Source: an uncultured Pelagibacteraceae bacterium
GTDB lineage: Bacteria; Pseudomonadota; Alphaproteobacteria; Pelagibacterales; Pelagibacteraceae
Length of the DNA stretch: 64,000 bases
Reading direction: 5' to 3'
Assembly: GCA_902612345.1 (NCBI GenBank)
Contig: CACMDE010000003.1
Coordinates: 1 to 64,000 of the forward strand
Position 1 is the first letter of the stretch; each line of letters starts with the position of its first letter. This document shows positions 1-64,000 of this stretch, piece by piece. The position numbers and the translations under genes are program-made. The notes under the pieces were generated by a model. The model searched no databases, was not told the DNA's origin, and worked only from the letters and a program-made list of their open reading frames with translations.

Positions 1-35
1 TCACTAATCAAAAAAAATAAAAAAGTATTATCAAG

Positions 36-53
36 CGAATCAATAATGATTCG
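36..53 (+). other. Small hairpin ahead of the micropeptide gene
   Basis: A 7-bp perfect stem (CGAATCA, 36-42, with TGATTCG, 47-53) closes a 4-nt loop. It lies just upstream of the ribosome-binding site of the peptide gene at 74. No T-run follows, so it is not an obvious intrinsic terminator for whatever lies left of the window. It could be a 5'-UTR stem of the peptide mRNA or a chance hairpin in AT-rich DNA. Confidence 0.3.
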
Positions 54-73
54 TTAATTAAAGGGAGCTAAAA

Positions 74-157
74 ATGGCTAAAAGAAGAAAAAAAGCTGCT
101 AAAAAGAAAACTAAGAAAAAAGCTAAGAAAAAAGCTAAGAAAAGAAGAAGAAGATAG
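74..157 (+). CDS. 27-residue Lys/Arg/Ala-only basic micropeptide
   Basis: The ATG at 74 opens a 27-codon frame ending at TAG 155-157. Composition is 14 Lys, 6 Arg, 5 Ala, 1 Thr and the initiator Met, so 20 of 27 residues are basic and none is acidic or aromatic. It ends in four Arg. Part of the gene is a 12-bp tandem repeat (codons AAG AAA AAA GCT). A purine-rich AGGGAG at 62-67 sits at normal Shine-Dalgarno spacing, and a strong intrinsic terminator follows at 180, which argues for a real monocistronic gene. The composition recalls histone H1-like tails and basic ribosomal-protein extensions, so nucleic-acid binding is inferred. No family is recognised with certainty. Confidence 0.7.
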   Translation: MAKRRKKAAKKKTKKKAKKKAKKRRRR

Positions 158-179
158 TTTAGTATTCTTTTTAACTGAT

Positions 180-220
180 AACGCTTCTCATGGCGAATGC
201 GTGGGAAGCGTTTTTTTTTT
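180..220 (+). terminator. Rho-independent terminator of the micropeptide gene
   Basis: An 11-bp stem (180-190 with 202-212, one G-T wobble; core AACGCTTC/GAAGCGTT) is followed by a run of ten T (211-220). It is oriented for plus-strand transcription and ends where the minus-strand carD gene stops. It is the only textbook hairpin-plus-T-run I see in the window. Confidence 0.9.
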
Positions 221-1085
221 ACTCTATAGGATCGCTCTCTATTGAACTCTCTTCAATTACATCTGGTTCCATACTACCAGTTTGATTATCAGCTTTTTTT
301 TCAATTTTTGCTTTTTGAGCTTCTAAATTTCTTTTTAATGCTTTATCTAATTTTTTTTGAGTTTCTTCTAGAGAAATGTCCAGAACTATATTAAATTCAG
401 AAAGAAGTCTTTCATATGCTTTTTCAAAAAGCTGTCTTTCACTATAGGATTGATCAATCATTAAATCATCCCCCTTATTAAGGTCTCTTACTACTTCAGC
501 TAATTCATATATTTTACCAGATGAAATTTTCGACTCATATTCTTGGGCTCTTCTGCTCCACATTGATCTTTTGATTTTTGGTTTACTCTTTAAAATACTC
601 ATACATTTATTAATCTGATTAATTGTAGCCAATGGTCTCAAGTGTGATTGTTTATTCACTGGTACCATTCCGGTTGCCTTATCTTTTTCAAATTTAAGTA
701 GATAAGTTTCAACATCTATTCCACCAATATTAATTTTTTTAAATTCAGTTATTTGACCCACACCATGTTTTGGATAAACTACATAGTCTTTAACTTTATA
801 AATTTTTTTTTCAGTTTCTTGTTTTTTAATTTTTTTAATTTCAGGTTTTTGTTCATTTGCCTTATTTATTCTAAGTGACTCGGATTTGCTATTTTGGGAG
901 TCTGAAGTTTTAGACTTAAGTTTATTAACTGTTTTTCTTTTTTTTATTTTTTTTTCTTTTTTAATTTTTTTGGTTTTTAATGCTACTGTTTTCTTTTTTA
1001 AAGTTATCGTTTTTTTTTTAATAATTTTAGCTTTTTTTTTCTTAAAGGTTTTCTTTAAAATACTTTTCAAATTTATTTTCTTCAT
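219..1085 (-). CDS. carD: CarD/CdnL-family RNA polymerase-binding regulator with Lys-rich N-terminal extension
   Basis: 288 residues. The CarD/TRCF RNA-polymerase-interaction domain starts near residue 95 ([17 protein letters not shown]) and is followed by the helical C-terminal domain to about residue 245. The family binds the RNA polymerase beta subunit and stabilises open promoter complexes. Residues 1-95 are extremely Lys-rich, and the last 25 residues are acidic and Ser-rich. Alphaproteobacterial CdnL proteins are usually about 165-180 residues, so the extension is unusual. The ATG at 1085 lies 44 bp inside the 3' end of fdxA. No other in-frame ATG precedes the CarD domain, so either the overlap is real or a non-ATG start is used. 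The neighbour order helicase-fdxA-carD is typical of alphaproteobacteria. Confidence 0.92.
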
Positions 1086-1368
1086 TTTTATATTTTTCGT
1101 TATCTGATGGTGGATCTTTCTTTTTTGGGATATTGGGCCAAATTTCTGAATATTTTTTGTTTATCTCTAGCCATTTTTCGTTACCACTTTCTGTGTCAGG
1201 AACTATTGCATCAATCGGACATTCTGGTTCACAAACGCCACAATCTATACACTCATCTGGTTTAATTACAAGCATATTTTTACCTTCATAAAAGCATGCT
1301 ACTGGGCACACCTCAACACAATCCATTAATTTGCATTTAATACATTTATCATTAACTAAGTATGTCAT
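1042..1368 (-). CDS. fdxA: FdxA-type ferredoxin (3Fe-4S plus 4Fe-4S)
   Basis: 108 residues. Cysteines at 9, 12, 17, 21 and 25, then 40, 43, 46 and 50 ([12 protein letters not shown]) match the seven-iron ferredoxin pattern of Azotobacter FdI, in which one cluster is 3Fe-4S and the other 4Fe-4S. The tail ([16 protein letters not shown]) is the usual FdxA extension. It is a cytoplasmic low-potential electron carrier; its partner is not shown here. The 3' 44 bp overlap carD. The start overlaps the stop of the TerB-like gene by 4 bp, so the unit is read as one operon from the helicase side. Confidence 0.95.
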
Positions 1369-1790
1369 TTGTTTAATTTAGTTTTTACTTTTTCTTTAAT
1401 ATCTCCTGCAACTTTATTGTCTAAATAAAGTAGTCCAGATAATCTTCTCATTAGATTTGTCTCATATAAATCAGCACTATTATCTGAATAAATTATTGTC
1501 CACAATGCTTCAAGTAGTAGCTTCTTTTTTTCTATATTTAAATTCTTAGCTTCTTTAGTAAATTCTAAAATCTGATTCGAGTCTTTTTCAATATTTTCAG
1601 CTTTATTCAAGATTTCATCAATATCTTTTCCCTCATAACCTAATTTAATTATTGTATCTTTAATAATTAATTTTTCTTTATCAGTATAGTTTTCGTCTAT
1701 TTTGGCGGCATGAATTAATAGAGAAGCAATAGAAATAATAGAAATATCATCTGTCAAATTATTATTATCTTTTTTAAAAAAATTTAACAT
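1365..1790 (-). CDS. TerB-like helical domain protein
   Basis: 141 residues, all-helical. It has the TerB/DjlA-N signature of an N-terminal helix with Asp/Glu ([13 protein letters not shown]) and a matching second half ([21 protein letters not shown]). This is a duplicated acidic-helix fold that can bind metal in TerB proteins. Real function is unknown; the family name (tellurite resistance) says little here. The start overlaps the stop of the helicase gene by one base. In many alphaproteobacteria this slot between helicase and fdxA holds an S4 RNA-binding protein, which I do not find here. Confidence 0.8.
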
Positions 1791-4276
1791 TATTTAATAT
1801 TTAGTTGAACTAATTTACTAAAAGGACTGTCAGTTTTACTAAATTTTTTTTGTTTATCAGTCTTCTTTTTAAAAGGAATATATTTAAAGTAAATATCTTT
1901 TTCTTTAACAAAAGTTTTATAATTCATATATTTGAGCAATTCTTTAAAATTTTCTTTATTACACCCCAATAAATTTAACATCTCAGGAATAAGTTTTATT
2001 TCTTTTGTATTTTTTATTCTATTTTTGTTTGAATTAAAAATAATTATAAATAATCTTTCAAGAATATCTATCCTTACATAGAATTTATTAAATTTTTCAA
2101 ACCCACATAGAAGCATAAACTCCTTATTTGTGCTTTGTTTCTTTTCAAGAAAATTTAAACCAAATACAGGCGGTTCTAGATCAAAAAACTTTTGATAATG
2201 AATTTTCCAAAGTAATATTCTTAATGAAACTGAACTGGGTTTTAAAAGTTTATACAAAAAAATATGATATCGACCAAACTTAACACCAACAGATCTCAAA
2301 ATTTTTCTTTCATTTTGTCCTAATTTCTCCAAAATTGATTTAACTTCGTCTCTTTTCACAACTCCATTATTTTCGTATAAATTGTAAGATAAAGCTCTAA
2401 TTTCACTATTATTATCTTTTATATTCTTTAGTTTTATTAAACTTTCTAATTCATTTTCAATTTTATTTTTCAGCCAATCGTCTAAAAATATATTTAGTTT
2501 AGTTTTGTGTTTTATCTCAATCATATCATCGATAATCAAATCTATTTCAGGTGTTAAGTAATCTTTGCCTTTTTGAAGTTTAGCTATCGGATAATTATTC
2601 CAATATATTTTTGAATCTTTCCTAATTTCAATTAATTGAGTATTTATAATCTGATCTATTCTTTTTAAGATTTCAGGCATAACTGTTTGTCTAGCAGCTT
2701 TTTTAAGAGATTTTATATCTGTATCTAATGCATCAACTTTAAAATCTAATTCTAACTTTAATCCATTTAAGTTTCCGATAAATAGATCATTAATTTTAAC
2801 TTTTTTGTTGTCAATTATTTCAGTTTTAAATGAAATATCCTGTTTAAGTCCTTTAGCCAAAACACTTGCTCTTTTGTCAATGAATGTTTTTGTCAATTCT
2901 TCATGGAGTCTATCAGATAATTTATCTTCTAAATATTTTGTTCTTTCTATCCAGTAATCATTATTTTCTACCCAATTTGATTTATTTGCTACATAAGACC
3001 AAATCCTTACATTAGCAATTCTATTTGAAATAGAGTCAACATTTCCTTCAACTTTATCTAGCAATTTAAGTTGTTCTTTTAAATATGAATTTGGTATTTT
3101 TCTTTTTGATGATAAAAAATAAAAAACTTTTTTTACAATTTCCAAATGTTTTCCATAACTTTTTTTGACAAAATCTGGTATCTGACAACATTCCCATAAT
3201 AATCTTAATTCACTTTCTTCATCTTTAATTTTAATTTCATTTTGATTATTTATCAGATATTTTAATACTTTCTCATCTTCACATTCACTTATTCTTCGTA
3301 ACCAATCTTTACCAGGTTTTTCTTCCAGTGATTTTATTAGGTTTTTTATATTACTAAAATTTAAATTTGAGTTTCTCCAAAATATATTATTTATTAAATC
3401 AAATTTGTGATTTTCAATTAAATCTATTTCATCTGGATTTATATTTTTAACTTCTCCAGTAATTCCAAAATTTCCATCATTCATATATCTTCCAGCACGT
3501 CCTGCAATCTGTCCTATTTCAGATAAGTTTAATCTTCTTAATTTTTTCCCATCAAATTTCTTTAAATTTGAAAAATAAATGTTATCCAAATCCATGTTTA
3601 TGCCCATTCCAATTGCATCTGTAGCAACCAAATAGTCAACATCACCTGATTGATATAATGAAACTTGTGAATTTCTAGTTTTTGGACTCAATGAACCCAT
3701 TACAATCGCACATCCACCTTTTTGTCGTCTTAACAATTCTGCTATTGCATAAACTTCTTCAGTTGAAAATGCGATAATAGCGCTTTTTCTCTCAATTCTT
3801 GAAATTTTTTTATGACCTGAATAAGATAGTTTAGAAAATCTTTCTTTATTAACATAGTCAATCTTTTCCTCTAAATTATCAAGTACATTTTTCATAGTAT
3901 GAGATCCCATGAACATAGTTTGTTTTTCACCTCTTAAATTAAGAATTCTATCAGTAAATATATGTCCTCTTTCATGGTCATTAGACATTTGAATTTCATC
4001 TATTGCAACAAATTCTAAATTTTTGTCTATAGGCATAGACTCTACAGTACATAGAAAATATTTAGCATTTGACGGGATAATTTTTTCCTCACCTGTAATT
4101 AGTGCAACTTTAGAGGCATCAATTTTTTTTGTTACCTTGTCATATACTTCTCGTGCCAATAATCTTAATGGAAAACCAATCATTCCAGATTCGAAAGAGA
4201 GCATTGTCTCTATAGCTAGAAATGTTTTTCCAGTATTTGTTGGCCCAAGTACTGCAGTTATCATTTGATTTTTCAT
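1790..4276 (-). CDS. SUV3-type superfamily 2 RNA/DNA helicase
   Basis: 828 residues. Walker A GPTNTGKT is at 11-18, the DEIQ Walker B box at 93-96, and a QIAGRAGR motif VI near residue 260. All are typical of the SUV3/SUPV3L1 DExH-type helicases known from the mitochondrial degradosome and of their alphaproteobacterial homologues. The C-terminal 450 residues are Lys-rich and much less conserved. The likely role is RNA unwinding in turnover with a 3'-5' exonuclease, but no nuclease partner is adjacent. It is the first gene of the TerB-fdxA-carD unit. A 161-bp upstream gap holds a palindromic ACTATATATAGT near 4310 that could serve as the -10 region; a purine-rich AGG lies just before the ATG. 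Confidence 0.9.
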   Translation of the reverse strand: MKNQMITAVLGPTNTGKTFLAIETMLSFESGMIGFPLRLLAREVYDKVTKKIDASKVALITGEEKIIPSNAKYFLCTVESMPIDKNLEFVAIDEIQMSNDHERGHIFTDRILNLRGEKQTMFMGSHTMKNVLDNLEEKIDYVNKERFSKLSYSGHKKISRIERKSAIIAFSTEEVYAIAELLRRQKGGCAIVMGSLSPKTRNSQVSLYQSGDVDYLVATDAIGMGINMDLDNIYFSNLKKFDGKKLRRLNLSEIGQIAGRAGRYMNDGNFGITGEVKNINPDEIDLIENHKFDLINNIFWRNSNLNFSNIKNLIKSLEEKPGKDWLRRISECEDEKVLKYLINNQNEIKIKDEESELRLLWECCQIPDFVKKSYGKHLEIVKKVFYFLSSKRKIPNSYLKEQLKLLDKVEGNVDSISNRIANVRIWSYVANKSNWVENNDYWIERTKYLEDKLSDRLHEELTKTFIDKRASVLAKGLKQDISFKTEIIDNKKVKINDLFIGNLNGLKLELDFKVDALDTDIKSLKKAARQTVMPEILKRIDQIINTQLIEIRKDSKIYWNNYPIAKLQKGKDYLTPEIDLIIDDMIEIKHKTKLNIFLDDWLKNKIENELESLIKLKNIKDNNSEIRALSYNLYENNGVVKRDEVKSILEKLGQNERKILRSVGVKFGRYHIFLYKLLKPSSVSLRILLWKIHYQKFFDLEPPVFGLNFLEKKQSTNKEFMLLCGFEKFNKFYVRIDILERLFIIIFNSNKNRIKNTKEIKLIPEMLNLLGCNKENFKELLKYMNYKTFVKEKDIYFKYIPFKKKTDKQKKFSKTDSPFSKLVQLNIK

Positions 4277-4437
4277 TTCTACCTTTTGTGTCTAATTTTT
4301 CTTTGTCACTATATATAGTATCTCTAAAAGAACAAAAATGGGATAAAAGGTGTCCGAATCACAATTTCAAATGTTCTCTTTATTTAATATAAAAAATAAT
4401 CATAACATTAATTTTAAAAAACCTAAATATCTATTAT

Positions 4438-4860
4438 CTAACCACCAAATCCTGCTCCGGTAATTTTATTATTTAGTATTTTCCAAATACCAGATGCAGT
4501 AGCAATTATCTTTTTTTTTGAAATTATATTACAACTTAGGAAAACTAGTGAATTTGTTTTTTTATTTATTGAAACTTGCCCTACAATTTTATCATCTAAT
4601 TTAGTAGGTGCTATAAACTTAATTTCCAAAGATATTGTAACGCAAGATTTCCCATTAGCAGATAAATGAGCTGCTGTTCCTGCACCTGCGTCAATTATTG
4701 AACAAATATATCCACCATGGGTATTTTTAGCTCTATTTAAATGAATTTTTTTTATCTTAGTTTTAAACTCATATTTATTTTTATTTATTTTTCTAAATAA
4801 AAGACCACCATTATTTCTTAAAAATCCCGGTTTTTTACTTATTTGATAAAATTTTTTCAT
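4438..4860 (-). CDS. PaaI-type hotdog-fold thioesterase
   Basis: 140 residues with the hotdog thioesterase signature: a conserved NTHGGYICSIIDAGAG helix (HGG then an Asp, as in PaaI/ACOT13 enzymes) followed by beta strands ending at TASGIWKIL. These enzymes hydrolyse acyl-CoA thioesters; the substrate cannot be read from sequence. The ATG overlaps the TAA of a 27-codon peptide gene (TAATG), so the two are translationally coupled downstream of tRNA-Arg. About 160 bp downstream, before the helicase gene, hold no gene. Confidence 0.88.
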   Translation of the reverse strand: MKKFYQISKKPGFLRNNGGLLFRKINKNKYEFKTKIKKIHLNRAKNTHGGYICSIIDAGAGTAAHLSANGKSCVTISLEIKFIAPTKLDDKIVGQVSINKKTNSLVFLSCNIISKKKIIATASGIWKILNNKITGAGFGG

Positions 4861-4943
4861 TACAGAATAATTGAGAAAATAATTAATAATAAAATAATCA
4901 CTATGAAAAAGTAAATTACAGATTTTTCTAATGATATCTTCAT
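4860..4943 (-). CDS. 27-residue single-span membrane peptide
   Basis: The ATG at 4943 opens a 27-codon frame whose TAA overlaps the thioesterase ATG. A short charged start (MKISLEK) is followed by about 19 hydrophobic residues (IYFFIVIILLLIIFSIIL), a textbook transmembrane helix. A strong GGAAGGG Shine-Dalgarno lies 5-10 nt upstream. It begins 13 nt after the encoded CCA end of tRNA-Arg, so its message is probably released by tRNA 3' processing. I do not recognise the family. The stop/start overlap with the thioesterase and the good ribosome-binding site make it likely to be translated. Confidence 0.65.
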   Translation of the reverse strand: MKISLEKSVIYFFIVIILLLIIFSIIL

Positions 4944-4956
4944 TAATCCCTTCCTT

Positions 4957-5033
4957 TGGTGCGCCTGCTAGGATTTGAACCCAGAACCTCCTGGTCCGTA
5001 GCCAAGCGCTCTATCCAGTTGAGCTACAGGCGC
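4957..5033 (-). tRNA. tRNA-Arg (anticodon ACG)
   Basis: A full cloverleaf on the minus strand: acceptor GCGCCTG/CAGGCGC, D arm GCTC/GAGC, anticodon stem CTTGG/CCAGG around loop CTACGGA (ACG at 34-36), T arm CTGGG TTCAAAT CCTAG, discriminator A, and CCA encoded at 4957-4959. The A34 is expected to be deaminated to inosine to read CGN codons. It heads the peptide-thioesterase unit. Confidence 0.97.
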
Positions 5034-5171
5034 CCTTTAATTAATAATAGTAGTTTTTAATGTAATTATTTTTTATTATCAATTACTCTTATTTAAAGAT
5101 TTTAGGTAATTTTTTAACAAAATATTCTGTATCCAATTCTTCGCATCTAGATCGTTTTTCAATCTTTTTTC

Positions 5172-5196
5172 ATGGTGAGATATTAAATAGCACCAT
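5172..5196. promoter_or_regulatory. Dyad ATGGTG-N13-CACCAT upstream of the PDH operon
   Basis: The 299-bp gap between tRNA-Arg and aceE (5034-5332) has no gene. It contains this 6-bp inverted repeat with a 13-bp spacer, 137 bp before the aceE start. Spacing does not fit the E. coli PdhR operator. It may be an operator, a small hairpin or chance. A repeated GCATAT lies further down, near 5222 and 5233. Confidence 0.25.
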
Positions 5197-5309
5197 ATTT
5201 TGGTTAAAATATATCTAATTTGCATATCTATTGTGCATATAAATTATTTAGATTGTTCAAATTTTGTATTAAATATGGCCAAAAAAATACTTATTTTTAA
5301 AAAAGAGCG

Positions 5310-5315
5310 TATAAT
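5310..5315 (+). promoter_or_regulatory. -10 box (TATAAT) for aceE-aceF
   Basis: A perfect TATAAT lies 17 bp before the aceE ATG, with no clear -35 match at 16-18 bp. Transcription would start near 5322, giving a leader of only about 10 nt without a Shine-Dalgarno, so the mRNA would be near-leaderless. Confidence 0.55.
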
Positions 5316-5332
5316 AAGTATTAATTGATTCA

Positions 5333-8300
5333 ATGAGCAAACAAATAACAGTTCCTGATATAGGTGATTTCGAAAACGTAGAGATAATTGAAATTTTAGT
5401 TAAACAGGGAGATACTATTAAAAAAAATGATCCTTTAATTACACTAGAGAGCGATAAATCAAGTGTGGAGGTCCCGTCTACTGAAGAGGGCATTATTGAA
5501 AAAATAAGCGTAAAAGTTGGAGATAAAGTCTCAAAAGGAGATTTGATATTATCTATAAACTCCAAAAACGATGAGCCCAGGTCTAATATACCTCCTGTCA
5601 CAGAGAATATTATTCGAGAGGCTGAAAAAACTTTAAAGGTAAAAAATAAGATTGAAAACAGTAATAATTTACAAGACCCGAAAATAAAAAAAGAGGAAAA
5701 TAGAATCATAATAACTGATAGTAAAGATATTGATCCTTTAGAAACTAAAGAGTGGATAGACTCCCTAAATGCAGTTGTTGATAATGTAGGCAATGAGAGA
5801 GCTCATTTTCTTTTAAGGCAATTGATTGATCAATCATATAGAAAAGGATCTAGGATTCCTTTTATACAAAATACGCCCTATATAAATACTATTCCACCAA
5901 ACGAGGAAGAGAAATCTTCTGGAGACCAAAATATAGAACGAAAAATTAGATCTTTAATAAGGTGGAATGCTGCAGCTATGGTTGTAAGGGCAAATAAAAA
6001 ATTTCCTGAACTAGGTGGGCATATAGGTACATTTGCATCTGCTGCAACTCTTTATGATGTAGGAATGAATCATTTTTGGAGAGCAAAAAATCATCAATTT
6101 GGAGGTGATTTAATTTATTTTCAAGGTCATTCTGCTCCTGGAATATATTCAAGAGCTTTTTTAGAGGGAAGACTTTCAAAAGAGCAATTAGATAATTTCA
6201 GACAGGAAGTTGAGCCTAATGGATTATCTTCTTATCCACACCCATGGTTAATGCATAAATTTTGGCAATTCCCAACTGTATCAATGGGCCTAGGTCCAAT
6301 GCTAGCAATCTATCAAGCACGATTTATGAAATACTTAATAAATAGAGGTTTAATAAAAGACGAAAATAGAAAAGTCTGGGCATTCCTTGGAGATGGAGAA
6401 ATGGATGAACCAGAGTCTTTGGGGGCAATTGCCTTAGCATCAAGAGAAAATCTAGACAATTTAATATTTGTGATAAACTGTAACCTACAAAGATTAGACG
6501 GACCAGTTAGAGGAAATGGAAAGATTATTCAAGAATTAGAAGGAAGCTTCAGAGGTTCGGGATGGAACGTAATAAAAGTAATTTGGGGTTCATATTGGGA
6601 TCCACTTTTAGCTAAAGATAAAACAGGATTGCTTATTAAAAGAATGAATGAAGCTGTTGATGGAGAATATCAGGCATTTAAAGCAAAAGGAGGAGCTTAT
6701 GTAAGAGAAAAATTTTTTGGAAAATATCCGGAATTGTCAGAATTAGTTTCATCATATAGTGACAAGGACATTTGGCGATTAAATAGAGGTGGTCATGATC
6801 CCCATAAAGTTTATGCAGCATATCATAAGGCAATGGAAAATGTAGGAAGCCCAACAGTTATTATTACAAAAACAATTAAGGGATATGGTATGGGTAAATC
6901 TGGCGAAAGTATCAACACAACACATCAACAAAAAAAATTAGATGTTGAAGATTTAATGTATTATAGGGATAGATTTGATGTACCATTAACTGATCAACAG
7001 GTTAAGAATATAGAATATTACAGACCTAGTGAAAATTCTGATGAAATTAAATATCTCAAAGAAAGGAGATTAAAATTAGGTGGACATCTACCTGAAAGAT
7101 CAACATTTGCAAAACCTATAAAAGCACCACCAGAAGATATTTTTGAAGTGATGAAGAAATCAACTGGTAATAAGGAGATGTCAACTACAATGGCATTAGT
7201 AAGAATGTTAACTAATCTTTTAAGAGACAAAAATGTTGCATCAAGATTAGTTCCAATAATACCTGATGAAGCTCGAACTTTTGGAATGGAAGGTTTTTTT
7301 CAGAAGATTGGCATATATGCTCATGAGGGACAAAAATATGAGCCGGTTGACTCGGAACAATTAAGTTCATACAGAGAAGATAAAAAAGGACAAGTTTTGG
7401 AAGAGGGTATTACTGAGGCTGGATCAATGTCTTCATGGATAGCAGCCGGAACATCTTACACAAATCATGATATAGAAATGATACCTATATATATGTTTTA
7501 TTCAATGTTTGGATTTCAAAGAGTGGGAGATTTTGCTTGGGCAGCTGGTGATAGTCAAGCGAGAGGTTTTTTAATTGGAGCGACATCTGGAAGAACTACT
7601 TTAGCTGGGGAAGGTTTACAACATCAGGATGGGCACAGTCATCTTTTGTCATCAACTATTCCTAATTGTGTTTCATATGACCCAACATTTTCGTACGAAT
7701 TAGCAGTAATATTCAGAGATGGATTAAAAAGAATGCATGAAAAAAAAGAAAATATTTTTTATTACATTACTACAATGAATGAAAATTATCCTCATCCTGA
7801 AATGCCTAAAGAAAGTGAAAAAGGAATATTGAAAGGTATGTATAAAATTAAAGACTTTTCAAAGAATAAAAAAACTAAAATTCAATTGCTTGGTTCAGGA
7901 ACAATTTTAAGAGAAATGATGAGTGCTGCAGAAATGCTTCAAGAGGAATATCAAATTGATAGCGAAGTGTGGAGTGTTACGAGTTTTAGCGAGTTGAGAA
8001 AAAATGGAATGGAAACAGAAAGATACAATTTATTGCATCCAGATAAAAAGAAAAAAAAGTCTTATATTGAAGAATGTTTAGGTGAAACCGAAGGTCCTAT
8101 TTTGGCAGCTTCAGATTATATGAGACTAAATTCAGATCAAATTAGATCTTATATTAACAAAAGTTTTTACTCTTTAGGTACAGATGGTTATGGTAGGAGT
8201 GATACAAGAAAAAATTTAAGAAAATTTTTTGAAGTAGATAAAAATTATATAACAACTTATGCATTGAGTGTTTTAGCTAATGAACAATTGTTATCTTCAA

Positions 8301-8368
8301 AGTACGCTGTAGACGCAATAAAAAAATATAATATAGATGCTGATAAACCAATGCCCACTAAAGTTTAA
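5333..8368 (+). CDS. aceE: Pyruvate dehydrogenase E1 (homodimeric AceE type) with fused N-terminal lipoyl domain
   Basis: 1011 residues against about 890 for E. coli AceE. Residues 1-76 are a complete biotinyl/lipoyl domain with the lipoylation motif ESDKSSVEVPS (Lys42). A polar linker runs to about 130, then a full-length AceE-type E1 follows. The thiamine-diphosphate motif GDGEMDEPES...NCNLQRLDGP and the active-site region GHDPHK are present. The enzyme decarboxylates pyruvate and acetylates the lipoyl group, feeding acetyl-CoA synthesis. The stop overlaps the aceF start (TAATG). The lipoyl domain is 51 of 71 identical (hand-aligned) to that of the adjacent AceF, which points to a local domain duplication. 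No E3 (lpd) gene is in the window. Confidence 0.96.
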   Translation: MSKQITVPDIGDFENVEIIEILVKQGDTIKKNDPLITLESDKSSVEVPSTEEGIIEKISVKVGDKVSKGDLILSINSKNDEPRSNIPPVTENIIREAEKTLKVKNKIENSNNLQDPKIKKEENRIIITDSKDIDPLETKEWIDSLNAVVDNVGNERAHFLLRQLIDQSYRKGSRIPFIQNTPYINTIPPNEEEKSSGDQNIERKIRSLIRWNAAAMVVRANKKFPELGGHIGTFASAATLYDVGMNHFWRAKNHQFGGDLIYFQGHSAPGIYSRAFLEGRLSKEQLDNFRQEVEPNGLSSYPHPWLMHKFWQFPTVSMGLGPMLAIYQARFMKYLINRGLIKDENRKVWAFLGDGEMDEPESLGAIALASRENLDNLIFVINCNLQRLDGPVRGNGKIIQELEGSFRGSGWNVIKVIWGSYWDPLLAKDKTGLLIKRMNEAVDGEYQAFKAKGGAYVREKFFGKYPELSELVSSYSDKDIWRLNRGGHDPHKVYAAYHKAMENVGSPTVIITKTIKGYGMGKSGESINTTHQQKKLDVEDLMYYRDRFDVPLTDQQVKNIEYYRPSENSDEIKYLKERRLKLGGHLPERSTFAKPIKAPPEDIFEVMKKSTGNKEMSTTMALVRMLTNLLRDKNVASRLVPIIPDEARTFGMEGFFQKIGIYAHEGQKYEPVDSEQLSSYREDKKGQVLEEGITEAGSMSSWIAAGTSYTNHDIEMIPIYMFYSMFGFQRVGDFAWAAGDSQARGFLIGATSGRTTLAGEGLQHQDGHSHLLSSTIPNCVSYDPTFSYELAVIFRDGLKRMHEKKENIFYYITTMNENYPHPEMPKESEKGILKGMYKIKDFSKNKKTKIQLLGSGTILREMMSAAEMLQEEYQIDSEVWSVTSFSELRKNGMETERYNLLHPDKKKKKSYIEECLGETEGPILAASDYMRLNSDQIRSYINKSFYSLGTDGYGRSDTRKNLRKFFEVDKNYITTYALSVLANEQLLSSKYAVDAIKKYNIDADKPMPTKV

Positions 8369-9648
8369 TGGCTTTAATTGATATAAAAGTACCAAATATA
8401 GGCGATTTCAAAGACGTAGAAATCATAGAAATATTAGTAAAAAATGGACAAGAAATTAACAAAGGTGACTCAATTATCACCCTTGAGAGCGATAAATCAA
8501 GTGTAGAGGTGCCATCAGATCATTCAGGCAAAATATCAAATATAAATGTAAAAGTAGGTGACAAGGTTTCTGAGGGAGATTTAATACTTAAGATAGAGTT
8601 AATTAAAACAGAGGATATAAAAATAGTTGAGAAAGAAATCAATAACACCAAAGATAATTATGAAACTACTAAAAAACCTTTAGAAAAAAAAGAAATCAAA
8701 ACAAATATACAGAATATTAACAATACAGAAAAATTAGTATTAGCTAGTCCAAGGGTGAGAAAATTTGCAAGAGAACTCGGGGCTGATATAAATATAATTT
8801 CTGGATCTGAAAAGTTTGGTAGAGTTTCGGAAGATGATGTAAAAAGCTTTATCAAACTTGGTATAAATAAAAAACAGCCATTAAAAAATAATGAGAAAAA
8901 TCAAAAGAAACAAATTAAAATTGAATATGATCACTCTGATTTCGGTGAGATTGATGTAAAGGATATACCAAGAATAAAAAAGTTGTCAGCACCACATCTT
9001 GTTAATTCTTTTAATATAATCCCACATGTTACTCATCATGATGAAATTGACATCACTGAAATGGAAGAATTTAGAAACTCATTAACAGATCATTATACTG
9101 GAGAAAAATTAAAAATTACTCCTTTAGCATTTATTATGAAAGCACTAGTGGCAGCTCTAAAAGAATTTCCATCTTTTAATTCTTCTATTGAGGATATGAG
9201 TAGTGGAAAAATTACTTTTAAAAAATATTTTCATATAGGTATTGCTGTGGATACTCCTAATGGTTTGATGGTTCCTAAAATAAGACAAGTCGACAAAAAG
9301 AATATTCAACATTTATCAACCGAATTAAGAGAGGTTGCTCAAAAATGCAGAGATTTAAAAATTGATAAGAAGGAATTTTATGGAGGATCAATGACAATAT
9401 CTAGTCTTGGAGGTATTGGAGGAAGTTTCTTCACTCCTATTATAAACTATCCCGAGGTGGCAATATTAGGAGTTAGCAAATCGAACAAAAAACAAATCTT
9501 ATTTGGAGATCGATTTACAACAAGAACTATATTACCAATTTCTTTGTCCTATGATCATAGAATTATTGATGGTGCAGAGGCTGCCAGATTTTGTAATGAG
9601 ATTAGAGACAATTTAGGTAAAAATTTTGCTTTTAAATTAGCTATATAA
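8368..9648 (+). CDS. aceF: Pyruvate dehydrogenase E2, dihydrolipoyl acetyltransferase
   Basis: 426 residues. It has one lipoyl domain (Lys43 in ESDKSSVEVPS), a low-complexity linker, a peripheral-subunit-binding domain (ASPRVRKFARELGADI), and the catalytic acyltransferase domain ending with SYDHRIIDGAEAARF, which carries the His and Asp of the active site. It transfers acetyl from lipoamide to CoA and forms the core of the complex. E. coli AceF has three lipoyl domains. Here E2 carries one and E1 carries a second. It is coupled to aceE by a one-base stop/start overlap. Confidence 0.97.
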   Translation: MALIDIKVPNIGDFKDVEIIEILVKNGQEINKGDSIITLESDKSSVEVPSDHSGKISNINVKVGDKVSEGDLILKIELIKTEDIKIVEKEINNTKDNYETTKKPLEKKEIKTNIQNINNTEKLVLASPRVRKFARELGADINIISGSEKFGRVSEDDVKSFIKLGINKKQPLKNNEKNQKKQIKIEYDHSDFGEIDVKDIPRIKKLSAPHLVNSFNIIPHVTHHDEIDITEMEEFRNSLTDHYTGEKLKITPLAFIMKALVAALKEFPSFNSSIEDMSSGKITFKKYFHIGIAVDTPNGLMVPKIRQVDKKNIQHLSTELREVAQKCRDLKIDKKEFYGGSMTISSLGGIGGSFFTPIINYPEVAILGVSKSNKKQILFGDRFTTRTILPISLSYDHRIIDGAEAARFCNEIRDNLGKNFAFKLAI

Positions 9649-9666
9649 TTATAAGTTCCGTTTTAA

Positions 9667-10575
9667 ATGTCCAAATCAATTTCTATTTTAAGTGCACTAG
9701 GATGTACTTTCATATGGGGTACTACATTTATAGCCCAAGATACTGGCATGGAGTTTATCGGCCCATATTTATTTAATGGTGTGAGATTTTTTGTTGGATT
9801 TTTAGTTTTATTACCTTTTTTTTTATATTTTGAAAAAAAAAATATAAAGAAAGAGCTATCAAAAGATAGAAATGAATTTTTTAAATATTCTTTTTTAATA
9901 GGGGTATTTTTATTTTTAGGATCTGCTTTACAGCAAATATCACTCCAGTTTACAGACGTTGCCAACGCTGCTTTTTTTACAATTTTTTATGTACCAATGG
10001 TTCCAATAATAGTTTTTTTTCTATTCAAAGAAAAAATTCATTGGAGTAATTGGCCTTCAGTAATTTTGTGTCTTCTTGGCGGTTACTTACTTACAAATTT
10101 TTATGATGCAACTATAAGAAAAGGCGATGCACTTGTTGTGTTATGTGCTGTATTTTGGGCTCTTCATATTATTTATGTTGGGAAAGTAATAAAAAATTTC
10201 AATTTACCAATATTAATAGGTCTTATCCAAACCTTAGTTGTTTCTATTCTTTCGATTATAGGTGCGGTCGCATTTGAAGAAATTAATATTGATGGAATAT
10301 TTAAACAAACATATCAAATACTTTATGCTGGGATATTGTCTGGTGGATTTGCTTTTGTCTTACAAATTTATGCACAAAAAAATATTACTCCAACTCCTGC
10401 AGCAATAATATTTTCTTTAGAAGGAGTTATAGCAACTATTGCAGCGTGGTATTTATTAAATCAAATACTTAACCTAAATAATATTATTGGATGTATATTT
10501 ATAATTTTAGGGGTTCTTATATCTCAAATAGTACCCGAGTTAAAAATAAATAAAGTAAAACAAAACCAAGGATAA
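9667..10575 (+). CDS. EamA-family (DMT) transporter
   Basis: 302 residues with about ten hydrophobic helices in two EamA repeats (FIWGTTFIAQDTGMEFIGP in the first, FSLEGVIATIAAWYLL in the second). It is an inner-membrane metabolite exporter or permease of the drug/metabolite superfamily; the substrate cannot be read. It starts 18 bp after aceF, so it may be co-transcribed with PDH. Its last 36 bp overlap the 3' end of the convergent uppP gene. Confidence 0.9.
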   Translation: MSKSISILSALGCTFIWGTTFIAQDTGMEFIGPYLFNGVRFFVGFLVLLPFFLYFEKKNIKKELSKDRNEFFKYSFLIGVFLFLGSALQQISLQFTDVANAAFFTIFYVPMVPIIVFFLFKEKIHWSNWPSVILCLLGGYLLTNFYDATIRKGDALVVLCAVFWALHIIYVGKVIKNFNLPILIGLIQTLVVSILSIIGAVAFEEINIDGIFKQTYQILYAGILSGGFAFVLQIYAQKNITPTPAAIIFSLEGVIATIAAWYLLNQILNLNNIIGCIFIILGVLISQIVPELKINKVKQNQG

Positions 10576-11307
10576 CAATACTCTGTATATAACAAAAACA
10601 TTCAGTGAAAAGTTTTTTGTATAAATTAAAAAATACTTAATAGTAAGATATGAAAATATATAAGAAAGAATTATTCCTAATATTATATTAGAATTTATCA
10701 TATCCTCTTTAACAAATGAGTCTTTTATTGTTAGCACACTTGCTCCTAACAAAGCAGGTATAGATAAAATAAAGGATATTTTAGCAGCATCATATCTGTT
10801 AAAATTTAAAAACCTAGAGCCAGTTATTACAATACCTGCTCTACTAGCCCCTGGTATTAAAGCTAAGATCTGAACAAATCCTATTATAAATATATTTTTT
10901 AAATTTATATTATTTTCGAATGAATTAGATGCAACTGATTTATCAGAAAAATATAATAAAATTCCAAAAACTAATGTAGACCATGCTATAATTTCAATGT
11001 TACGTAAATTTTCATAAATACTATATTCATAAAAAAAATAACCCACTATAATTAAGGGGAGAGAACCAATAACAAGTAAATTTAATATTTTCTTATTGTT
11101 AGTAAAATCAATTAAGTCCCTGAAGAAATAGTGCATGATTGCTATTAGTGAACCCAAATGTAAACTAGCATCCATTAGAACCGAACTTTTGTAACTATTA
11201 AAAATTTCTGAAAAAAGAACTAAATGTGCAGATGAGCTGACAGGAATAAATTCTGAGATACCTTGAATAAGGGATAAAATTAAAGTTTGTAGATAAATCA
11301 ATGACAT
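10540..11307 (-). CDS. uppP: Undecaprenyl-diphosphatase UppP (BacA)
   Basis: 255 residues, about eight membrane helices. The two family motifs are present: QGISEFIPVSSSAHL at 15-29 and PGASRAGIVITGSRF in the second half, which together form the catalytic Glu/Ser/Arg site. It recycles C55-PP to the C55-P carrier for peptidoglycan and other wall polymers. I place the start at the ATG at 11307, one codon inside a possible TTG. The 3' end overlaps the EamA gene. Confidence 0.95.
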   Translation of the reverse strand: MSLIYLQTLILSLIQGISEFIPVSSSAHLVLFSEIFNSYKSSVLMDASLHLGSLIAIMHYFFRDLIDFTNNKKILNLLVIGSLPLIIVGYFFYEYSIYENLRNIEIIAWSTLVFGILLYFSDKSVASNSFENNINLKNIFIIGFVQILALIPGASRAGIVITGSRFLNFNRYDAAKISFILSIPALLGASVLTIKDSFVKEDMINSNIILGIILSYIFSYLTIKYFLIYTKNFSLNVFVIYRVLLSLVLFYFIYF

Positions 11308-11358
11308 CAATTATTGATTGGTAAACTATATATCCTGAAATTAAAGCAATACGTTTAA

Positions 11359-11375
11359 TGCATATTACGTATGCA
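11359..11375. promoter_or_regulatory. Dyad TGCATA-N5-TATGCA in the uppP/gltD divergent spacer
   Basis: A 6-bp inverted repeat with 5-bp spacer sits mid-way between the divergent uppP and gltD starts, about 65 bp before the likely gltD -10. The spacing (6-5-6, TGCA outer bases) is like NtrC-type enhancer sites, and gltBD is a nitrogen-assimilation operon. The consensus match is only partial, so an NtrC/NtrX link is a guess. Confidence 0.3.
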
Positions 11376-11438
11376 ATTAATTAAAAAATACTTAAAAAAG
11401 GTGATTTTTTTCAAAATAAGGTAAATAATACTGACCTT

Positions 11439-11444
11439 TATAAG
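11439..11444 (+). promoter_or_regulatory. Candidate -10 box (TATAAG) for gltD-gltB
   Basis: TATAAG sits 18 bp before the gltD ATG at 11463. No good -35 is seen 16-18 bp further up, which would suit an activator-dependent promoter. Confidence 0.4.
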
Positions 11445-11462
11445 CTTTTTACCATTTGTTTT

Positions 11463-12923
11463 ATGATATATAAGCCACCAATTATGTCAGATAAAATGCT
11501 TAAATTTGTAAATATAGGTCAGCAAAACCCACCTAAAAGATCTATAGATGAGAGAAATAGGGACTTTAATGAGATTTATAAGGAGTTTATAGATGAAAAA
11601 GCTAAAACTCAATCAAGCAGATGTTCTCAATGTGGAGTTCCTTTTTGCCAAGTCCATTGCCCATTAAGCAATAATATACCTGATTGGTTAAAATTAACCG
11701 CCGAAGGTAGAATTGAAGAGGCCTATAGGTTATCCCAAAGTACAAATAACATGCCTGAAGTTTGTGGAAGAATATGTCCACAAGATCGACTATGTGAAGG
11801 CAATTGCGTAATTGAACAATCCGGACATGGGACAGTTACTATAGGATCCGTAGAGAAATTTTTAACAGAAACTGCTTGGGAAAATAACTGGATTAAACCT
11901 CTAGAGATTAAAAACGAAATTAATCAAAGTATAGGGATAATAGGAGCAGGTCCAGCAGGATTAGCTTGTGCTGAAGAATTAAGAAAAAAAAATTATAAAG
12001 TCACTGTTTACGATAGATATGATAGAGCTGGTGGATTGTTAATTTATGGAATTCCTAATTTTAAGCTAGAAAAGCATGTGGTTTTAAGAAGAATTAAATA
12101 TTTAACCGACAGTGGGATAGAATTTGTAAATAACTTTGAGGTAGGCAAAGATAAATCATTTCAAGAATTAAAAGAAAAACACGATGCAATTTTAATTGCA
12201 ACAGGGGTATATAAAGCAAGAGAGATTGAGCTTCCTGGTAGTGATTTAGGAAATATTTTTCCCGCTATGGATTTTTTAACTGCATCAAATAAGAAAGGAT
12301 TAGGAGATAAAGTTGAATTATTTGATAATGGAGTTTTAAATGCAGAAGGAAAAGATGTAGTTGTAATTGGTGGAGGTGATACTGCTATGGATTGCGTAAG
12401 AACATCAATAAGACAAAATGCTAATTCAGTGAAATGCTTATATAGGAGAGATAAAGAAAATATGCCTGGATCAGCACGTGAAGTAATAAATGCAGAGGAA
12501 GAAGGTGTAGAATTTGTTTGGCTTTCAAGTCCAAAAGAATTTAAAGGTATAAATAAAGTTGAAACAGTCAAGGTTTCAAAAATGAAATTAGGTGAACCTG
12601 ATGAAAGTGGAAGAAGGAAGCCAATTGAAGAAAAAGATTCTGAATTTGAAATTAAAGCTGATTTAGTTATTAAAGCACTTGGTTTTGACCCTGAAAATTT
12701 ACCGAAATTATTTGGTGAGAATAATTTACAGGTCTCAAGATGGGGAACAATTAAAGCAGATTTTGAAACAATGGAAACTTCGATATCAGGTGTATTTGCA
12801 GCTGGTGATATTGTTAGAGGTGCTTCGTTAGTTGTTTGGGCAATAAAAGATGGAAGAGATGCTTCAGATAATATTGATAAATTTTTGAAAAACAAAATTC
12901 ATTTAAAGAAAAAGGTTGCATGA
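11463..12923 (+). CDS. gltD: Glutamate synthase (NADPH) small subunit
   Basis: 486 residues. The N-terminal iron-sulfur domain has two Cys clusters (CSQCGVPFCQVHC and CGRICPQDRLCEGNC). It is followed by FAD-binding GAGPAGLACAEELR and NADPH-binding GGGDTAMDCVR Rossmann motifs and a second FAD motif ending GVFAAGDIVRGASLVVWAI. It passes electrons from NADPH to the large subunit for glutamate synthesis from glutamine and 2-oxoglutarate. Starts at 11463 or, seven codons later, at 11484 are both possible; the first fits the -10 at 11439. The stop overlaps gltB by 4 bp (ATGA). Confidence 0.97.
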   Translation: MIYKPPIMSDKMLKFVNIGQQNPPKRSIDERNRDFNEIYKEFIDEKAKTQSSRCSQCGVPFCQVHCPLSNNIPDWLKLTAEGRIEEAYRLSQSTNNMPEVCGRICPQDRLCEGNCVIEQSGHGTVTIGSVEKFLTETAWENNWIKPLEIKNEINQSIGIIGAGPAGLACAEELRKKNYKVTVYDRYDRAGGLLIYGIPNFKLEKHVVLRRIKYLTDSGIEFVNNFEVGKDKSFQELKEKHDAILIATGVYKAREIELPGSDLGNIFPAMDFLTASNKKGLGDKVELFDNGVLNAEGKDVVVIGGGDTAMDCVRTSIRQNANSVKCLYRRDKENMPGSAREVINAEEEGVEFVWLSSPKEFKGINKVETVKVSKMKLGEPDESGRRKPIEEKDSEFEIKADLVIKALGFDPENLPKLFGENNLQVSRWGTIKADFETMETSISGVFAAGDIVRGASLVVWAIKDGRDASDNIDKFLKNKIHLKKKVA

Positions 12924-15900
12924 CAAATTTAAGAGAAAAAAACTTGAAAAAATTAAAAGAGAATCATGTTTATCATGAAAATATGGAGCATGATGCTTGT
13001 GGGGTTGGTCTTGTAGTTTCGACTGAGGGAAAAAAGTCAAGAAAGGTAGTAGAGTCTGGAATAGAAGCTTTAAAAGCTGTTTGGCATAGAGGCGCAATAG
13101 ATGCTGATGGAAAAACCGGTGATGGTGCAGGAATTCATATAGAAATTCCAACAGATTTTTTCATAGAAAAAATAGAAGTTACAGGACATTCTCATGATAA
13201 TTCCGAACTTTGTATTGGAGTGATTTTTTTACCAAGGAATGATTATAGTGCTCAAGAGGCATGTCGAACTATTGTAGAAAGTGAGCTGACTAAAAATAAC
13301 TTTAATATATACGGATGGAGACAAGTACCTGTTAACCCTTCTGTGTTAGGTGTGAAAGCTGAGCAAACAAGACCGGAAATAACACAAATATTATTTAAAC
13401 ATAATAATAAAAAAATTATAGATAAAGAACTCAATAGATTGCTATATGAAACAAGAAGAATAATTGAAAAGAAAGCCTCAAGTAATCAGCTAACTGGCTT
13501 CTATATATGCTCGTTTAGTTCTAAATCTATAATCTATAAAGGAATGTTTTTGGCTGAGGTTATAGATGATTTTTATCCAGATCTTAAAGATAAGAGGTTT
13601 GTATCTAGATATTCAATTTTTCATCAAAGATTTTCTACAAACACTGCACCCAGTTGGGATTTAGCCCAACCATTCAGATCCTTAGCTCACAATGGGGAAA
13701 TAAATACTTTAAAAGGAAATATAAATTGGATGAAGGTACACGAGCAGGAAATGCATTCCCCGCTGTTTCAAAATATAGAAAATTTAAAGCCAGTTATACC
13801 ATCAGGAAACTCAGACTCAGCTTCATTGGATAATGTTTTTGAATTGCTTACTACATCAGGACATTCCGCGCCTTTAGCTAAATTAATGCTAATTCCAGAT
13901 GCATGGTCAAAAAAAAGCAAAGTACTTCCAAAAGAACATTTACAATTATTTAATTTTTTAAATAGCTCTATGGAACCCTGGGATGGACCAGCAGCAATTG
14001 TAGGAACAGATAATGAATGGGCAATAGTTGCTTCTGATCGTAATGGATTAAGGCCAATGAGATATACAGTAACAAATGAAAAACTTTTATTCGCAGGCTC
14101 AGAGACAGGAATGATTAATATAAATGAAAAAAAAATAATTGAAAAGGGTAGATTAGGTCCTGGCGAAATTTTAGGAGTAAGAATTGAGAAAGGTAAAATT
14201 TTTAGAAATACTGAAATCAAAAATTATCTAGCTAAAGAATACAAGCATTTTAATAACCAGATAATTGATCTTGATAAAAAATTTCCAATACAAAACGAGA
14301 ATAACTTATTTGAAGGTAACGATCTAAGAGAAAGACAATATTTATTTGGTTATAGTTTGGAAGATCTAGAGCTAATTTTACATCCAATGGCTCAAGACGC
14401 AAAAGAGGCAACAGGGTCAATGGGAGATGATACTCCTTTAGCAGTATTATCGGATAAATATAGACCACTTTACCATTATTTTAGACAAAACTTTAGTCAG
14501 GTAACTAATCCTCCAATAGACTCTTTAAGAGAAAGCAAAGTAATGAGTTTAAAAACAAGATTTGGTAATCTTGGAAATATTTTAGATTTTAATACCTTAA
14601 CAGAAGAAAACATATATGTTTTAGAAAGCCCAATTCTCTCAAATACTCAATTTGATAAGTTCACAAATTACTTTAAAGAAAATTTAAAAAAAATTGATTG
14701 TACATTTTCTGTAGAGCAAAGTTTAGAGGAAGCTTTAGATAAAATTAAGAGAGAAGCTGAAATTGCAGTAAGACAAGGTTTTACGCAAATTGTTTTGACC
14801 GATAAAAATGTTTCAGATAATAAATTACCTGTACCAATTTTACTTGCAGTTGGTGCAGTAAATACTTATTTAGTAAAACTCAAATTAAGAGGATATGCAT
14901 CGATTAATGTTCAAACAGGAGATGCGATGGACACCCATTCTTTTGCAACTATAATAGGTGTTGGAGCAACAACAGTTAATCCATATCTAGCATTTGATAG
15001 TTTATATCAACGTTATAACAAAAAATTATTTGGGAATTTTGAGTTTGATGAATGTGTAAGTAGATATATTAAATCAGTTAATTTAGGTCTACTTAAAATA
15101 ATGTCAAAGATGGGAATTTCTGTGATTAGTTCTTACAGAGGTGGATGTAATTTTGAAACAGTTGGGCTAAGTAGGACAATTGTAAATAATTTTTTCCCTG
15201 GCGTACTTTCTAAAATATCTGGAATAGGGCTTACAGGTATAGAAAAAAAAATAAGGAATATTCATAAAAAAGCTTTTTCAAAAACCAATAATGTTCTCCC
15301 AATTGGAGGAATCTATAGATATAGAAAAACTGGCGAAACTCACCAGTATCAAGGAAGATTAATACACATGTTACAAACTGCCGTTACTAAGGGTTCATAT
15401 GAAATATATAAGAAATATGTGCAAGGTATTTATGATTTACCCCCTATAAGTTTAAGAGATCTTGTTGGTTTCAAAGAAAAAAATTCGATCAGTTTGGATG
15501 AAGTTGAGCCAGTAGAAGAAATTTTAAAAAGATTTGGAAGTGGAAGTATGTCTCATGGAGCGTTATCAAAAGAAGCTCATGAAACATTAGCTATTGGCAT
15601 GAACAGAATTAAAGGGGCCTCATGTAGTGGGGAAGGTGGAGAAGATAAATCAAGGTTTAAAATTTTAGATAATGGAGATACAGCAAATTCAAGAGTTAAA
15701 CAAATTGCTTCTGCAAGATTTGGGGTAACAATAGATTACTTAAATAATTGCAATGAGATTGAAATTAAAATTGCGCAAGGAGCAAAACCAGGAGAAGGGG
15801 GACAGCTCCCAGGTTTTAAAGTTACTGATGAAATCGCAAAACTTCGACACTCAACACCAGGTGTTACATTAATTTCCCCGCCGCCCCACCATGATATTTA

Positions 15901-17416
15901 TTCAATAGAGGATCTTGCACAATTAATTTATGATTTGAAACAAATTAATCCAAGAGCAAGAGTAGGTGTGAAATTAGTTGCTTCTTCAGGCATAGGAACC
16001 ATTGCAGCAGGAGTAGCTAAAGCAAAAGCAGATATAATACTAATTTCTGGGCATTCAGGTGGAACAGGTGCAACGCCACAGACAAGTGTAAAATATGTTG
16101 GAATACCTTGGGAAATGGGACTTACTGAAGCAAATCAGGTCTTAACTCTAAATAACTTAAGACATAAAGTTACTCTTAGAACGGACGGAGGTATAAAAAC
16201 TGGAAGAGATGTAGTTATTGCAGCTATGATGGGAGCAGAAGAATTTGGTGTTGCAACAACCGCACTCGTTGCTATGGGATGTATAATGGTAAGACAATGT
16301 CATTCAAATACATGTCCAGTGGGGGTTTGCACTCAAGATGAAAAATTAAGAGAAAAATTTGTCGGAACACCTGATAAAGTTGTTAATTTATTTACTTTTA
16401 TTGCTTCAGAAGTAAGAGAAATTTTAGCTGAACTTGGTTTTAAAAATTTGAATGCGATAATCGGTAGAACAGATTTATTAAGACAAGTTAGCAAGGGTTC
16501 TCCCAATTTAGATGATTTAGATCTTAATCCACTATTTGTACAAGCTGACCCAGGAAAGAATAAGAGGTATTGTGAAGAACAAGTTATAAATGAAGTACCT
16601 GATACATTAGATCAAAGAATATGGCCTGAGATAGAAACAGATATAGAGAATAAAAAAGAAACCGATAAAGAATATATTATTCAAAACACAAATAGAGCTG
16701 TGGGAACCAGAATTTCTTATTATCTTTATAAAAAGTATGGTGAAGATAAAATCGAGCATGAGAGCATCCAACTTAATTTTAAAGGCTCAGCTGGACAGTC
16801 TTTTGGTGCTTTTGCAATAAAAGGACTAAAGCTTATATTGAAAGGTGATGCAAATGATTATGTAGCAAAAGGACTTTCTGGAGCTACAATTACTGTAAAG
16901 CTTCATGAAGAAAGTAAGATTATTTCTAAAGAAAATACAATAATTGGAAATACAGTTCTTTACGGTGCAACGTCGGGAAATTTATTTGCCGCAGGACAAG
17001 CAGGGGAAAGATTTGCTGTTAGAAATTCAGGAGCTACAGCAGTTGTTGAAGGTTGTGGATCAAATGGTTGTGAGTACATGACTGGTGGTAAAATAGTTAT
17101 ATTGGGCGATGTTGGTGATAATTTTGGAGCAGGAATGACAGGAGGAATGAGTTTTGTTTATGATCCAGATCATAATTTCCAAAATAAAGCAAATCCAGAG
17201 TCTATTGTGTGGCAAAAACTGGAGACAGAGTTCTGGATAAATGATTTAAAATTATTAATTAAAAAACATTTCAAGGAAACTAACTCACAAGTCTCAAAGA
17301 AAATCCTTGAAAACTTTGAGCAAGAAATTATGAATTTTTATCAAGTTTGTCCTAAAGAAATGCTTGATAAACTTGAAAACCCAATAACAAATAAGCAAAA
17401 AAATCTTGCAAGTTAA
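12920..17416 (+). CDS. gltB: Glutamate synthase large subunit
   Basis: 1498 residues. After a 26-residue propeptide comes Cys27 (EHDACGVG), the N-terminal nucleophile of the glutamine amidotransferase domain, normally exposed by cleavage. The central and FMN-binding (beta/alpha)8 domains follow, with the 3Fe-4S loop (CIMVRQCHSNTCPVGVC), then the C-terminal beta-helix with GXXGXXXG repeats (GATSGNLFAAGQAGERF). It forms the GOGAT holoenzyme with GltD, the main glutamate-forming step from ammonium. Gene order is gltD first, then gltB, with 4-bp overlap. Confidence 0.98.
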   Translation: MTNLREKNLKKLKENHVYHENMEHDACGVGLVVSTEGKKSRKVVESGIEALKAVWHRGAIDADGKTGDGAGIHIEIPTDFFIEKIEVTGHSHDNSELCIGVIFLPRNDYSAQEACRTIVESELTKNNFNIYGWRQVPVNPSVLGVKAEQTRPEITQILFKHNNKKIIDKELNRLLYETRRIIEKKASSNQLTGFYICSFSSKSIIYKGMFLAEVIDDFYPDLKDKRFVSRYSIFHQRFSTNTAPSWDLAQPFRSLAHNGEINTLKGNINWMKVHEQEMHSPLFQNIENLKPVIPSGNSDSASLDNVFELLTTSGHSAPLAKLMLIPDAWSKKSKVLPKEHLQLFNFLNSSMEPWDGPAAIVGTDNEWAIVASDRNGLRPMRYTVTNEKLLFAGSETGMININEKKIIEKGRLGPGEILGVRIEKGKIFRNTEIKNYLAKEYKHFNNQIIDLDKKFPIQNENNLFEGNDLRERQYLFGYSLEDLELILHPMAQDAKEATGSMGDDTPLAVLSDKYRPLYHYFRQNFSQVTNPPIDSLRESKVMSLKTRFGNLGNILDFNTLTEENIYVLESPILSNTQFDKFTNYFKENLKKIDCTFSVEQSLEEALDKIKREAEIAVRQGFTQIVLTDKNVSDNKLPVPILLAVGAVNTYLVKLKLRGYASINVQTGDAMDTHSFATIIGVGATTVNPYLAFDSLYQRYNKKLFGNFEFDECVSRYIKSVNLGLLKIMSKMGISVISSYRGGCNFETVGLSRTIVNNFFPGVLSKISGIGLTGIEKKIRNIHKKAFSKTNNVLPIGGIYRYRKTGETHQYQGRLIHMLQTAVTKGSYEIYKKYVQGIYDLPPISLRDLVGFKEKNSISLDEVEPVEEILKRFGSGSMSHGALSKEAHETLAIGMNRIKGASCSGEGGEDKSRFKILDNGDTANSRVKQIASARFGVTIDYLNNCNEIEIKIAQGAKPGEGGQLPGFKVTDEIAKLRHSTPGVTLISPPPHHDIYSIEDLAQLIYDLKQINPRARVGVKLVASSGIGTIAAGVAKAKADIILISGHSGGTGATPQTSVKYVGIPWEMGLTEANQVLTLNNLRHKVTLRTDGGIKTGRDVVIAAMMGAEEFGVATTALVAMGCIMVRQCHSNTCPVGVCTQDEKLREKFVGTPDKVVNLFTFIASEVREILAELGFKNLNAIIGRTDLLRQVSKGSPNLDDLDLNPLFVQADPGKNKRYCEEQVINEVPDTLDQRIWPEIETDIENKKETDKEYIIQNTNRAVGTRISYYLYKKYGEDKIEHESIQLNFKGSAGQSFGAFAIKGLKLILKGDANDYVAKGLSGATITVKLHEESKIISKENTIIGNTVLYGATSGNLFAAGQAGERFAVRNSGATAVVEGCGSNGCEYMTGGKIVILGDVGDNFGAGMTGGMSFVYDPDHNFQNKANPESIVWQKLETEFWINDLKLLIKKHFKETNSQVSKKILENFEQEIMNFYQVCPKEMLDKLENPITNKQKNLAS

Positions 17417-18273
17417 TGCATGAAATAAATTTATTTTGTTTTGGTTTTGGTCAAGTAGCAAAAGCTTTTATAATTAATCTCTTAAAAAATAAAATTAAAA
17501 TTAATTTACTTACGACAAGCAGAGAAAAAACTGGTGAATACAATTATTCAAATTTAAAATATATAAACTGTAATTTTCATGAGAAGAATTATGATAAATA
17601 TTTGTTAAAAGAGATTAAAAAATTTAGTCATATCCTTATTTCAACACCCCCAGTAAATTCGAAAGATCTTTTTTTAGAATTGTTAAAGTCGAATAGTAAT
17701 ATTTTAGAAAAATCTAAATGGATAACATATTTATCTTCAACAAGTGTTTATGGAAATCATGATGGAGCTTGGGTTGATGAGAATTCTAAATTAATTCCAA
17801 GTACCAAAAAAGGAAAGACTAGACTTGAAATTGAAAATAGATGGAAAAAATTATCAAAAGATTATCCAATTCAAATTTTCAGACTTGCGGGCATTTACTC
17901 AAAAGAAAATAATTTAATTACTCGGATCAAAAAAAATAATTCAAGAATTATCAAAAAAAAATTCCACAAGTTTTCAAGGATACATTTAGAAGATATTTCA
18001 GGTTTTTTATTAAGTAGTTTAGAAAATTTTAAGTCAGGTGAGATCTATAATATCGCAGATGATAGACCAATTTCAAATGAGGAATTGCTTAGTGAAATAT
18101 TAGAAAAATATAATTTAAAATCACCGATATTTATCGACTTTAATGATCTTAAAGACTCAACTCTGAAAGAATTTTATTTAGCTTCTAAAAAAGTAAAAAA
18201 TAATAAAGCAAAAACTTTTTTTAATTATGAACTTATTTATCCAACTATACGGGAAGGTCTTAAATTATGGTAA
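17416..18273 (+). CDS. YeeZ-like NAD(P)-binding epimerase/reductase
   Basis: 285 residues with a Rossmann start (FCFGFGQVAKAF) and an extended-SDR core (YLSSTSVYG). The usual YxxxK catalytic motif is replaced by KGKTRLEIENRW, the form seen in the YeeZ group. The C-terminal part (GEIYNIADDRPISNEELL) is normal for the fold. Substrate unknown. Its ATG overlaps the gltB stop by one base, so it is probably co-transcribed with gltDB. Its last 37 bp overlap the convergent hydrolase gene. Confidence 0.8.
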   Translation: MHEINLFCFGFGQVAKAFIINLLKNKIKINLLTTSREKTGEYNYSNLKYINCNFHEKNYDKYLLKEIKKFSHILISTPPVNSKDLFLELLKSNSNILEKSKWITYLSSTSVYGNHDGAWVDENSKLIPSTKKGKTRLEIENRWKKLSKDYPIQIFRLAGIYSKENNLITRIKKNNSRIIKKKFHKFSRIHLEDISGFLLSSLENFKSGEIYNIADDRPISNEELLSEILEKYNLKSPIFIDFNDLKDSTLKEFYLASKKVKNNKAKTFFNYELIYPTIREGLKLW

Positions 18274-19010
18274 ATCAAACCAATCTCTTTTGTAAGCTTT
18301 TTCAAGTTGTTTTTTTTTGACAAGCTATGATCACCATTCTTTATTACAATTAATTTTTTCTTTGCATATTTAAAAACTTTCATAATTTTTCTTGAAATAG
18401 AAATTGGAACTACATCATCTTTTTTACCATGAAGTATCGTAAGATAAATTTTATTTTTGAAAATTTTATTTAAGATTTTATTTTTTCTTCCATCTTTAAT
18501 CAGTTTATAAGAAATATTGTATTCAAAGTTACTATGATTAAAAATATAATACTTTTCTTTGACTAGTTGTTTCTTCACCTTTTTGCTAAATTTATTCCAC
18601 ATAAGTCTTTCCAAAAATTCGGGCGCTGGCGCAATTCCTATAAATGCAATTATTCTTTTATTAAAAAAGCTAAACAAATTTAGCCCAATCCAACCACCCA
18701 TGCTTGATCCAACCAAAATTAATTTTTTCCTATGAATTTTTTTTTTTATTATTTCTTTTGCATCTCGAGTCCAACTTGTAATAGTACCGTCCTCAAATTT
18801 TCCATATGATTTTCCATGACCAGAGTATTCTAAAGCTAAAAAACCTATATTATTTTTTTTACAAAATTTATATAATGTTTTTGGTTTATCGCCTTCCAAA
18901 TCTGATTTAAAACCATGCAAAAAAACAACGCTAATATCCCCAGAAGTATTATTAATTAAATATCTTATTTTTTTATTCTTAGAAATTTCAAAAAATTTAA
19001 ATTTTGACAT
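18237..19010 (-). CDS. Alpha/beta hydrolase, ABHD10-like
   Basis: 257 residues. The oxyanion region VVFLHGFKSDLEGDK, nucleophile elbow GSSMGG (Ser103), acid region LHGKKDDVVP and a late His (NGDHSLSK) give a complete catalytic triad. The FCKKNNIGFLALEYSGHGKS and VGSSMGGWIGL segments resemble mitochondrial ABHD10, an acyl-protein thioesterase; that assignment is by eye. It is transcribed away from the GT4 gene across a 41-bp spacer. Confidence 0.85.
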   Translation of the reverse strand: MSKFKFFEISKNKKIRYLINNTSGDISVVFLHGFKSDLEGDKPKTLYKFCKKNNIGFLALEYSGHGKSYGKFEDGTITSWTRDAKEIIKKKIHRKKLILVGSSMGGWIGLNLFSFFNKRIIAFIGIAPAPEFLERLMWNKFSKKVKKQLVKEKYYIFNHSNFEYNISYKLIKDGRKNKILNKIFKNKIYLTILHGKKDDVVPISISRKIMKVFKYAKKKLIVIKNGDHSLSKKNNLKKLTKEIGLIYHNLRPSRIVG

Positions 19011-19051
19011 AAATTTTATAGGTAACTTATGATATTATTATAACTAAATAA

Positions 19052-20206
19052 ATGCCATCAAAAATAAAAGTTTTACAGGTTATTCCTAAGCTTGGATATG
19101 GAGGTGCAGAAACAGGTTGCTATGATATTGCACATTACCTTTATGAAAAGAATTGTGAGTCATACATAGTCACAAGTGGTGGAGACTTACTTAAATTTGT
19201 TGATAAAAAAAAGGTTAAAGTAATTAGACTTCCAGTTCATAGTAAAAATCCATTATTAATATTTATTAATGCCATAGTTTTAACTTTTATTATTCTTTTT
19301 CTAAATATTAATATTGTCCATGCTAGAAGCAGAGCGCCTGCCTGGTCTTGTTATATTGCAACCAAGATTACGAGAAGAAATTTTGTGACAACATTTCATG
19401 GAACTTATAATTTTCACAATAAATTAAAAAAATTTTACAACTCAATTATGGTTAGATCGAAATTAATAATAGCTGGATCTAATTTTATTTTTTCACACAT
19501 AAAGGAAAATTACTCAGAATTTATTGATCTGAAAAAAAGATTATTAGTAATATTTAGAGGTGTAAATGTTGATTATTTTGATCAAACTTCAATTATTGAA
19601 AGTGATGAAAGAAAATTAAAAAAAAAATGGGAAATTGAAGAAAATAAAAAAATAATTTTAATGCCGGGTAGACTTACTTCATGGAAAGGACAGGAATTAT
19701 TTATAGAGGCAATAAATTTAGTAAATATTGAGCTAGGTTATGAAGCATTTTATGCAGTTATATTAGGAAATGAACAAGGTAGAGACTTGTATAAAAAAAA
19801 ACTTATTCGTTTAAGTGAACAATATAGAATGACAAAACAGTTAAAGTTTATTGACCATTGTAAAAATATGGCCTTAGCTTATAAAATTTCAGATATAATT
19901 ATTTCAGCATCAATAGAGCCAGAAGCTTTTGGAAGAGTTGCTGTAGAGGCTCAATCAATGGAAAAAACAATTATCGCTAGCAATATTGGTGGCTCCAATG
20001 AAACTATAATTGACGAAAAAACTGGCTTTTTATTTGATGCTAGAGATGCAAAATCTTTAAGTAAAAAAATTCTTAGAGTATTAAGTATGGACGACACTTT
20101 ATTAAAAATAATAGGTAATGAGGGTAGAAAAAACGTAATTAAAAAATTTAATGTTGAAAAAATGTGTTTTTCTACTTATTCAGAGTATAAAAAACTAATA
20201 AATTAA
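19052..20206 (+). CDS. GT4-family glycosyltransferase
   Basis: 384 residues. The GT-B signature is complete: an N-terminal glycine-rich loop (PKLGYGGAETG), the second-domain start LMPGRLTSWKGQELFIEA, and the nucleotide-sugar motif EPEAFGRVAVEAQSM (EX7E). It probably transfers a sugar to a lipid or polysaccharide acceptor at the cytoplasmic membrane. The 41-bp divergent spacer holds an AT-rich -10-like TATTAT a few bases before the ATG, so little or no leader is expected. The stop overlaps the thrS ATG (TAATG). Confidence 0.9.
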   Translation: MPSKIKVLQVIPKLGYGGAETGCYDIAHYLYEKNCESYIVTSGGDLLKFVDKKKVKVIRLPVHSKNPLLIFINAIVLTFIILFLNINIVHARSRAPAWSCYIATKITRRNFVTTFHGTYNFHNKLKKFYNSIMVRSKLIIAGSNFIFSHIKENYSEFIDLKKRLLVIFRGVNVDYFDQTSIIESDERKLKKKWEIEENKKIILMPGRLTSWKGQELFIEAINLVNIELGYEAFYAVILGNEQGRDLYKKKLIRLSEQYRMTKQLKFIDHCKNMALAYKISDIIISASIEPEAFGRVAVEAQSMEKTIIASNIGGSNETIIDEKTGFLFDARDAKSLSKKILRVLSMDDTLLKIIGNEGRKNVIKKFNVEKMCFSTYSEYKKLIN

Positions 20207-22122
20207 TGTTCAGTATAACTTTACCAGATGGAAATAAGCTAAACTTTGAAAAAAAAGTCACTGGCCTAGAAGTGGCTGAAAAGATTAGCAAATCTTTATC
20301 AAAAAGCGCTTTACTAATTAGTATTGATGGAAATTTAAAAGACCTTAATACATTAATTGACAAAGATTGCTCTATTAAAATATTTACCTCTAAGGATAAA
20401 GAAGGACTTGAAACAATAAGGCATGATACAGCACATGTTTTAGCTATGGCAGTTCAAGAACTATTCCCTGGTACTCAAGTAACAATTGGCCCTGTAATAG
20501 AAGATGGTTTTTATTATGATTTTGCAAGAAAAGAACCATTTACAGATGAAGATTTAAAAAAAATTGAAAATAAAATGATGGAGATAGTAGAAAGAGACGA
20601 AAAAACAACCAGAGAAGTTTGGCCACGAAAAAAAGCTATTGAACACTTTAAAAAAATTGGAGAACTTTATAAAGCTGAAATTATTAAAAGTATACCTGAA
20701 GGTGAAGAAGTTTCGATTTACTTTCATGGAAAATGGCATGATCTTTGTAGAGGACCACACCTGTCATCAACTGGAAAAATTGGAAAGTTTTTTAAATTGA
20801 CTAAAGTTTCAGGTGCTTATTGGAGAGGTGATTCAAATAATGAAATGTTACAAAGAGTTTATGGCACAAGTTGGTCAACCCAAAAAGATCTTGATAGCTA
20901 TTTAAAAAGAATTGAAGAAGCTGAAAAGCGTGACCATAGAAAATTAGGAAAGTTAATGGATCTGTTTCACTTTAGAGAAGAAAGTCCAGGAGCTGTTTTT
21001 TGGCATGAAAAAGGTTGGACACTTTTTCAAAAACTTGTTTCATATATGAGACTTAAACAAGATCAAGCGGGGTATAAAGAGATCAATACTCCAGAAATTT
21101 TAGATAGATCTCTTTGGGAAAAATCAGGACATTGGGAAAAATTTGGAGCAAACATGTATACTTCCAAAACGCCAGATAAAAAAATATTTGCTATTAAACC
21201 AATGAATTGTCCAGGCTGTGTTCAGGTATTCAATCAAGGTTTAAAGAGTTACAGAGATTTACCTTTCAAAATGTCAGAATTTGGTAAAGTTCATAGATAT
21301 GAACCTTCCGGTGCTTTACATGGACTTTTAAGAGTAAGAGCATTTACCCAAGACGATGCTCACATTTTTTGCACAGAAGATCAAATTACTGAGGAGTGCT
21401 TGTCAGTTACAAATCTAATTTTAGAAATTTATAAAGATTTAGGGTTTGAAAATGTAATATTAAAGTACTCAGATAGACCAGATTTAAGAGTTGGAGACGA
21501 TGCAGTTTGGGATAAATCTGAAGCAGCTCTAATTAAAGCTGTAGAGGCGTCAAAATTAGAATATAGTATAAATAAAGGTGAGGGAGCTTTTTACGGTCCA
21601 AAGATAGAATTTGTTTTAAGAGATGCAATTGGTAGAGATTGGCAGTGTGGAACTTTACAAGTTGATCTAAATTTACCGGGTAGATTAGGAGCAAGTTACG
21701 TTGATAAAGATGGATCAAAAAAAATTCCTGTTATGCTTCATAGAGCATTATTTGGTTCTTTAGAAAGATTCATTGGAATCCTTATCGAGAACTATGCGGG
21801 CAAACTGCCTTTTTGGATTTCACCAATGCAAACTGTAGTAATACCAATATCAGAGGATTTTAACGATTATGCTTTATCTATTCATAAAAAAATAAAAAAA
21901 GCAGGTATTTCTTGTGAAGTAGATATAAAAAATCATAACTTAAATTATAAAATTCGTGAACATTCTAATGCAAAGATCCCAATGCTATTAATTTGTGGAA
22001 AAAAAGAAGTTGACTCTAATGCAGTAACTATTAGAAGATTGGATTCTAATAAACAAGAAAATATGCATATAGAAGATTTTATTAAAAAATATACTGTTTT
22101 AAACAAAGCTCAATCAATTTAG
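20206..22122 (+). CDS. thrS: Threonyl-tRNA synthetase
   Basis: 638 residues: N-terminal TGS domain (1-60), the editing domain with HDTAHVLAMAV near residue 72, the class II catalytic core (NCPGCVQVF Zn-site Cys, motif 2 GKVHRYEPSG, motif 3 HRALFGSLERF), and a C-terminal anticodon-binding domain. It is coupled to the upstream glycosyltransferase gene by one base, leaving no room for the operator/leader that regulates thrS in E. coli. It overlaps infC by one base. Confidence 0.98.
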   Translation: MFSITLPDGNKLNFEKKVTGLEVAEKISKSLSKSALLISIDGNLKDLNTLIDKDCSIKIFTSKDKEGLETIRHDTAHVLAMAVQELFPGTQVTIGPVIEDGFYYDFARKEPFTDEDLKKIENKMMEIVERDEKTTREVWPRKKAIEHFKKIGELYKAEIIKSIPEGEEVSIYFHGKWHDLCRGPHLSSTGKIGKFFKLTKVSGAYWRGDSNNEMLQRVYGTSWSTQKDLDSYLKRIEEAEKRDHRKLGKLMDLFHFREESPGAVFWHEKGWTLFQKLVSYMRLKQDQAGYKEINTPEILDRSLWEKSGHWEKFGANMYTSKTPDKKIFAIKPMNCPGCVQVFNQGLKSYRDLPFKMSEFGKVHRYEPSGALHGLLRVRAFTQDDAHIFCTEDQITEECLSVTNLILEIYKDLGFENVILKYSDRPDLRVGDDAVWDKSEAALIKAVEASKLEYSINKGEGAFYGPKIEFVLRDAIGRDWQCGTLQVDLNLPGRLGASYVDKDGSKKIPVMLHRALFGSLERFIGILIENYAGKLPFWISPMQTVVIPISEDFNDYALSIHKKIKKAGISCEVDIKNHNLNYKIREHSNAKIPMLLICGKKEVDSNAVTIRRLDSNKQENMHIEDFIKKYTVLNKAQSI

Positions 22123-22667
22123 TGCCAGATTTCAAACAAAACTTTTTTCAAAGAAGAAATAAATCCTTTGGACCAAAATATAATAATAGAATAAATTCAT
22201 CTGAAGTTCAGGTAATTGACAACGATGGAGAAAACTTAGGTGTTTTAAATACACAAGAAGCAATTAGCAAAGCAAAAAATGAGGGACTTGATCTTATCGA
22301 AATCGCACCAAATGCTAAACCACCAGTATGTAAAATTATGGATATTGGAAAATATAAGTATGATCAGCAAAAAAAGGCGAGTAAAGCAAAAAAAAACCAA
22401 AAAAAAGTTGAATTAAAAGAAATTAAACTTAGACCAGTTACCGAAACACATGACTATATGTTTAAAATTAAAAATGCACAAAAATTTCTATCGAAAGGTG
22501 ATAAAGTAAAATTTACAATAAAGTTTAAAGGTAGAGAGCTTCAACATACAAATCTTGGAAAAGAGTTGATGGATAAAATTAAAGTAGATATGGAAAATGT
22601 TGGAAAAATAGAATTACAGCCCAAATTTGATGGTAAACAAATGATTATGGTGGTGCAGCCAGTTTAA
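22122..22667 (+). CDS. infC: Translation initiation factor IF-3 (GTG start)
   Basis: 181 residues. The N-domain carries [20 protein letters not shown] and the C-domain [23 protein letters not shown]-3 prevents subunit joining and proofreads start codons. The start is GTG at 22122, overlapping the thrS stop; no ATG or ATT fits in frame nearby. E. coli infC starts with AUU and is autoregulated by IF-3 itself. GTG is a milder deviation, but the same logic could apply. It belongs to the thrS-infC-rpmI-rplT cluster. Confidence 0.97.
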
Positions 22668-22716
22668 TTATTCTGGTTGTAAAAAAGTCTGTATTTTGTA
22701 TAAAGCCTCTAAAATT

Positions 22717-22923
22717 ATGCCAAAACTTAAAACTAAAAGCTCAGCTAAAAAAAGATTTAAAATTACATCAAGAGGCAAAGTAGTTATGCCTCAAGCTGGC
22801 AAAAGACATGGTATGATAAAAAGAACGAATTCACAAATTAGAAAACAAAGAGGCACTACTATAATGTCAAAGCAAGATAGTAAGATTGTGAAATCATATA
22901 TGCCTTATAGTTTAAGAGGATAA
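22717..22923 (+). CDS. rpmI: Ribosomal protein L35
   Basis: 68 residues from the ATG at 22717 ([15 protein letters not shown]), the family's standard N-terminus. A TTG seven codons upstream is in frame but would add an unconserved extension. It is a small basic 50S protein with the usual [16 protein letters not shown] segment, one base from rplT. Confidence 0.97.
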
Positions 22924-22924
22924 T

Positions 22925-23281
22925 ATGGCTAGAGTAAAAAGAGGTGTAACCAGTAAGGCAAAACATAAAAAAGTATTTAAAGCAGTTAAAGGTCAATTTG
23001 GAAGAAGAAAAAATACAATCAGAGTTGCTAGGCAAGCTATGGAAAAAGCAATGCAGTATGCTTATAGAGACCGAAGAAACAAAAAAAGAGATTTTAAATC
23101 TTTGTGGATTCAAAGAATTAATGCAGGAGTTAGAAGTGAAGGACTTACCTACTCAAAATTTATAAATGGACTCAATAAATCAGGAATTAAATTAGATAGA
23201 AAAATTTTAGCTGAGATTGCTTATGAAAACCCTCAAGCCTTTAAAACAATAGTTAAAAAAGCTCAATCAGCATTGAACTAA
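22925..23281 (+). CDS. rplT: Ribosomal protein L20
   Basis: 118 residues with the standard start [16 protein letters not shown], the long basic N-terminal helix and the globular C-terminus ([11 protein letters not shown]...[11 protein letters not shown]). It is needed for 50S assembly. In other bacteria it represses the rpmI-rplT message; I see no clear leader structure in the 49 bp between infC and rpmI. Confidence 0.98.
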
Positions 23282-23323
23282 TCTTTCTATTGTTTTTCTA
23301 TTCTTAACAAATATTCTATAAAA

Positions 23324-24391
23324 ATGTCAGAATTTGAAAAAAAAATATCTGAATATAAAGAAAAGATTTCTAATTCCAAAGATTTGAAAGAACTACTTTT
23401 AATTAGCTCTGAAATTTTTGGAAAAAATGGAATACTTAATTCAGAGTTTAAAAAACTTGGTTCTTTACCAAATAATGAAAAAAAAATTTTTGCTGGAAGG
23501 ATTAATAAGGTAAAGCAAGAATTATCAAATTTTTATAAATCTAAAAATAATGATTTATTAGATAAAGATATAATCGATAAACTTAAAAAAGAAAAAATTG
23601 ATATTACTTTGCCAGAAAAAGAATTTAAAATTGGAAAAGTACATCCTGTTTCTCAAGTGATTGATGAAATTTCATGTATTTTTTCAGAAATTGGTTTCTC
23701 AGTTGAGGAAGGGCCTGACGTAGAAAACGAATATACAAATTTTACAGCACTCAATACCCCTGAAAATCACCCAGCAAAAGATATGCATGATACGTTTTAC
23801 TTAGATAAGGATATGAAAACATTGTTGAGAACGCATACTTCTCCAGTTCAAGTACGTACAATGCTTAAAGGTAAACCACCATTTAAAATTATTGCTCCAG
23901 GAAGAACTTATAGAAGTGATAGTGATCAAACTCATACACCAATGTTTCACCAATTAGAAGGTCTACATATCGATAAAGATATTAACATGGGCCACCTTAA
24001 AGGTTGCCTTAACTATTTTATCAAAGAATTTTTTGAGGTGGATAAAATTAAAATGAGATTTCGGCCAAGCCACTTTCCATTTACGGAGCCATCAGCAGAG
24101 GTAGATATAGGATATAGATTAGAAAATAATAAAATTATTATTGGTGAGGGAGACAAATGGCTTGAAATTCTTGGATGTGGAATGGTTCATCCAAATGTTT
24201 TAAAAAATTGTAAAGTTGATCCAAATAAGTTTCAAGGTTTTGCTTTTGGCATTGGCATAGACAGATTAGCTATGCTTAAATATGGAATCAATGATTTAAG
24301 ATCTTTTTTTGAGTGTGATTATAGATGGTTAAATCATTATGGTTTTGATCCTTTAGATGTTCCAACTAACTACAGAGGTTTAAGTAGATGA
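23324..24391 (+). CDS. pheS: Phenylalanyl-tRNA synthetase alpha subunit
   Basis: 355 residues. A coiled-coil N-terminus binds tRNA, then a class II core follows with motif 2 ([19 protein letters not shown]), [12 protein letters not shown] and motif 3 ([14 protein letters not shown]). It forms the alpha2beta2 enzyme with PheT, whose ATG overlaps its stop by 4 bp. A 42-bp gap from rplT shows no attenuator. Confidence 0.98.
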
Positions 24392-26769
24392 AGTTCACAA
24401 AAGATTGGCTAAGTGATCACCTTAAAACAAAAAAAAATGAGCAACAAATTATAGAAAAGCTCAATGGAATTGGTCTTGAGGTTGAAAAAGTTGAGCCAAT
24501 TAAGAATGAATTAAGTGATTTCGTAGTTGCAAAAATAATTAAAGCAAAAAAGCATCCTAATGCTGATAGATTAAAACTATGTGATGTTGATATAGGGGGA
24601 GAAGCGACTATAAAAGTTGTTTGTGGAGCATCAAATGCCCAAGAAGGCTTAATAACTATTTATGCACCTCCAGGTTCAACAATTCCAAAGAATGGAATGA
24701 AATTAGAAGTATCAAAAATTAGAGGAGAGACTTCTTACGGAATGCTTTGTTCAGAGTCTGAATTAAAAATATCTAATGAATCCGAAGGAATTATTGAATT
24801 AGGTAAAAAATTTAATTATAGCATAGGAAAGCCTTATTTTAAGAGAAAAGACACCAACAATGTTATAGAATTATCTATTACACCTAATAGACCTGATTGT
24901 TTAGGTATAAGAGGAATTGCAAGAGATTTATTTGCATGTGGTTATGGAGAATTAAAAGAAATTAAAAATGTAAAGTTTAAGAAAACTTTCAAACACAACT
25001 TTAAAGTAAAAATTGAAAAAAATAAAAATCAAGCTTGCTCAATTTTTGGCAGCTGTTTAATTAAAAACATATCTAATAGAGAAAGCCCAAGTTGGTTAAA
25101 AGACAAAATTTTAGCACTAGGTTTAAGACCAATTTCAGCTGTTGTAGATATTACAAATTATGTAATGTTTGACTTAAACAGACCACTTCATGCTTATGAC
25201 TTAGATAAAATAAATAATTCAATTACTGTAAGAAACTCAAAAAAAGGTGAAATACTTAATGCTCTTGATAATAAAACTTACACGCTTAAAGAAAATATGT
25301 GCGTAATTGCGGATGACCAAGGCCCTCTAGGCTTAGGAGGTATTATTGGTGGAGTAAGATCCGGGACTGGATTAGATACTAAGAATATATTAATCGAATC
25401 TGCTTACTTTGATCCAGTTATAACAAGAAAAACAGCAAAAGTTTTAGAAATAAATACTGATGCTAAATTTAGATTTGAAAGAGGTATAGATCCTCAATCA
25501 GCAAAAGATGGATTAGCAAAAGCTGCAAAATTAATTGTTGATATATGTGGTGGCGAAGTTTCAAATTTTGATTTTCAAGAAACAATAAAATTAAAGAAAA
25601 AAATAATTAATTTTGATCCAAGATTAGTTTCAAGGACTATTGGTATTAAAGTAAAAGATAAAGAAATTAATAAAATCCTTAACAAACTAGGTTTCGAAAC
25701 CAAAAAAAAAGGTAAAAATATTGAAATAAAAATTCCATTATGGAGACCAGATATTTTTGGTGAGATTGACTTAGTTGAAGAAGTAATAAGAATATTAGGA
25801 TTTGAAAATGTTAAATCTATTGAACCTGAAAAAATTAGAACAAAACCAACATTAAATTTTTATCAAAAACATTTTCATTTAGCCCAACGTTCAGTTGCAT
25901 CCAAAGGTTATTATGAAGCTATTACGTGGTCTTTTAGTGATGAAAAAGTTAATGTTAAGTTTAAAGAAGACATTGAAACTATAAGAATTATTAATCCTAT
26001 CAGTTCAGATTTAGGAGTATTGAGAAACTCCTTGTATCCAAATTTGATCTATTACATGGAAAAGAACTTAAATAGAGGTTTTGGTGAACAATCTTTATTT
26101 GAAATTGGCCCTGTTTTTAAAAGTAATAAACCTGGAGATCAGATTACAGTGATATGTGGAATTAAAAAACAAATTTATGATGAACAAGATTATAAAAGAG
26201 TTGATCATTTAGATGTATTCGAAATAAAGAGAGACCTGATTCAAACACTTATTGAACTTGGCATAGATAAAGAAGAAATTTTAGTTGAGGAGAAATCCCC
26301 ATCTTATTATCATCCGGGAATTTCAGGCTCTATTTATTCTAAAGATACTAAATATTTATTCGCTTACTTTGGCCAGATCCATCCTAAAATAGTGCCTGAA
26401 ACTTACGGTTTTGAGATTTTCTTAGAAAATTTAGTAAATTTTAAAAGTAATAATAAAAAAAATAAAGAGAGTTTATCATTATCAGATTATCAAAAGTCAG
26501 AAAGAGATTTTGCTTTTTTAACAAAAAAAGATACAAAAGCCTCACTTTTAGTAGATGCAGTAAAAAAAGTAGATAAGTCACTAATCAGAAATGTTAAAAT
26601 ATTTGATGTTTATGAAGGAAAAAATATACCATCAGATAAAAAATCTATCGCGATTAAAGTTACAATCCAATCTGATTACAAAACGATGAATGAAAGTGAT
26701 TTATCAGATATTTCAAACAGAATTATTAAATCAGTTGAAGAACAAACTGGTGCAAAACTAAGATCTTAA
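24388..26769 (+). CDS. pheT: Phenylalanyl-tRNA synthetase beta subunit
   Basis: 793 residues with the EMAP-like tRNA-binding domain (about 40-150; [20 protein letters not shown]), B3/B4 editing domain ([11 protein letters not shown]), B5 domain and C-terminal ferredoxin-like anticodon-binding domain ([20 protein letters not shown]). The length is normal. It overlaps both pheS and lepA. Confidence 0.98.
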
Positions 26770-28574
26770 TGGACAACATCGATAATATTAGAAATTTTGC
26801 AATAATTGCACATATAGACCATGGAAAATCAACTATAGCAGATAGAATAATTCATAAATGTGGAGGATTAACAGATAGAGAAATGAAAGCTCAGGTTTTG
26901 GACTCTATGGATATTGAGCGCGAAAGAGGAATAACAATAAAGGCTCAGACCGTCAAATTAAATTACAAAGCAAAAAATGGCAAAGAATACGTTCTAAATA
27001 TTATCGATACACCAGGACATGTCGATTTTAGTTATGAAGTAAGTAGGTCACTTTATGCATGCGAAGGCTCAATTCTGATCGTTGATAGTACTCAAGGAGT
27101 TGAGGCACAAACACTTGCAAATGTATATCAGGCCCTTGATATGAACCATGAAATTATACCTGTACTAAATAAAATTGACCTTCCAGCATCTGATTTAGAT
27201 AGAACCTCAAAACAAATTGAAGATGTAATTGGAATTGAGACAAACAATGCGATTCCTTGCTCTGGTAAAACTGGAGAAGGTATAGACGATATATTAGAAA
27301 CAATAGTAGATCTTCTTCCATCACCAAAAGGCAATAAAGAAAATAACTTAAAATGTCTTTTGGTAGATAGCTGGTATGATACTTATTTAGGAGTTGTTAT
27401 CTTAGTTAGAGTAATAGATGGAAAAATAAGTAAAAACATGAAAATTAAGATGATGTCATCAAATCAAGAATATACAGTTGAAAAAGTAGGTGTTTTTACA
27501 CCAAAAGCAAAAAATATTAATGAATTAAATTCTGGTGAAATTGGATTCATTATTACTGGAATTAAAAATTTATCTGATACAAAAGTTGGGGATACTATTT
27601 GTGACGCGAATAATCCACTACTTAAAGCATTACCAGGGTTTAAACCGAGCAAACCAGTTGTATTTTGTGGTTTGTTTCCAGTTGATAGTTCAGATTATCA
27701 GAAATTAAAAGATGGTCTTGCAAAACTACAATTAAATGATGCAAGTTTTTCTTATGAGGCAGAGTCATCTTCTGCTCTAGGTTTAGGATTTAGATGTGGT
27801 TTTTTAGGTCTTTTGCATTTAGAAATTATTACAGAAAGATTAGAAAGAGAATTTGACATTAATTTGATAACGACCACCCCAGGAGTGGTTTATAAAGTTT
27901 ATCTTAATAATGATAAGATTTTAGAATTACAAAATCCTTCTGGTTTACCAGATCCAACTATAATAAAATATATTGAAGAACCCTGGATAAAAGCGACTAT
28001 TATCACACCAGACGAATATTTAGGATCTATAATTAAACTTTGTCAAAATAAAAGGGGTATTCAAACTAATTTAAGTTATTCAGGTAATAGAGCTGTTATA
28101 AATTATGAACTACCATTGAATGAAGTTGTTTTTGATTTTAATGATCGGTTAAAATCAATGACTAGCGGATATGCTAGTTTTGATTATGAAATTTTAGGTC
28201 ATAGGGAAGGAGATTTAGTAAAATTATCTATATTAGTAAATACCGAACCTGTAGATGCTTTAGCTATGATGGTACACAAAGAGTTTGCGCAAAGTATAGG
28301 TAGAGAGGTTTGTGAAAAATTAAAAGACTTAATACCAAGACATAATTTTATGATACCAATCCAAGCTGCAATAGGCGGAAAAATTATTGCTAGAGAAACT
28401 ATAAAGGGTTTTAAAAAAGATGTTTTAACTAAAATTCATGGAGGTGGAGCCTTAGATAGAAAAAGAAAATTACTTGAAAAACAAAAAAAAGGAAAAGCTC
28501 GAGCAAAACAATTTGGTAAAGTTGAAATACCGCAAGAGGCATTTATTGGAGTTTTAAAAATAAATAAAGAATAA
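26769..28574 (+). CDS. lepA: Elongation factor 4 (LepA GTPase)
   Basis: 601 residues. G-domain motifs [17 protein letters not shown] and NKIDLP are present, followed by EF-G-like domains and the LepA-specific C-terminus ([37 protein letters not shown]). It is a ribosomal GTPase implicated in back-translocation or initiation under stress. The start overlaps the pheT stop by one base, giving a continuous translation operon from 19052 onward. Confidence 0.98.
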
Positions 28575-28582
28575 TCGATTTT

Positions 28583-29518
28583 ATGATTTTAGTTACTGGA
28601 GCAGCAGGATACATTGGATCACATATTTGCAAAAAGTTACAAAAAAAAGGTATTAACTATATCGCATTAGACAATTTATCCTCTGGCAGTTTAAAAAATA
28701 TTCAAAATAGAAAAACATTCTATAAAAATGATTTTTCTTCAAATAAAATTTTTTCAATAATTAGAAATAACAAAGTTCAAACAGTAATACATTCTGGTGC
28801 ATTTACTTTTCCAAGTGAAAGTGAAACAAAAAAAAAAAAATATTTTAATAATAATATAAAAAAAACAAAAAAATTTATAGATTTGTGTAAGAAAGCTAAT
28901 GTAAAAAAGTTTATTTTTTTTTCAAGCTCAAATGTTTATAAATTTAAAATAAAAAAAACTCCCATACTTAATCCTGAGAATTATTATGGTTATACAAAAT
29001 TATATATAGAAAAATATTTAAAAACAAAATCATTTAAAAATTTAATAATTTTAAGACTATTTAATATTGCTGGTTTTATAAAAAATAGTAATTACTATGA
29101 ATATAAAACAAAATACAGAAGAATAATGCCTACAATAGTTTCATCTGTAATTAAAAACAGTAAAATTTATATTTATGGAAAAAAAACAAAAGGAGGTTTT
29201 TCATATTCAAAGAGGGATTATTTGCATATAGATGACTTTGTAAAATTAATAGATATTCTGATAAAAAAAAACATTAAATATAAAGTTTTTGATATTGGAT
29301 CTTGCGAAGCTACCTCTTTAAAAAAAATAATAAACATTTTTGAAAAAATTACTAAAAAAAAAATTAATTATATTTTGAAGGAAAAAAGAATAGGAGAACT
29401 TGACTATACTTGTTGTTCAAATAAAAAAATCCAAACAATAATTAATTGGAAACCAAAAAAAAATATAGAAAGTATTATAAAATCAACATTAGAGTGGAAA
29501 AATAATGAAAGTGTATGA
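28583..29518 (+). CDS. GalE-like nucleotide-sugar epimerase
   Basis: 311 residues. The extended-SDR NAD motif TGAAGYIGSH sits at the N-terminus, followed by FFSSSNVYK and an active-site YGYTK (YxxxK) near residue 140, and the GalE-like TCCSNKKIQTIINWKPKK close to the end. It most likely interconverts a UDP-hexose. The gene and its partner at 29505 are exceptionally A/T-rich with many poly-Lys stretches. It overlaps the GT17 gene by 14 bp, suggesting a two-gene glycan unit placed between lepA and tRNA-Ser. Confidence 0.88.
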   Translation: MILVTGAAGYIGSHICKKLQKKGINYIALDNLSSGSLKNIQNRKTFYKNDFSSNKIFSIIRNNKVQTVIHSGAFTFPSESETKKKKYFNNNIKKTKKFIDLCKKANVKKFIFFSSSNVYKFKIKKTPILNPENYYGYTKLYIEKYLKTKSFKNLIILRLFNIAGFIKNSNYYEYKTKYRRIMPTIVSSVIKNSKIYIYGKKTKGGFSYSKRDYLHIDDFVKLIDILIKKNIKYKVFDIGSCEATSLKKIINIFEKITKKKINYILKEKRIGELDYTCCSNKKIQTIINWKPKKNIESIIKSTLEWKNNESV

Positions 29519-30311
29519 TTGCATAACATTTTTTAATGAAGAAGAATTGTTAGAATTAAGATTAAATATTTTAAATAAATATGTAGATTATTTTGTAATT
29601 TGTGAGGCACGTGAGGATCATCGGGGAAATAGTAAAAAGTTGAATTTCAATTTAAGTAAATTTAATAAATTCAAAGAAAAAATTATTTACTTAATAGTAG
29701 ATAAGTTTGAAAATTGTAAAAGAACCTGGGATAGACAAAATTTTCAAAGGGATTATTTAATTAATGGAATTAAAAATGCAGATAAAGATGATTTAATACT
29801 CTTTTCTGACATTGACGAAATACCAAATCTAGAAAAATTAAATAGTTTTATTAATGAAATTAATAGTAAAATTGGTATTTTTGATCAAAAAGTATTCTAT
29901 TATAAATTAAATTTAAATGTTTTAGATTATAACCAATGGGAGGGAACAAGAATAAGTAAAAAAAAGTATATAAAGTCTTTTTCATGGTTAAGGGAACATG
30001 TAAGATTAAAAAATTTAAAATATGGTTTTTGGCGAATAGATAAATTTAAAAAAATATTTAAAATTAGTAATGGAGGTTGGCATTTTTCATTCTTAGGTGA
30101 CGCAAATTTAATTGCATCAAAAATAAAATCATATGTCCACAGTGAATTTGATGAGACTAAATTTACAAATATTGAAGAAATTAATAAAAGAATCAAAAAT
30201 AATTTAGATCCATACGATAGAAAAAAAACTTTAAAAAAAATTTCAATCGATGATACTTTTCCCGATTTTATTTTGAAAAATAGAGATAAATTAAAGAAAT
30301 TTATTTTATAA
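29505..30311 (+). CDS. GT17-family glycosyltransferase
   Basis: 268 residues. The start YDCITFFNEEELLELRLNIL, the FVICEAREDHRGNSK segment, a FSDIDEIPNLE acidic site and a GGWHFSFLG stretch match glycosyltransferase family 17, typified by eukaryotic N-acetylglucosaminyltransferase III and found patchily in bacteria. The donor and acceptor are unknown here; surface glycan synthesis with the adjacent epimerase is inferred. It ends 12 bp before tRNA-Ser. Confidence 0.85.
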   Translation: MKVYDCITFFNEEELLELRLNILNKYVDYFVICEAREDHRGNSKKLNFNLSKFNKFKEKIIYLIVDKFENCKRTWDRQNFQRDYLINGIKNADKDDLILFSDIDEIPNLEKLNSFINEINSKIGIFDQKVFYYKLNLNVLDYNQWEGTRISKKKYIKSFSWLREHVRLKNLKYGFWRIDKFKKIFKISNGGWHFSFLGDANLIASKIKSYVHSEFDETKFTNIEEINKRIKNNLDPYDRKKTLKKISIDDTFPDFILKNRDKLKKFIL

Positions 30312-30323
30312 GTAACAACTATT

Positions 30324-30413
30324 GGAGACGTGTGTGAGCGGTTTAAACAGCACGCTTGGAAAGTGTGTGTACTTTAACGAGTACCGTGGGTTCGAATCCC
30401 ACCGTCTCCGCCA
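30324..30413 (+). tRNA. tRNA-Ser (anticodon GGA)
   Basis: A class II tRNA: acceptor GGAGACG/CGTCTCC, anticodon stem CACGC/GTGTG around TTGGAAA (GGA), a long variable arm (GTACTTTAACGAGTAC), T arm GTGGG TTCGAAT CCCAC, discriminator G, and encoded CCA (30411-30413). Confidence 0.97.
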
Positions 30414-30464
30414 TTAAAAGTAACAAAATTCAAAATAAAAGGCACTAATTTAAAAAGCAATTAA

Positions 30465-30505
30465 TTTTTTTTTTTTTCTTCGAATAAGCATTGAATATCA
30501 ATGCT
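30465..30505 (+). other. 13-T run and 8-bp hairpin downstream of tRNA-Ser
   Basis: Thirteen T (30465-30477) follow tRNA-Ser by 51 nt and may end its transcript, though the stem ahead of them is weak. Just after lies a perfect 8-bp hairpin (AGCATTGA, 30487-30494, loop ATA, TCAATGCT, 30498-30505) with no T-run. It is upstream of the gyrB promoter and could be an operator or mRNA barrier. Confidence 0.4.
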
Positions 30506-30523
30506 AATTTACTAGATTTTTAG

Positions 30524-32629
<2,106 letters not shown>

Positions 32630-33910
32630 ATGGAGTTTTTAAATAATTCTAAAAATTATTCTCTTAACAGAAAAACTTATATAAATTTAAGATGGATAGC
32701 AATTATAGGTCAGCTTGCTGCAATCAATATTGCCACATTCATATTTAAATACGATTTTTCATTTATTAAAGCAAACATCATAATATTAATCGGAGCAATA
32801 AGTAATATTTATCTAGTAAGTTTTTATGTAAAAAATTTATTATCTAATCGAACTGCTTTTAATTTTCTAATAATTGATATTTTGCAACTAACAGTCCTTT
32901 TATATTTGACAGGAGGTATTTTAAATCCATTTATAATATTTTTGATAATTCCAAGTGTATTTGCATCATTAAGCTTAGAAAAAAAGACCAACTATATTTT
33001 AATCTTGATTACTTTAATATCAATTATTTTTCTAACTTTTTTTTATGAAGAAACATCATTACCACTTCCTATAAAATCAGAAGTTGACGAATATTTTTAT
33101 TTTGCAATTCCAATTTCACTTACAATTGGTTTATTTTTTCTAAATTATTTTGCAATTACTTTTGGTGAAGAATCAAGTTTGAGAAAAGATGCATTAGACA
33201 AAATTCAACAATTAATAGCTAAGGAGCATGAGTTGGCTTCTCTTGGTGGTCAGGCTGCAGCTGCAGCACATTCTTTAGCTACACCGTTATCAACAATAAA
33301 ATTAATAACTCAAGAACTTTCAAAAACTCTTAAGGGAAATAAAGAAATTGAAAAAGATATGGTCATACTAATCGAACAAGTTGAAAGATGTAATCAAATT
33401 TTAAAAAAAATAACTATAAACCCAAACATTGAAGATGATTTTATTGAATATGAATTAACTCTATCTAATTACATAAATGAAATTATTAGATCTTTTGAGT
33501 CTATAAGTAAAAAAAAATTTTTTTTTCAAAATAGTCAAGATACAAATCCTATAAAATTTAAGAGATCTATTGAGATTATATATGGATTGAGAAATTTTAT
33601 TGGCAACGCAAATAAATTCGCAAAAGAAAAAATATTTATAACAATAAATTCAGATAGTGAAATTACTGAAGTTATAGTTGAAGATGATGGGGATGGCTTT
33701 ACAAAGGATATTTTAGATAAAATTGGAGAACCTTATATAAAAACAAAACAAATAAATTATATTGATAAATCTGGACTTGGTTTAGGAATTTTTATTGGAG
33801 GAACACTATTAGAAAGAAATTATGCAAAAGTTACATGTAGAAATTCAATAACTCGAAATGGTGCTGAAGTAATTATCAAATGGAATAACAAAGATTTAAT
33901 TGGACTTTAA
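32630..33910 (+). CDS. regB: RegB/PrrB-type redox sensor histidine kinase
   Basis: 426 residues. Six membrane helices fill 1-180, with the quinone-binding motif GGILNPF at 95-101. The H box [12 protein letters not shown] has phospho-acceptor His214. Cys254 in QVERCNQIL matches the redox-active Cys region of RegB. The ATPase domain has NANKFAK and DDGDGF and GLGLGIF. RegB senses quinone redox state and phosphorylates RegA, which is not in this window. It starts on the base after the gyrB stop and overlaps cobT convergently by 4 bp. Confidence 0.92.
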
Positions 33911-35706
33911 TTTAAATGTCTATTGTTCTTAAAAAGAGAGCTTAATTCGCTTATCATCACATCGCCTAATTCTTGAACATCAGTAATTTTGATTGCTCTG
34001 CTATAATACCTTGAAACATCATGGCCTATTCCTATAGCTAATATTTCAATATCATCTTTACTTTCAACATACTTTACTACTTTTTTTAAATGTTTCTCTA
34101 AGTAATCACCAGAATTTACAGATAAAGTCGAGTCATCTACGGGTGCTCCATCAGATATTACCATTAAAATTTTCCTCTCTTCTTTTCTTTTTCTTAATCT
34201 ACTGTAAGCCCACATAATTGCTTCTCCATCAATGTTTTCTTTAAGTATTCCTTCCTTAAGCATAAGACCTAAATTTTTTTTGGATTGACGCCATTGACTA
34301 TCAGCACTCTTATAAACTATATGTCTTAGGTCATTCAAACGCCCTGGATTTTTTATTTTTCCATTTTTATTCCATGTCTCTCTAGATTTTCCACCTTTCC
34401 AATTTTTTGTGGTAAATCCAAGAATTTCAACTTTAACAGAACATCTCTCTAATGTTCTAGATAGAATATCGGCACAAAGTGCAGCAATAGTTATTGGTCT
34501 ACCTCTCATCGAGCCTGAATTATCAATCAATAAACTTACAACTGTGTCTTTAAATTCAAGATCTTTTTCTTTTTTAAAAGATAGTGAGTTATATGGGTCT
34601 ATAATTATTCTGGGCAATTTTGAACTATCTAATAGTCCTTCCTCTAAATCAAAATCCCAAGATCTATTTTGTTTAGCCATTAATTGTCTCTGTAATTTAT
34701 TTGCTAATTTAATAATTAAATCTTTAAAATTAATTAATTGTTGATCTAGATTTTTTCTTAATTTTAATATTTCTTCTACTTCTTCTAAATTTTCTGCTTT
34801 TTCTATTTCATCAAACTCTTTAGTAAATATTTTATACTCATTTTCACTCTTAGTCGTATTAAGTTTTTGAATTATATTCTCTGAGCTTTGTTGATCACTT
34901 TCTGTATCAAAAAGTTGTTCTTCCATTCTAAACTCATTGACCTCCAAGTCAGTATCTGACGTAGATTGATTTTCTTTTTCATTTTGATCTTGATTTTCAT
35001 TTGTTTCATTATTGGATTCTGCATTTTGTTGATTATTTTGATCATTTTCTTTTTGATTTTGCTCGTTTTTTTCTTCTTCATCTTTCTCTAAAAAATCTAA
35101 TTCCTTTAAAATTTCTATAAATTTAGAGCTGTAAAGCTCTTGGTTGTCTAAGTTTTTTTTTAAATAGTTTAAATGTTTTCCAAAACTTTTTCTGAATTCA
35201 TCTTCCCAAAAACTTAGAATTTTCTCGCAAGTATCATTAAATTTTATATTAAAAAAATTTTTAAGCATATAAATCTCAAAAGCTTCAGTAACTGTTGTGT
35301 CCTCCTTTGTTTTGAGTTGATCTTTTCTTTTTAGATTAATTTTATGATTATAATTATCAATTAAATTTTTGTTTATTCCTTCCAATATTTTAGTTCCAAG
35401 TTTTTCGTATCTAATCTTTTCTGATACATTATATAATGATTTTAAAGTAGGTTTTGTTGGCAAGTTTTTTAAATATATTTTTTTATTTGAAAATTTTCTT
35501 TTTAAAGCCTCAGAATCTGTTTCGGCTCTAAATTTTAAAAAATCGTATTTGTTGTTCAAATTATCTAATTCAAAGAAATTATAATTTTTAGAACTATTAT
35601 TTTTCCCCCCCAAGTTCGTTTCTTGGTTAAAGTCCTCTGATATTGCTTTTACTGTTGAAATTAAAGCCTGTTTAAATTTTTCTTTTAAATTTTCGTCTTT
35701 TTTCAT
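33907..35706 (-). CDS. cobT: CobT-like cobaltochelatase subunit (VWA domain)
   Basis: 599 residues. The N-terminal helical half leads into a Glu/Asn/Gln-rich linker (about 210-275) and a C-terminal von Willebrand A domain with a [13 protein letters not shown] motif and [10 protein letters not shown]. It pairs with CobS, an AAA+ ATPase, as a MoxR/VWA-type chaperone; in B12 producers the pair acts with CobN to insert cobalt. No CobN or other corrin gene is here, so the client is open. The start is directly after the cobS stop. Confidence 0.93.
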
Positions 35707-36681
35707 CTAAATTTGAATATTTACCAAGGATTCTGGCAAATCTTCTCCAAAACATCTTTGATAATATTCAGCAATAGTATTTTTTTCTACATCATCACAC
35801 TTATTCAAAAAAGTGACTCTAAATGAATATCCAATATCTTTAAAAATTTGACAATTCTCTGCCCAATGGATGACAGTTCGAGGACTCATAACTGTTGATA
35901 TATCACCAGCAATAAATCCTTTTCTAGTCAATGCAGCAACTTTTATCATATTAGTAATAATTTCTTTTCCTTTATTATTGTTCATATTTTTATTTTTTGA
36001 TAAAACTATCTCCATCTCTTTTTCAAGCGCAAGATAATTTAAAGTAGTAACAATATTCCATCTATCCATTTGTCCTTGGTTGATTTGCTGAGTTCCATGG
36101 TATAGCCCACTTGTATCTCCTAAACCAATTGTGTTAGATGTAGCAAATAGTCTAAAAAATTTATTTTGCTTCAAAACTTTATTTTTATCTAATAATGTAA
36201 AGCTTCCTTCAGACTCCAAAACTCTTTGTATTACAAACATTACATCTGGCCTACCAGCGTCGTACTCGTCAAAAACTAAAGCTACTGGATTTTGAATTGA
36301 CCAGGGCAAAATACCTTCTTTAAACTCAGTTACTTGTTTACCCTCTTTAATGACAATTGCGTCTTTACCAATCAAGTCAATTCTACTAATGTGACTATCC
36401 AAGTTTACTCTTATGCAAGGCCAATTTAATCTTGCAGCAATCTGCTCTATATGTGTTGATTTTCCTGTACCATGATATCCTTGTACCAGGACTCTTTTGT
36501 TAAATGAAAAACCAGACAAAACCGCTAAAGTTGTATCTTTATCAAATTTATATCCTTTATCAATTTCAGGCACAAATTCGCTTTTTTTTGAAAATCCTTC
36601 AATCTCCATATCACTTTCAATTCCGAAAGTTTGCTTTACGGAAAGCTTTATATCTGGAGTAATGTTAATATTTGGTACCAA
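35707..36681 (-). CDS. cobS: CobS-like AAA+ ATPase
   Basis: 324 residues. [11 protein letters not shown] at the N-terminus, Walker [10 protein letters not shown], and Walker B with [20 protein letters not shown] are hallmark CobS sequence. The family forms hexameric rings with CobT. The conserved N-terminus requires the start near 36681, which reads TTG; the next ATG (residue 25) would remove conserved residues. It overlaps the J-domain gene by 17 bp. Confidence 0.93.
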
Positions 36682-37189
36682 TTTTTTCTCTATATGTGTT
36701 TTTAAGTTGAGTATAAGCTAAAGTAATTATTTTAAGTCTTTCCTCAAATTTTTTATTTCCAGCATTCATATCAGGGTGAAATTTTTTAACAAGCTTTTTA
36801 AACTTCTCTTGTATTTTTTTCCATTCTATTCCTGCTGGGATATCTAAAATAGTAAAAGCCTTAAAATCATGACTATTAAATCTAAATTTTTTCATATGAT
36901 CTAGACTTTTAAATTTTTGCGTTTCATCTTTTAAAGCATTATTCCAAAGAATCTTGAAAAAATTATCAGATGAACTGAAACTTTGAGTTGGTTTATGCCA
37001 TATCATATCAGATTTTATAAATTCCATAATTTGATCATCGTTCATGCCTGAAAAATAGTTCCAATTTTTATTGAATTCTTTAATATGTTGCAAACAAAGC
37101 AATCTATATTTTTTACTATTATCTTTTTCAACTGGAGCTTTAAACTCCCCAGGTTTGTTGCATTTGTTCCATTCACAAATTGTTTTCAT
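36665..37189 (-). CDS. J-domain protein linked to CobST
   Basis: 174 residues. The C-terminal J domain (about 112-170) carries the HPD tripeptide ([10 protein letters not shown]) that stimulates Hsp70 ATPase. The N-terminal part has paired Cys ([18 protein letters not shown]) that could bind zinc. The J protein-cobS-cobT order, with bolA divergent, is standard in alphaproteobacteria, so it probably helps DnaK act on the CobST client. The divergent gap to bolA is only 25 bp. Confidence 0.9.
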
Positions 37190-37201
37190 AATTATTTACT
37201 T

Positions 37202-37207
37202 TATAAT
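37202..37207 (+). promoter_or_regulatory. -10 box (TATAAT) for bolA
   Basis: A perfect TATAAT lies 7 bp before the bolA ATG. Initiation 6-8 bp downstream would fall at or next to the ATG, so bolA mRNA would be leaderless. The -35 region would lie inside the 5' end of the divergent J-protein gene. Confidence 0.5.
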
Positions 37208-37214
37208 ATTTACC

Positions 37215-37475
37215 ATGCATATAGAAAATTTAATTTTAAATATCAAAACAAAATTACTTAAAAATTCATATATTCAAAATGTAAAAATAGAAGATAAAAC
37301 CTATCTTCATATAAAACACACCTCTCATGATAAAAACAAGTTTCACTTAAAATTGACAATATATTCTAATGAGCTTAAAAAAAGTAGTAAAATTGAAGCA
37401 ACAAAAAAAATCAATAAAATTTTAAATGAGGAAATAAGAACATACATTCATTCAATTCAAATTTTATTTAATTAA
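37215..37475 (+). CDS. bolA: BolA-family protein
   Basis: 86 residues from the ATG at 37215. The frame is open further upstream, but that part runs antisense to the J-protein gene and is hydrophobic, unlike BolA. The fold is alpha-beta-beta-alpha with HIKHTSHDKNKFHLKLTIYS in place of the core. BolA proteins partner monothiol glutaredoxins in Fe-S handling. The 3' end overlaps aroB by 12 bp. Confidence 0.88.
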   Translation: MHIENLILNIKTKLLKNSYIQNVKIEDKTYLHIKHTSHDKNKFHLKLTIYSNELKKSSKIEATKKINKILNEEIRTYIHSIQILFN

Positions 37476-38561
37476 TTCTGATCTCATAAAATTTCTAACT
37501 TTATTAGTGTTTAATTGATTATTTATACTCACACTACCAATATTATTTAATGTTATAAAATTTATTCTATTTGTATAATTTTTTTTATCAGCCATCATAA
37601 ATATTACTATTTTATTAATATCCTTTTTGTTAAAAAATTTTTTTAAATTAGTAAACTTTAATTTTGATAAGTGAGATAAAATCAAATTATATTCGTTATT
37701 ATTAAGCATTTTCAGTTTTTTACTTAATTTAGTTGCAGATAAAATTCCATATAATACGGCTTCTCCATGGTTCAATTTTTTTGAGTAATTTAGAGCTGCT
37801 TCATAAGCATGTCCAAAAGTGTGACCTAAGTTTAAACTTTTTCTTACATTAACTTCCTTTTCATCACTTTCTATTACTCCTTTTTTTATTCTGCAACTTT
37901 CAAATATTACTTTTTCAATAAAATTTTTTTTTAGTTCTAAAATGTCATTCAAGTTTTTGTCTAAAAAAAGAAAAAGTTTTTTATTTTTTATTAATGAATG
38001 TTTTAATATCTCTGCATATCCACAAATAATTTCTCTCTTTGGCAAACTTACTAATAACTTTGTATCTGTTATGACTAAATCAGGCTGATAAAACGAGCCA
38101 ATTAAATTTTTTCCAAATTTATTATTAATTCCCGTCTTACCCCCTATCGATGAGTCTACTTGAGATAAGAGGGTTGAAGGTATATTAATAAATTTTAATC
38201 CTCTTTTATATATACTTGAAGCAAATCCTGCTAAATCTCCAGCAATACCTCCACCTAGACAAATTATTATGTCATTACGTGTGAAATTATTTTTAAATAA
38301 CTTTCCAAGAATAGAATTCACATTATTAAAATTTTTATTTTTTTCAGATGCATTAAAATAATAAATAAAATTTTGCTGAGAGGTTATTTTAGAATTTAAT
38401 TTTTTTACAAAAATTTTTGGAACTTTTTTGTCAACGATTATTAAAGACTTTTGAAAATAAATTTTCTCTTTTTTAATTATATTATTGAACCTAGAAATAA
38501 TATTATGACCTATATAAACTTTGTAATTTTTACTCTTTGTTTTAATTTTTAGAACTTTCAT
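37464..38561 (-). CDS. aroB: 3-dehydroquinate synthase
   Basis: 365 residues. NAD-binding CLGGGIAGDLAGF, STLLSQVDSSIGGKTGIN and the metal-binding LNLGHTFGHAYE are present. It catalyses the second shikimate-pathway step. It overlaps the 3' end of aroK by 20 bp, so the pair is co-translated. Confidence 0.97.
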   Translation of the reverse strand: MKVLKIKTKSKNYKVYIGHNIISRFNNIIKKEKIYFQKSLIIVDKKVPKIFVKKLNSKITSQQNFIYYFNASEKNKNFNNVNSILGKLFKNNFTRNDIIICLGGGIAGDLAGFASSIYKRGLKFINIPSTLLSQVDSSIGGKTGINNKFGKNLIGSFYQPDLVITDTKLLVSLPKREIICGYAEILKHSLIKNKKLFLFLDKNLNDILELKKNFIEKVIFESCRIKKGVIESDEKEVNVRKSLNLGHTFGHAYEAALNYSKKLNHGEAVLYGILSATKLSKKLKMLNNNEYNLILSHLSKLKFTNLKKFFNKKDINKIVIFMMADKKNYTNRINFITLNNIGSVSINNQLNTNKVRNFMRSELIK

Positions 38562-39063
38562 TTTTAATTATAGTATATATATTTTTTATAATTTCATTTT
38601 TATTCTTATTGTTACATTTTATTTTAAAATCTGACATTTTGTAAAACTTAATTCTTTTTTTGTATAGGTTGATAAGTTCATTATTACTTAATTTGAAAGC
38701 TAGTGGTCTCCTTTTATTTCTTGAAATTCTGTTTAAAATAGTCTCAATTTTCCAGTCCAACCAGAAAGAAAAGCTATTTACTCTAATTTTTTTTCTAATT
38801 TTATGGTTTAAAAAAGTGCCACCACCCAATGAGATTACACACTTATTTTTTTCTAAAAGAACTAATGATATTTTTTCTTCTATTTTTCTAAAATATTTTT
38901 CACCTTTTTTTATAAAAATATCAAATATTTTTTCATTTTCAAATTTTTCTATCTCCAAGTCTATATCAATAAATCCATAATTTAATTTTTTAGCCAGTTT
39001 AAAACCAATAGTGGTTTTACCAGATCCCATCATACCAATTAATACTATATTTTTTTTTAACAT
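38542..39063 (-). CDS. aroK: Shikimate kinase
   Basis: 173 residues. Walker A GMMGSGKTTIG, the shikimate-binding DIDLEIE, and ISLGGGTF and RRPLA lid region are all present. It phosphorylates shikimate and heads aroK-aroB, divergent from the 61-residue membrane protein across 55 bp of AT-rich promoter DNA. Confidence 0.97.
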   Translation of the reverse strand: MLKKNIVLIGMMGSGKTTIGFKLAKKLNYGFIDIDLEIEKFENEKIFDIFIKKGEKYFRKIEEKISLVLLEKNKCVISLGGGTFLNHKIRKKIRVNSFSFWLDWKIETILNRISRNKRRPLAFKLSNNELINLYKKRIKFYKMSDFKIKCNNKNKNEIIKNIYTIIKNESSKN

Positions 39064-39118
39064 TTATTAATATTGAAAAAACATAAATATGTCTTATTTC
39101 TAAACTAATTAAACATTT

Positions 39119-39304
39119 ATGGAATTTCAAAGAAAAAATAACAACTCAATTATTGGTAAGTTGCGTGGCCCTTTGGTTAAAATAACATTTATTCTTATTA
39201 TATTATTAGGTTTTATATATGCTTTAGGGTCTATAGATTTTCCCGCACCTAATAAGAAAATTGAAAAGATTATACCAAATGAAAATTTTAAAATTATTAA
39301 ATAA
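39119..39304 (+). CDS. 61-residue single-span membrane protein
   Basis: A basic N-terminus (MEFQRKNNNSIIGKLRG) leads to one hydrophobic segment at about 20-41 (ITFILIILLGFIYALGS) and a short charged tail (KKIEKIIPNENFKIIK). That suggests an inner-membrane protein with its tail outside or in the periplasm. The family is not recognised. It overlaps the exported protein gene behind it by 26 bp, so the two likely work in the envelope together. Confidence 0.7.
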   Translation: MEFQRKNNNSIIGKLRGPLVKITFILIILLGFIYALGSIDFPAPNKKIEKIIPNENFKIIK

Positions 39305-41042
39305 AAAAATACTTTTTATTTTTTTATTTTTTATTTTTTTAAATAATTCAATTGCTAATGAGCCAGTTGACATTTGGAATATAGATAAAACTAAGGTTGA
39401 GGAAGTAGAGCAAGGTGAAGATACATCTTTGGAGCCAGATGACGTTACAGAAGAAAATATTTCTGTTTATGATTTAAATAATCAAAATAATAATGATCAA
39501 AACCAGGTACTCTTAGAAAAAAAACTTAACAATGAAATTTCGTTGTATGGCTTATATGATCCTGATGAAAATAATTTATCAATTGAAATGTGGAATGAGT
39601 CTGAAGGTGAAGAATTAAAAAAATTATTTGATAAAATTATTAATAAAAATTTATCAAAAGATGCCCTAGATATTCTTGAGATAGCACTTCTAACAAATTC
39701 TAATACCCCAAATAAAAATATTAAAAAAGAAGATTTTTACGATTTTCAAAAAAATTTTTTAATTAAAAGTAAAAATTTTGATTTAATTAAATTATTTATT
39801 GAAAAAAATCCAAGTTTTTATTTTAAAGATGATCTAATTAATTTTTATGTAGACTACTATCTAGCTCAAGCAAATATTGAGAAAAGTTGTGAAATATTTG
39901 ATACTGTTGGAGAAGTAACATTGATTGATGATTATACTTCAAAACTTAAGATTTATTGTTTAGTAAATTCAAATAAAATTGACAAAGCATTAATGATTTA
40001 TGATTTAAAAAAAGAAAAAGGATTTAAGGATGAATTTTTTGAAAAGAAAATTTTTAAATTAATTGGTTTTGAAGAAGAAAGTAATCAAATTTCAGATAAT
40101 AATTTATTAGAATTACATTTATCACATCGAGTTGTAACAAACTTTGAATATATTCCAGATGAAAACACTTCAAAAGAAGTTTGGAAATACTTGGCATCTG
40201 CAAACCTTCTTGAAAGAATAGAAAATATTGATTTAGAAGATATTGAAAAAATAAATCTAATTGAAAAGGCGGTACATGAAGGAAATTACAATGAAAATGA
40301 TTTATTTAGTTTATATACAAGGTATCAATTTAATTTTAATCAACTTTTGTCTGCTAAAGAAAACTATAAAACTTTAGACAAATCTAGTCAAAGAGCTTTG
40401 ATATATCAAAAAATGCTTTTGACTAATGAACCAGGTGAAAAATTGAATTTAGCTAGATTATTAAAAAATTTATTTGAGGGTGACAATTTTGGTAATGCTT
40501 TTTATTTCGAACTTTCAAATATACTACTATCTATAGACAAAGCTAAAATACCACCAGATTTACTCTCATTTTATGAAAATAATATTATTAATGAGGAAAC
40601 TGAAATAAAAAAAATTAAATTTAATAATAAGATTATACATCAATCTAAGTTATTAAATTATTTTGTAGAGAAAAAAGAAATATCTAAAATTGAAAAAGAA
40701 ACGAATGATTTATTAAAAAATATCTTAAAAGATAAAAAATATATTATTACTACCAACGATGAAATATTGTTAGAGTCTCTTAAATATGATGGTGTAAAAA
40801 TTCTAAAAAAATATTCTGATAGGTATTCGTCCACGGTAAATATACCGCCTGATATACAAGTTAAAATAAATAATAGAGATTTAGGCTTAATTCTATTAAG
40901 AATAGTCGAATTAATAGGTGAAGATAAATTAGAAAATCTCGGCTCAGAAACTTTAAATTTTATACTAATTACCCTTAATCAACTAGATCTTGATACAATA
41001 AGGAATAAAATTATTTTAAAAACTTTACCAATAAGGGTATAA
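39279..41042 (+). CDS. Large exported alpha-helical repeat protein, function unknown
   Basis: 587 residues from the ATG at 39279 (an upstream in-frame TTG is less likely). A Lys-rich start and hydrophobic stretch ending in NNSIANEP is a typical signal peptide. An acidic Asn/Asp/Glu-rich region (about 30-95) precedes a mostly helical body with TPR-like pairs (IYCLVNSNKIDKALMIYDL). No enzyme motif is seen. Its place beside aroK recalls uncharacterised exported proteins of other alphaproteobacteria; a periplasmic scaffold is a guess. It ends 12 bp before def. Confidence 0.75.
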   Translation: MKILKLLNKKILFIFLFFIFLNNSIANEPVDIWNIDKTKVEEVEQGEDTSLEPDDVTEENISVYDLNNQNNNDQNQVLLEKKLNNEISLYGLYDPDENNLSIEMWNESEGEELKKLFDKIINKNLSKDALDILEIALLTNSNTPNKNIKKEDFYDFQKNFLIKSKNFDLIKLFIEKNPSFYFKDDLINFYVDYYLAQANIEKSCEIFDTVGEVTLIDDYTSKLKIYCLVNSNKIDKALMIYDLKKEKGFKDEFFEKKIFKLIGFEEESNQISDNNLLELHLSHRVVTNFEYIPDENTSKEVWKYLASANLLERIENIDLEDIEKINLIEKAVHEGNYNENDLFSLYTRYQFNFNQLLSAKENYKTLDKSSQRALIYQKMLLTNEPGEKLNLARLLKNLFEGDNFGNAFYFELSNILLSIDKAKIPPDLLSFYENNIINEETEIKKIKFNNKIIHQSKLLNYFVEKKEISKIEKETNDLLKNILKDKKYIITTNDEILLESLKYDGVKILKKYSDRYSSTVNIPPDIQVKINNRDLGLILLRIVELIGEDKLENLGSETLNFILITLNQLDLDTIRNKIILKTLPIRV

Positions 41043-41054
41043 ATTTATAAAATT

Positions 41055-41579
41055 ATGGCTGTAAAAGAAATATTAACTGAACCAAATAAAATTTTAAGAC
41101 AAGTATCAAAACCTGTAGAGAAAGTCACAAAAGATGAACAAGTATTAATGGATGATATGTTGGAGACTATGTATCATGCGAATGGAATTGGATTAGCTGC
41201 AATTCAAATAGGTGTTCCTAAAAGAATAATAGTTATGGATATTGCCAAAAAGAATGAAAAGAAAAATCCAATGTATTTTGTAAACCCTATAATAAAAAAT
41301 AAAAATAAAGAACTATCAACTTATGAAGAAGGATGCTTGTCTGTGCCAAACCAGTTTGCTGAAGTTGATAGGCCTGCAAAGTGTGAGATTGAATATTTAG
41401 ATTACAATGGAGATAAAAAATTACTTAAAGCAAATGGGTTACTGGCTACATGTATACAACATGAGATGGATCACTTAGAGGGAATATTGTTTATTGATTA
41501 TCTCTCAAAACTTAAAAAATCTATAATAATTAAAAAACTTTCAAAACAGAAAAAAAGTTCAGAAACTTTAGTAATTTAA
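41055..41579 (+). CDS. def: Peptide deformylase
   Basis: 174 residues with all three motifs: GIGLAAIQ (44-51), EEGCLSVP (Cys94) and QHEMDHLEG (His136, Glu137, His140). It removes formyl from nascent N-terminal Met, and is paired with fmt, whose product adds it, 3 bp downstream. Confidence 0.97.
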   Translation: MAVKEILTEPNKILRQVSKPVEKVTKDEQVLMDDMLETMYHANGIGLAAIQIGVPKRIIVMDIAKKNEKKNPMYFVNPIIKNKNKELSTYEEGCLSVPNQFAEVDRPAKCEIEYLDYNGDKKLLKANGLLATCIQHEMDHLEGILFIDYLSKLKKSIIIKKLSKQKKSSETLVI

Positions 41580-41582
41580 TTC

Positions 41583-42512
41583 ATGCAGAAAAAAATAGCC
41601 TTTATGGGTACACCTATTTTTTCTGTGCCAATATTAAAAAATATATATCAAAATGGTTATGAAATTTCTGCTGTTTATACTCAACCACCCAGAAAATCTA
41701 ATCGGGGACTAAAGCTTGAAAAATCTCCAATACACTCATTTGCTGAAACAATTAACTTTAATGTAAGAACTCCTGATCTATTAAGAAATAATAAATCTGA
41801 ATATGAATACTTCAAAAATCTAGACTTAGATCTAGTAATTATAGTTGCATATGGGATAATCATCCCAAAAGAATTCTTATCATTAAGCAAAGAGGGCTTT
41901 ATTAATCTTCATGCATCAATACTTCCAAAATGGAGAGGTGCTGCACCGATTCAACGATCAATAATGAGTCAAGATAAAGAGACTGGAATTAGTGTAATGA
42001 GAATAAACGAAAAATTAGATGAGGGCGATGTTTCACATATTTTTAAAATCAGTGTTGAGGAAAATGAAAATGCTGAAGGTCTAAGTGATAGACTTTCAAT
42101 ATTAGCATCAGAAAAAATTTCAGAGGTAATTGATAGTATTCTGGACAAACAGGTAAATTTTAAACCCCAAGATCATTCCAAAGCTACATACGCAGAGAAA
42201 ATAAAAAAATCTGAAGGGTTAATAGATTGGAATGATAAAGCTGAAAATATCATTGGAAAAATAAATGGTTTATTTCCGTATCCTGGAGGATATTTTATTT
42301 ATAAAGGAGAAAGATTTAAAATTTTAAAAGCGCAAATATCTTTCAATAAAGATCAACCAGGCAAAGTAATTTCTAATTATTTAGAAATAAGTTGTGGTGA
42401 AAATTCAATAAAAATTTTAGAAATCCAACGTGAAGGAAAAAAACCACAGAAAATAGATGAGTTTGTACTTGGTTCTCAAATACAAAAGGGAACCATTTTA
42501 TCAAATGTTTAG
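41583..42512 (+). CDS. fmt: Methionyl-tRNA formyltransferase
   Basis: 309 residues. FMGTPIFSVPIL at the start, the catalytic HASILPKWRGAAPIQRSI segment, and a C-terminal OB-like domain (INGLFPYPGGYFIYKGERFK). It uses 10-formyl-THF to formylate initiator Met-tRNA. The stop overlaps truA by 8 bp. Confidence 0.97.
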   Translation: MQKKIAFMGTPIFSVPILKNIYQNGYEISAVYTQPPRKSNRGLKLEKSPIHSFAETINFNVRTPDLLRNNKSEYEYFKNLDLDLVIIVAYGIIIPKEFLSLSKEGFINLHASILPKWRGAAPIQRSIMSQDKETGISVMRINEKLDEGDVSHIFKISVEENENAEGLSDRLSILASEKISEVIDSILDKQVNFKPQDHSKATYAEKIKKSEGLIDWNDKAENIIGKINGLFPYPGGYFIYKGERFKILKAQISFNKDQPGKVISNYLEISCGENSIKILEIQREGKKPQKIDEFVLGSQIQKGTILSNV

Positions 42513-43245
42513 ATATCAAATTATAATAGAATATGACGGAACTAATCATTCTGGATGGCAATCCCAAAAAAATGCAAAATCAATCCAAACAGAGATACAA
42601 AAAATTTTATCTAAAATTTTAAAAAACAAAATTAAAGTTAATGGTTCAGGGAGAACTGATGCAGGTGTTCATTCGAAGAATCAATCAGCTCATTTTGATT
42701 GTAAAAAAATAATATTAAATAAACATAAATTTATTACTTCGATAAATCATTTTTTAAATAAAAAAAACATTACAATAAAGAAAATTATTAAGAAAAACAT
42801 GAATTTTCATGCAAGGTATTCTGCAAAAGAAAGAGAATATGAGTATATTATTCTCAATAGAGATGCACCACCCATATTAGATAAAAACAAAGTTTGGTAT
42901 TTAAGATCTAAGCTAGACATAAAACTCTTAAAAAAAGCTGCAAAGATATTAATTGGAACTCATAACTTTAATGCATTTAGGTCTACCAATTGTCAGGCTA
43001 AATCACCAATTAGAACTTTAAAAAAAATCAAAATTATTAAGAAAAATGAAAAAATAACTTTTATTTTAAGATCAAAATCATTCCTGAAAAATCAAGTAAG
43101 ATCCATCATTGGATGCTTAAAATATGTTGGAGAAAAAAAATGGAAACTAAAAGATTTAGAAAGAGTATTAAGGTCAAAAAATAGAAATAATTGCGCTCCA
43201 CCAGCTCCTGCCCAAGGATTATATTTGTCAAAAATTATTTACTGA
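42505..43245 (+). CDS. truA: tRNA pseudouridine(38-40) synthase
   Basis: 246 residues from the ATG at 42505 (MFRYQIIIEYDGTNHSGWQ), the family's normal start. The catalytic Asp is in SGRTDAGVHS. Late motifs (FLKNQVRSIIG, PPAPAQGLYL) are intact. It modifies the anticodon arm of many tRNAs. Convergent 11-bp overlap with the SET gene. Confidence 0.97.
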   Translation: MFRYQIIIEYDGTNHSGWQSQKNAKSIQTEIQKILSKILKNKIKVNGSGRTDAGVHSKNQSAHFDCKKIILNKHKFITSINHFLNKKNITIKKIIKKNMNFHARYSAKEREYEYIILNRDAPPILDKNKVWYLRSKLDIKLLKKAAKILIGTHNFNAFRSTNCQAKSPIRTLKKIKIIKKNEKITFILRSKSFLKNQVRSIIGCLKYVGEKKWKLKDLERVLRSKNRNNCAPPAPAQGLYLSKIIY

Positions 43246-43693
43246 GCCTTAGTGATTTCTTAACTCTCCATCTTGAGGCTTGTTTTACAATGTATCCACA
43301 ACAATTTTTTGAATTACATCTGCAAGGGTAATCTTTAAAGTCTTGATCAAAACTAAAACCATAATCATATGAAAGCTCTTCACCTTTTTTAATATCTTTA
43401 ATAGACTCAATCCATAACTTCAAACCTTTTCCAAATACTTCACAATTTGGATTACAAGAATGATTTATAAGTCTTGCTGTGTTAAAATTGTAATCTCCAT
43501 CTAGGTCATATCTTTTATTTATTTCAAAAAGATAAATCCTTTTTGAATTATCAAATTTTGGATTATCTTCGCTTTCTTTCTTAGAAATTAATTTTCCTTT
43601 GTATTCAATTATTTTTGTACCTTTTTTAATATTCTTTGCTGCAACTAATCCTTTATTATCTATGTTCGATTTTTTTATTTTATATAAAGTCAT
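43235..43693 (-). CDS. SET-domain protein lysine methyltransferase
   Basis: 152 residues, a minimal SET domain. It has the S-adenosylmethionine and active-site motifs NHSCNPNC (77-84) and ELSYDYGF (106-113), and a post-SET zinc cluster (CRCNSKNCCG, 124-133). SET enzymes methylate protein lysines; bacterial examples act on ribosomal or histone-like proteins. The target is unknown. It is 30 bp downstream of the HDAC-family gene in the same direction, so the two may be co-expressed. Confidence 0.92.
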   Translation of the reverse strand: MTLYKIKKSNIDNKGLVAAKNIKKGTKIIEYKGKLISKKESEDNPKFDNSKRIYLFEINKRYDLDGDYNFNTARLINHSCNPNCEVFGKGLKLWIESIKDIKKGEELSYDYGFSFDQDFKDYPCRCNSKNCCGYIVKQASRWRVKKSLRLSK

Positions 43694-43723
43694 TCAACCT
43701 ATCTATGATAATTTTTTAGAAAC

Positions 43724-44647
43724 TCAATTGAATTCTATAAGTGCGTTAACATGTTCATTGGAACTTTCAGCTAGTGCATTTAAATCATAACCACCCTCAA
43801 GAATAGATACAACCTTTCCATTACAGAATTGTTTTGTAGTTTCCAACACCCTTCTAGTTATTTCATAATAGTCTTTAGACTCTAAATTTAATTGACATAA
43901 AGGATCATCTTTGTGAGCGTCAAATCCCGCAGACATTAATATGAATTCAGGTCGAAATTCTTTTAGTCTCTTAAGTGTATGCTCGTATGCATCAAAATAC
44001 TCTCTTGAACTCGTTCCGGCAGGCAAAGGAATATTTAGTGCATTATTATGATCTCCTTTTTCATGTTCTGTTCCTCCTCCTGGATAGTATGGATATTGAT
44101 GTAAGCTTGAGAAAAAAATATTTTCATTTGACTTGACTATATCATAAGTTCCATTTCCAAAGTGACAATCCCAATCAATCACCGCAACTCTTTTATATTT
44201 ATATTTTGAAATTAAATAATTTGCAGCGATTCCAATATTATTTAGGACACAAAAACCCATAGCTTTATTTTTTTCAGCATGATGTCCCGGAGGTCTTGTG
44301 ACACAATGTGCAGATTCAAATTCTTTATTTTCAACACCATCGATTGCAGCAACGATTGAACCAACCGCATCGAAGGTTGCATCTTTGCTACCTGGTGAAA
44401 CAACTGTATCACCGTCTAAAAATACTAATCCTTTTTCAGGAAAAGCATTTTCAACTGTATCTACATAATTAGAAGAATGTGCTTGTTTTATAATATCTTT
44501 GTCAAAACTAACTGGTTTCTTCCAAATTAATTTTTTATTTTTTTTAAGCGTTTCTATTATTGAAGTAACCCGTGAGATACTTTCAGGATGCCCAGAACCA
44601 GTATTATGATTTAAAGAAGATTTAGATGTAATTATTGCTGTTTTCAT
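43724..44647 (-). CDS. HDAC-family deacetylase (AcuC/APAH-like)
   Basis: 307 residues. RPPGHHAEKNKAMGF carries the tandem His (122-123). IDWDCHFGNGT supplies zinc ligands Asp160 and His162, and SAGFDAHKDDPL a third. Bacterial members act on acetyl-lysine, acetylpolyamines or acetoin-related substrates. Its start overlaps the dapE stop by one base, so it sits at the end of the argB-dapD-dapE unit. Confidence 0.94.
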   Translation of the reverse strand: MKTAIITSKSSLNHNTGSGHPESISRVTSIIETLKKNKKLIWKKPVSFDKDIIKQAHSSNYVDTVENAFPEKGLVFLDGDTVVSPGSKDATFDAVGSIVAAIDGVENKEFESAHCVTRPPGHHAEKNKAMGFCVLNNIGIAANYLISKYKYKRVAVIDWDCHFGNGTYDIVKSNENIFFSSLHQYPYYPGGGTEHEKGDHNNALNIPLPAGTSSREYFDAYEHTLKRLKEFRPEFILMSAGFDAHKDDPLCQLNLESKDYYEITRRVLETTKQFCNGKVVSILEGGYDLNALAESSNEHVNALIEFN

Positions 44648-45786
44648 TAAAAATAATTTTCTAAAATTTTATAATATATTTTAGTCAATTTTTTCAAATC
44701 TGAGGTTGGCGATCTCTCATCAACCATATGAATGGTGGTATTTCTTAATCCTAGCTCTAATCTTGGGATTGAGCCTAAAAATCTACTATCGCTTGTACCG
44801 CCTCTGCAATTTAATTGTGCTGGATTACCTGTAACTTTTTTAACAATTTTCTTAACCATATAAATCTCTTTATTAGGTTTTGTATAGAAGGCTTCACCAC
44901 TTACTTTATATTTTATCTTAGTTTTACATTTTTCTTTTTTTGCAACCATATTAATTATTTTACTTAACTTTTTCTTTAGAGATGATGATTTATGTTTTGA
45001 GTTAAATCTAACATTAAAATTTGCACTGGCAGATTGAGGAACCACATTTTCAGATAAATTATCTACACTCATTTTTGTAAACTCTAAATTAGATGGCGGC
45101 ATAAATTTAGTACCATAATCTAAAGATGAACTTTTTAATTTTGATATTATTTTAGCCAAGGCTGTACATGGATTGACATAAGACCCTGCGAAAGCTGAGT
45201 GACCACTTTTTCCATATACAGTTATAATTCCGTTCATTGAACCACGTCTTCCAATTCTTATCTCATCACCAACTGATTTATTTGAAGATGGTTCTCCTAC
45301 TAAAGAAAAATCTATTTTCTCACCCTTTTTTTTAAGATATTTCATAACTGCTGGACATCCATAACCCGTCGTTTCTTCATCTGCTGAAATAATAATTGAA
45401 ATTGATCCGTTAAAATCATTTTTTTTGATAAAATTACTTGCAGCACTTATCCAACAAGCAATTCCACCTTTCATATCTTGAGAACCCCTGCCATTTAAAT
45501 ATCCTTTTTTTATAACTGCTTTAAATGGTGGAATTTTCCAATTACTGAGATTAGCAACCACATCCGTATGTCCTAAAAAATTTATATGAGGTTTTGATTT
45601 ACCAAATCTAGCATATAAATTTAAAGCTGGTTTTGGCCCCGTTCCTTTTGATTTAATAATTTTACATTTAAAACCAATAGCATTAAGTTTTTTTGATAAG
45701 AATTTCATTATACCCTTATCCTCAGTTTTTATTGTTGGAAATCTTATTAGCTCCTGAGCTAATTTTATTTCATTATAACTTTTCAT
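44647..45786 (-). CDS. dapE: Succinyl-diaminopimelate desuccinylase
   Basis: 379 residues, M20 metallopeptidase fold. NFLGHTDVV (first metal ligands), GRGSQDMKGG (bridging Asp) and ISADEETTGYG (catalytic Glu pair) are intact, with a dimerisation domain between. It yields LL-diaminopimelate for lysine and peptidoglycan. It lies 4 bp after dapD. Confidence 0.96.
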   Translation of the reverse strand: MKSYNEIKLAQELIRFPTIKTEDKGIMKFLSKKLNAIGFKCKIIKSKGTGPKPALNLYARFGKSKPHINFLGHTDVVANLSNWKIPPFKAVIKKGYLNGRGSQDMKGGIACWISAASNFIKKNDFNGSISIIISADEETTGYGCPAVMKYLKKKGEKIDFSLVGEPSSNKSVGDEIRIGRRGSMNGIITVYGKSGHSAFAGSYVNPCTALAKIISKLKSSSLDYGTKFMPPSNLEFTKMSVDNLSENVVPQSASANFNVRFNSKHKSSSLKKKLSKIINMVAKKEKCKTKIKYKVSGEAFYTKPNKEIYMVKKIVKKVTGNPAQLNCRGGTSDSRFLGSIPRLELGLRNTTIHMVDERSPTSDLKKLTKIYYKILENYF

Positions 45787-45790
45787 TAAT

Positions 45791-46621
45791 TTATTCTCTT
45801 AAAAGATCATTAATTGATGTTTTTGATCTTGTTTTTTCATCAACTTGTTTAATTATTACTGCGCAGCTTAATGATGGTGCAGATGAATTTTTTTTATCTG
45901 GCAAAGTTCCTGGTACAATAACTGAATATGGTGGAATTTTTCCATAAGTTATTTCACCTGTTGATCTATTGACGATTTTAGTAGACTGACCAATATACAT
46001 TCCCATACTTAACACTGAACCTTCTCCTACTATAACTCCTTCGACCACTTCTGACATGGCACCCAAAAAAACATTATCTTCAATTATTGTTGGAAGTGCT
46101 TGAGCTGGTTCTAAAACCCCACCTACACCACTACCGGCTGAAATATGACAATTTTTTCCAATTTGGCAACAACTGCCAGCTCTTGCAAATGTATCTATCA
46201 TTGTTCCTTCATCTATATAGGCGCCAATATTTACATAACATGGCATTAAAACTGCATTTTTTCCAACAAAAGAACCTTTTCTTACTGGAGAATTAGGAAC
46301 CATTCTAAATCCAGCTTCTTCATGCTTATCTTTGGTCCATCCTGCTGTTTTACCTTTAAGAAGGTGAGCTTTGTCATACCAACTACTGTAAGGACCATTT
46401 AAATTTTCCATTGGATAAATTCTAAAGCTTAGCATTATTGCTTTTTTTAAGTGTTGATGAGTTACCCACTCACCATTAATTTTTTCGGCTACTCTTGATT
46501 TTCCACTATCCAAGTCTTCAATAACTTGATTAATAGAATCTTTTATTGCTTTATCTGAATTTTGATTAATTTTATCTTTTATTTCCCACGCATCATTAAT
46601 GATTTTTTTTATATCGCTCAT
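45791..46621 (-). CDS. dapD: Tetrahydrodipicolinate N-succinyltransferase
   Basis: 276 residues. A left-handed beta-helix of hexapeptide repeats ([40 protein letters not shown]) follows an alpha-helical N-terminal domain with [10 protein letters not shown]. It provides the succinyl-CoA-dependent step before DapE. DapC is not in the window. Confidence 0.97.
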
Positions 46622-46625
46622 AATT

Positions 46626-47315
46626 TTATTGTTCTTTTAATAACCTTATTTTTTTTAAAAATAAAGCAAGATTATCAATTTTATAATCTACTACATTCTT
46701 ATATTTATCAAAATCATTTATTGGCTCATCATTACTAAACCAAACTTTGATCATATTTTTTGCTGTTTCTGAAGAAAGATTTTTACAAATATCCTCTACA
46801 TAAACAGTTTCTTCATTATTGGGTATTTTGAATTTATCACATAACAACTTAAGAGACTGAGAGTTTGGTTTTGGTTTGAAATTAAAATCTACAATATCCA
46901 TGATTTTTCCTTCAAACAAATCATCTATTCCTATTTTTTTCATGCAATTAATTGCATGCTCTCTACTACCATTTGTTGCACAGAATACTTTTACATCAAG
47001 TTTTAATAATTCTTCTCTTAGCTCAACATCCTTATCAAGACAGTCGTAATTTATTGTATGAACAAATTTTAAAAATTCATGGGCATCAATTTTATCTGGG
47101 TGATTAATCAGAAGTCCATTTAACGAGGTATCATGTTTGTAAAAATAGTCAGATTGAATTTCTTTTGCTTTAACTTTATCAATTTTAAGTTTTAATGCTA
47201 TAAATTCTGTCATTCTTGCTGATACTTGTCCAAACAAAGTTTTTAAGTATCTTGGGTGATAAACACAACCATCCATATCAAGAATTAGATATTTTACTTT
47301 TTTTAGATCTTTCAT
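46626..47315 (-). CDS. HAD-family pyrimidine 5'-nucleotidase-like hydrolase
   Basis: 229 residues. The HAD nucleophile motif is [10 protein letters not shown] (DxD), motif II is FCATNGS, and the late acidic motif is YVEDICKN. The SDT1/pyrimidine 5'-nucleotidase subgroup fits best. It occupies the usual alphaproteobacterial position between argB and dapD, which suggests a link to this amino-acid unit, but the substrate is not known. It overlaps argB by 4 bp. Confidence 0.88.
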
Positions 47316-48157
47316 TTTCTGATCAACGTTCCTGCACCTTTGTCGGAAAATATTTCAAATAAAATTGAATGAGGTTTTCTTCCATCTACAATTACTACAC
47401 CTGTAACTCCATTATTAACAGCATCTATACATGTGTTTATTTTAGGGATCATGCCCTCTGTTATAGTCTCATTCTCAATCATTTTTAAGATTTCGGATGA
47501 CGTAATCTCTTCTATTAGTTCTTTATTTTTATCCAATACACCTTCTATATTTGTCATTAGGATTAATCTTCTTGCTTTTAAGGATTGTGCTATAGCACCT
47601 GCGGCCGTGTCTCCATTTATATTATATGTTTGATTGCCTTTTAACCCCAAAGGAGAAATGATAGGGACCATTTTTTTTTCTATAACATGTTTAATTATAT
47701 CATTATTAATTTTATCAGGCTTTCCAACAAACCCAAGTTCTTCAGATTCTGCACTTACCTCAATGACACTATTTTTTTTAGTATGAATTGGAATTGCTTC
47801 TGTATTTTTTTCTTTTAAAGAATCTACAATATCTTTATTGAATTCAATTAAGACATTTTCAACTATATTTATTATTTTTTCATCAGTAACTCTTAAACCT
47901 CTAATAAATTTAGATTGAATATTTGATTTGTCTAACTCTCTCTTAATTCTTGGTCCACCACCATGAATTACTACAATTGATAAACCTAATTTATTTAATA
48001 CAGTTATATCTTCGATAAAATTGTTGAATATATTTCTATCTATAAAAACATTTCCACCATATTTAATAACTATTAAGTCATTTTTATATTTATCAATATA
48101 TTTATTTACTTCATTGATGGAAGGCCCGTCTATGGGCAGCAAATCTTCAATCTTCAT
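47312..48157 (-). CDS. argB: Acetylglutamate kinase
   Basis: 281 residues. IVIKYGGNVF and VVIHGGGPRIKREL bind phosphates, and YNINGDTAAGAIAQSLKA binds substrate. It phosphorylates N-acetylglutamate in arginine synthesis and is usually the feedback-controlled step. It follows yidC by 3 bp; the engB GTPase gene that separates them in many alphaproteobacteria is absent. Confidence 0.97.
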   Translation of the reverse strand: MKIEDLLPIDGPSINEVNKYIDKYKNDLIVIKYGGNVFIDRNIFNNFIEDITVLNKLGLSIVVIHGGGPRIKRELDKSNIQSKFIRGLRVTDEKIINIVENVLIEFNKDIVDSLKEKNTEAIPIHTKKNSVIEVSAESEELGFVGKPDKINNDIIKHVIEKKMVPIISPLGLKGNQTYNINGDTAAGAIAQSLKARRLILMTNIEGVLDKNKELIEEITSSEILKMIENETITEGMIPKINTCIDAVNNGVTGVVIVDGRKPHSILFEIFSDKGAGTLIRK

Positions 48158-48160
48158 TTT

Positions 48161-49846
48161 TTATACTTGGGTTTTAACAGTTGTCTTTCTCATAATAAGA
48201 ACTTGCTGCATCATCGTAAAAATATTATTGAATGTCCAATATATAACTAATCCGCTTGGGAATGGTGCCAATATTACAGTTAAGAATAATGGGAAAAACA
48301 TAAATATTTTTGCTTGAATTGGATCAGGTGGTGCAGGATTTAGTTTTTGTTGAAGATACATTGTTAGACCCATTAAGCATGGCCATGCTCCAATAATTAA
48401 AAAATTTGGAACATCAAATGGAATTAGCCCAAAAGCATTAAATATACTTGTAGGATCTCTTTCACTAAGGTCATTTATCCAACCAAAAAAAGGCTGATGT
48501 CTCATCTCAATAGTAACAAACAGCATTTTATAAATCGCAAAGAAAAAAGGTATTTGCAATAAAATTGGAAAACAACCACTTAGAGGATTTACTTTTTCTC
48601 TACGATATAAAGCCATCATTTCTTGTTGAAGTTTTACTTTATCCTCTTTATGTAATTCTTTTAATCTAGCCATCTCAGGTTGAAGAAGTTTCATACGAGC
48701 CATTGATTTAAAAGACATATTTGCTAATGGAAAGAATGCAATACGTATACAAATTGTAATTAAGATAATTGCTACTCCAAAATTACCTGAGAATTTAAAG
48801 AAATAATCTATTGCAAAGAACAATGGTTTTACAAGCCAATAAAACCATCCCCAATCTATAACTAAGTCAAATTTACTTATTTTTTGGTTTTCTGCGTAAC
48901 CATCAATAATATCAACTTCTTTTGCCGCAACTATGACTTTAAAATTATTCGATTTAGTCTCATTAGCCCCGATCGTAGTAGGCTTGCTTTCTATAAAACT
49001 TGCTTTAAATTTATTTTTATAATCGAAATCAGCTCTAAATGATTTATTTTTTTCTGGTATAATGCTTGCTACCCAATATTTATCTACTATTGAAACATAT
49101 CCTTCATCAGCATTCTTTGAATAGGATTTTTCCTCGATATCGTCATAATCTTCTTCAACTAATTCACCATCAAATACACCAAGCAAACCTTCATGAAGAA
49201 TATAAAAATTGGTTACTTCTGGAGCCGTATTTCTTATTACTTGACCGTAAGGATAAAAACTATAAGTCTTATCTGAATTATTAATAATTTTTTGCTCAAT
49301 ATTGAATAAAAAATTATCGTCTAATTTAATAATTTTTTCGAAAGTAATATTATTATCATTTGTCCAGGTTAACTTTACAGGAGTTTTTGGAGAAAGTTTA
49401 TTATTACCTTCAATTTGCCAAACAGTTTTATTGTTTGGAATTTGAATCTCATCATTGTTTATTGCCCATCCAGAGTCAATATAATACCCAGTCTCTATTT
49501 CTTTTGGATTTAATAAAGTGACTTTTTCGTTGCCACCAACTTTTGTTGTATAATTTTTAAATGTAAGGTCATCTATTATTGCACCATTCAAAGAAATTGA
49601 ACCAATTATATTATTATTTTCAAACAATATTCTTTCACTTCGTGTAATAGCATCCTTTCTTGTTATTTCTTTTACCTCCTCATTCTCAAATAATTTTGGA
49701 GCATCCTCGTTTTGAATAAGTTCATTTTTTTCTTTTTCTAATTGAGCTTCTTTAATTTCCTGGGGACTTGGCTGCATAAACAAACCCCAGATAACAATTA
49801 TCGCTGCACTTAATGAAACTGCTGCTAATGTATTTTTAATATCCAT
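48161..49846 (-). CDS. yidC: Membrane protein insertase YidC
   Basis: 561 residues. An N-terminal membrane anchor (about 7-25), a large periplasmic beta-sandwich domain (about 60-345) and the conserved five-helix insertase core (FGVAIILITICIRIAFFPL; LSGCFPILLQIPFFFAIYKM) are present. It inserts proteins with or without SecYEG. It overlaps yidD by one base in the rpmH-rnpA-yidD-yidC order. Confidence 0.97.
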   Translation of the reverse strand: MDIKNTLAAVSLSAAIIVIWGLFMQPSPQEIKEAQLEKEKNELIQNEDAPKLFENEEVKEITRKDAITRSERILFENNNIIGSISLNGAIIDDLTFKNYTTKVGGNEKVTLLNPKEIETGYYIDSGWAINNDEIQIPNNKTVWQIEGNNKLSPKTPVKLTWTNDNNITFEKIIKLDDNFLFNIEQKIINNSDKTYSFYPYGQVIRNTAPEVTNFYILHEGLLGVFDGELVEEDYDDIEEKSYSKNADEGYVSIVDKYWVASIIPEKNKSFRADFDYKNKFKASFIESKPTTIGANETKSNNFKVIVAAKEVDIIDGYAENQKISKFDLVIDWGWFYWLVKPLFFAIDYFFKFSGNFGVAIILITICIRIAFFPLANMSFKSMARMKLLQPEMARLKELHKEDKVKLQQEMMALYRREKVNPLSGCFPILLQIPFFFAIYKMLFVTIEMRHQPFFGWINDLSERDPTSIFNAFGLIPFDVPNFLIIGAWPCLMGLTMYLQQKLNPAPPDPIQAKIFMFFPLFLTVILAPFPSGLVIYWTFNNIFTMMQQVLIMRKTTVKTQV

Positions 49847-50070
49847 TAGCTTTTACCTTTCTTGACAGGGTCATACCCGTGTGATCCGAAAGGATGACAA
49901 GACATAATTCTTTTTATGCCTTTTAGTGAACCTTTTATAAGTCCATATTCATTCAAACAATCAATAAAATAATCTGAACAAGTTGGTAAATATCTACAAC
50001 TAGGACCAATTACAGGGGATAAAATTATTTTATAAACTTTTATAATATAAATTAGTATTTTTTTTATCAT
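49846..50070 (-). CDS. yidD: Membrane protein insertion efficiency factor YidD
   Basis: 74 residues. An amphipathic N-terminus precedes the conserved CRYLPTCSDYFIDCLNEYG and CHPFGSHGYDPV motifs. It aids YidC-dependent insertion at the membrane. It overlaps rnpA by 4 bp. Confidence 0.96.
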   Translation of the reverse strand: MIKKILIYIIKVYKIILSPVIGPSCRYLPTCSDYFIDCLNEYGLIKGSLKGIKRIMSCHPFGSHGYDPVKKGKS

Positions 50071-50408
50071 CTTACTTTTGTTAAATCCTTTAATATTGTC
50101 TCTTTTATAACTTTATAATTAGCATCATAAATATTTTTCTTTGCAATAAATAAATAAGAATAATTTAGGTTCATATTTATTGATTTAATTGCTTCATTCA
50201 TTATGTTTCTTAATCTTCTCTTAATTTTATTTCTTTTAACAGAGTTTCCAATTTTTTTCTTTGCTACAAAACTCACATTTAATATTTTGTTACTTTTTGA
50301 TGAAAGTTTTTTAAAGAAAATGGTCGAATAAGAATTTGAAATTTTTTTTCCGTTCAACAAACTTTTAAAATCTTCATTCTTCGAAAGGCTTGAGATTTTG
50401 CTCTTCAT
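50067..50408 (-). CDS. rnpA: Ribonuclease P protein component
   Basis: 113 residues with the RNR motif (SVKRNKIKRRLRNIMNEA) and the central beta-sheet (ILNVSFVAKKKIGN). It is the protein cofactor for tRNA 5' processing; the RNA (rnpB) is not in the window. It overlaps the rpmH stop by one base. Confidence 0.95.
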   Translation of the reverse strand: MKSKISSLSKNEDFKSLLNGKKISNSYSTIFFKKLSSKSNKILNVSFVAKKKIGNSVKRNKIKRRLRNIMNEAIKSINMNLNYSYLFIAKKNIYDANYKVIKETILKDLTKVR

Positions 50409-50542
50409 TAAACTGAAAGCTTTTTTCTTCCTTTTTTTCTTCTATTTTTTAGAACCTTTTGTCTCTTTTTTGTAGACATTCTAGATCTAAAACCATGTTT
50501 TCTTTTTCTCTTTATTCTACTTGGGTGCCAGGTTCTTTTCAT
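50408..50542 (-). CDS. rpmH: Ribosomal protein L34
   Basis: 44 residues from the ATG at 50542: the start [20 protein letters not shown] is the universal L34 N-terminus and [11 protein letters not shown] its end. The stop TAA overlaps the rnpA ATG. It heads the ribosome/insertase operon; the 82-bp divergent spacer to the TVP38 gene holds TATAAG- and TATAGT-like -10 candidates for this strand. Confidence 0.97.
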
Positions 50543-50624
50543 AGATTATTAAATTTTCGTTAAAATTTCGTTCTTATAGAAAATAAAACTATATAAGTAC
50601 AGGTATTTTTAATAAATTAAGCCT

Positions 50625-51341
50625 ATGAACAAGACGAAAAATATCAAAATTATTCTTGGAATATCTTACTTAGTGTTAATTTCGATTTTTTTATGGTTTT
50701 TTTTTCAAAATTTCTCAATTCAAGATTTTACAAGTTATGAATTAATAAAAGCAAATAGAGAGACTTTAGAAGGAATTAAAAATAATAATATTATATTATC
50801 TAGCCTGCTATTTTTTTTAGGTACAATCATTTGGGTTTTACTCCTAGGGTTTGGCTCCCCTATTTTTTTAATAGGAGGCTTTATCTTTGGAAAATGGTTA
50901 GGCACTCTTCTTGTTGTTTTTGGTTTATCTACTGGAGCCACCTTTCTTTATATATTTTCAAATTATTTTCTGAAAGATATTGTTAAAGAAAAGTTTTCAA
51001 GCCGATTTATAAATTTAACCGATAGGTTCAAACAAAATGAATTTTTATTTTTTTTAATTTATAGATTTGTGGGAGGAATTCCGTTTTTTATTTCAAATGT
51101 TTTACCAACCTTATTTAATATCAAAATAAAAAATTTCTTTTTTGGTTCAATTATTGGAATGGCTCCACAACTGTTTGTTGGAGCTTCATTAGGCGATGGA
51201 TTAAATAAAATTTTAGAAGAAAATATAGAGCCCCCTACTTTTTTTGAACTACTTTTAGAACCAAATATTTATTTACCGATAGTTGGTATAATTATTCTAG
51301 TGTTGATTGCCATATATATGAGAAAATTTTTTTTAAAATAA
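50625..51341 (+). CDS. TVP38/TMEM64 (DedA-like) membrane protein
   Basis: 238 residues, about five or six membrane helices. The VTT core is visible: GFGSPIFLIGGFIFGKWLGT then FFLIYRFVGGIPFFISNVLP. The superfamily includes lipid scramblases and undecaprenyl-phosphate flippases, so lipid-carrier translocation is possible. The stop is 1 bp from the 3' end of the convergent tRNA-Thr. Confidence 0.92.
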   Translation: MNKTKNIKIILGISYLVLISIFLWFFFQNFSIQDFTSYELIKANRETLEGIKNNNIILSSLLFFLGTIIWVLLLGFGSPIFLIGGFIFGKWLGTLLVVFGLSTGATFLYIFSNYFLKDIVKEKFSSRFINLTDRFKQNEFLFFLIYRFVGGIPFFISNVLPTLFNIKIKNFFFGSIIGMAPQLFVGASLGDGLNKILEENIEPPTFFELLLEPNIYLPIVGIIILVLIAIYMRKFFLK

Positions 51342-51342
51342 T

Positions 51343-51416
51343 TGGTGCCCCGACCCAGAATTGAACTGGAAACTGATCCTTACCATGGATCTGTTATACC
51401 ATTTAACTATCGGGGC
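51343..51416 (-). tRNA. tRNA-Thr (anticodon GGT)
   Basis: Cloverleaf on the minus strand: acceptor GCCCCGA/TCGGGGC, D stem GTTA/TAAC, anticodon stem GATCC/GGATC around ATGGTAA (GGT), T arm TCCAG TTCAATT CTGGG, discriminator A, CCA encoded at 51343-51345. Confidence 0.97.
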
Positions 51417-51447
51417 TTTTTCCTAACAATATTGTATAAAACTAAAT

Positions 51448-51475
51448 TTGACAAACTATTGACTTAATTTATAAG
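51448..51475 (+). promoter_or_regulatory. Sigma70-type promoter of the 51502 gene
   Basis: -35 TTGACA (51448-51453, perfect), 16-bp spacer, -10 TATAAG (51470-51475). Start near 51482 leaves a 20-nt leader with AAAGGA (51488-51493) 8 nt before the ATG. Confidence 0.7.
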
Positions 51476-51501
51476 TAAATATCAGACAAAGGAATGACAC
51501 C

Positions 51502-51714
51502 ATGGGAATACATTATGATTATAAAAGCACTAGAGGTGCAAAAGCTATGGAAAAGCAAGCTAAGAGAGAGAAAAAACTTGCTGAGAAAAGAGCTAAGAAA
51601 CTAGCCAAGGCTCAAGAAAAAGGTTTAGTAGAAAAAGTAAAAAAAGAAGATCAAACAATTCCTTTGGATACAGTTATCACACTAGACCATTTAACAAATC
51701 CAGATAAAAAATAG
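51502..51714 (+). CDS. 70-residue charged protein, function unknown
   Basis: After MGIHYDYKSTRGAKAM comes a helical Lys/Glu/Ala-rich segment (about 15-48), then an uncharged end (PLDTVITLDHLTNPD). It has one of the best promoters and ribosome-binding sites in the window, so high expression is likely. The helix could bind RNA or ribosomes; no family is recognised. A 38-residue basic peptide gene follows 7 bp later. Confidence 0.75.
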   Translation: MGIHYDYKSTRGAKAMEKQAKREKKLAEKRAKKLAKAQEKGLVEKVKKEDQTIPLDTVITLDHLTNPDKK

Positions 51715-51721
51715 TATTTCG

Positions 51722-51838
51722 ATGAATAAAAAAAGAAAACCCTCTAAGGTTGATCTTGAAAACGCATTGAGAAAGAACTTAAAAAAAAGAAAAATCCTCC
51801 AAAAAAAAATTACTAAAAAAAATGATATTAAGCGATAA
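51722..51838 (+). CDS. 38-residue basic peptide overlapping dcd
   Basis: The ATG at 51722 opens 38 codons ending at TAA 51836-51838: a start MNKKRKPSKVDLENALRKNL followed by a Lys-rich tail. The helix VDLENALRKNLKKR is amphipathic. It runs 17 bp into dcd in another frame. The position 7 bp behind the previous stop and the ordered start favour a real gene, but it is short and in A-rich DNA. Confidence 0.5.
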   Translation: MNKKRKPSKVDLENALRKNLKKRKILQKKITKKNDIKR

Positions 51839-52373
51839 GCAAATAACTAAACTAGTTAATAATGAACAAATGATAATTCCCTTTGAGAGCAAAAGTATAT
51901 CTAAAGGAATAAGTCATGGGTTAAATTCATTTGGTTATGATTTGAGATGTGGATCAGAATTTAAAATATTTACAAATATCAAAGGAGCAACTGCAGATCC
52001 AAAAAATTTTAGTGAGGATAATTTTATTACTGTAAAAGGTGAAGAATCTATTTTAATTCCGCCTAATTCTTTTGCATTAGCAAGCAGTTTGGAGTACTTT
52101 AAAATGCCACGTAATGTAACTGGTCTTGTAACTGCCAAATCTACCTATGCAAGATGTGGATTAGGCACGCCGCCAACAGTTTTAGAGGCTGGATGGCATG
52201 GAAATTTAGTTTTAGAGTTTTCAAATCATACAAGTAATTCAATAAGATTATATGCTAATAGTGGAGCTGCACAAATTCTGTTTTTTCAAGGTGAGCAACC
52301 CGAGGTTTCTTACGCAGATAGAAAAGGAAAATATCAAGGACAAACAGGTATCACTTTAGCAAAATCAAAATAA
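51822..52373 (+). CDS. dcd: dCTP deaminase
   Basis: 183 residues. Trimeric dUTPase-like fold with ISHGLNSFGYDLRCG, TAKSTYARCGLGTPPTVLEAG and GQTGITLAKSK. It makes dUTP from dCTP for thymidylate synthesis. It lies 3 bp before murA. Confidence 0.95.
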   Translation: MILSDKQITKLVNNEQMIIPFESKSISKGISHGLNSFGYDLRCGSEFKIFTNIKGATADPKNFSEDNFITVKGEESILIPPNSFALASSLEYFKMPRNVTGLVTAKSTYARCGLGTPPTVLEAGWHGNLVLEFSNHTSNSIRLYANSGAAQILFFQGEQPEVSYADRKGKYQGQTGITLAKSK

Positions 52374-52376
52374 ATA

Positions 52377-53645
52377 ATGAGGAGATTTATAATAAAAGGC
52401 CCCAACAAAGATATAAGAGGGGAAGTTAATATTAGCGGTGCAAAAAACTGTTGCCTTCCTTTAATGGCAGCATCAATATTGTTTAAAAATAAAGTAATTT
52501 TAAAAAATGTTCCATTCGTAAAAGATGTTCATACTATGAAGGATCTTTTAGTTTCTTTAGGAGCAAAAGTAGATCTCTCAGAGTCAAAAAAAATGATCAC
52601 TATAACTAATAAAAAAAATCATAAATTAGTTGTTCCATATAACTTAGTTTCAACTATGAGAGCTGGTGTTTTAACAATGGGGTCTTTGTTAGCAAGATAT
52701 CCTCAAAAAAAAATTAAAGTTGCTTTAGGTGGTGGTTGCGCATTAGGTATCAGAGATACAAATTGGCATTTAGCAGGTTTTAAAAGCTTAGGTGCAAAAA
52801 ATAATTTAGACAAGGGATACGTTAATATTTCGACTACAAAAGGTTTAATTGGTAGTAAATATAAATTTCCAAAGGTAACAGTAACAGGTACTTCAAATTT
52901 AATTATGGCCTCTATTTTTGTAAAAGGAAGTCATTACATTAAAAATATATCAATTGAACCTGAAGTAATAGAGTTAATAAAATTTTTAAATCAATCTGGA
53001 GCGGATATAAAATTTTTAGGTAAAAGATCAATTAAAATCACTGGAGTAAAAGAATTAATTAATGGTAATCATAATATTATAGGTGATAGAATTGAGGCCT
53101 TTAGTTATTTATGTGTTGGGGCAATAACAAGGGGAAAAATAAAAACTAATTATATAAATCCTAAATATTTAAAATCAGAATTAGAGATATTAAAAAAGGT
53201 TGGTTTTGGGATTGAAACAAAAAATAACTCAATAGAAATAAATTCAAAAAAAAAACTTAAACCTGTAAATATAAAGACTGGCCCATATCCAAATTTTGCA
53301 ACGGATAATATGCCAATAATATTAGCTCTGCTAACAACCATAAAAGGAAAAAGTAAAATTGAAGAAACAATTTTTTCTAATCGGTTTATGGCTGCGCCCG
53401 AATTAAATAGAATGGGTGCGAAAATAAATATAAAAAAAAATAAAGCGGTAATAATAGGTCAAAAAAAATTAAAATCAGCTGACTGTATTTCATCAGATTT
53501 AAGATCTACATTCTCAATTATTCTTGGAGCTATTGCCGCAAACGGTTCATCGACAATTTCAAGAATTTACCATGGTTTAAGAGGTTACTACAATCTTGAA
53601 ATAAAGCTTAAACAAATTGGAATTAAAATAAAATCAAAAAAATAA
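52377..53645 (+). CDS. murA: UDP-N-acetylglucosamine 1-carboxyvinyltransferase
   Basis: 422 residues, EPSP-synthase fold. NISGAKNCCLPLM at the N-terminus and GGGCALGIR with the catalytic Cys121, the fosfomycin target, are retained. SDLRSTFSIILGAIAANG comes near the C-terminus. It is the first committed step of peptidoglycan synthesis. Confidence 0.97.
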   Translation: MRRFIIKGPNKDIRGEVNISGAKNCCLPLMAASILFKNKVILKNVPFVKDVHTMKDLLVSLGAKVDLSESKKMITITNKKNHKLVVPYNLVSTMRAGVLTMGSLLARYPQKKIKVALGGGCALGIRDTNWHLAGFKSLGAKNNLDKGYVNISTTKGLIGSKYKFPKVTVTGTSNLIMASIFVKGSHYIKNISIEPEVIELIKFLNQSGADIKFLGKRSIKITGVKELINGNHNIIGDRIEAFSYLCVGAITRGKIKTNYINPKYLKSELEILKKVGFGIETKNNSIEINSKKKLKPVNIKTGPYPNFATDNMPIILALLTTIKGKSKIEETIFSNRFMAAPELNRMGAKINIKKNKAVIIGQKKLKSADCISSDLRSTFSIILGAIAANGSSTISRIYHGLRGYYNLEIKLKQIGIKIKSKK

Positions 53646-53646
53646 A

Positions 53647-54036
53647 ATGGCAGATAAATTTTTAAAAAAGATAATTGCTCAAAATCAAGATGATCTCAGA
53701 GTTATCTCAGCTTTATGTTCAGAGTCGACTATTAAACAATCAGAAATAAAGTTTTTGAAAGAAAATAAAATTTTTTTAATATCTCTTGAAAGGGAAAATA
53801 AAGAAAATAAAAACAGTAAAGAAAAAATTAATAGTATTTTAAAATTTGAATTTATTGAGGAATCTAAGTCAAAAAATATAGATCAAAATGATAAAGAAAA
53901 TTTTTTAGAATTATTAGCAATAGAGTCCTATAAAAAAGAAAGTAACTATGAAATAATTCTGTTATTTTCAAATAATGCAATTATAAATCTTTTTTGTGAA
54001 ATAATAGACTGTACATTAGAAGATATTAAAAAGTAG
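53647..54036 (+). CDS. DUF2948-family protein
   Basis: 129 residues. The start LKKIIAQNQDDLRVISALCSE and the placement between murA and hisD match the alphaproteobacterial DUF2948 family. No catalytic motif is evident and function is unknown. Confidence 0.8.
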   Translation: MADKFLKKIIAQNQDDLRVISALCSESTIKQSEIKFLKENKIFLISLERENKENKNSKEKINSILKFEFIEESKSKNIDQNDKENFLELLAIESYKKESNYEIILLFSNNAIINLFCEIIDCTLEDIKK

Positions 54037-54039
54037 CAA

Positions 54040-55302
54040 ATGATTAAAGTTTTAAACTGTAAAAAAGATAATTATAAAAAAAAATTAATAAATTTTCTTG
54101 ATAATAGAAGATCTAGAAATACTGTAGATACTTCAATTGTCAATAAAATTTTAAAAGATATAAAAAAAAATAAGCTTAAAGCTGTTATTAAATATGAAAA
54201 GCGTTTTTCAAATAATAATAAAATTTTTGCATCAAAAGATGAAATTAAAAAATCAATAAGTAAATTAGATCCTAAAATCAAAAAAGCAATAGATTTTGCA
54301 TATTCAAGAATTTTTAAATTTCACTCATTGCAAAAACCAAAAGATATAAAATTCATTGATCAATATAAAAATAGAATTGATTATAAAAATATGCCTCTAC
54401 AATCAGTTGGAATTTATGTTCCAGCAAATTTACCAAGTACACTTTTAATGTGTGCTATTCCAGCACAAATTTCAAAAGTTAAAAAAATTATTGTTTCAAA
54501 TCCTAGAATAAATGGAAAACTTAATTCGGCAGTAATGTATGCAGCCAAAAAGTGTGGTGTTTCAGAAATAATAACTTGTGGTGGAGCTCAAGCGATTGGT
54601 AACTTAGTATATATTCACAAAGTTAATAAAATCGTTGGACCAGGTTCAGATGTAACATCCGAAGCAAAACGATCAGTATTTGGAACTGTAGGAATCGATG
54701 GAATTGCAGGTCCAAGTGAAATTTTGGTACTAGCTGATAAAAAAACAAATATTAATGATATTGGAACATCTCTTGTTGGACAATCTGAACATGGACCTGA
54801 AAGCCAGTGCATACTCGTAACTAAACACAATGAAATTATAAATAAAGTCCAAAAAAATATAGTTAATAATTTAAAAAACTTACCAAGAAAAAAAATTGCT
54901 AATAAAAGTTTACAAAAACATGGTTTAATAATTTTATGTAAAAATGATAAACAAATTATTGATGTTATTAATGAAGTAGCTCCTGAACATCTAGAATTGA
55001 ATATTTCTAATTATAAAAAATATATAAAACATATTATTAATGCAGGATCTATATGTATAGGAAAATATACTCCTATGGCAGTCACAGATTATAATTCTGG
55101 AAGTCAACATACATTGCCTACGTTAGGAAGTTCAAAATTTGCATCCGGATTAAATGTGAATGATTTTTATAAAAAAATAAGCTATGTAAATCTTTCAAAA
55201 AAAGGTGTTGCAAAAATTGGGAAATTTGCGATACATCTCAGTGATTTTGAAGGCTTAAAAGCTCATTCAAAATCTATTAAATCAAGAATTAGGAGTAACT
55301 AA
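54040..55302 (+). CDS. hisD: Histidinol dehydrogenase
   Basis: 420 residues. [55 protein letters not shown] and the Zn/active-site APEHLELN are present. It performs the final two oxidations of histidine synthesis. hisG, hisZ and hisS lie 3-5 kb downstream on the same strand. Confidence 0.97.
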
Positions 55303-55304
55303 AT

Positions 55305-55520
55305 TTGGTAAAACAAGATACTTTAACTTTCGATGGTGTAGTAAAAGATTTACTTCCAAATGCAATGTTTAGAGTAGAGCTTTCCAATGGACATATGATT
55401 ACGGCACATACTGCCGGTAAATTGAGAAAAAATCGTATAAGAGTCTTGCAGGGAGACAAAGTGACCGTTGAGATGACTCCTTATGATTTAACTAAAGGCC
55501 GAATAATATTTAGGTCTTAA
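55305..55520 (+). CDS. infA: Translation initiation factor IF-1 (TTG start)
   Basis: 71 residues, OB fold. [34 protein letters not shown] and [15 protein letters not shown] are all canonical. The only start that gives the family length is TTG at 55305, 2 bp after the hisD stop. It is followed 5 bp later by tRNA-Phe, so the two are co-transcribed. Confidence 0.97.
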
Positions 55521-55525
55521 AAAGA

Positions 55526-55601
55526 GGAACCCTGGTGTAGCTGGTGCGCACGAACGCCTGAAAAGCGTTAGGACCTGGTTCGTTTCCAGGGGGTTCCACC
55601 A
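55526..55601 (+). tRNA. tRNA-Phe (anticodon GAA), structurally divergent
   Basis: Acceptor GGAACCC/GGGTTCC, D stem GTGT/GCAC, anticodon stem AACGC/GCGTT around CTGAAAA (GAA), T stem CCTGG/CCAGG, discriminator A, CCA encoded (55599-55601). All four stems pair. The T loop reads TTCGTTT, so the near-universal A58 is T, and the residue at position 21 is C rather than A. The identity by anticodon is Phe; the loop changes are unusual for a sole housekeeping tRNA. Confidence 0.85.
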
Positions 55602-55647
55602 CCCAAAATACCTCTTGATAAAATTTTAAAAATCTATTAACAAACGC

Positions 55648-55666
55648 AAAGCTAATTTTTAGCTTT
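55648..55666 (+). other. Hairpin in the csp leader
   Basis: A perfect 8-bp stem (AAAGCTAA/TTAGCTTT) with a 3-nt loop lies 27 bp before the csp ATG. No T-run follows. It could be a cold-responsive 5'-UTR element or a barrier after tRNA-Phe. Confidence 0.4.
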
Positions 55667-55693
55667 AATAATAACAAAGAAGAAAGAGTAAAA

Positions 55694-55903
55694 ATGAGTC
55701 TAAAAGGTAAAATCAAGTGGTATAACTCGAAAAAGGGTTATGGCTTTATTGAGCGTGAAGATAAAGAAAAAGATGTATTCGTACATGCGAGCGCAGTCAG
55801 AGATGCAGGTTTAAAATTCTTGAACGAGGGTGACGAACTTACTTTCGATGTAGAGGATGCTGAAAAAGGACCTGCGGCTGTTAACTTACAAAAAACGTCG
55901 TAA
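55694..55903 (+). CDS. Cold-shock (CspA-family) protein
   Basis: 69 residues, a single cold-shock domain. RNP1 KKGYGFIE (13-20) and RNP2 DVFVHAS (27-33) are intact. It binds single-stranded RNA/DNA and melts RNA structure. GAAGAAAGAG just before the ATG gives a purine-rich ribosome-binding site. GC content looks higher than its neighbours, as expected for a highly expressed gene. Structured elements flank it on both sides. Confidence 0.96.
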   Translation: MSLKGKIKWYNSKKGYGFIEREDKEKDVFVHASAVRDAGLKFLNEGDELTFDVEDAEKGPAAVNLQKTS

Positions 55904-55920
55904 ATCTTAATCATCAACAT

Positions 55921-55971
55921 AATTGTATAGGGATATATTTGCAAATTTGCTTAAGATGTTCCTATACAATT
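55921..55971 (+). other. Long hairpin in the csp 3' region
   Basis: AATTGTATAGG (55921-55931) pairs perfectly with CCTATACAATT (55961-55971). One wobble and one more pair extend the stem to 13 bp. The 25-nt loop contains a 10-bp palindrome GCAAATTTGC (55941-55950). It starts 17 bp after the csp stop. No T-run follows, so it looks like an mRNA-stabilising 3' stem rather than a standard terminator. Confidence 0.55.
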
Positions 55972-56010
55972 CTTCCTTGAATTTTAAAATTTTAATGCTA
56001 TTTAATCCTC

Positions 56011-56091
56011 AATGATTAAAAAGATTAATATTTTCAAATCAACTCACAGACATCATTTTCATGCTGGCTGCAAGCTAGCTATTTAATCATT
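56011..56091 (+). ncRNA. Possible structured RNA between csp and tRNA-His
   Basis: Within the 235-bp gap after csp (55904-56138), AATGATTAAA (56011-56020) pairs perfectly with TTTAATCATT (56082-56091). Inside is a GC-containing hairpin (GCTGGC, 56063-56068, loop TGCAA, GCTAGC, 56074-56079). Together they give an 81-nt two-stem design. The outer stem is AT-only and could arise by chance. No known RNA family is recognised. Confidence 0.25.
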
Positions 56092-56119
56092 TTAAAAATT
56101 TAAATTTAACAATTATTAG

Positions 56120-56125
56120 TATAAA
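56120..56125 (+). promoter_or_regulatory. Candidate -10 box (TATAAA) for tRNA-His-hisS
   Basis: TATAAA lies 13 bp before the tRNA-His 5' end; a TTTAAA at 56099-56104 with a 15-bp spacer is a weak -35. It would drive tRNA-His, hisS, hisZ and hisG. Confidence 0.45.
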
Positions 56126-56138
56126 ACAGTGAAAGGAA

Positions 56139-56213
56139 GCTGCCGTCGTATAATAGTTATTACTCCCGCCTGTGGAGCGGGCTATCTTGGTGCGATTCCA
56201 AGCGGCAGTACCA
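56139..56213 (+). tRNA. tRNA-His (anticodon GTG), A73 type lacking G-1
   Basis: Acceptor GCTGCCG/CGGCAGT (a G-T first pair), anticodon stem CCCGC/GCGGG around CTGTGGA (GTG), T stem CTTGG/CCAAG with loop TGCGATT, discriminator A (56210), CCA 56211-56213. The base before the acceptor is A, not G, and base 73 is A, not C. This is the derived tRNA-His of one alphaproteobacterial group. G19 and T55 are replaced (T19, G55), which would change the D-loop/T-loop contact. Confidence 0.93.
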
Positions 56214-56216
56214 AAA

Positions 56217-57605
56217 ATGAAAAAAGAAAACAATTTAATACCCAGTCTTCCAAAAGGATTTAAAGACAGATGGGGTAAAGAATTAGCTTTAAAGAAAAAA
56301 TTATTAAAAATCATTGAGGCTAACTTTACAAAATATGGATTTTTACCATTGGAAACTTCTCCAATGGAAATTAGTGAAAATATAGGATCATTTCTTGCAG
56401 ATGATGATGCGAATCCTATGTCTGATGTATTTACATTTAAGGATGACAAAGAATCTTTAACTCTTAGATATGACATGAGCGCACCTCTAGCAAGATTTGT
56501 CGCACAAAATTATAGAGATTTAACTTTTCCTTATAAAAGATATACATTTGGTGATGTTTTCAGAAGAGAAAAACCAGATAGTGCAAGATATAGATCTTTT
56601 GCACAGTTTGATGCGGATATTATCGGCAATGTAAATGAAGCACAGGCAGATGCCGAAGTTTGTAATATTATTGGTGATACCTTTTTAAGTTGTGGTCTTA
56701 AATCAGATCAATTTACAATAAATGTTTCTAACAGAAAGATTGTTCAAGGCCTTATTTCTGAACTTAAAATAACAAGTGAGCAAGAGCTAAAAGTAATAAG
56801 AGCTATTGACAAGCTAGAAAGAATTGGAATGGATGGTGTTAAGGACCTTCTTCAAAAAGAAAGAAAAGATGAGAGTGGAGCTATAACTAAAGGTGCAAAT
56901 CTATCAAATGATCAAGCATCTCAAATAATTGAATTCTTGAAAATAAAAGACATAAAATCTTTAAAATCAAATATTAAAAATAACATCACTCAAGAAGGGA
57001 TTAAGGAAATAGAGGATTTATTTAATATATTATCCAAAGGAAAATTCTCAAATCTGGTCAAAACTAATTTTAATATTGTCAGAGGGCTAGCTTACTATTC
57101 AGGTTTTTGTGTAGAAACAAATTTAAACTTCAAAGGCAAAAATGTAAAAGGTAAAGAAATAGACATAGGCTCTTGCGCATCTGGAGGGAGATACAATTCT
57201 CTTATTAAAAGGTTTAAAGGTGTAGACTTCAAAGGAACAGGAATGTCAATTGGTGTTGATAGATTAGTTTTTGCTCTTAGTCAATTAGATCAGTTTAAAG
57301 AAGACGACAATAATAACATATTAGTCTGCGTGTTGGATCCAAAATATTTAGATCAATATTATAAAATAATAAATAAATTAAGGGACAATAATATAAATTC
57401 TGAAATATATCTAGACTCAACCAAAAATTTAAAAAAGCAATTAATTTATGCAGATAAAAAAGGCTGCTCTCTTGCAATTATTTGTGGGCAAGAAGAAATT
57501 GAGCAAGGCAAAATAACAATTAAGAAATTAAAGTCAAAAAAAGAAAATGACCAAATATCAATCTCTTCAAATAATTTAATAAATGAAATCAAAAAACTTA
57601 TTTAA
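56217..57605 (+). CDS. hisS: Histidyl-tRNA synthetase (derived alphaproteobacterial type)
   Basis: 462 residues from the ATG at 56217, 3 nt after the tRNA-His CCA; upstream in-frame codons lie inside the tRNA. The class II core has motif 2 FRREKPDSARYRSFAQFDAD, not the common RPQxGRxRxF form that reads G-1:C73. YYSGFCVETN and GGRYNSL follow. The C-terminal anticodon domain begins near NILVCVLDP. It overlaps hisZ by 23 bp. It is the cognate enzyme for the tRNA directly upstream. Confidence 0.96.
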   Translation: MKKENNLIPSLPKGFKDRWGKELALKKKLLKIIEANFTKYGFLPLETSPMEISENIGSFLADDDANPMSDVFTFKDDKESLTLRYDMSAPLARFVAQNYRDLTFPYKRYTFGDVFRREKPDSARYRSFAQFDADIIGNVNEAQADAEVCNIIGDTFLSCGLKSDQFTINVSNRKIVQGLISELKITSEQELKVIRAIDKLERIGMDGVKDLLQKERKDESGAITKGANLSNDQASQIIEFLKIKDIKSLKSNIKNNITQEGIKEIEDLFNILSKGKFSNLVKTNFNIVRGLAYYSGFCVETNLNFKGKNVKGKEIDIGSCASGGRYNSLIKRFKGVDFKGTGMSIGVDRLVFALSQLDQFKEDDNNNILVCVLDPKYLDQYYKIINKLRDNNINSEIYLDSTKNLKKQLIYADKKGCSLAIICGQEEIEQGKITIKKLKSKKENDQISISSNNLINEIKKLI

Positions 57606-58620
57606 AATTCTTAAAATAAAAGGTTTTAAGAATATTGAGTTAGACAATATTATAGAGTCTAAATATGTTCTTAAAAGATCTGGAGGAAGTTACAGACAAT
57701 TTCTTTTTTCTTTTTATGATCAGAATCTTAGAGAGTGGTCGTTAGTACCTGATTTATCTGTTAGTAGTGTTGTAAAGTTTATTGAGAATAACATAAAAAC
57801 AAAGACTAAATGGTTCTACAATGGTGAGGCCTACCGTAAACAAAATAAAAATAATAATTCTCCCATAATTAATCAAACTGGGTTCGAAATTTTTGCTTCT
57901 AATAACAAGATAAAAGATGACAAAGAAATTATACAAACTTCTATTGAGATATTTAAAAAGTCAAATTTTAAAAAAGGTGAATTAAATATTAGTAATATTG
58001 AAATATTTAATGCATTAGTAGATAGACTTAAACTGGCTAGGCGCTGGAAGGATAGGATAAAAAGACATTTTTGTAGAGAAGTATATTTTAATCAATTATT
58101 AAAAAAACTTTCGAGTAATACAGATATAGATCCTATTGCAGTTGAGAAAGATAAAAAAATTGCTGAAAAATTAAGAAACCAAAATATAAATACCTTTTAT
58201 TCTGGTAGAACACTTAAAGACATTTTAGAACGTTTTGATTTAAAAAATTATAAAGAACCAAGGTCAGGAACAGATAAAAAAAATGTTAAAGTGATAAAAG
58301 ATTATCTTAAAATTTCTTGTCCAATAGAAAAAGCTCCAGATACATTAAATAAGTTTTTTAAAAAAAATAAATTAAATTTATTTATTAGTGAAGACTATTT
58401 TCCTATAAGTACAAATAAAAATATAAAAATAAATTTTTCATCAAATATAAATCGTTCTCTCGAATATTATTCAGGAATGGTTTTCAACATTTCAGTTAAT
58501 AAAAGTGGTAAAAAAAGTGTGCTTGTAACTGGTGGCCGTTATGATGGATTGCTAAAAAATCTTGGAAGTAAAAAAGATACATCAGCTGTTGGTGCAGCGA
58601 TAGATATGAGTTTATTATGA
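57583..58620 (+). CDS. hisZ: ATP phosphoribosyltransferase regulatory subunit
   Basis: 345 residues. A HisRS-like core with degenerate class II motifs (WFYNGEAYRKQNKNN; RSLEYYSGMVFNISV; GGRYDGLLKNLG) and no C-terminal anticodon domain. It combines with short-form HisG, next door, to give feedback-regulated first-step activity in histidine synthesis. Gene overlap with hisS suggests they share a transcript. Confidence 0.94.
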   Translation: MKSKNLFKILKIKGFKNIELDNIIESKYVLKRSGGSYRQFLFSFYDQNLREWSLVPDLSVSSVVKFIENNIKTKTKWFYNGEAYRKQNKNNNSPIINQTGFEIFASNNKIKDDKEIIQTSIEIFKKSNFKKGELNISNIEIFNALVDRLKLARRWKDRIKRHFCREVYFNQLLKKLSSNTDIDPIAVEKDKKIAEKLRNQNINTFYSGRTLKDILERFDLKNYKEPRSGTDKKNVKVIKDYLKISCPIEKAPDTLNKFFKKNKLNLFISEDYFPISTNKNIKINFSSNINRSLEYYSGMVFNISVNKSGKKSVLVTGGRYDGLLKNLGSKKDTSAVGAAIDMSLL

Positions 58621-59297
58621 AAAATGAAATAATTAACATTGCTACTTTATCTAAAGGCCGACTAAAGGATCAAGCTGAAAAGGTTTTTAAAAAAAATGGT
58701 CTAAAAATTATTTCAAGATCAGAAAGATCATTAATTGGATCCATCAAAGGATTTCCCAATGTGCGTGTAATGTATATGAATGCAACAGAAATTATTGAAG
58801 CTTTAGGAAAAGGTGTTTGTGCAATTGGGATTAGTGGAAAAGATCTATGGAGAGAAAGTGAGCCCAGTATTCAATCTAAAGTATCTTTAGTAAAAGAGTT
58901 TGAATGGGGAAAATCTGATCTTGTAGTTGCGGTACCAAATATGTGGATTGATTGTGTAAATTCTGCAGACCTAGAGGAAATATCTTTTGAGTTTTATAAA
59001 AAAAAAAAAAGACTAATGAGAGTTGCAACAAAATTTAAAAACCTCAGTAGAGATTGGTTTAATGAAAAAGGAATTACACAATATGAACTTATTTCTTCTC
59101 TTGGGGCAACAGAAAATTCACATATAATTGGAAAATCAGATCTTATTGTTGATTTGAGCTCAACAGGTGAAACATTACGTCAAAATAATTTGAAAATTAT
59201 TGAGGTTATTTTAAGATCATCTGCATGTCTTTTTACTTCTAAAAAATTAAAAAATAAAAAAGAAGTAAAAAAAATTGTTAAATTACTTTCTAAATAA
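58617..59297 (+). CDS. hisG: ATP phosphoribosyltransferase, short form
   Basis: 226 residues, lacking the C-terminal regulatory domain of long HisG, so it depends on HisZ. ATLSKGRLKDQAEKVFKKNG at the start and SDLIVDLSSTGETLRQNNLK near the end (phosphoribosyl site) are canonical. It overlaps hisZ by 4 bp. Confidence 0.96.
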   Translation: MKNEIINIATLSKGRLKDQAEKVFKKNGLKIISRSERSLIGSIKGFPNVRVMYMNATEIIEALGKGVCAIGISGKDLWRESEPSIQSKVSLVKEFEWGKSDLVVAVPNMWIDCVNSADLEEISFEFYKKKKRLMRVATKFKNLSRDWFNEKGITQYELISSLGATENSHIIGKSDLIVDLSSTGETLRQNNLKIIEVILRSSACLFTSKKLKNKKEVKKIVKLLSK

Positions 59298-59351
59298 ATT
59301 TATTTTTTACTTGTTTACTTTAAATAAAAGAGGAATATCAATATTAGCATC

Positions 59352-60407
59352 ATGAAAGATTCGTTATTATATCTAATTTTAATCTTAATAGGGATTGTGA
59401 TATATCTTTTGATTTCTCAAAGGAAAAATAAGGTTGAGCCCAAAGATCATTCTCAAGAAATTAACAATCTAAAAGATAGTATTAATACATCTTTTAATAG
59501 CATGACTTCATCGTTTAATAGTCTTTCTAAAGATGTAACTAGAGATATGACGCAAACATTAACCTCAGTAAATGAGAAGGTTGCTGCATTTAATACCCAA
59601 GTTGAAAGTTTAAATGAAAGCCAAAAGGGAATTAATAAAATTTTGGCTGGGGTTAAAAAATATGGAACTTTAGCTGAATTCAGTTTGGGATCATTAATAA
59701 ATGATCTTCTTCCATCCTCTCAATATATTTCAAATGCACGGATGAAAGATGATACAAATGAAAATGTTGAATTTGCAATTAAACTTCAAGATGGAGTTTT
59801 AGTTCCAGTTGATAGTCACTTTCCGGTAGAAAAATTTAAAGCTATTCAAGATGCGCATCAAGAAGATGATAAGAAAGCTTTAGCAGATGCAAGAGCTAAA
59901 CTTGCTAGAGCATTTAAAGATAAGGCTAAAAGTATTAATGAAAAATATATAGTTCCACCAAAATCAACAGACTTTGCAATTGTATATGCTCCAACAGAAA
60001 GTTTATTTTTAGAATTAACTAATTATCAAGATCCATCTACAAAAGAATTATTAACCCAAGAACTAATGAAGAAGTACAAAGTAACGATTATGGGACCCAA
60101 TAACTTATCTGGTTACTTACAATCTCTTCACATGGGTTTTCAAACTCTTAAAGTTCAAAAACATGCAACTCAAATCTATGATGATTTGAAAACAATCACT
60201 ACTAGATTTAACAAACATTTTGACAATATCTATGGTCTTAGAAAGAAATTAGAAGAGGCTATGTCTGTTGTTGATAGCTTCGGTAAAGATGCAAGATCAA
60301 TCTCAAGAACTTTAGAAAATATAAAAGATCCTGACCAAATAGAAACAGCTGTTCAGACCGAAAACGTAGAGAAATTTGTTAATAACCAAAAACAGCTTAA
60401 AAATTAA
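59352..60407 (+). CDS. rmuC: RmuC-family DNA recombination protein
   Basis: 351 residues. A single N-terminal membrane helix (about 4-21) is followed by a coiled-coil region (25-95) and the RmuC domain. The domain contains VEFAIKLQDG and VDSHFPVEKF, the place where RmuC proteins carry a PD-(D/E)XK-like D-S-K; here the Lys is His. The family limits inversion and rearrangement in E. coli, with an uncertain mechanism. An AGAGGA ribosome-binding site precedes the ATG. Neighbours are two other nucleases. Confidence 0.88.
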   Translation: MKDSLLYLILILIGIVIYLLISQRKNKVEPKDHSQEINNLKDSINTSFNSMTSSFNSLSKDVTRDMTQTLTSVNEKVAAFNTQVESLNESQKGINKILAGVKKYGTLAEFSLGSLINDLLPSSQYISNARMKDDTNENVEFAIKLQDGVLVPVDSHFPVEKFKAIQDAHQEDDKKALADARAKLARAFKDKAKSINEKYIVPPKSTDFAIVYAPTESLFLELTNYQDPSTKELLTQELMKKYKVTIMGPNNLSGYLQSLHMGFQTLKVQKHATQIYDDLKTITTRFNKHFDNIYGLRKKLEEAMSVVDSFGKDARSISRTLENIKDPDQIETAVQTENVEKFVNNQKQLKN

Positions 60408-60444
60408 TTTCAATTTTAATCTAATAACACCTATAAGTAACTTA

Positions 60445-61134
60445 ATGGAGTGGAACAAAAAATACTCATACCCGACTTCGACAAGAGCAATTGTAAATGG
60501 CTCGAGACACTACTCAATGGATGGTTTTAATTATCCTTCAGTCACAACCATCATATCGGCCACTAAGAGCCAAGAGGATAAAGCAGCTATTGCGGCATGG
60601 AAAGAAAGAGTGGGCCATGAGGAGGCAGAAAGAATTAAAAATGAAGCATCATCAAGAGGAAGTTCAATGCATTCTTATATAGAACAATTTTTGTTAGGAA
60701 AAATGAATTTAGATTTAATTGAGGAAGACAATCTCTCAAAAAGAATGGCTGAAGAAATTATAGATAATGGTTTAAAGAATAAGCTCAACGAAATTTATGG
60801 CGCAGAGGCAACTGTTTTTTATCCTGGCAATAACGGATTTGCAGGAACTGCTGATTGTATTTGTTTATATTCTGGAAAAGAAACAATTTTAGATTTCAAG
60901 CAAAGCAATAAACCAAAAAGGGAAGAATATATTGAGGATTATTTTTTACAACTTGGAGCATATTCTTTGGCGCATAATACAGTCTATAATTCGAATATAA
61001 CACAAGGTGTAATACTTCTATGTACAGTGGATAGATTATTTCAAGATTTTAAGATTGAAGGAAATGAATTAATAAATTTTCAAAATAAGTTTCTTGAGAG
61101 AGTTGAACAATTTTATCATCAATTAAATAAATAG
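60445..61134 (+). CDS. MGME1-like PD-(D/E)XK exonuclease
   Basis: 229 residues from the ATG at 60445; a longer frame starting in rmuC is less likely. The nuclease core is complete: EATVFYPGNNGFAGTADCI (Asp), ETILDFKQSNKPK (D-x-K), and YFLQLGAYSLAHN (Gln/Tyr). The GTADC...LDFKQSNKPK stretch closely resembles human mitochondrial exonuclease MGME1, which processes single-stranded DNA ends. A role in DNA-end processing next to rmuC and sbcB is inferred. Confidence 0.85.
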   Translation: MEWNKKYSYPTSTRAIVNGSRHYSMDGFNYPSVTTIISATKSQEDKAAIAAWKERVGHEEAERIKNEASSRGSSMHSYIEQFLLGKMNLDLIEEDNLSKRMAEEIIDNGLKNKLNEIYGAEATVFYPGNNGFAGTADCICLYSGKETILDFKQSNKPKREEYIEDYFLQLGAYSLAHNTVYNSNITQGVILLCTVDRLFQDFKIEGNELINFQNKFLERVEQFYHQLNK

Positions 61135-61136
61135 GT

Positions 61137-61244
61137 TTGACTTTAGAAAAAATTAATATATTTATCAAACTGAACTTTGCTACTTGTTTAGATGCATGTT
61201 TATTCTTAAAACTACCATCACAATCAGCAAAAAAAAAAGGATAA
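61137..61244 (+). CDS. Possible 35-residue ORF with TTG start
   Basis: A frame of 35 codons fills the gap between the MGME1-like gene and sbcB: TTG 3 bp after one stop, TAA 4 bp before the next start. The product has a hydrophobic middle (IFIKLNFATCLDACLFLKL) and a Lys-rich end. It may be real given the perfect fit in the gap, or a remnant. There is no strong ribosome-binding site. Confidence 0.25.
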   Translation: MTLEKINIFIKLNFATCLDACLFLKLPSQSAKKKG

Positions 61245-61247
61245 AAA

Positions 61248-62678
61248 TTGAATTTAGTTATTTGGGATATCGAGTCCTCTAATGCCAACACTGATTTTGG
61301 GAGTATTATAGAAATTGGTGGAATACTTGTTGATGAAAATTTAAAAGAAAAAGACCGTTTTAATTTAAGATGTAGATTGCCAAAAGGTGAAATTCCTCAA
61401 GCAATGGCTTTAATAGTCAATAAAACAGGCGTTGATATGTTGACTAAAGCTAATTTAAGTCATTATCAAATGTTGGCAGAAGTTGAAAAGATATTCAAAA
61501 AATGGAGTCCGGCAATATTTCTTGGATGGTCAAATATAGGATTTGACGATGAGATGATAAGGAAAGAATTTTTTAAAGGTATTAGGTATCCATATATTAC
61601 TAACGCATCACCAAATAAAAGAACAGATGGCCTTAATATTGCTAGAGCAGCTTATGCTGTTGACCCAACAGTACTAGAAACAGAAACTAATGAGAAGGGT
61701 AATGCTGTAATGAAGCTAGAGTCTCTAGCTAGAATGAATGGATTTGAATCTGGCGGTGCTCACTCAGCTTTATTTGATGCTGAACTAACTGTAAAAGTTT
61801 TAGGTCTAATCAAAAGTAAACAACAAAATACCTGGAATAGTTTCTTAAAAACCTCAAGTAGAGTAGATGCGGAAACAGTATTCAAAAAAGAAAAAGTTAT
61901 TACCTTAAATGAATATTTTTATGGAAAATCTCGGCTTTATTTATGTGCACCTTTGCACCCAAAATATTGTGTTCATCCTGTTTATCAGTGGGGGCAGGCG
62001 GTTGATTTAAGAGTTGATATTGAACCTCTATTAAATTTATCAGTAAATGAAATTAAGTCTGAATTAAAAAAAACACCTAAGTTTTTAAGAACTATAAGAT
62101 CAAATAAAGCTCCTATGATATTAGACGAAAGTTATGGAATGAAGGCTGAACCTTATAACGCAATTGATAAAGAATTAATCTATAAGAGAGCAAAGCTTGT
62201 CAGGGAAAATGAAAAATTTTCTGAAAAAGTAATTACAGCGCTTAGAGAAATTGCAGAAGAAAAAGATCAAACAAAATCACAAGAAGATATCTTAGCTGAA
62301 GAAAGTATTTATCAAAAATTTACACCAAACAAGGATACTGCGTTATTTCCTAAATGGCACAATGCATCGTGGAAAGATAAACTTGTAATGCTTGATAAAT
62401 TTGAGGATGAACGGTTAGTAGGATTTGGAAAAAAAATAATTTATCAAGAGTCGCCAGAAACACTTCCTAAAGAAATTTATAATGAAATTAAAAGAGAAAT
62501 AGCTAAGAGAATACTAAGTGAAAAAAAAGAGAAATGGTGGACATGTAAAGAGTTTTATTTCGAATGTGATAATCTAAGAGAGAAATATTCCAATGAAAAT
62601 GATCACTTAAAGCTAAAATTTTTAGATGAATTAAATGAGTTTGTAATGAGTATCCAAAAAAAATATGAAAATGCTTGA
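61248..62678 (+). CDS. sbcB: Exodeoxyribonuclease I (TTG start)
   Basis: 476 residues. The DEDDh exonuclease motifs are in order: WDIESS, GWSNIGFDDEMIR, and GAHSALFDAELT. They are followed by the SH3-like and C-terminal domains typical of ExoI, at normal length. It degrades single-stranded DNA 3'-5' in recombination and mismatch repair. The start is TTG at 61248 with AAGGA ahead; no ATG fits the conserved N-terminus. Confidence 0.92.
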   Translation: MNLVIWDIESSNANTDFGSIIEIGGILVDENLKEKDRFNLRCRLPKGEIPQAMALIVNKTGVDMLTKANLSHYQMLAEVEKIFKKWSPAIFLGWSNIGFDDEMIRKEFFKGIRYPYITNASPNKRTDGLNIARAAYAVDPTVLETETNEKGNAVMKLESLARMNGFESGGAHSALFDAELTVKVLGLIKSKQQNTWNSFLKTSSRVDAETVFKKEKVITLNEYFYGKSRLYLCAPLHPKYCVHPVYQWGQAVDLRVDIEPLLNLSVNEIKSELKKTPKFLRTIRSNKAPMILDESYGMKAEPYNAIDKELIYKRAKLVRENEKFSEKVITALREIAEEKDQTKSQEDILAEESIYQKFTPNKDTALFPKWHNASWKDKLVMLDKFEDERLVGFGKKIIYQESPETLPKEIYNEIKREIAKRILSEKKEKWWTCKEFYFECDNLREKYSNENDHLKLKFLDELNEFVMSIQKKYENA

Positions 62679-62744
62679 TGTGGATAAATTTAAAATTTAA
62701 ATATTATTACTTGAAACTTAATTTTCAAAATATATATAGATGAT

Positions 62745-63065
62745 ATGGCAACAGTAAGTGTAACAGATGATAATTTTGAAGCAGAGGTCATTAAAGCTGG
62801 AAAACCAGTAATTGTCGATTTTTGGGCTGAATGGTGTGGACCTTGTAAGATGATTGGACCTATCCTTGAGGAACTTTCAGATGAAATGTCAGCACAAGTA
62901 ACTATTGCAAAACATAACATTGATAATGAACCCAATACACCCACGAAATATGGTGTGAGAGGAATTCCTACAATGTTATTGTTCAAAGATGGAGAGCTTA
63001 AAGCTACAAAAGTTGGAGCAACAACTAAATCAGATTTAAAATCTTGGATAGAACAGAATATTTAA
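62745..63065 (+). CDS. trxA: Thioredoxin
   Basis: 106 residues with the WCGPC active site (Cys31, Cys34) in DFWAEWCGPCKMIGP and the cis-Pro loop RGIPTMLLFKDGE. It reduces protein disulfides, including ribonucleotide reductase. Its 3' end overlaps folC convergently by 4 bp. Confidence 0.97.
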   Translation: MATVSVTDDNFEAEVIKAGKPVIVDFWAEWCGPCKMIGPILEELSDEMSAQVTIAKHNIDNEPNTPTKYGVRGIPTMLLFKDGELKATKVGATTKSDLKSWIEQNI

Positions 63066-64000
63066 TTAAGATTTAAAACTTCTCCGGCCATGTATAGTGA
63101 ACCTGCAAATAGGCAAATAGAGTCCTGATATTTAGAGTTCAGCTTAATTGCCTCTTGAATTGATGAAGATAAATTTATGTCAATTTTTAAATCATTTAAT
63201 TTATCTTTAAATTCTTCCTTTGAAATCGATCCTTCTTGATTAGGTATATTAATTAAAGTGATCGATTTAACAACATCTTTAAAATGCTTCATAAATTGAT
63301 AATGTTCTTTGTCTTTCATCATTCCGCATATTAAATGAACATCCTGATTTTGTTGCTTAATCCACTTTGAGATAGAAATACTTGAGCTTTCATTGTGACC
63401 ACCGTCGATAATTAACCTATTCTGACCAGAAATTTCTTTTAATTTACCTGAGGTTAATTCTTGTAGTCGTCCTTTAAGTTCAATTTTAGTTATACCTTTT
63501 TTGATATGTTGATCTTTTACATTAAACATCTTCCTTGATGCGGCTATGGAAGTACTTATATTATAAATTTGGTGATCGCCTATTAGATTAGGTTCAGGAA
63601 GTATAATTTCTCCAATATCATCTTGATAAAGAATAAAGCCGTTTTCTTGCTTTAAAATATTAAATTCTTTTCCAAAAAAATATTTATTAGATGAGTTATT
63701 TATAAGAGCTTTCTCAATTTTTTCTCTTATTTCTTCATTTAATTGTTTATTAATAAATATATTCGAATTTAGAAGTCTGGATGTTTTCTCATGAATAATG
63801 CCATCAATAGTTTTATTTTTAAGCCAATGTAAGTGATCCGTATGTATTAACCCAATCAAGGTCAAAAGATTATTTTTAAATACATTGGTACTATCAAATT
63901 GAAAAAACAGCCCTGCCTCCACAATATTTACATTATCTTTAAAATTTTCTGCATATTTCAGAAAAGCACATGTTAGGATTTCAAAAAGACTTGCGCTATC
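63062..64000 (-). CDS. folC: FolC folylpolyglutamate/dihydrofolate synthase, 5' end outside window
   Basis: The visible 312 codons run to the right edge; the N-terminus with the ATP P-loop is missing. FEILTCAFLKYAE, FDSTNVF (family DATN), IGLIHTDHLHWL, LIIDGGHNESS and ICGMMKDKEH are FolC motifs in order. An internal GTG at 63922 is not the start. It adds glutamate to folates. Several family positions are changed (LEVGLGGR is VEAGLFFQ), so it is divergent. The last bases overlap trxA. Confidence 0.85.
   Translation of the reverse strand, partial: DSASLFEILTCAFLKYAENFKDNVNIVEAGLFFQFDSTNVFKNNLLTLIGLIHTDHLHWLKNKTIDGIIHEKTSRLLNSNIFINKQLNEEIREKIEKALINNSSNKYFFGKEFNILKQENGFILYQDDIGEIILPEPNLIGDHQIYNISTSIAASRKMFNVKDQHIKKGITKIELKGRLQELTSGKLKEISGQNRLIIDGGHNESSSISISKWIKQQNQDVHLICGMMKDKEHYQFMKHFKDVVKSITLINIPNQEGSISKEEFKDKLNDLKIDINLSSSIQEAIKLNSKYQDSICLFAGSLYMAGEVLNLN

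Follow-up and report, generated by a model that had tools for sequence, protein, structure and literature searches.

A lipoyl domain on the pyruvate dehydrogenase E1 of SAR11 bacteria, probably the sole arm of the complex in several lineages

The lipoyl arm carried by E2 is a textbook organising principle of the 2-oxoacid dehydrogenases. In SAR11 bacteria, a lipoyl domain is also fused to the pyruvate dehydrogenase (PDH) E1, which probably carries a working swinging arm and, as the gene content of some relatives suggests, would be the sole arm-bearing PDH subunit in several lineages. We consider it quite likely that SAR11 gave rise several times to PDH complexes with the arm on E1 alone, starting from two arms as found in the window, i.e. 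the whole 64,000-nucleotide stretch of SAR11 DNA analysed here.

Two adjoining genes of the window, both on the forward strand, are concerned. The first (positions 5333-8368) encodes a 1011-aa lipoyl-AceE fusion, a pyruvate dehydrogenase E1 of the homodimeric type, as judged from the ORF list, Pfam, NCBIfam and PDB matches. Pfam analysis identified a Biotin_lipoyl domain at residues 3-75 (5339-5557; E 7e-21), the PDH_E1_M domain, and the transketolase N- and C-terminal domains. The AceE part (residues 130-1010; 5720-8362) matched positions 3-884 of the 885 of TIGR00759 (homodimeric aceE) with 1425.7 bits against a curated cut-off of 859.9, and by this full-length score the protein is an AceE. 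The model of the alpha-ketoglutarate relative, TIGR03186, gave 1272.6, under its cut-off of 1408.3; pyruvate is the predicted substrate. The fusion of a lipoyl domain to AceE, as proposed in the initial annotation, was thus confirmed, and the AceE is complete. The lipoyl domain scored 74.2 bits with PF00364 (cut-off 22.1) and is folded in the AlphaFold2 model, where Lys42 (codon 5456-5458), part of an ESDKS motif, lies between strands 34-39 and 44-48; the domain thus has both the family score and the lysine at the hairpin turn.

The start codon (ATG) of the second gene (8368-9648), which encodes an E2 of the AceF type (426 aa; ORF list, Pfam, NCBIfam), shares one base with the stop codon of E1. 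Its lipoyl domain (residues 5-76; 8380-8595), with Lys43 (codon 8494-8496) as the counterpart of Lys42, is the only one that Pfam found on this E2, as had been stated before, and the window genome has arms on both E1 and E2. It is followed by a peripheral subunit-binding domain (PSBD; residues 124-159; 8737-8844; PF02817, PDB matches) and a catalytic domain (residues 198-416; 8959-9615; PF00198) in which a motif scan found DHRIIDG. All three domains score above the Pfam cut-offs. TIGR01348 (PDHac_trf_long) reached 429.5 bits over model positions 155-581 of 587, under its cut-off of 552.1, and NF008814 reached 406.8, under 722; the protein is AceF-like by its domains and not a formal member of TIGR01348. 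The identity reported for the two lipoyl domains, 51/71, was reproduced by alignment (71.83% over 71 residues).

The fusion is neither an assembly nor a start-codon accident, because the same joint is present in 140/140 distinct SAR11 main E1s whose N-terminus is complete. This number counts distinct E1 sequences, not species, and excludes, by a 65% identity limit, the lipoyl-less AceE paralogs, a separate type about 52% identical. Dropped before counting were loci L032 (aceE split over frames), L033 (contig end) and L034 (lipoyl-less paralog), E1s cut at contig starts (L031, L057, L061, L062) and identical E1s (148 rows reduced to 144). Each of the 140 main E1s has at least one lipoyl domain, and the ESDKS motif is kept in all 149 lipoyl domains that they contain. 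The numbers of lipoyl-type domains on E1 and E2 among SAR11 were 1+0, 1+1, 1+2, 2+1 and 2+2; the second E2 domain lacks the lysine in 7/7 cases. AceE was seen in 101 of 118 genomes of the family (42/45 at completeness of at least 90%); in one genome, G010 (76% complete), only the lipoyl-less paralog was present.

None of the 47 outgroup AceE loci carries the fusion, which agrees with the earlier statement that AceE-type E1 normally lacks a lipoyl domain. With two candidates scored per genome, every match listed beyond the family began at query residue 110 or later, both in the class sample (289 genomes, 8 with AceE, 3 of them in the family) and in the phylum sample (398 genomes, 161 with AceE, 2 in the family). 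In the long-frame genomes (L233-L249, n=16) the E1 frame was without a lipoyl domain in 15, the piece from G766 being cut. The fusion is therefore widespread within SAR11, occurring in 12 of the 14 sampled genera of the family (the remaining two gave only contig-cut E1s), which points to an ancient origin there, and in the samples above it was not found outside SAR11. The finding that the initial annotation had named as fatal to its own reading, a widespread and ancient fusion, thus holds within SAR11.

What the initial annotation overlooked are relatives whose E2 has no arm. The E2 adjacent to E1 is without a lipoyl domain in 40/140 SAR11 loci, while in the other 100 it has one with ESDKS. 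On the tree of the E1 catalytic part, where every SAR11 row has the E1 lipoyl domain, the E2 state changed at least 7 times. In 12/12 E2-armless genomes searched, full PF00364 domains occurred only in E1, in a SucB-like frame (436-454 aa) and in an AccB-like frame (119-167 aa), at a genome completeness of 86-99% (at least 95% in 9/12) that leaves room for a missed gene. G183 gave one additional weak, partial PF00364 match. The PSBD start motif (A-S/T-P-x-x-R-K-F type) is kept in 39/40 armless E2s, and their catalytic motif reads DHRxxDG in 33/40 and DHRxxNG in 7/40; the HxxxNG form could mark a weakened E2.

It might be argued that the E1 domain is a redundant arm of little function, the work being done by the E2 arm or, in E2-armless genomes, by the lipoyl group of a SucB-like protein or GcvH. 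The E2 arms kept at 100 loci and the SucB-like lipoyl frame in each of the 12 genomes are consistent with this idea, as is Corynebacterium OdhA, which relies on the lipoyl groups of PDH E2 according to PMC8146983. However, the E1 domain is constant and its lysine invariant in the 140 main E1s, while the E2 domain comes and goes. A useless E1 domain would show the opposite pattern, and redundancy is therefore disfavoured, although of the alternatives weighed here it keeps the most credit, as an unlikely one. It is far less probable that the armless E2 genes merely reflect gaps in the assemblies or pseudogenes. Draft genomes are numerous in the set, and the split aceE of L032 is an example of such damage, but there are 40 distinct armless loci and these fall in clusters on the E1 tree (7 changes, where 200 shuffles averaged 35). 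Moreover, the armless E2 frames are open, measure 296-329 aa and either start 4-7 bases past the last E1 codon or overlap E1, and 9 of the 12 genomes searched as a whole are 95-99% complete.

The rearranged PDH architecture noted at the outset is real and the E1 lipoyl domain is indeed of the AceF type, yet its proposed origin in a recent local duplication of the adjoining aceF did not stand. In favour of such a duplication, the genes are adjacent and their domains 51/71 identical, and the AU test did not reject the two window domains as sisters (p 0.228; log-likelihood 16 lower). Nevertheless, the spread of the fusion over the genera rejects a recent duplication as its origin, and the lipoyl trees agree. 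The window E1 domain is about equally far from its own E2 domain (identity 0.72) and from the lipoyl domains of other E1s (median 0.67, maximum 0.75; 75 positions). The E1 and E2 domains form largely separate groups (3 label changes versus shuffled means of 34 and 37), although no branch strictly sets either of them apart (3 and 3 label changes; 3 and 2 in a second tree). Since the groups are largely separate, the E1 copy is old, and a recent duplication in the window genome is very improbable. A later gene conversion of the window's pair may have occurred.

An arm acquired from the alphaproteobacterial heterotetrameric E1-beta (PdhB), often with its own N-terminal lipoyl domain and suggested in 21 of 41 genomes of the class by a match that starts at model position 1 or 2 and ends at 463 or 464, is the least probable origin, since the AceF models gave the E1 domain 93.2 and 83.3 bits and the PdhB model 26.1 bits, and the AU test rejected E1 and PdhB-labelled domains together (p 0.00026; 12 rows labelled by a missing E2 motif, of which L255, 392 aa, and L256, 358 aa, are probably E2 pieces cut at the locus end). 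The match to that model, NF008854 (PdhB E1-beta with lipoyl domain; cut-off 454), covers only the lipoyl and linker part, so the window E1 is not a PdhB of this type. The E1 lipoyl domains group with SAR11's own E2 domains and not with those of PdhB. Six of the second E2 domains, lysine-less and on long branches, fell on the AceF side in the first lipoyl tree; second E2 domains were excluded from the later tree and from the AU tests. The 75-column lipoyl trees are weak in detail, because the free search for the PdhB test missed a better tree (log-likelihood 44.5 higher with the SAR11 E1 and E2 domains held together).

Between the lipoyl domain and AceE lies a linker of about 54 residues (5558-5719, the gap between the Pfam and NCBIfam boundaries), which is mostly of low confidence in the AlphaFold2 model (pLDDT <50 at residues 79-91 and 104-129; helix predicted at 88-109). 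It leads into the AceE N-terminal segment (residues 131-172; 5723-5848), which shares homology with the E1 peptide in PDB 9h1n (chain C, 49 aa; E 1.6e-6) and has helices at residues 135-151 and 154-170 in the model. Chain A of the same entry, an E2 chain of 66 aa, matches the window PSBD. From the names of these chains and general knowledge, we take the segment to dock on the E2 PSBD. In raw counts, linkers of at least 54 residues accompany 36/40 armless E2s versus 13/100 others; with the same cut-off, the association was not significant over independent pairs (6 pairs, 1-3 agreeing, 0 opposed). In the sister pair L158 (E2 armless) and L052 (armed), both linkers have 67 residues. That the linker lengthened in response to the loss of the E2 arm is only a suggestion.

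Based on our observations, we think it very likely that an ancestral AceF lipoyl domain fused to AceE serves as a working arm, which made the E2 arm dispensable, and that the latter was lost in several lineages. In the ancestor of the SAR11 family or earlier, a copy of the E2 lipoyl domain would have been joined to AceE at its N-terminus, with a flexible linker in between. Lys42 would be lipoylated and the arm reductively acetylated at an E1 active site; the acetyl group would pass to the E2 core and the arm be reoxidised by E3. As the E1 arm would sit just ahead of the segment docking on the E2 subunit-binding domain, its position once the complex is assembled may be almost that of an E2 arm, and the E2 copy may therefore have become dispensable. 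Several lineages would then have dropped it and now run the complex by the E1 arm alone.

The PDH of Mycoplasma hyopneumoniae, whose E1 is to our knowledge not an AceE, likewise has its arm off E2 and on another subunit, but the carrier is E3 and not E1 as in SAR11. K42 of this E3 (PdhD) was shown to be lipoylated (PMC7873978). E1 subunits that bear a lipoyl domain at the N-terminus are frequent in the class, e.g. the PdhB of Zymomonas mobilis and other alphaproteobacteria; however, PdhB belongs to the heterotetrameric E1 family and its lipoyl domain, by the AU test above, has a separate origin. We know of no loss of the E2 arm in such systems. PMC7873978 also mentions the Zymomonas case, naming PdhA in the text and E1beta in the cited title. 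The E1 lipoyl domain of the window also matches PDB 5u25, an E3. Neisseria meningitidis and Alcaligenes eutrophus differ from SAR11 in bearing such a domain on E3, and their E2 retains its own. PMC7873978 names both among the systems in which a subunit other than E2 bears the domain. In Corynebacterium OdhA, the acyltransferase part similarly depends on the lipoyl groups of a partner, but E1 and E2 activities are united in a single chain and the arm comes from PDH E2 (PMC8146983). The AceE and AceF of E. coli resemble the window proteins in the E1 catalytic part (PDB 1l8a, 1151.5 bits), the N-terminal segment and E2 (7b9k), whereas the solved E1 chains that matched show no lipoyl domain (matches span query residues 131-1008 only) and E2 has three (PMC8421416).

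SAR11, which PMC10030771 ranks first in abundance among the heterotrophic bacterioplankton of the oceans, constitutes a graded natural series among close relatives, from 1+0 to 2+2 lipoyl-type domains. This series might be used to test the effects of the place, number and tether length of the arms.

The fusion gene occupies positions 5333-8368 of the window as a single open frame of 1011 aa. Its product carries a lipoyl domain at residues 3-75 (PF00364, E 7e-21) and a full homodimeric AceE part at residues 130-1010 (TIGR00759, 1425.7 bits versus a cut-off of 859.9), joined by a linker of about 54 residues according to the domain-model boundaries. The E2 gene, which overlaps the E1 gene by 1 base, encodes lipoyl, peripheral subunit-binding (PSBD) and catalytic domains. 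In a pairwise alignment the lipoyl domains of E1 and E2 are identical at 51/71 positions, and their lipoyl lysines (42 in E1, 43 in E2) lie in an identical motif. The domain matches and this identity confirm the initial annotation in its observation that AceE bears a near copy of the E2 lipoyl domain. The AlphaFold2 model of this E1 (31 input sequences; mean pLDDT 76.3, pTM 0.71) shows a folded lipoyl domain, residues 79-91 and 104-129 with pLDDT below 50, and helices at 135-151 and 154-170. A tRNA-Arg (acg) gene (4957-5033, minus strand) precedes the fusion gene by about 300 bases; tRNA was the sole family reaching its gathering score in the Rfam scan of the window.

The nearest named relative is the uncultured Pelagibacteraceae bacterium isolate AG-365-P20 (93% identical), which places the window in SAR11. 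AceE matches (E 1e-100 or better) were found in 101 of 118 genomes sampled across the Pelagibacteraceae, representing 14/14 genera, and in 42 of the 45 that are at least 90% complete. The main E1 extends into a lipoyl domain in 12 of the 14 genera, the other two (g14 and g17) offering truncated E1 only, and the recent duplication that had been proposed is thus not borne out. The main E1 set comprised 144 distinct sequences from all SAR11 loci, 140 with a complete N-terminus; all 140 carry at least one lipoyl domain, nine carry two, and the lipoyl lysine motif ESDKS is kept in 149/149 of these domains. Outside Pelagibacteraceae the fusion was present in 0/47 AceE loci from genome contigs, and among the matches listed for samples of 289 genomes from the class and 398 from the phylum, with two candidates scored per genome, none from outside the family extends into the lipoyl part. 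In f2, the second family sampled within the order, no AceE match was obtained at E 1e-100 (0/49 genomes); 24 of its genomes (G037-G060) had no AceE at E 1e-10 and no more than one match each to a 2-oxoacid dehydrogenase E2. A few SAR11 family genomes at least 93% complete, including G156 and G201, also lack an AceE match, which reflects either loss or a gap. In the draft genome G032, the fusion gene (L032) is broken across several frames with a stop, through sequencing error or decay.

Part of the Pelagibacteraceae possess a second AceE, about 52-55% identical, without a lipoyl domain. At L251 3989-6652 (genome G100), the sole paralog locus whose neighbours were inspected, E2 was not found within 10.6 kb; from sequence reading, the adjacent genes are TRAP-transporter-like and isocitrate-lyase-like. 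This paralog may use the arm of another complex.

As to the origin of the E1 domain, alphaproteobacterial PdhB domains were rejected as its kin (p 0.00026; 12 rows labelled PdhB, two of them probably cut E2 pieces). In the lipoyl tree excluding second E2 domains, the SAR11 E1 and E2 domains form one side of a branch versus gamma/betaproteobacterial AceF domains (support 98). A tree constrained to keep all E1 lipoyl domains in one clade was no worse than the unconstrained one (p 0.556). With an alignment of 75 columns, the details of the lipoyl tree are unsure.

Of the 140 loci, 40 have an adjacent E2 that lacks a lipoyl domain ("armless"), 93 an E2 with one such domain and 7 an E2 with two. 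Armless open frames, 296-329 aa long, start shortly upstream of the PSBD. In 7/7 cases (L210, L211, L212, L214, L216, L217 and L219) the second, lipoyl-like domain has D, E or N in place of the lysine, and therefore cannot carry lipoate at that site; judging by sequence, these E2s retain the lipoyl fold without its attachment site. One armless clade (L027, L029, L054, L063, L150, L159 and L232) has the E2 catalytic motif DHRxxNG instead of DHRxxDG, a substitution that may change catalysis. On a tree built from the catalytic part of E1 (146 rows, including 6 outgroup rows), the armless state requires at least 7 changes versus a mean of 35 over 200 shuffles, a count by itself blind to loss versus gain. 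In the lipoyl trees the E2 domains cluster mostly together and not with the E1 domain of the same genome, and for this reason loss of the E2 arm is favoured over gain.

Whole-genome searches of 12 armless genomes placed full PF00364 domains, in 12/12 cases, only in E1, SucB-like (436-454 aa) and AccB-like (119-167 aa) frames, the latter two named by frame size, with PF00198 seen in the same frame in 1/12 (G004); G183 has one additional weak partial match. Therefore, counting PF00364 domains, E1 carries the sole ordinary-type candidate PDH arm in these genomes.

In PDB 9h1n, a 49-aa E1 peptide is matched by residues 131-172 of this E1 (E 1.6e-6), and the E2 chain also listed there matches the PSBD. 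From these chain names and general knowledge, we take the segment to be a docking element. If it docks there, an arm on E1 would emerge at the E1-PSBD contact. An E2-borne arm would start there too, because the E2 lipoyl domain sits just before the PSBD, and from this shared starting point we infer that the E1 arm could take over. E1 being dimeric, two arms are contributed per E1 dimer. Linkers of at least 54 residues occur in 36/40 armless versus 13/100 armed loci; at this cut-off, an independent-pairs test had 1-3 of 6 pairs agreeing and 0 opposed, which is not significant, and one sister pair, with one armless member, shares a 67-residue linker. We propose that, no later than the ancestor of the family, AceE gained a fused copy of the AceF lipoyl domain, that both arms would then have been retained, and that several lineages would later have dropped the E2 arm.

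In titles and abstract beginnings of the open-access literature on SAR11/Pelagibacter PDH and on fused or E1-borne lipoyl domains, no report of the fusion was found. SAR11 aceEF and additional aceE copies have been described, lipoyl domains going unmentioned in the relevant passages (PMC10030771), and exceptions to lipoyl domains being E2-borne appear in part of another account (PMC7873978). The SAR11 fusion is a new case of a relocated PDH lipoyl domain, a kind already known; its point of interest is the evolutionary step to an arm on E1 only.
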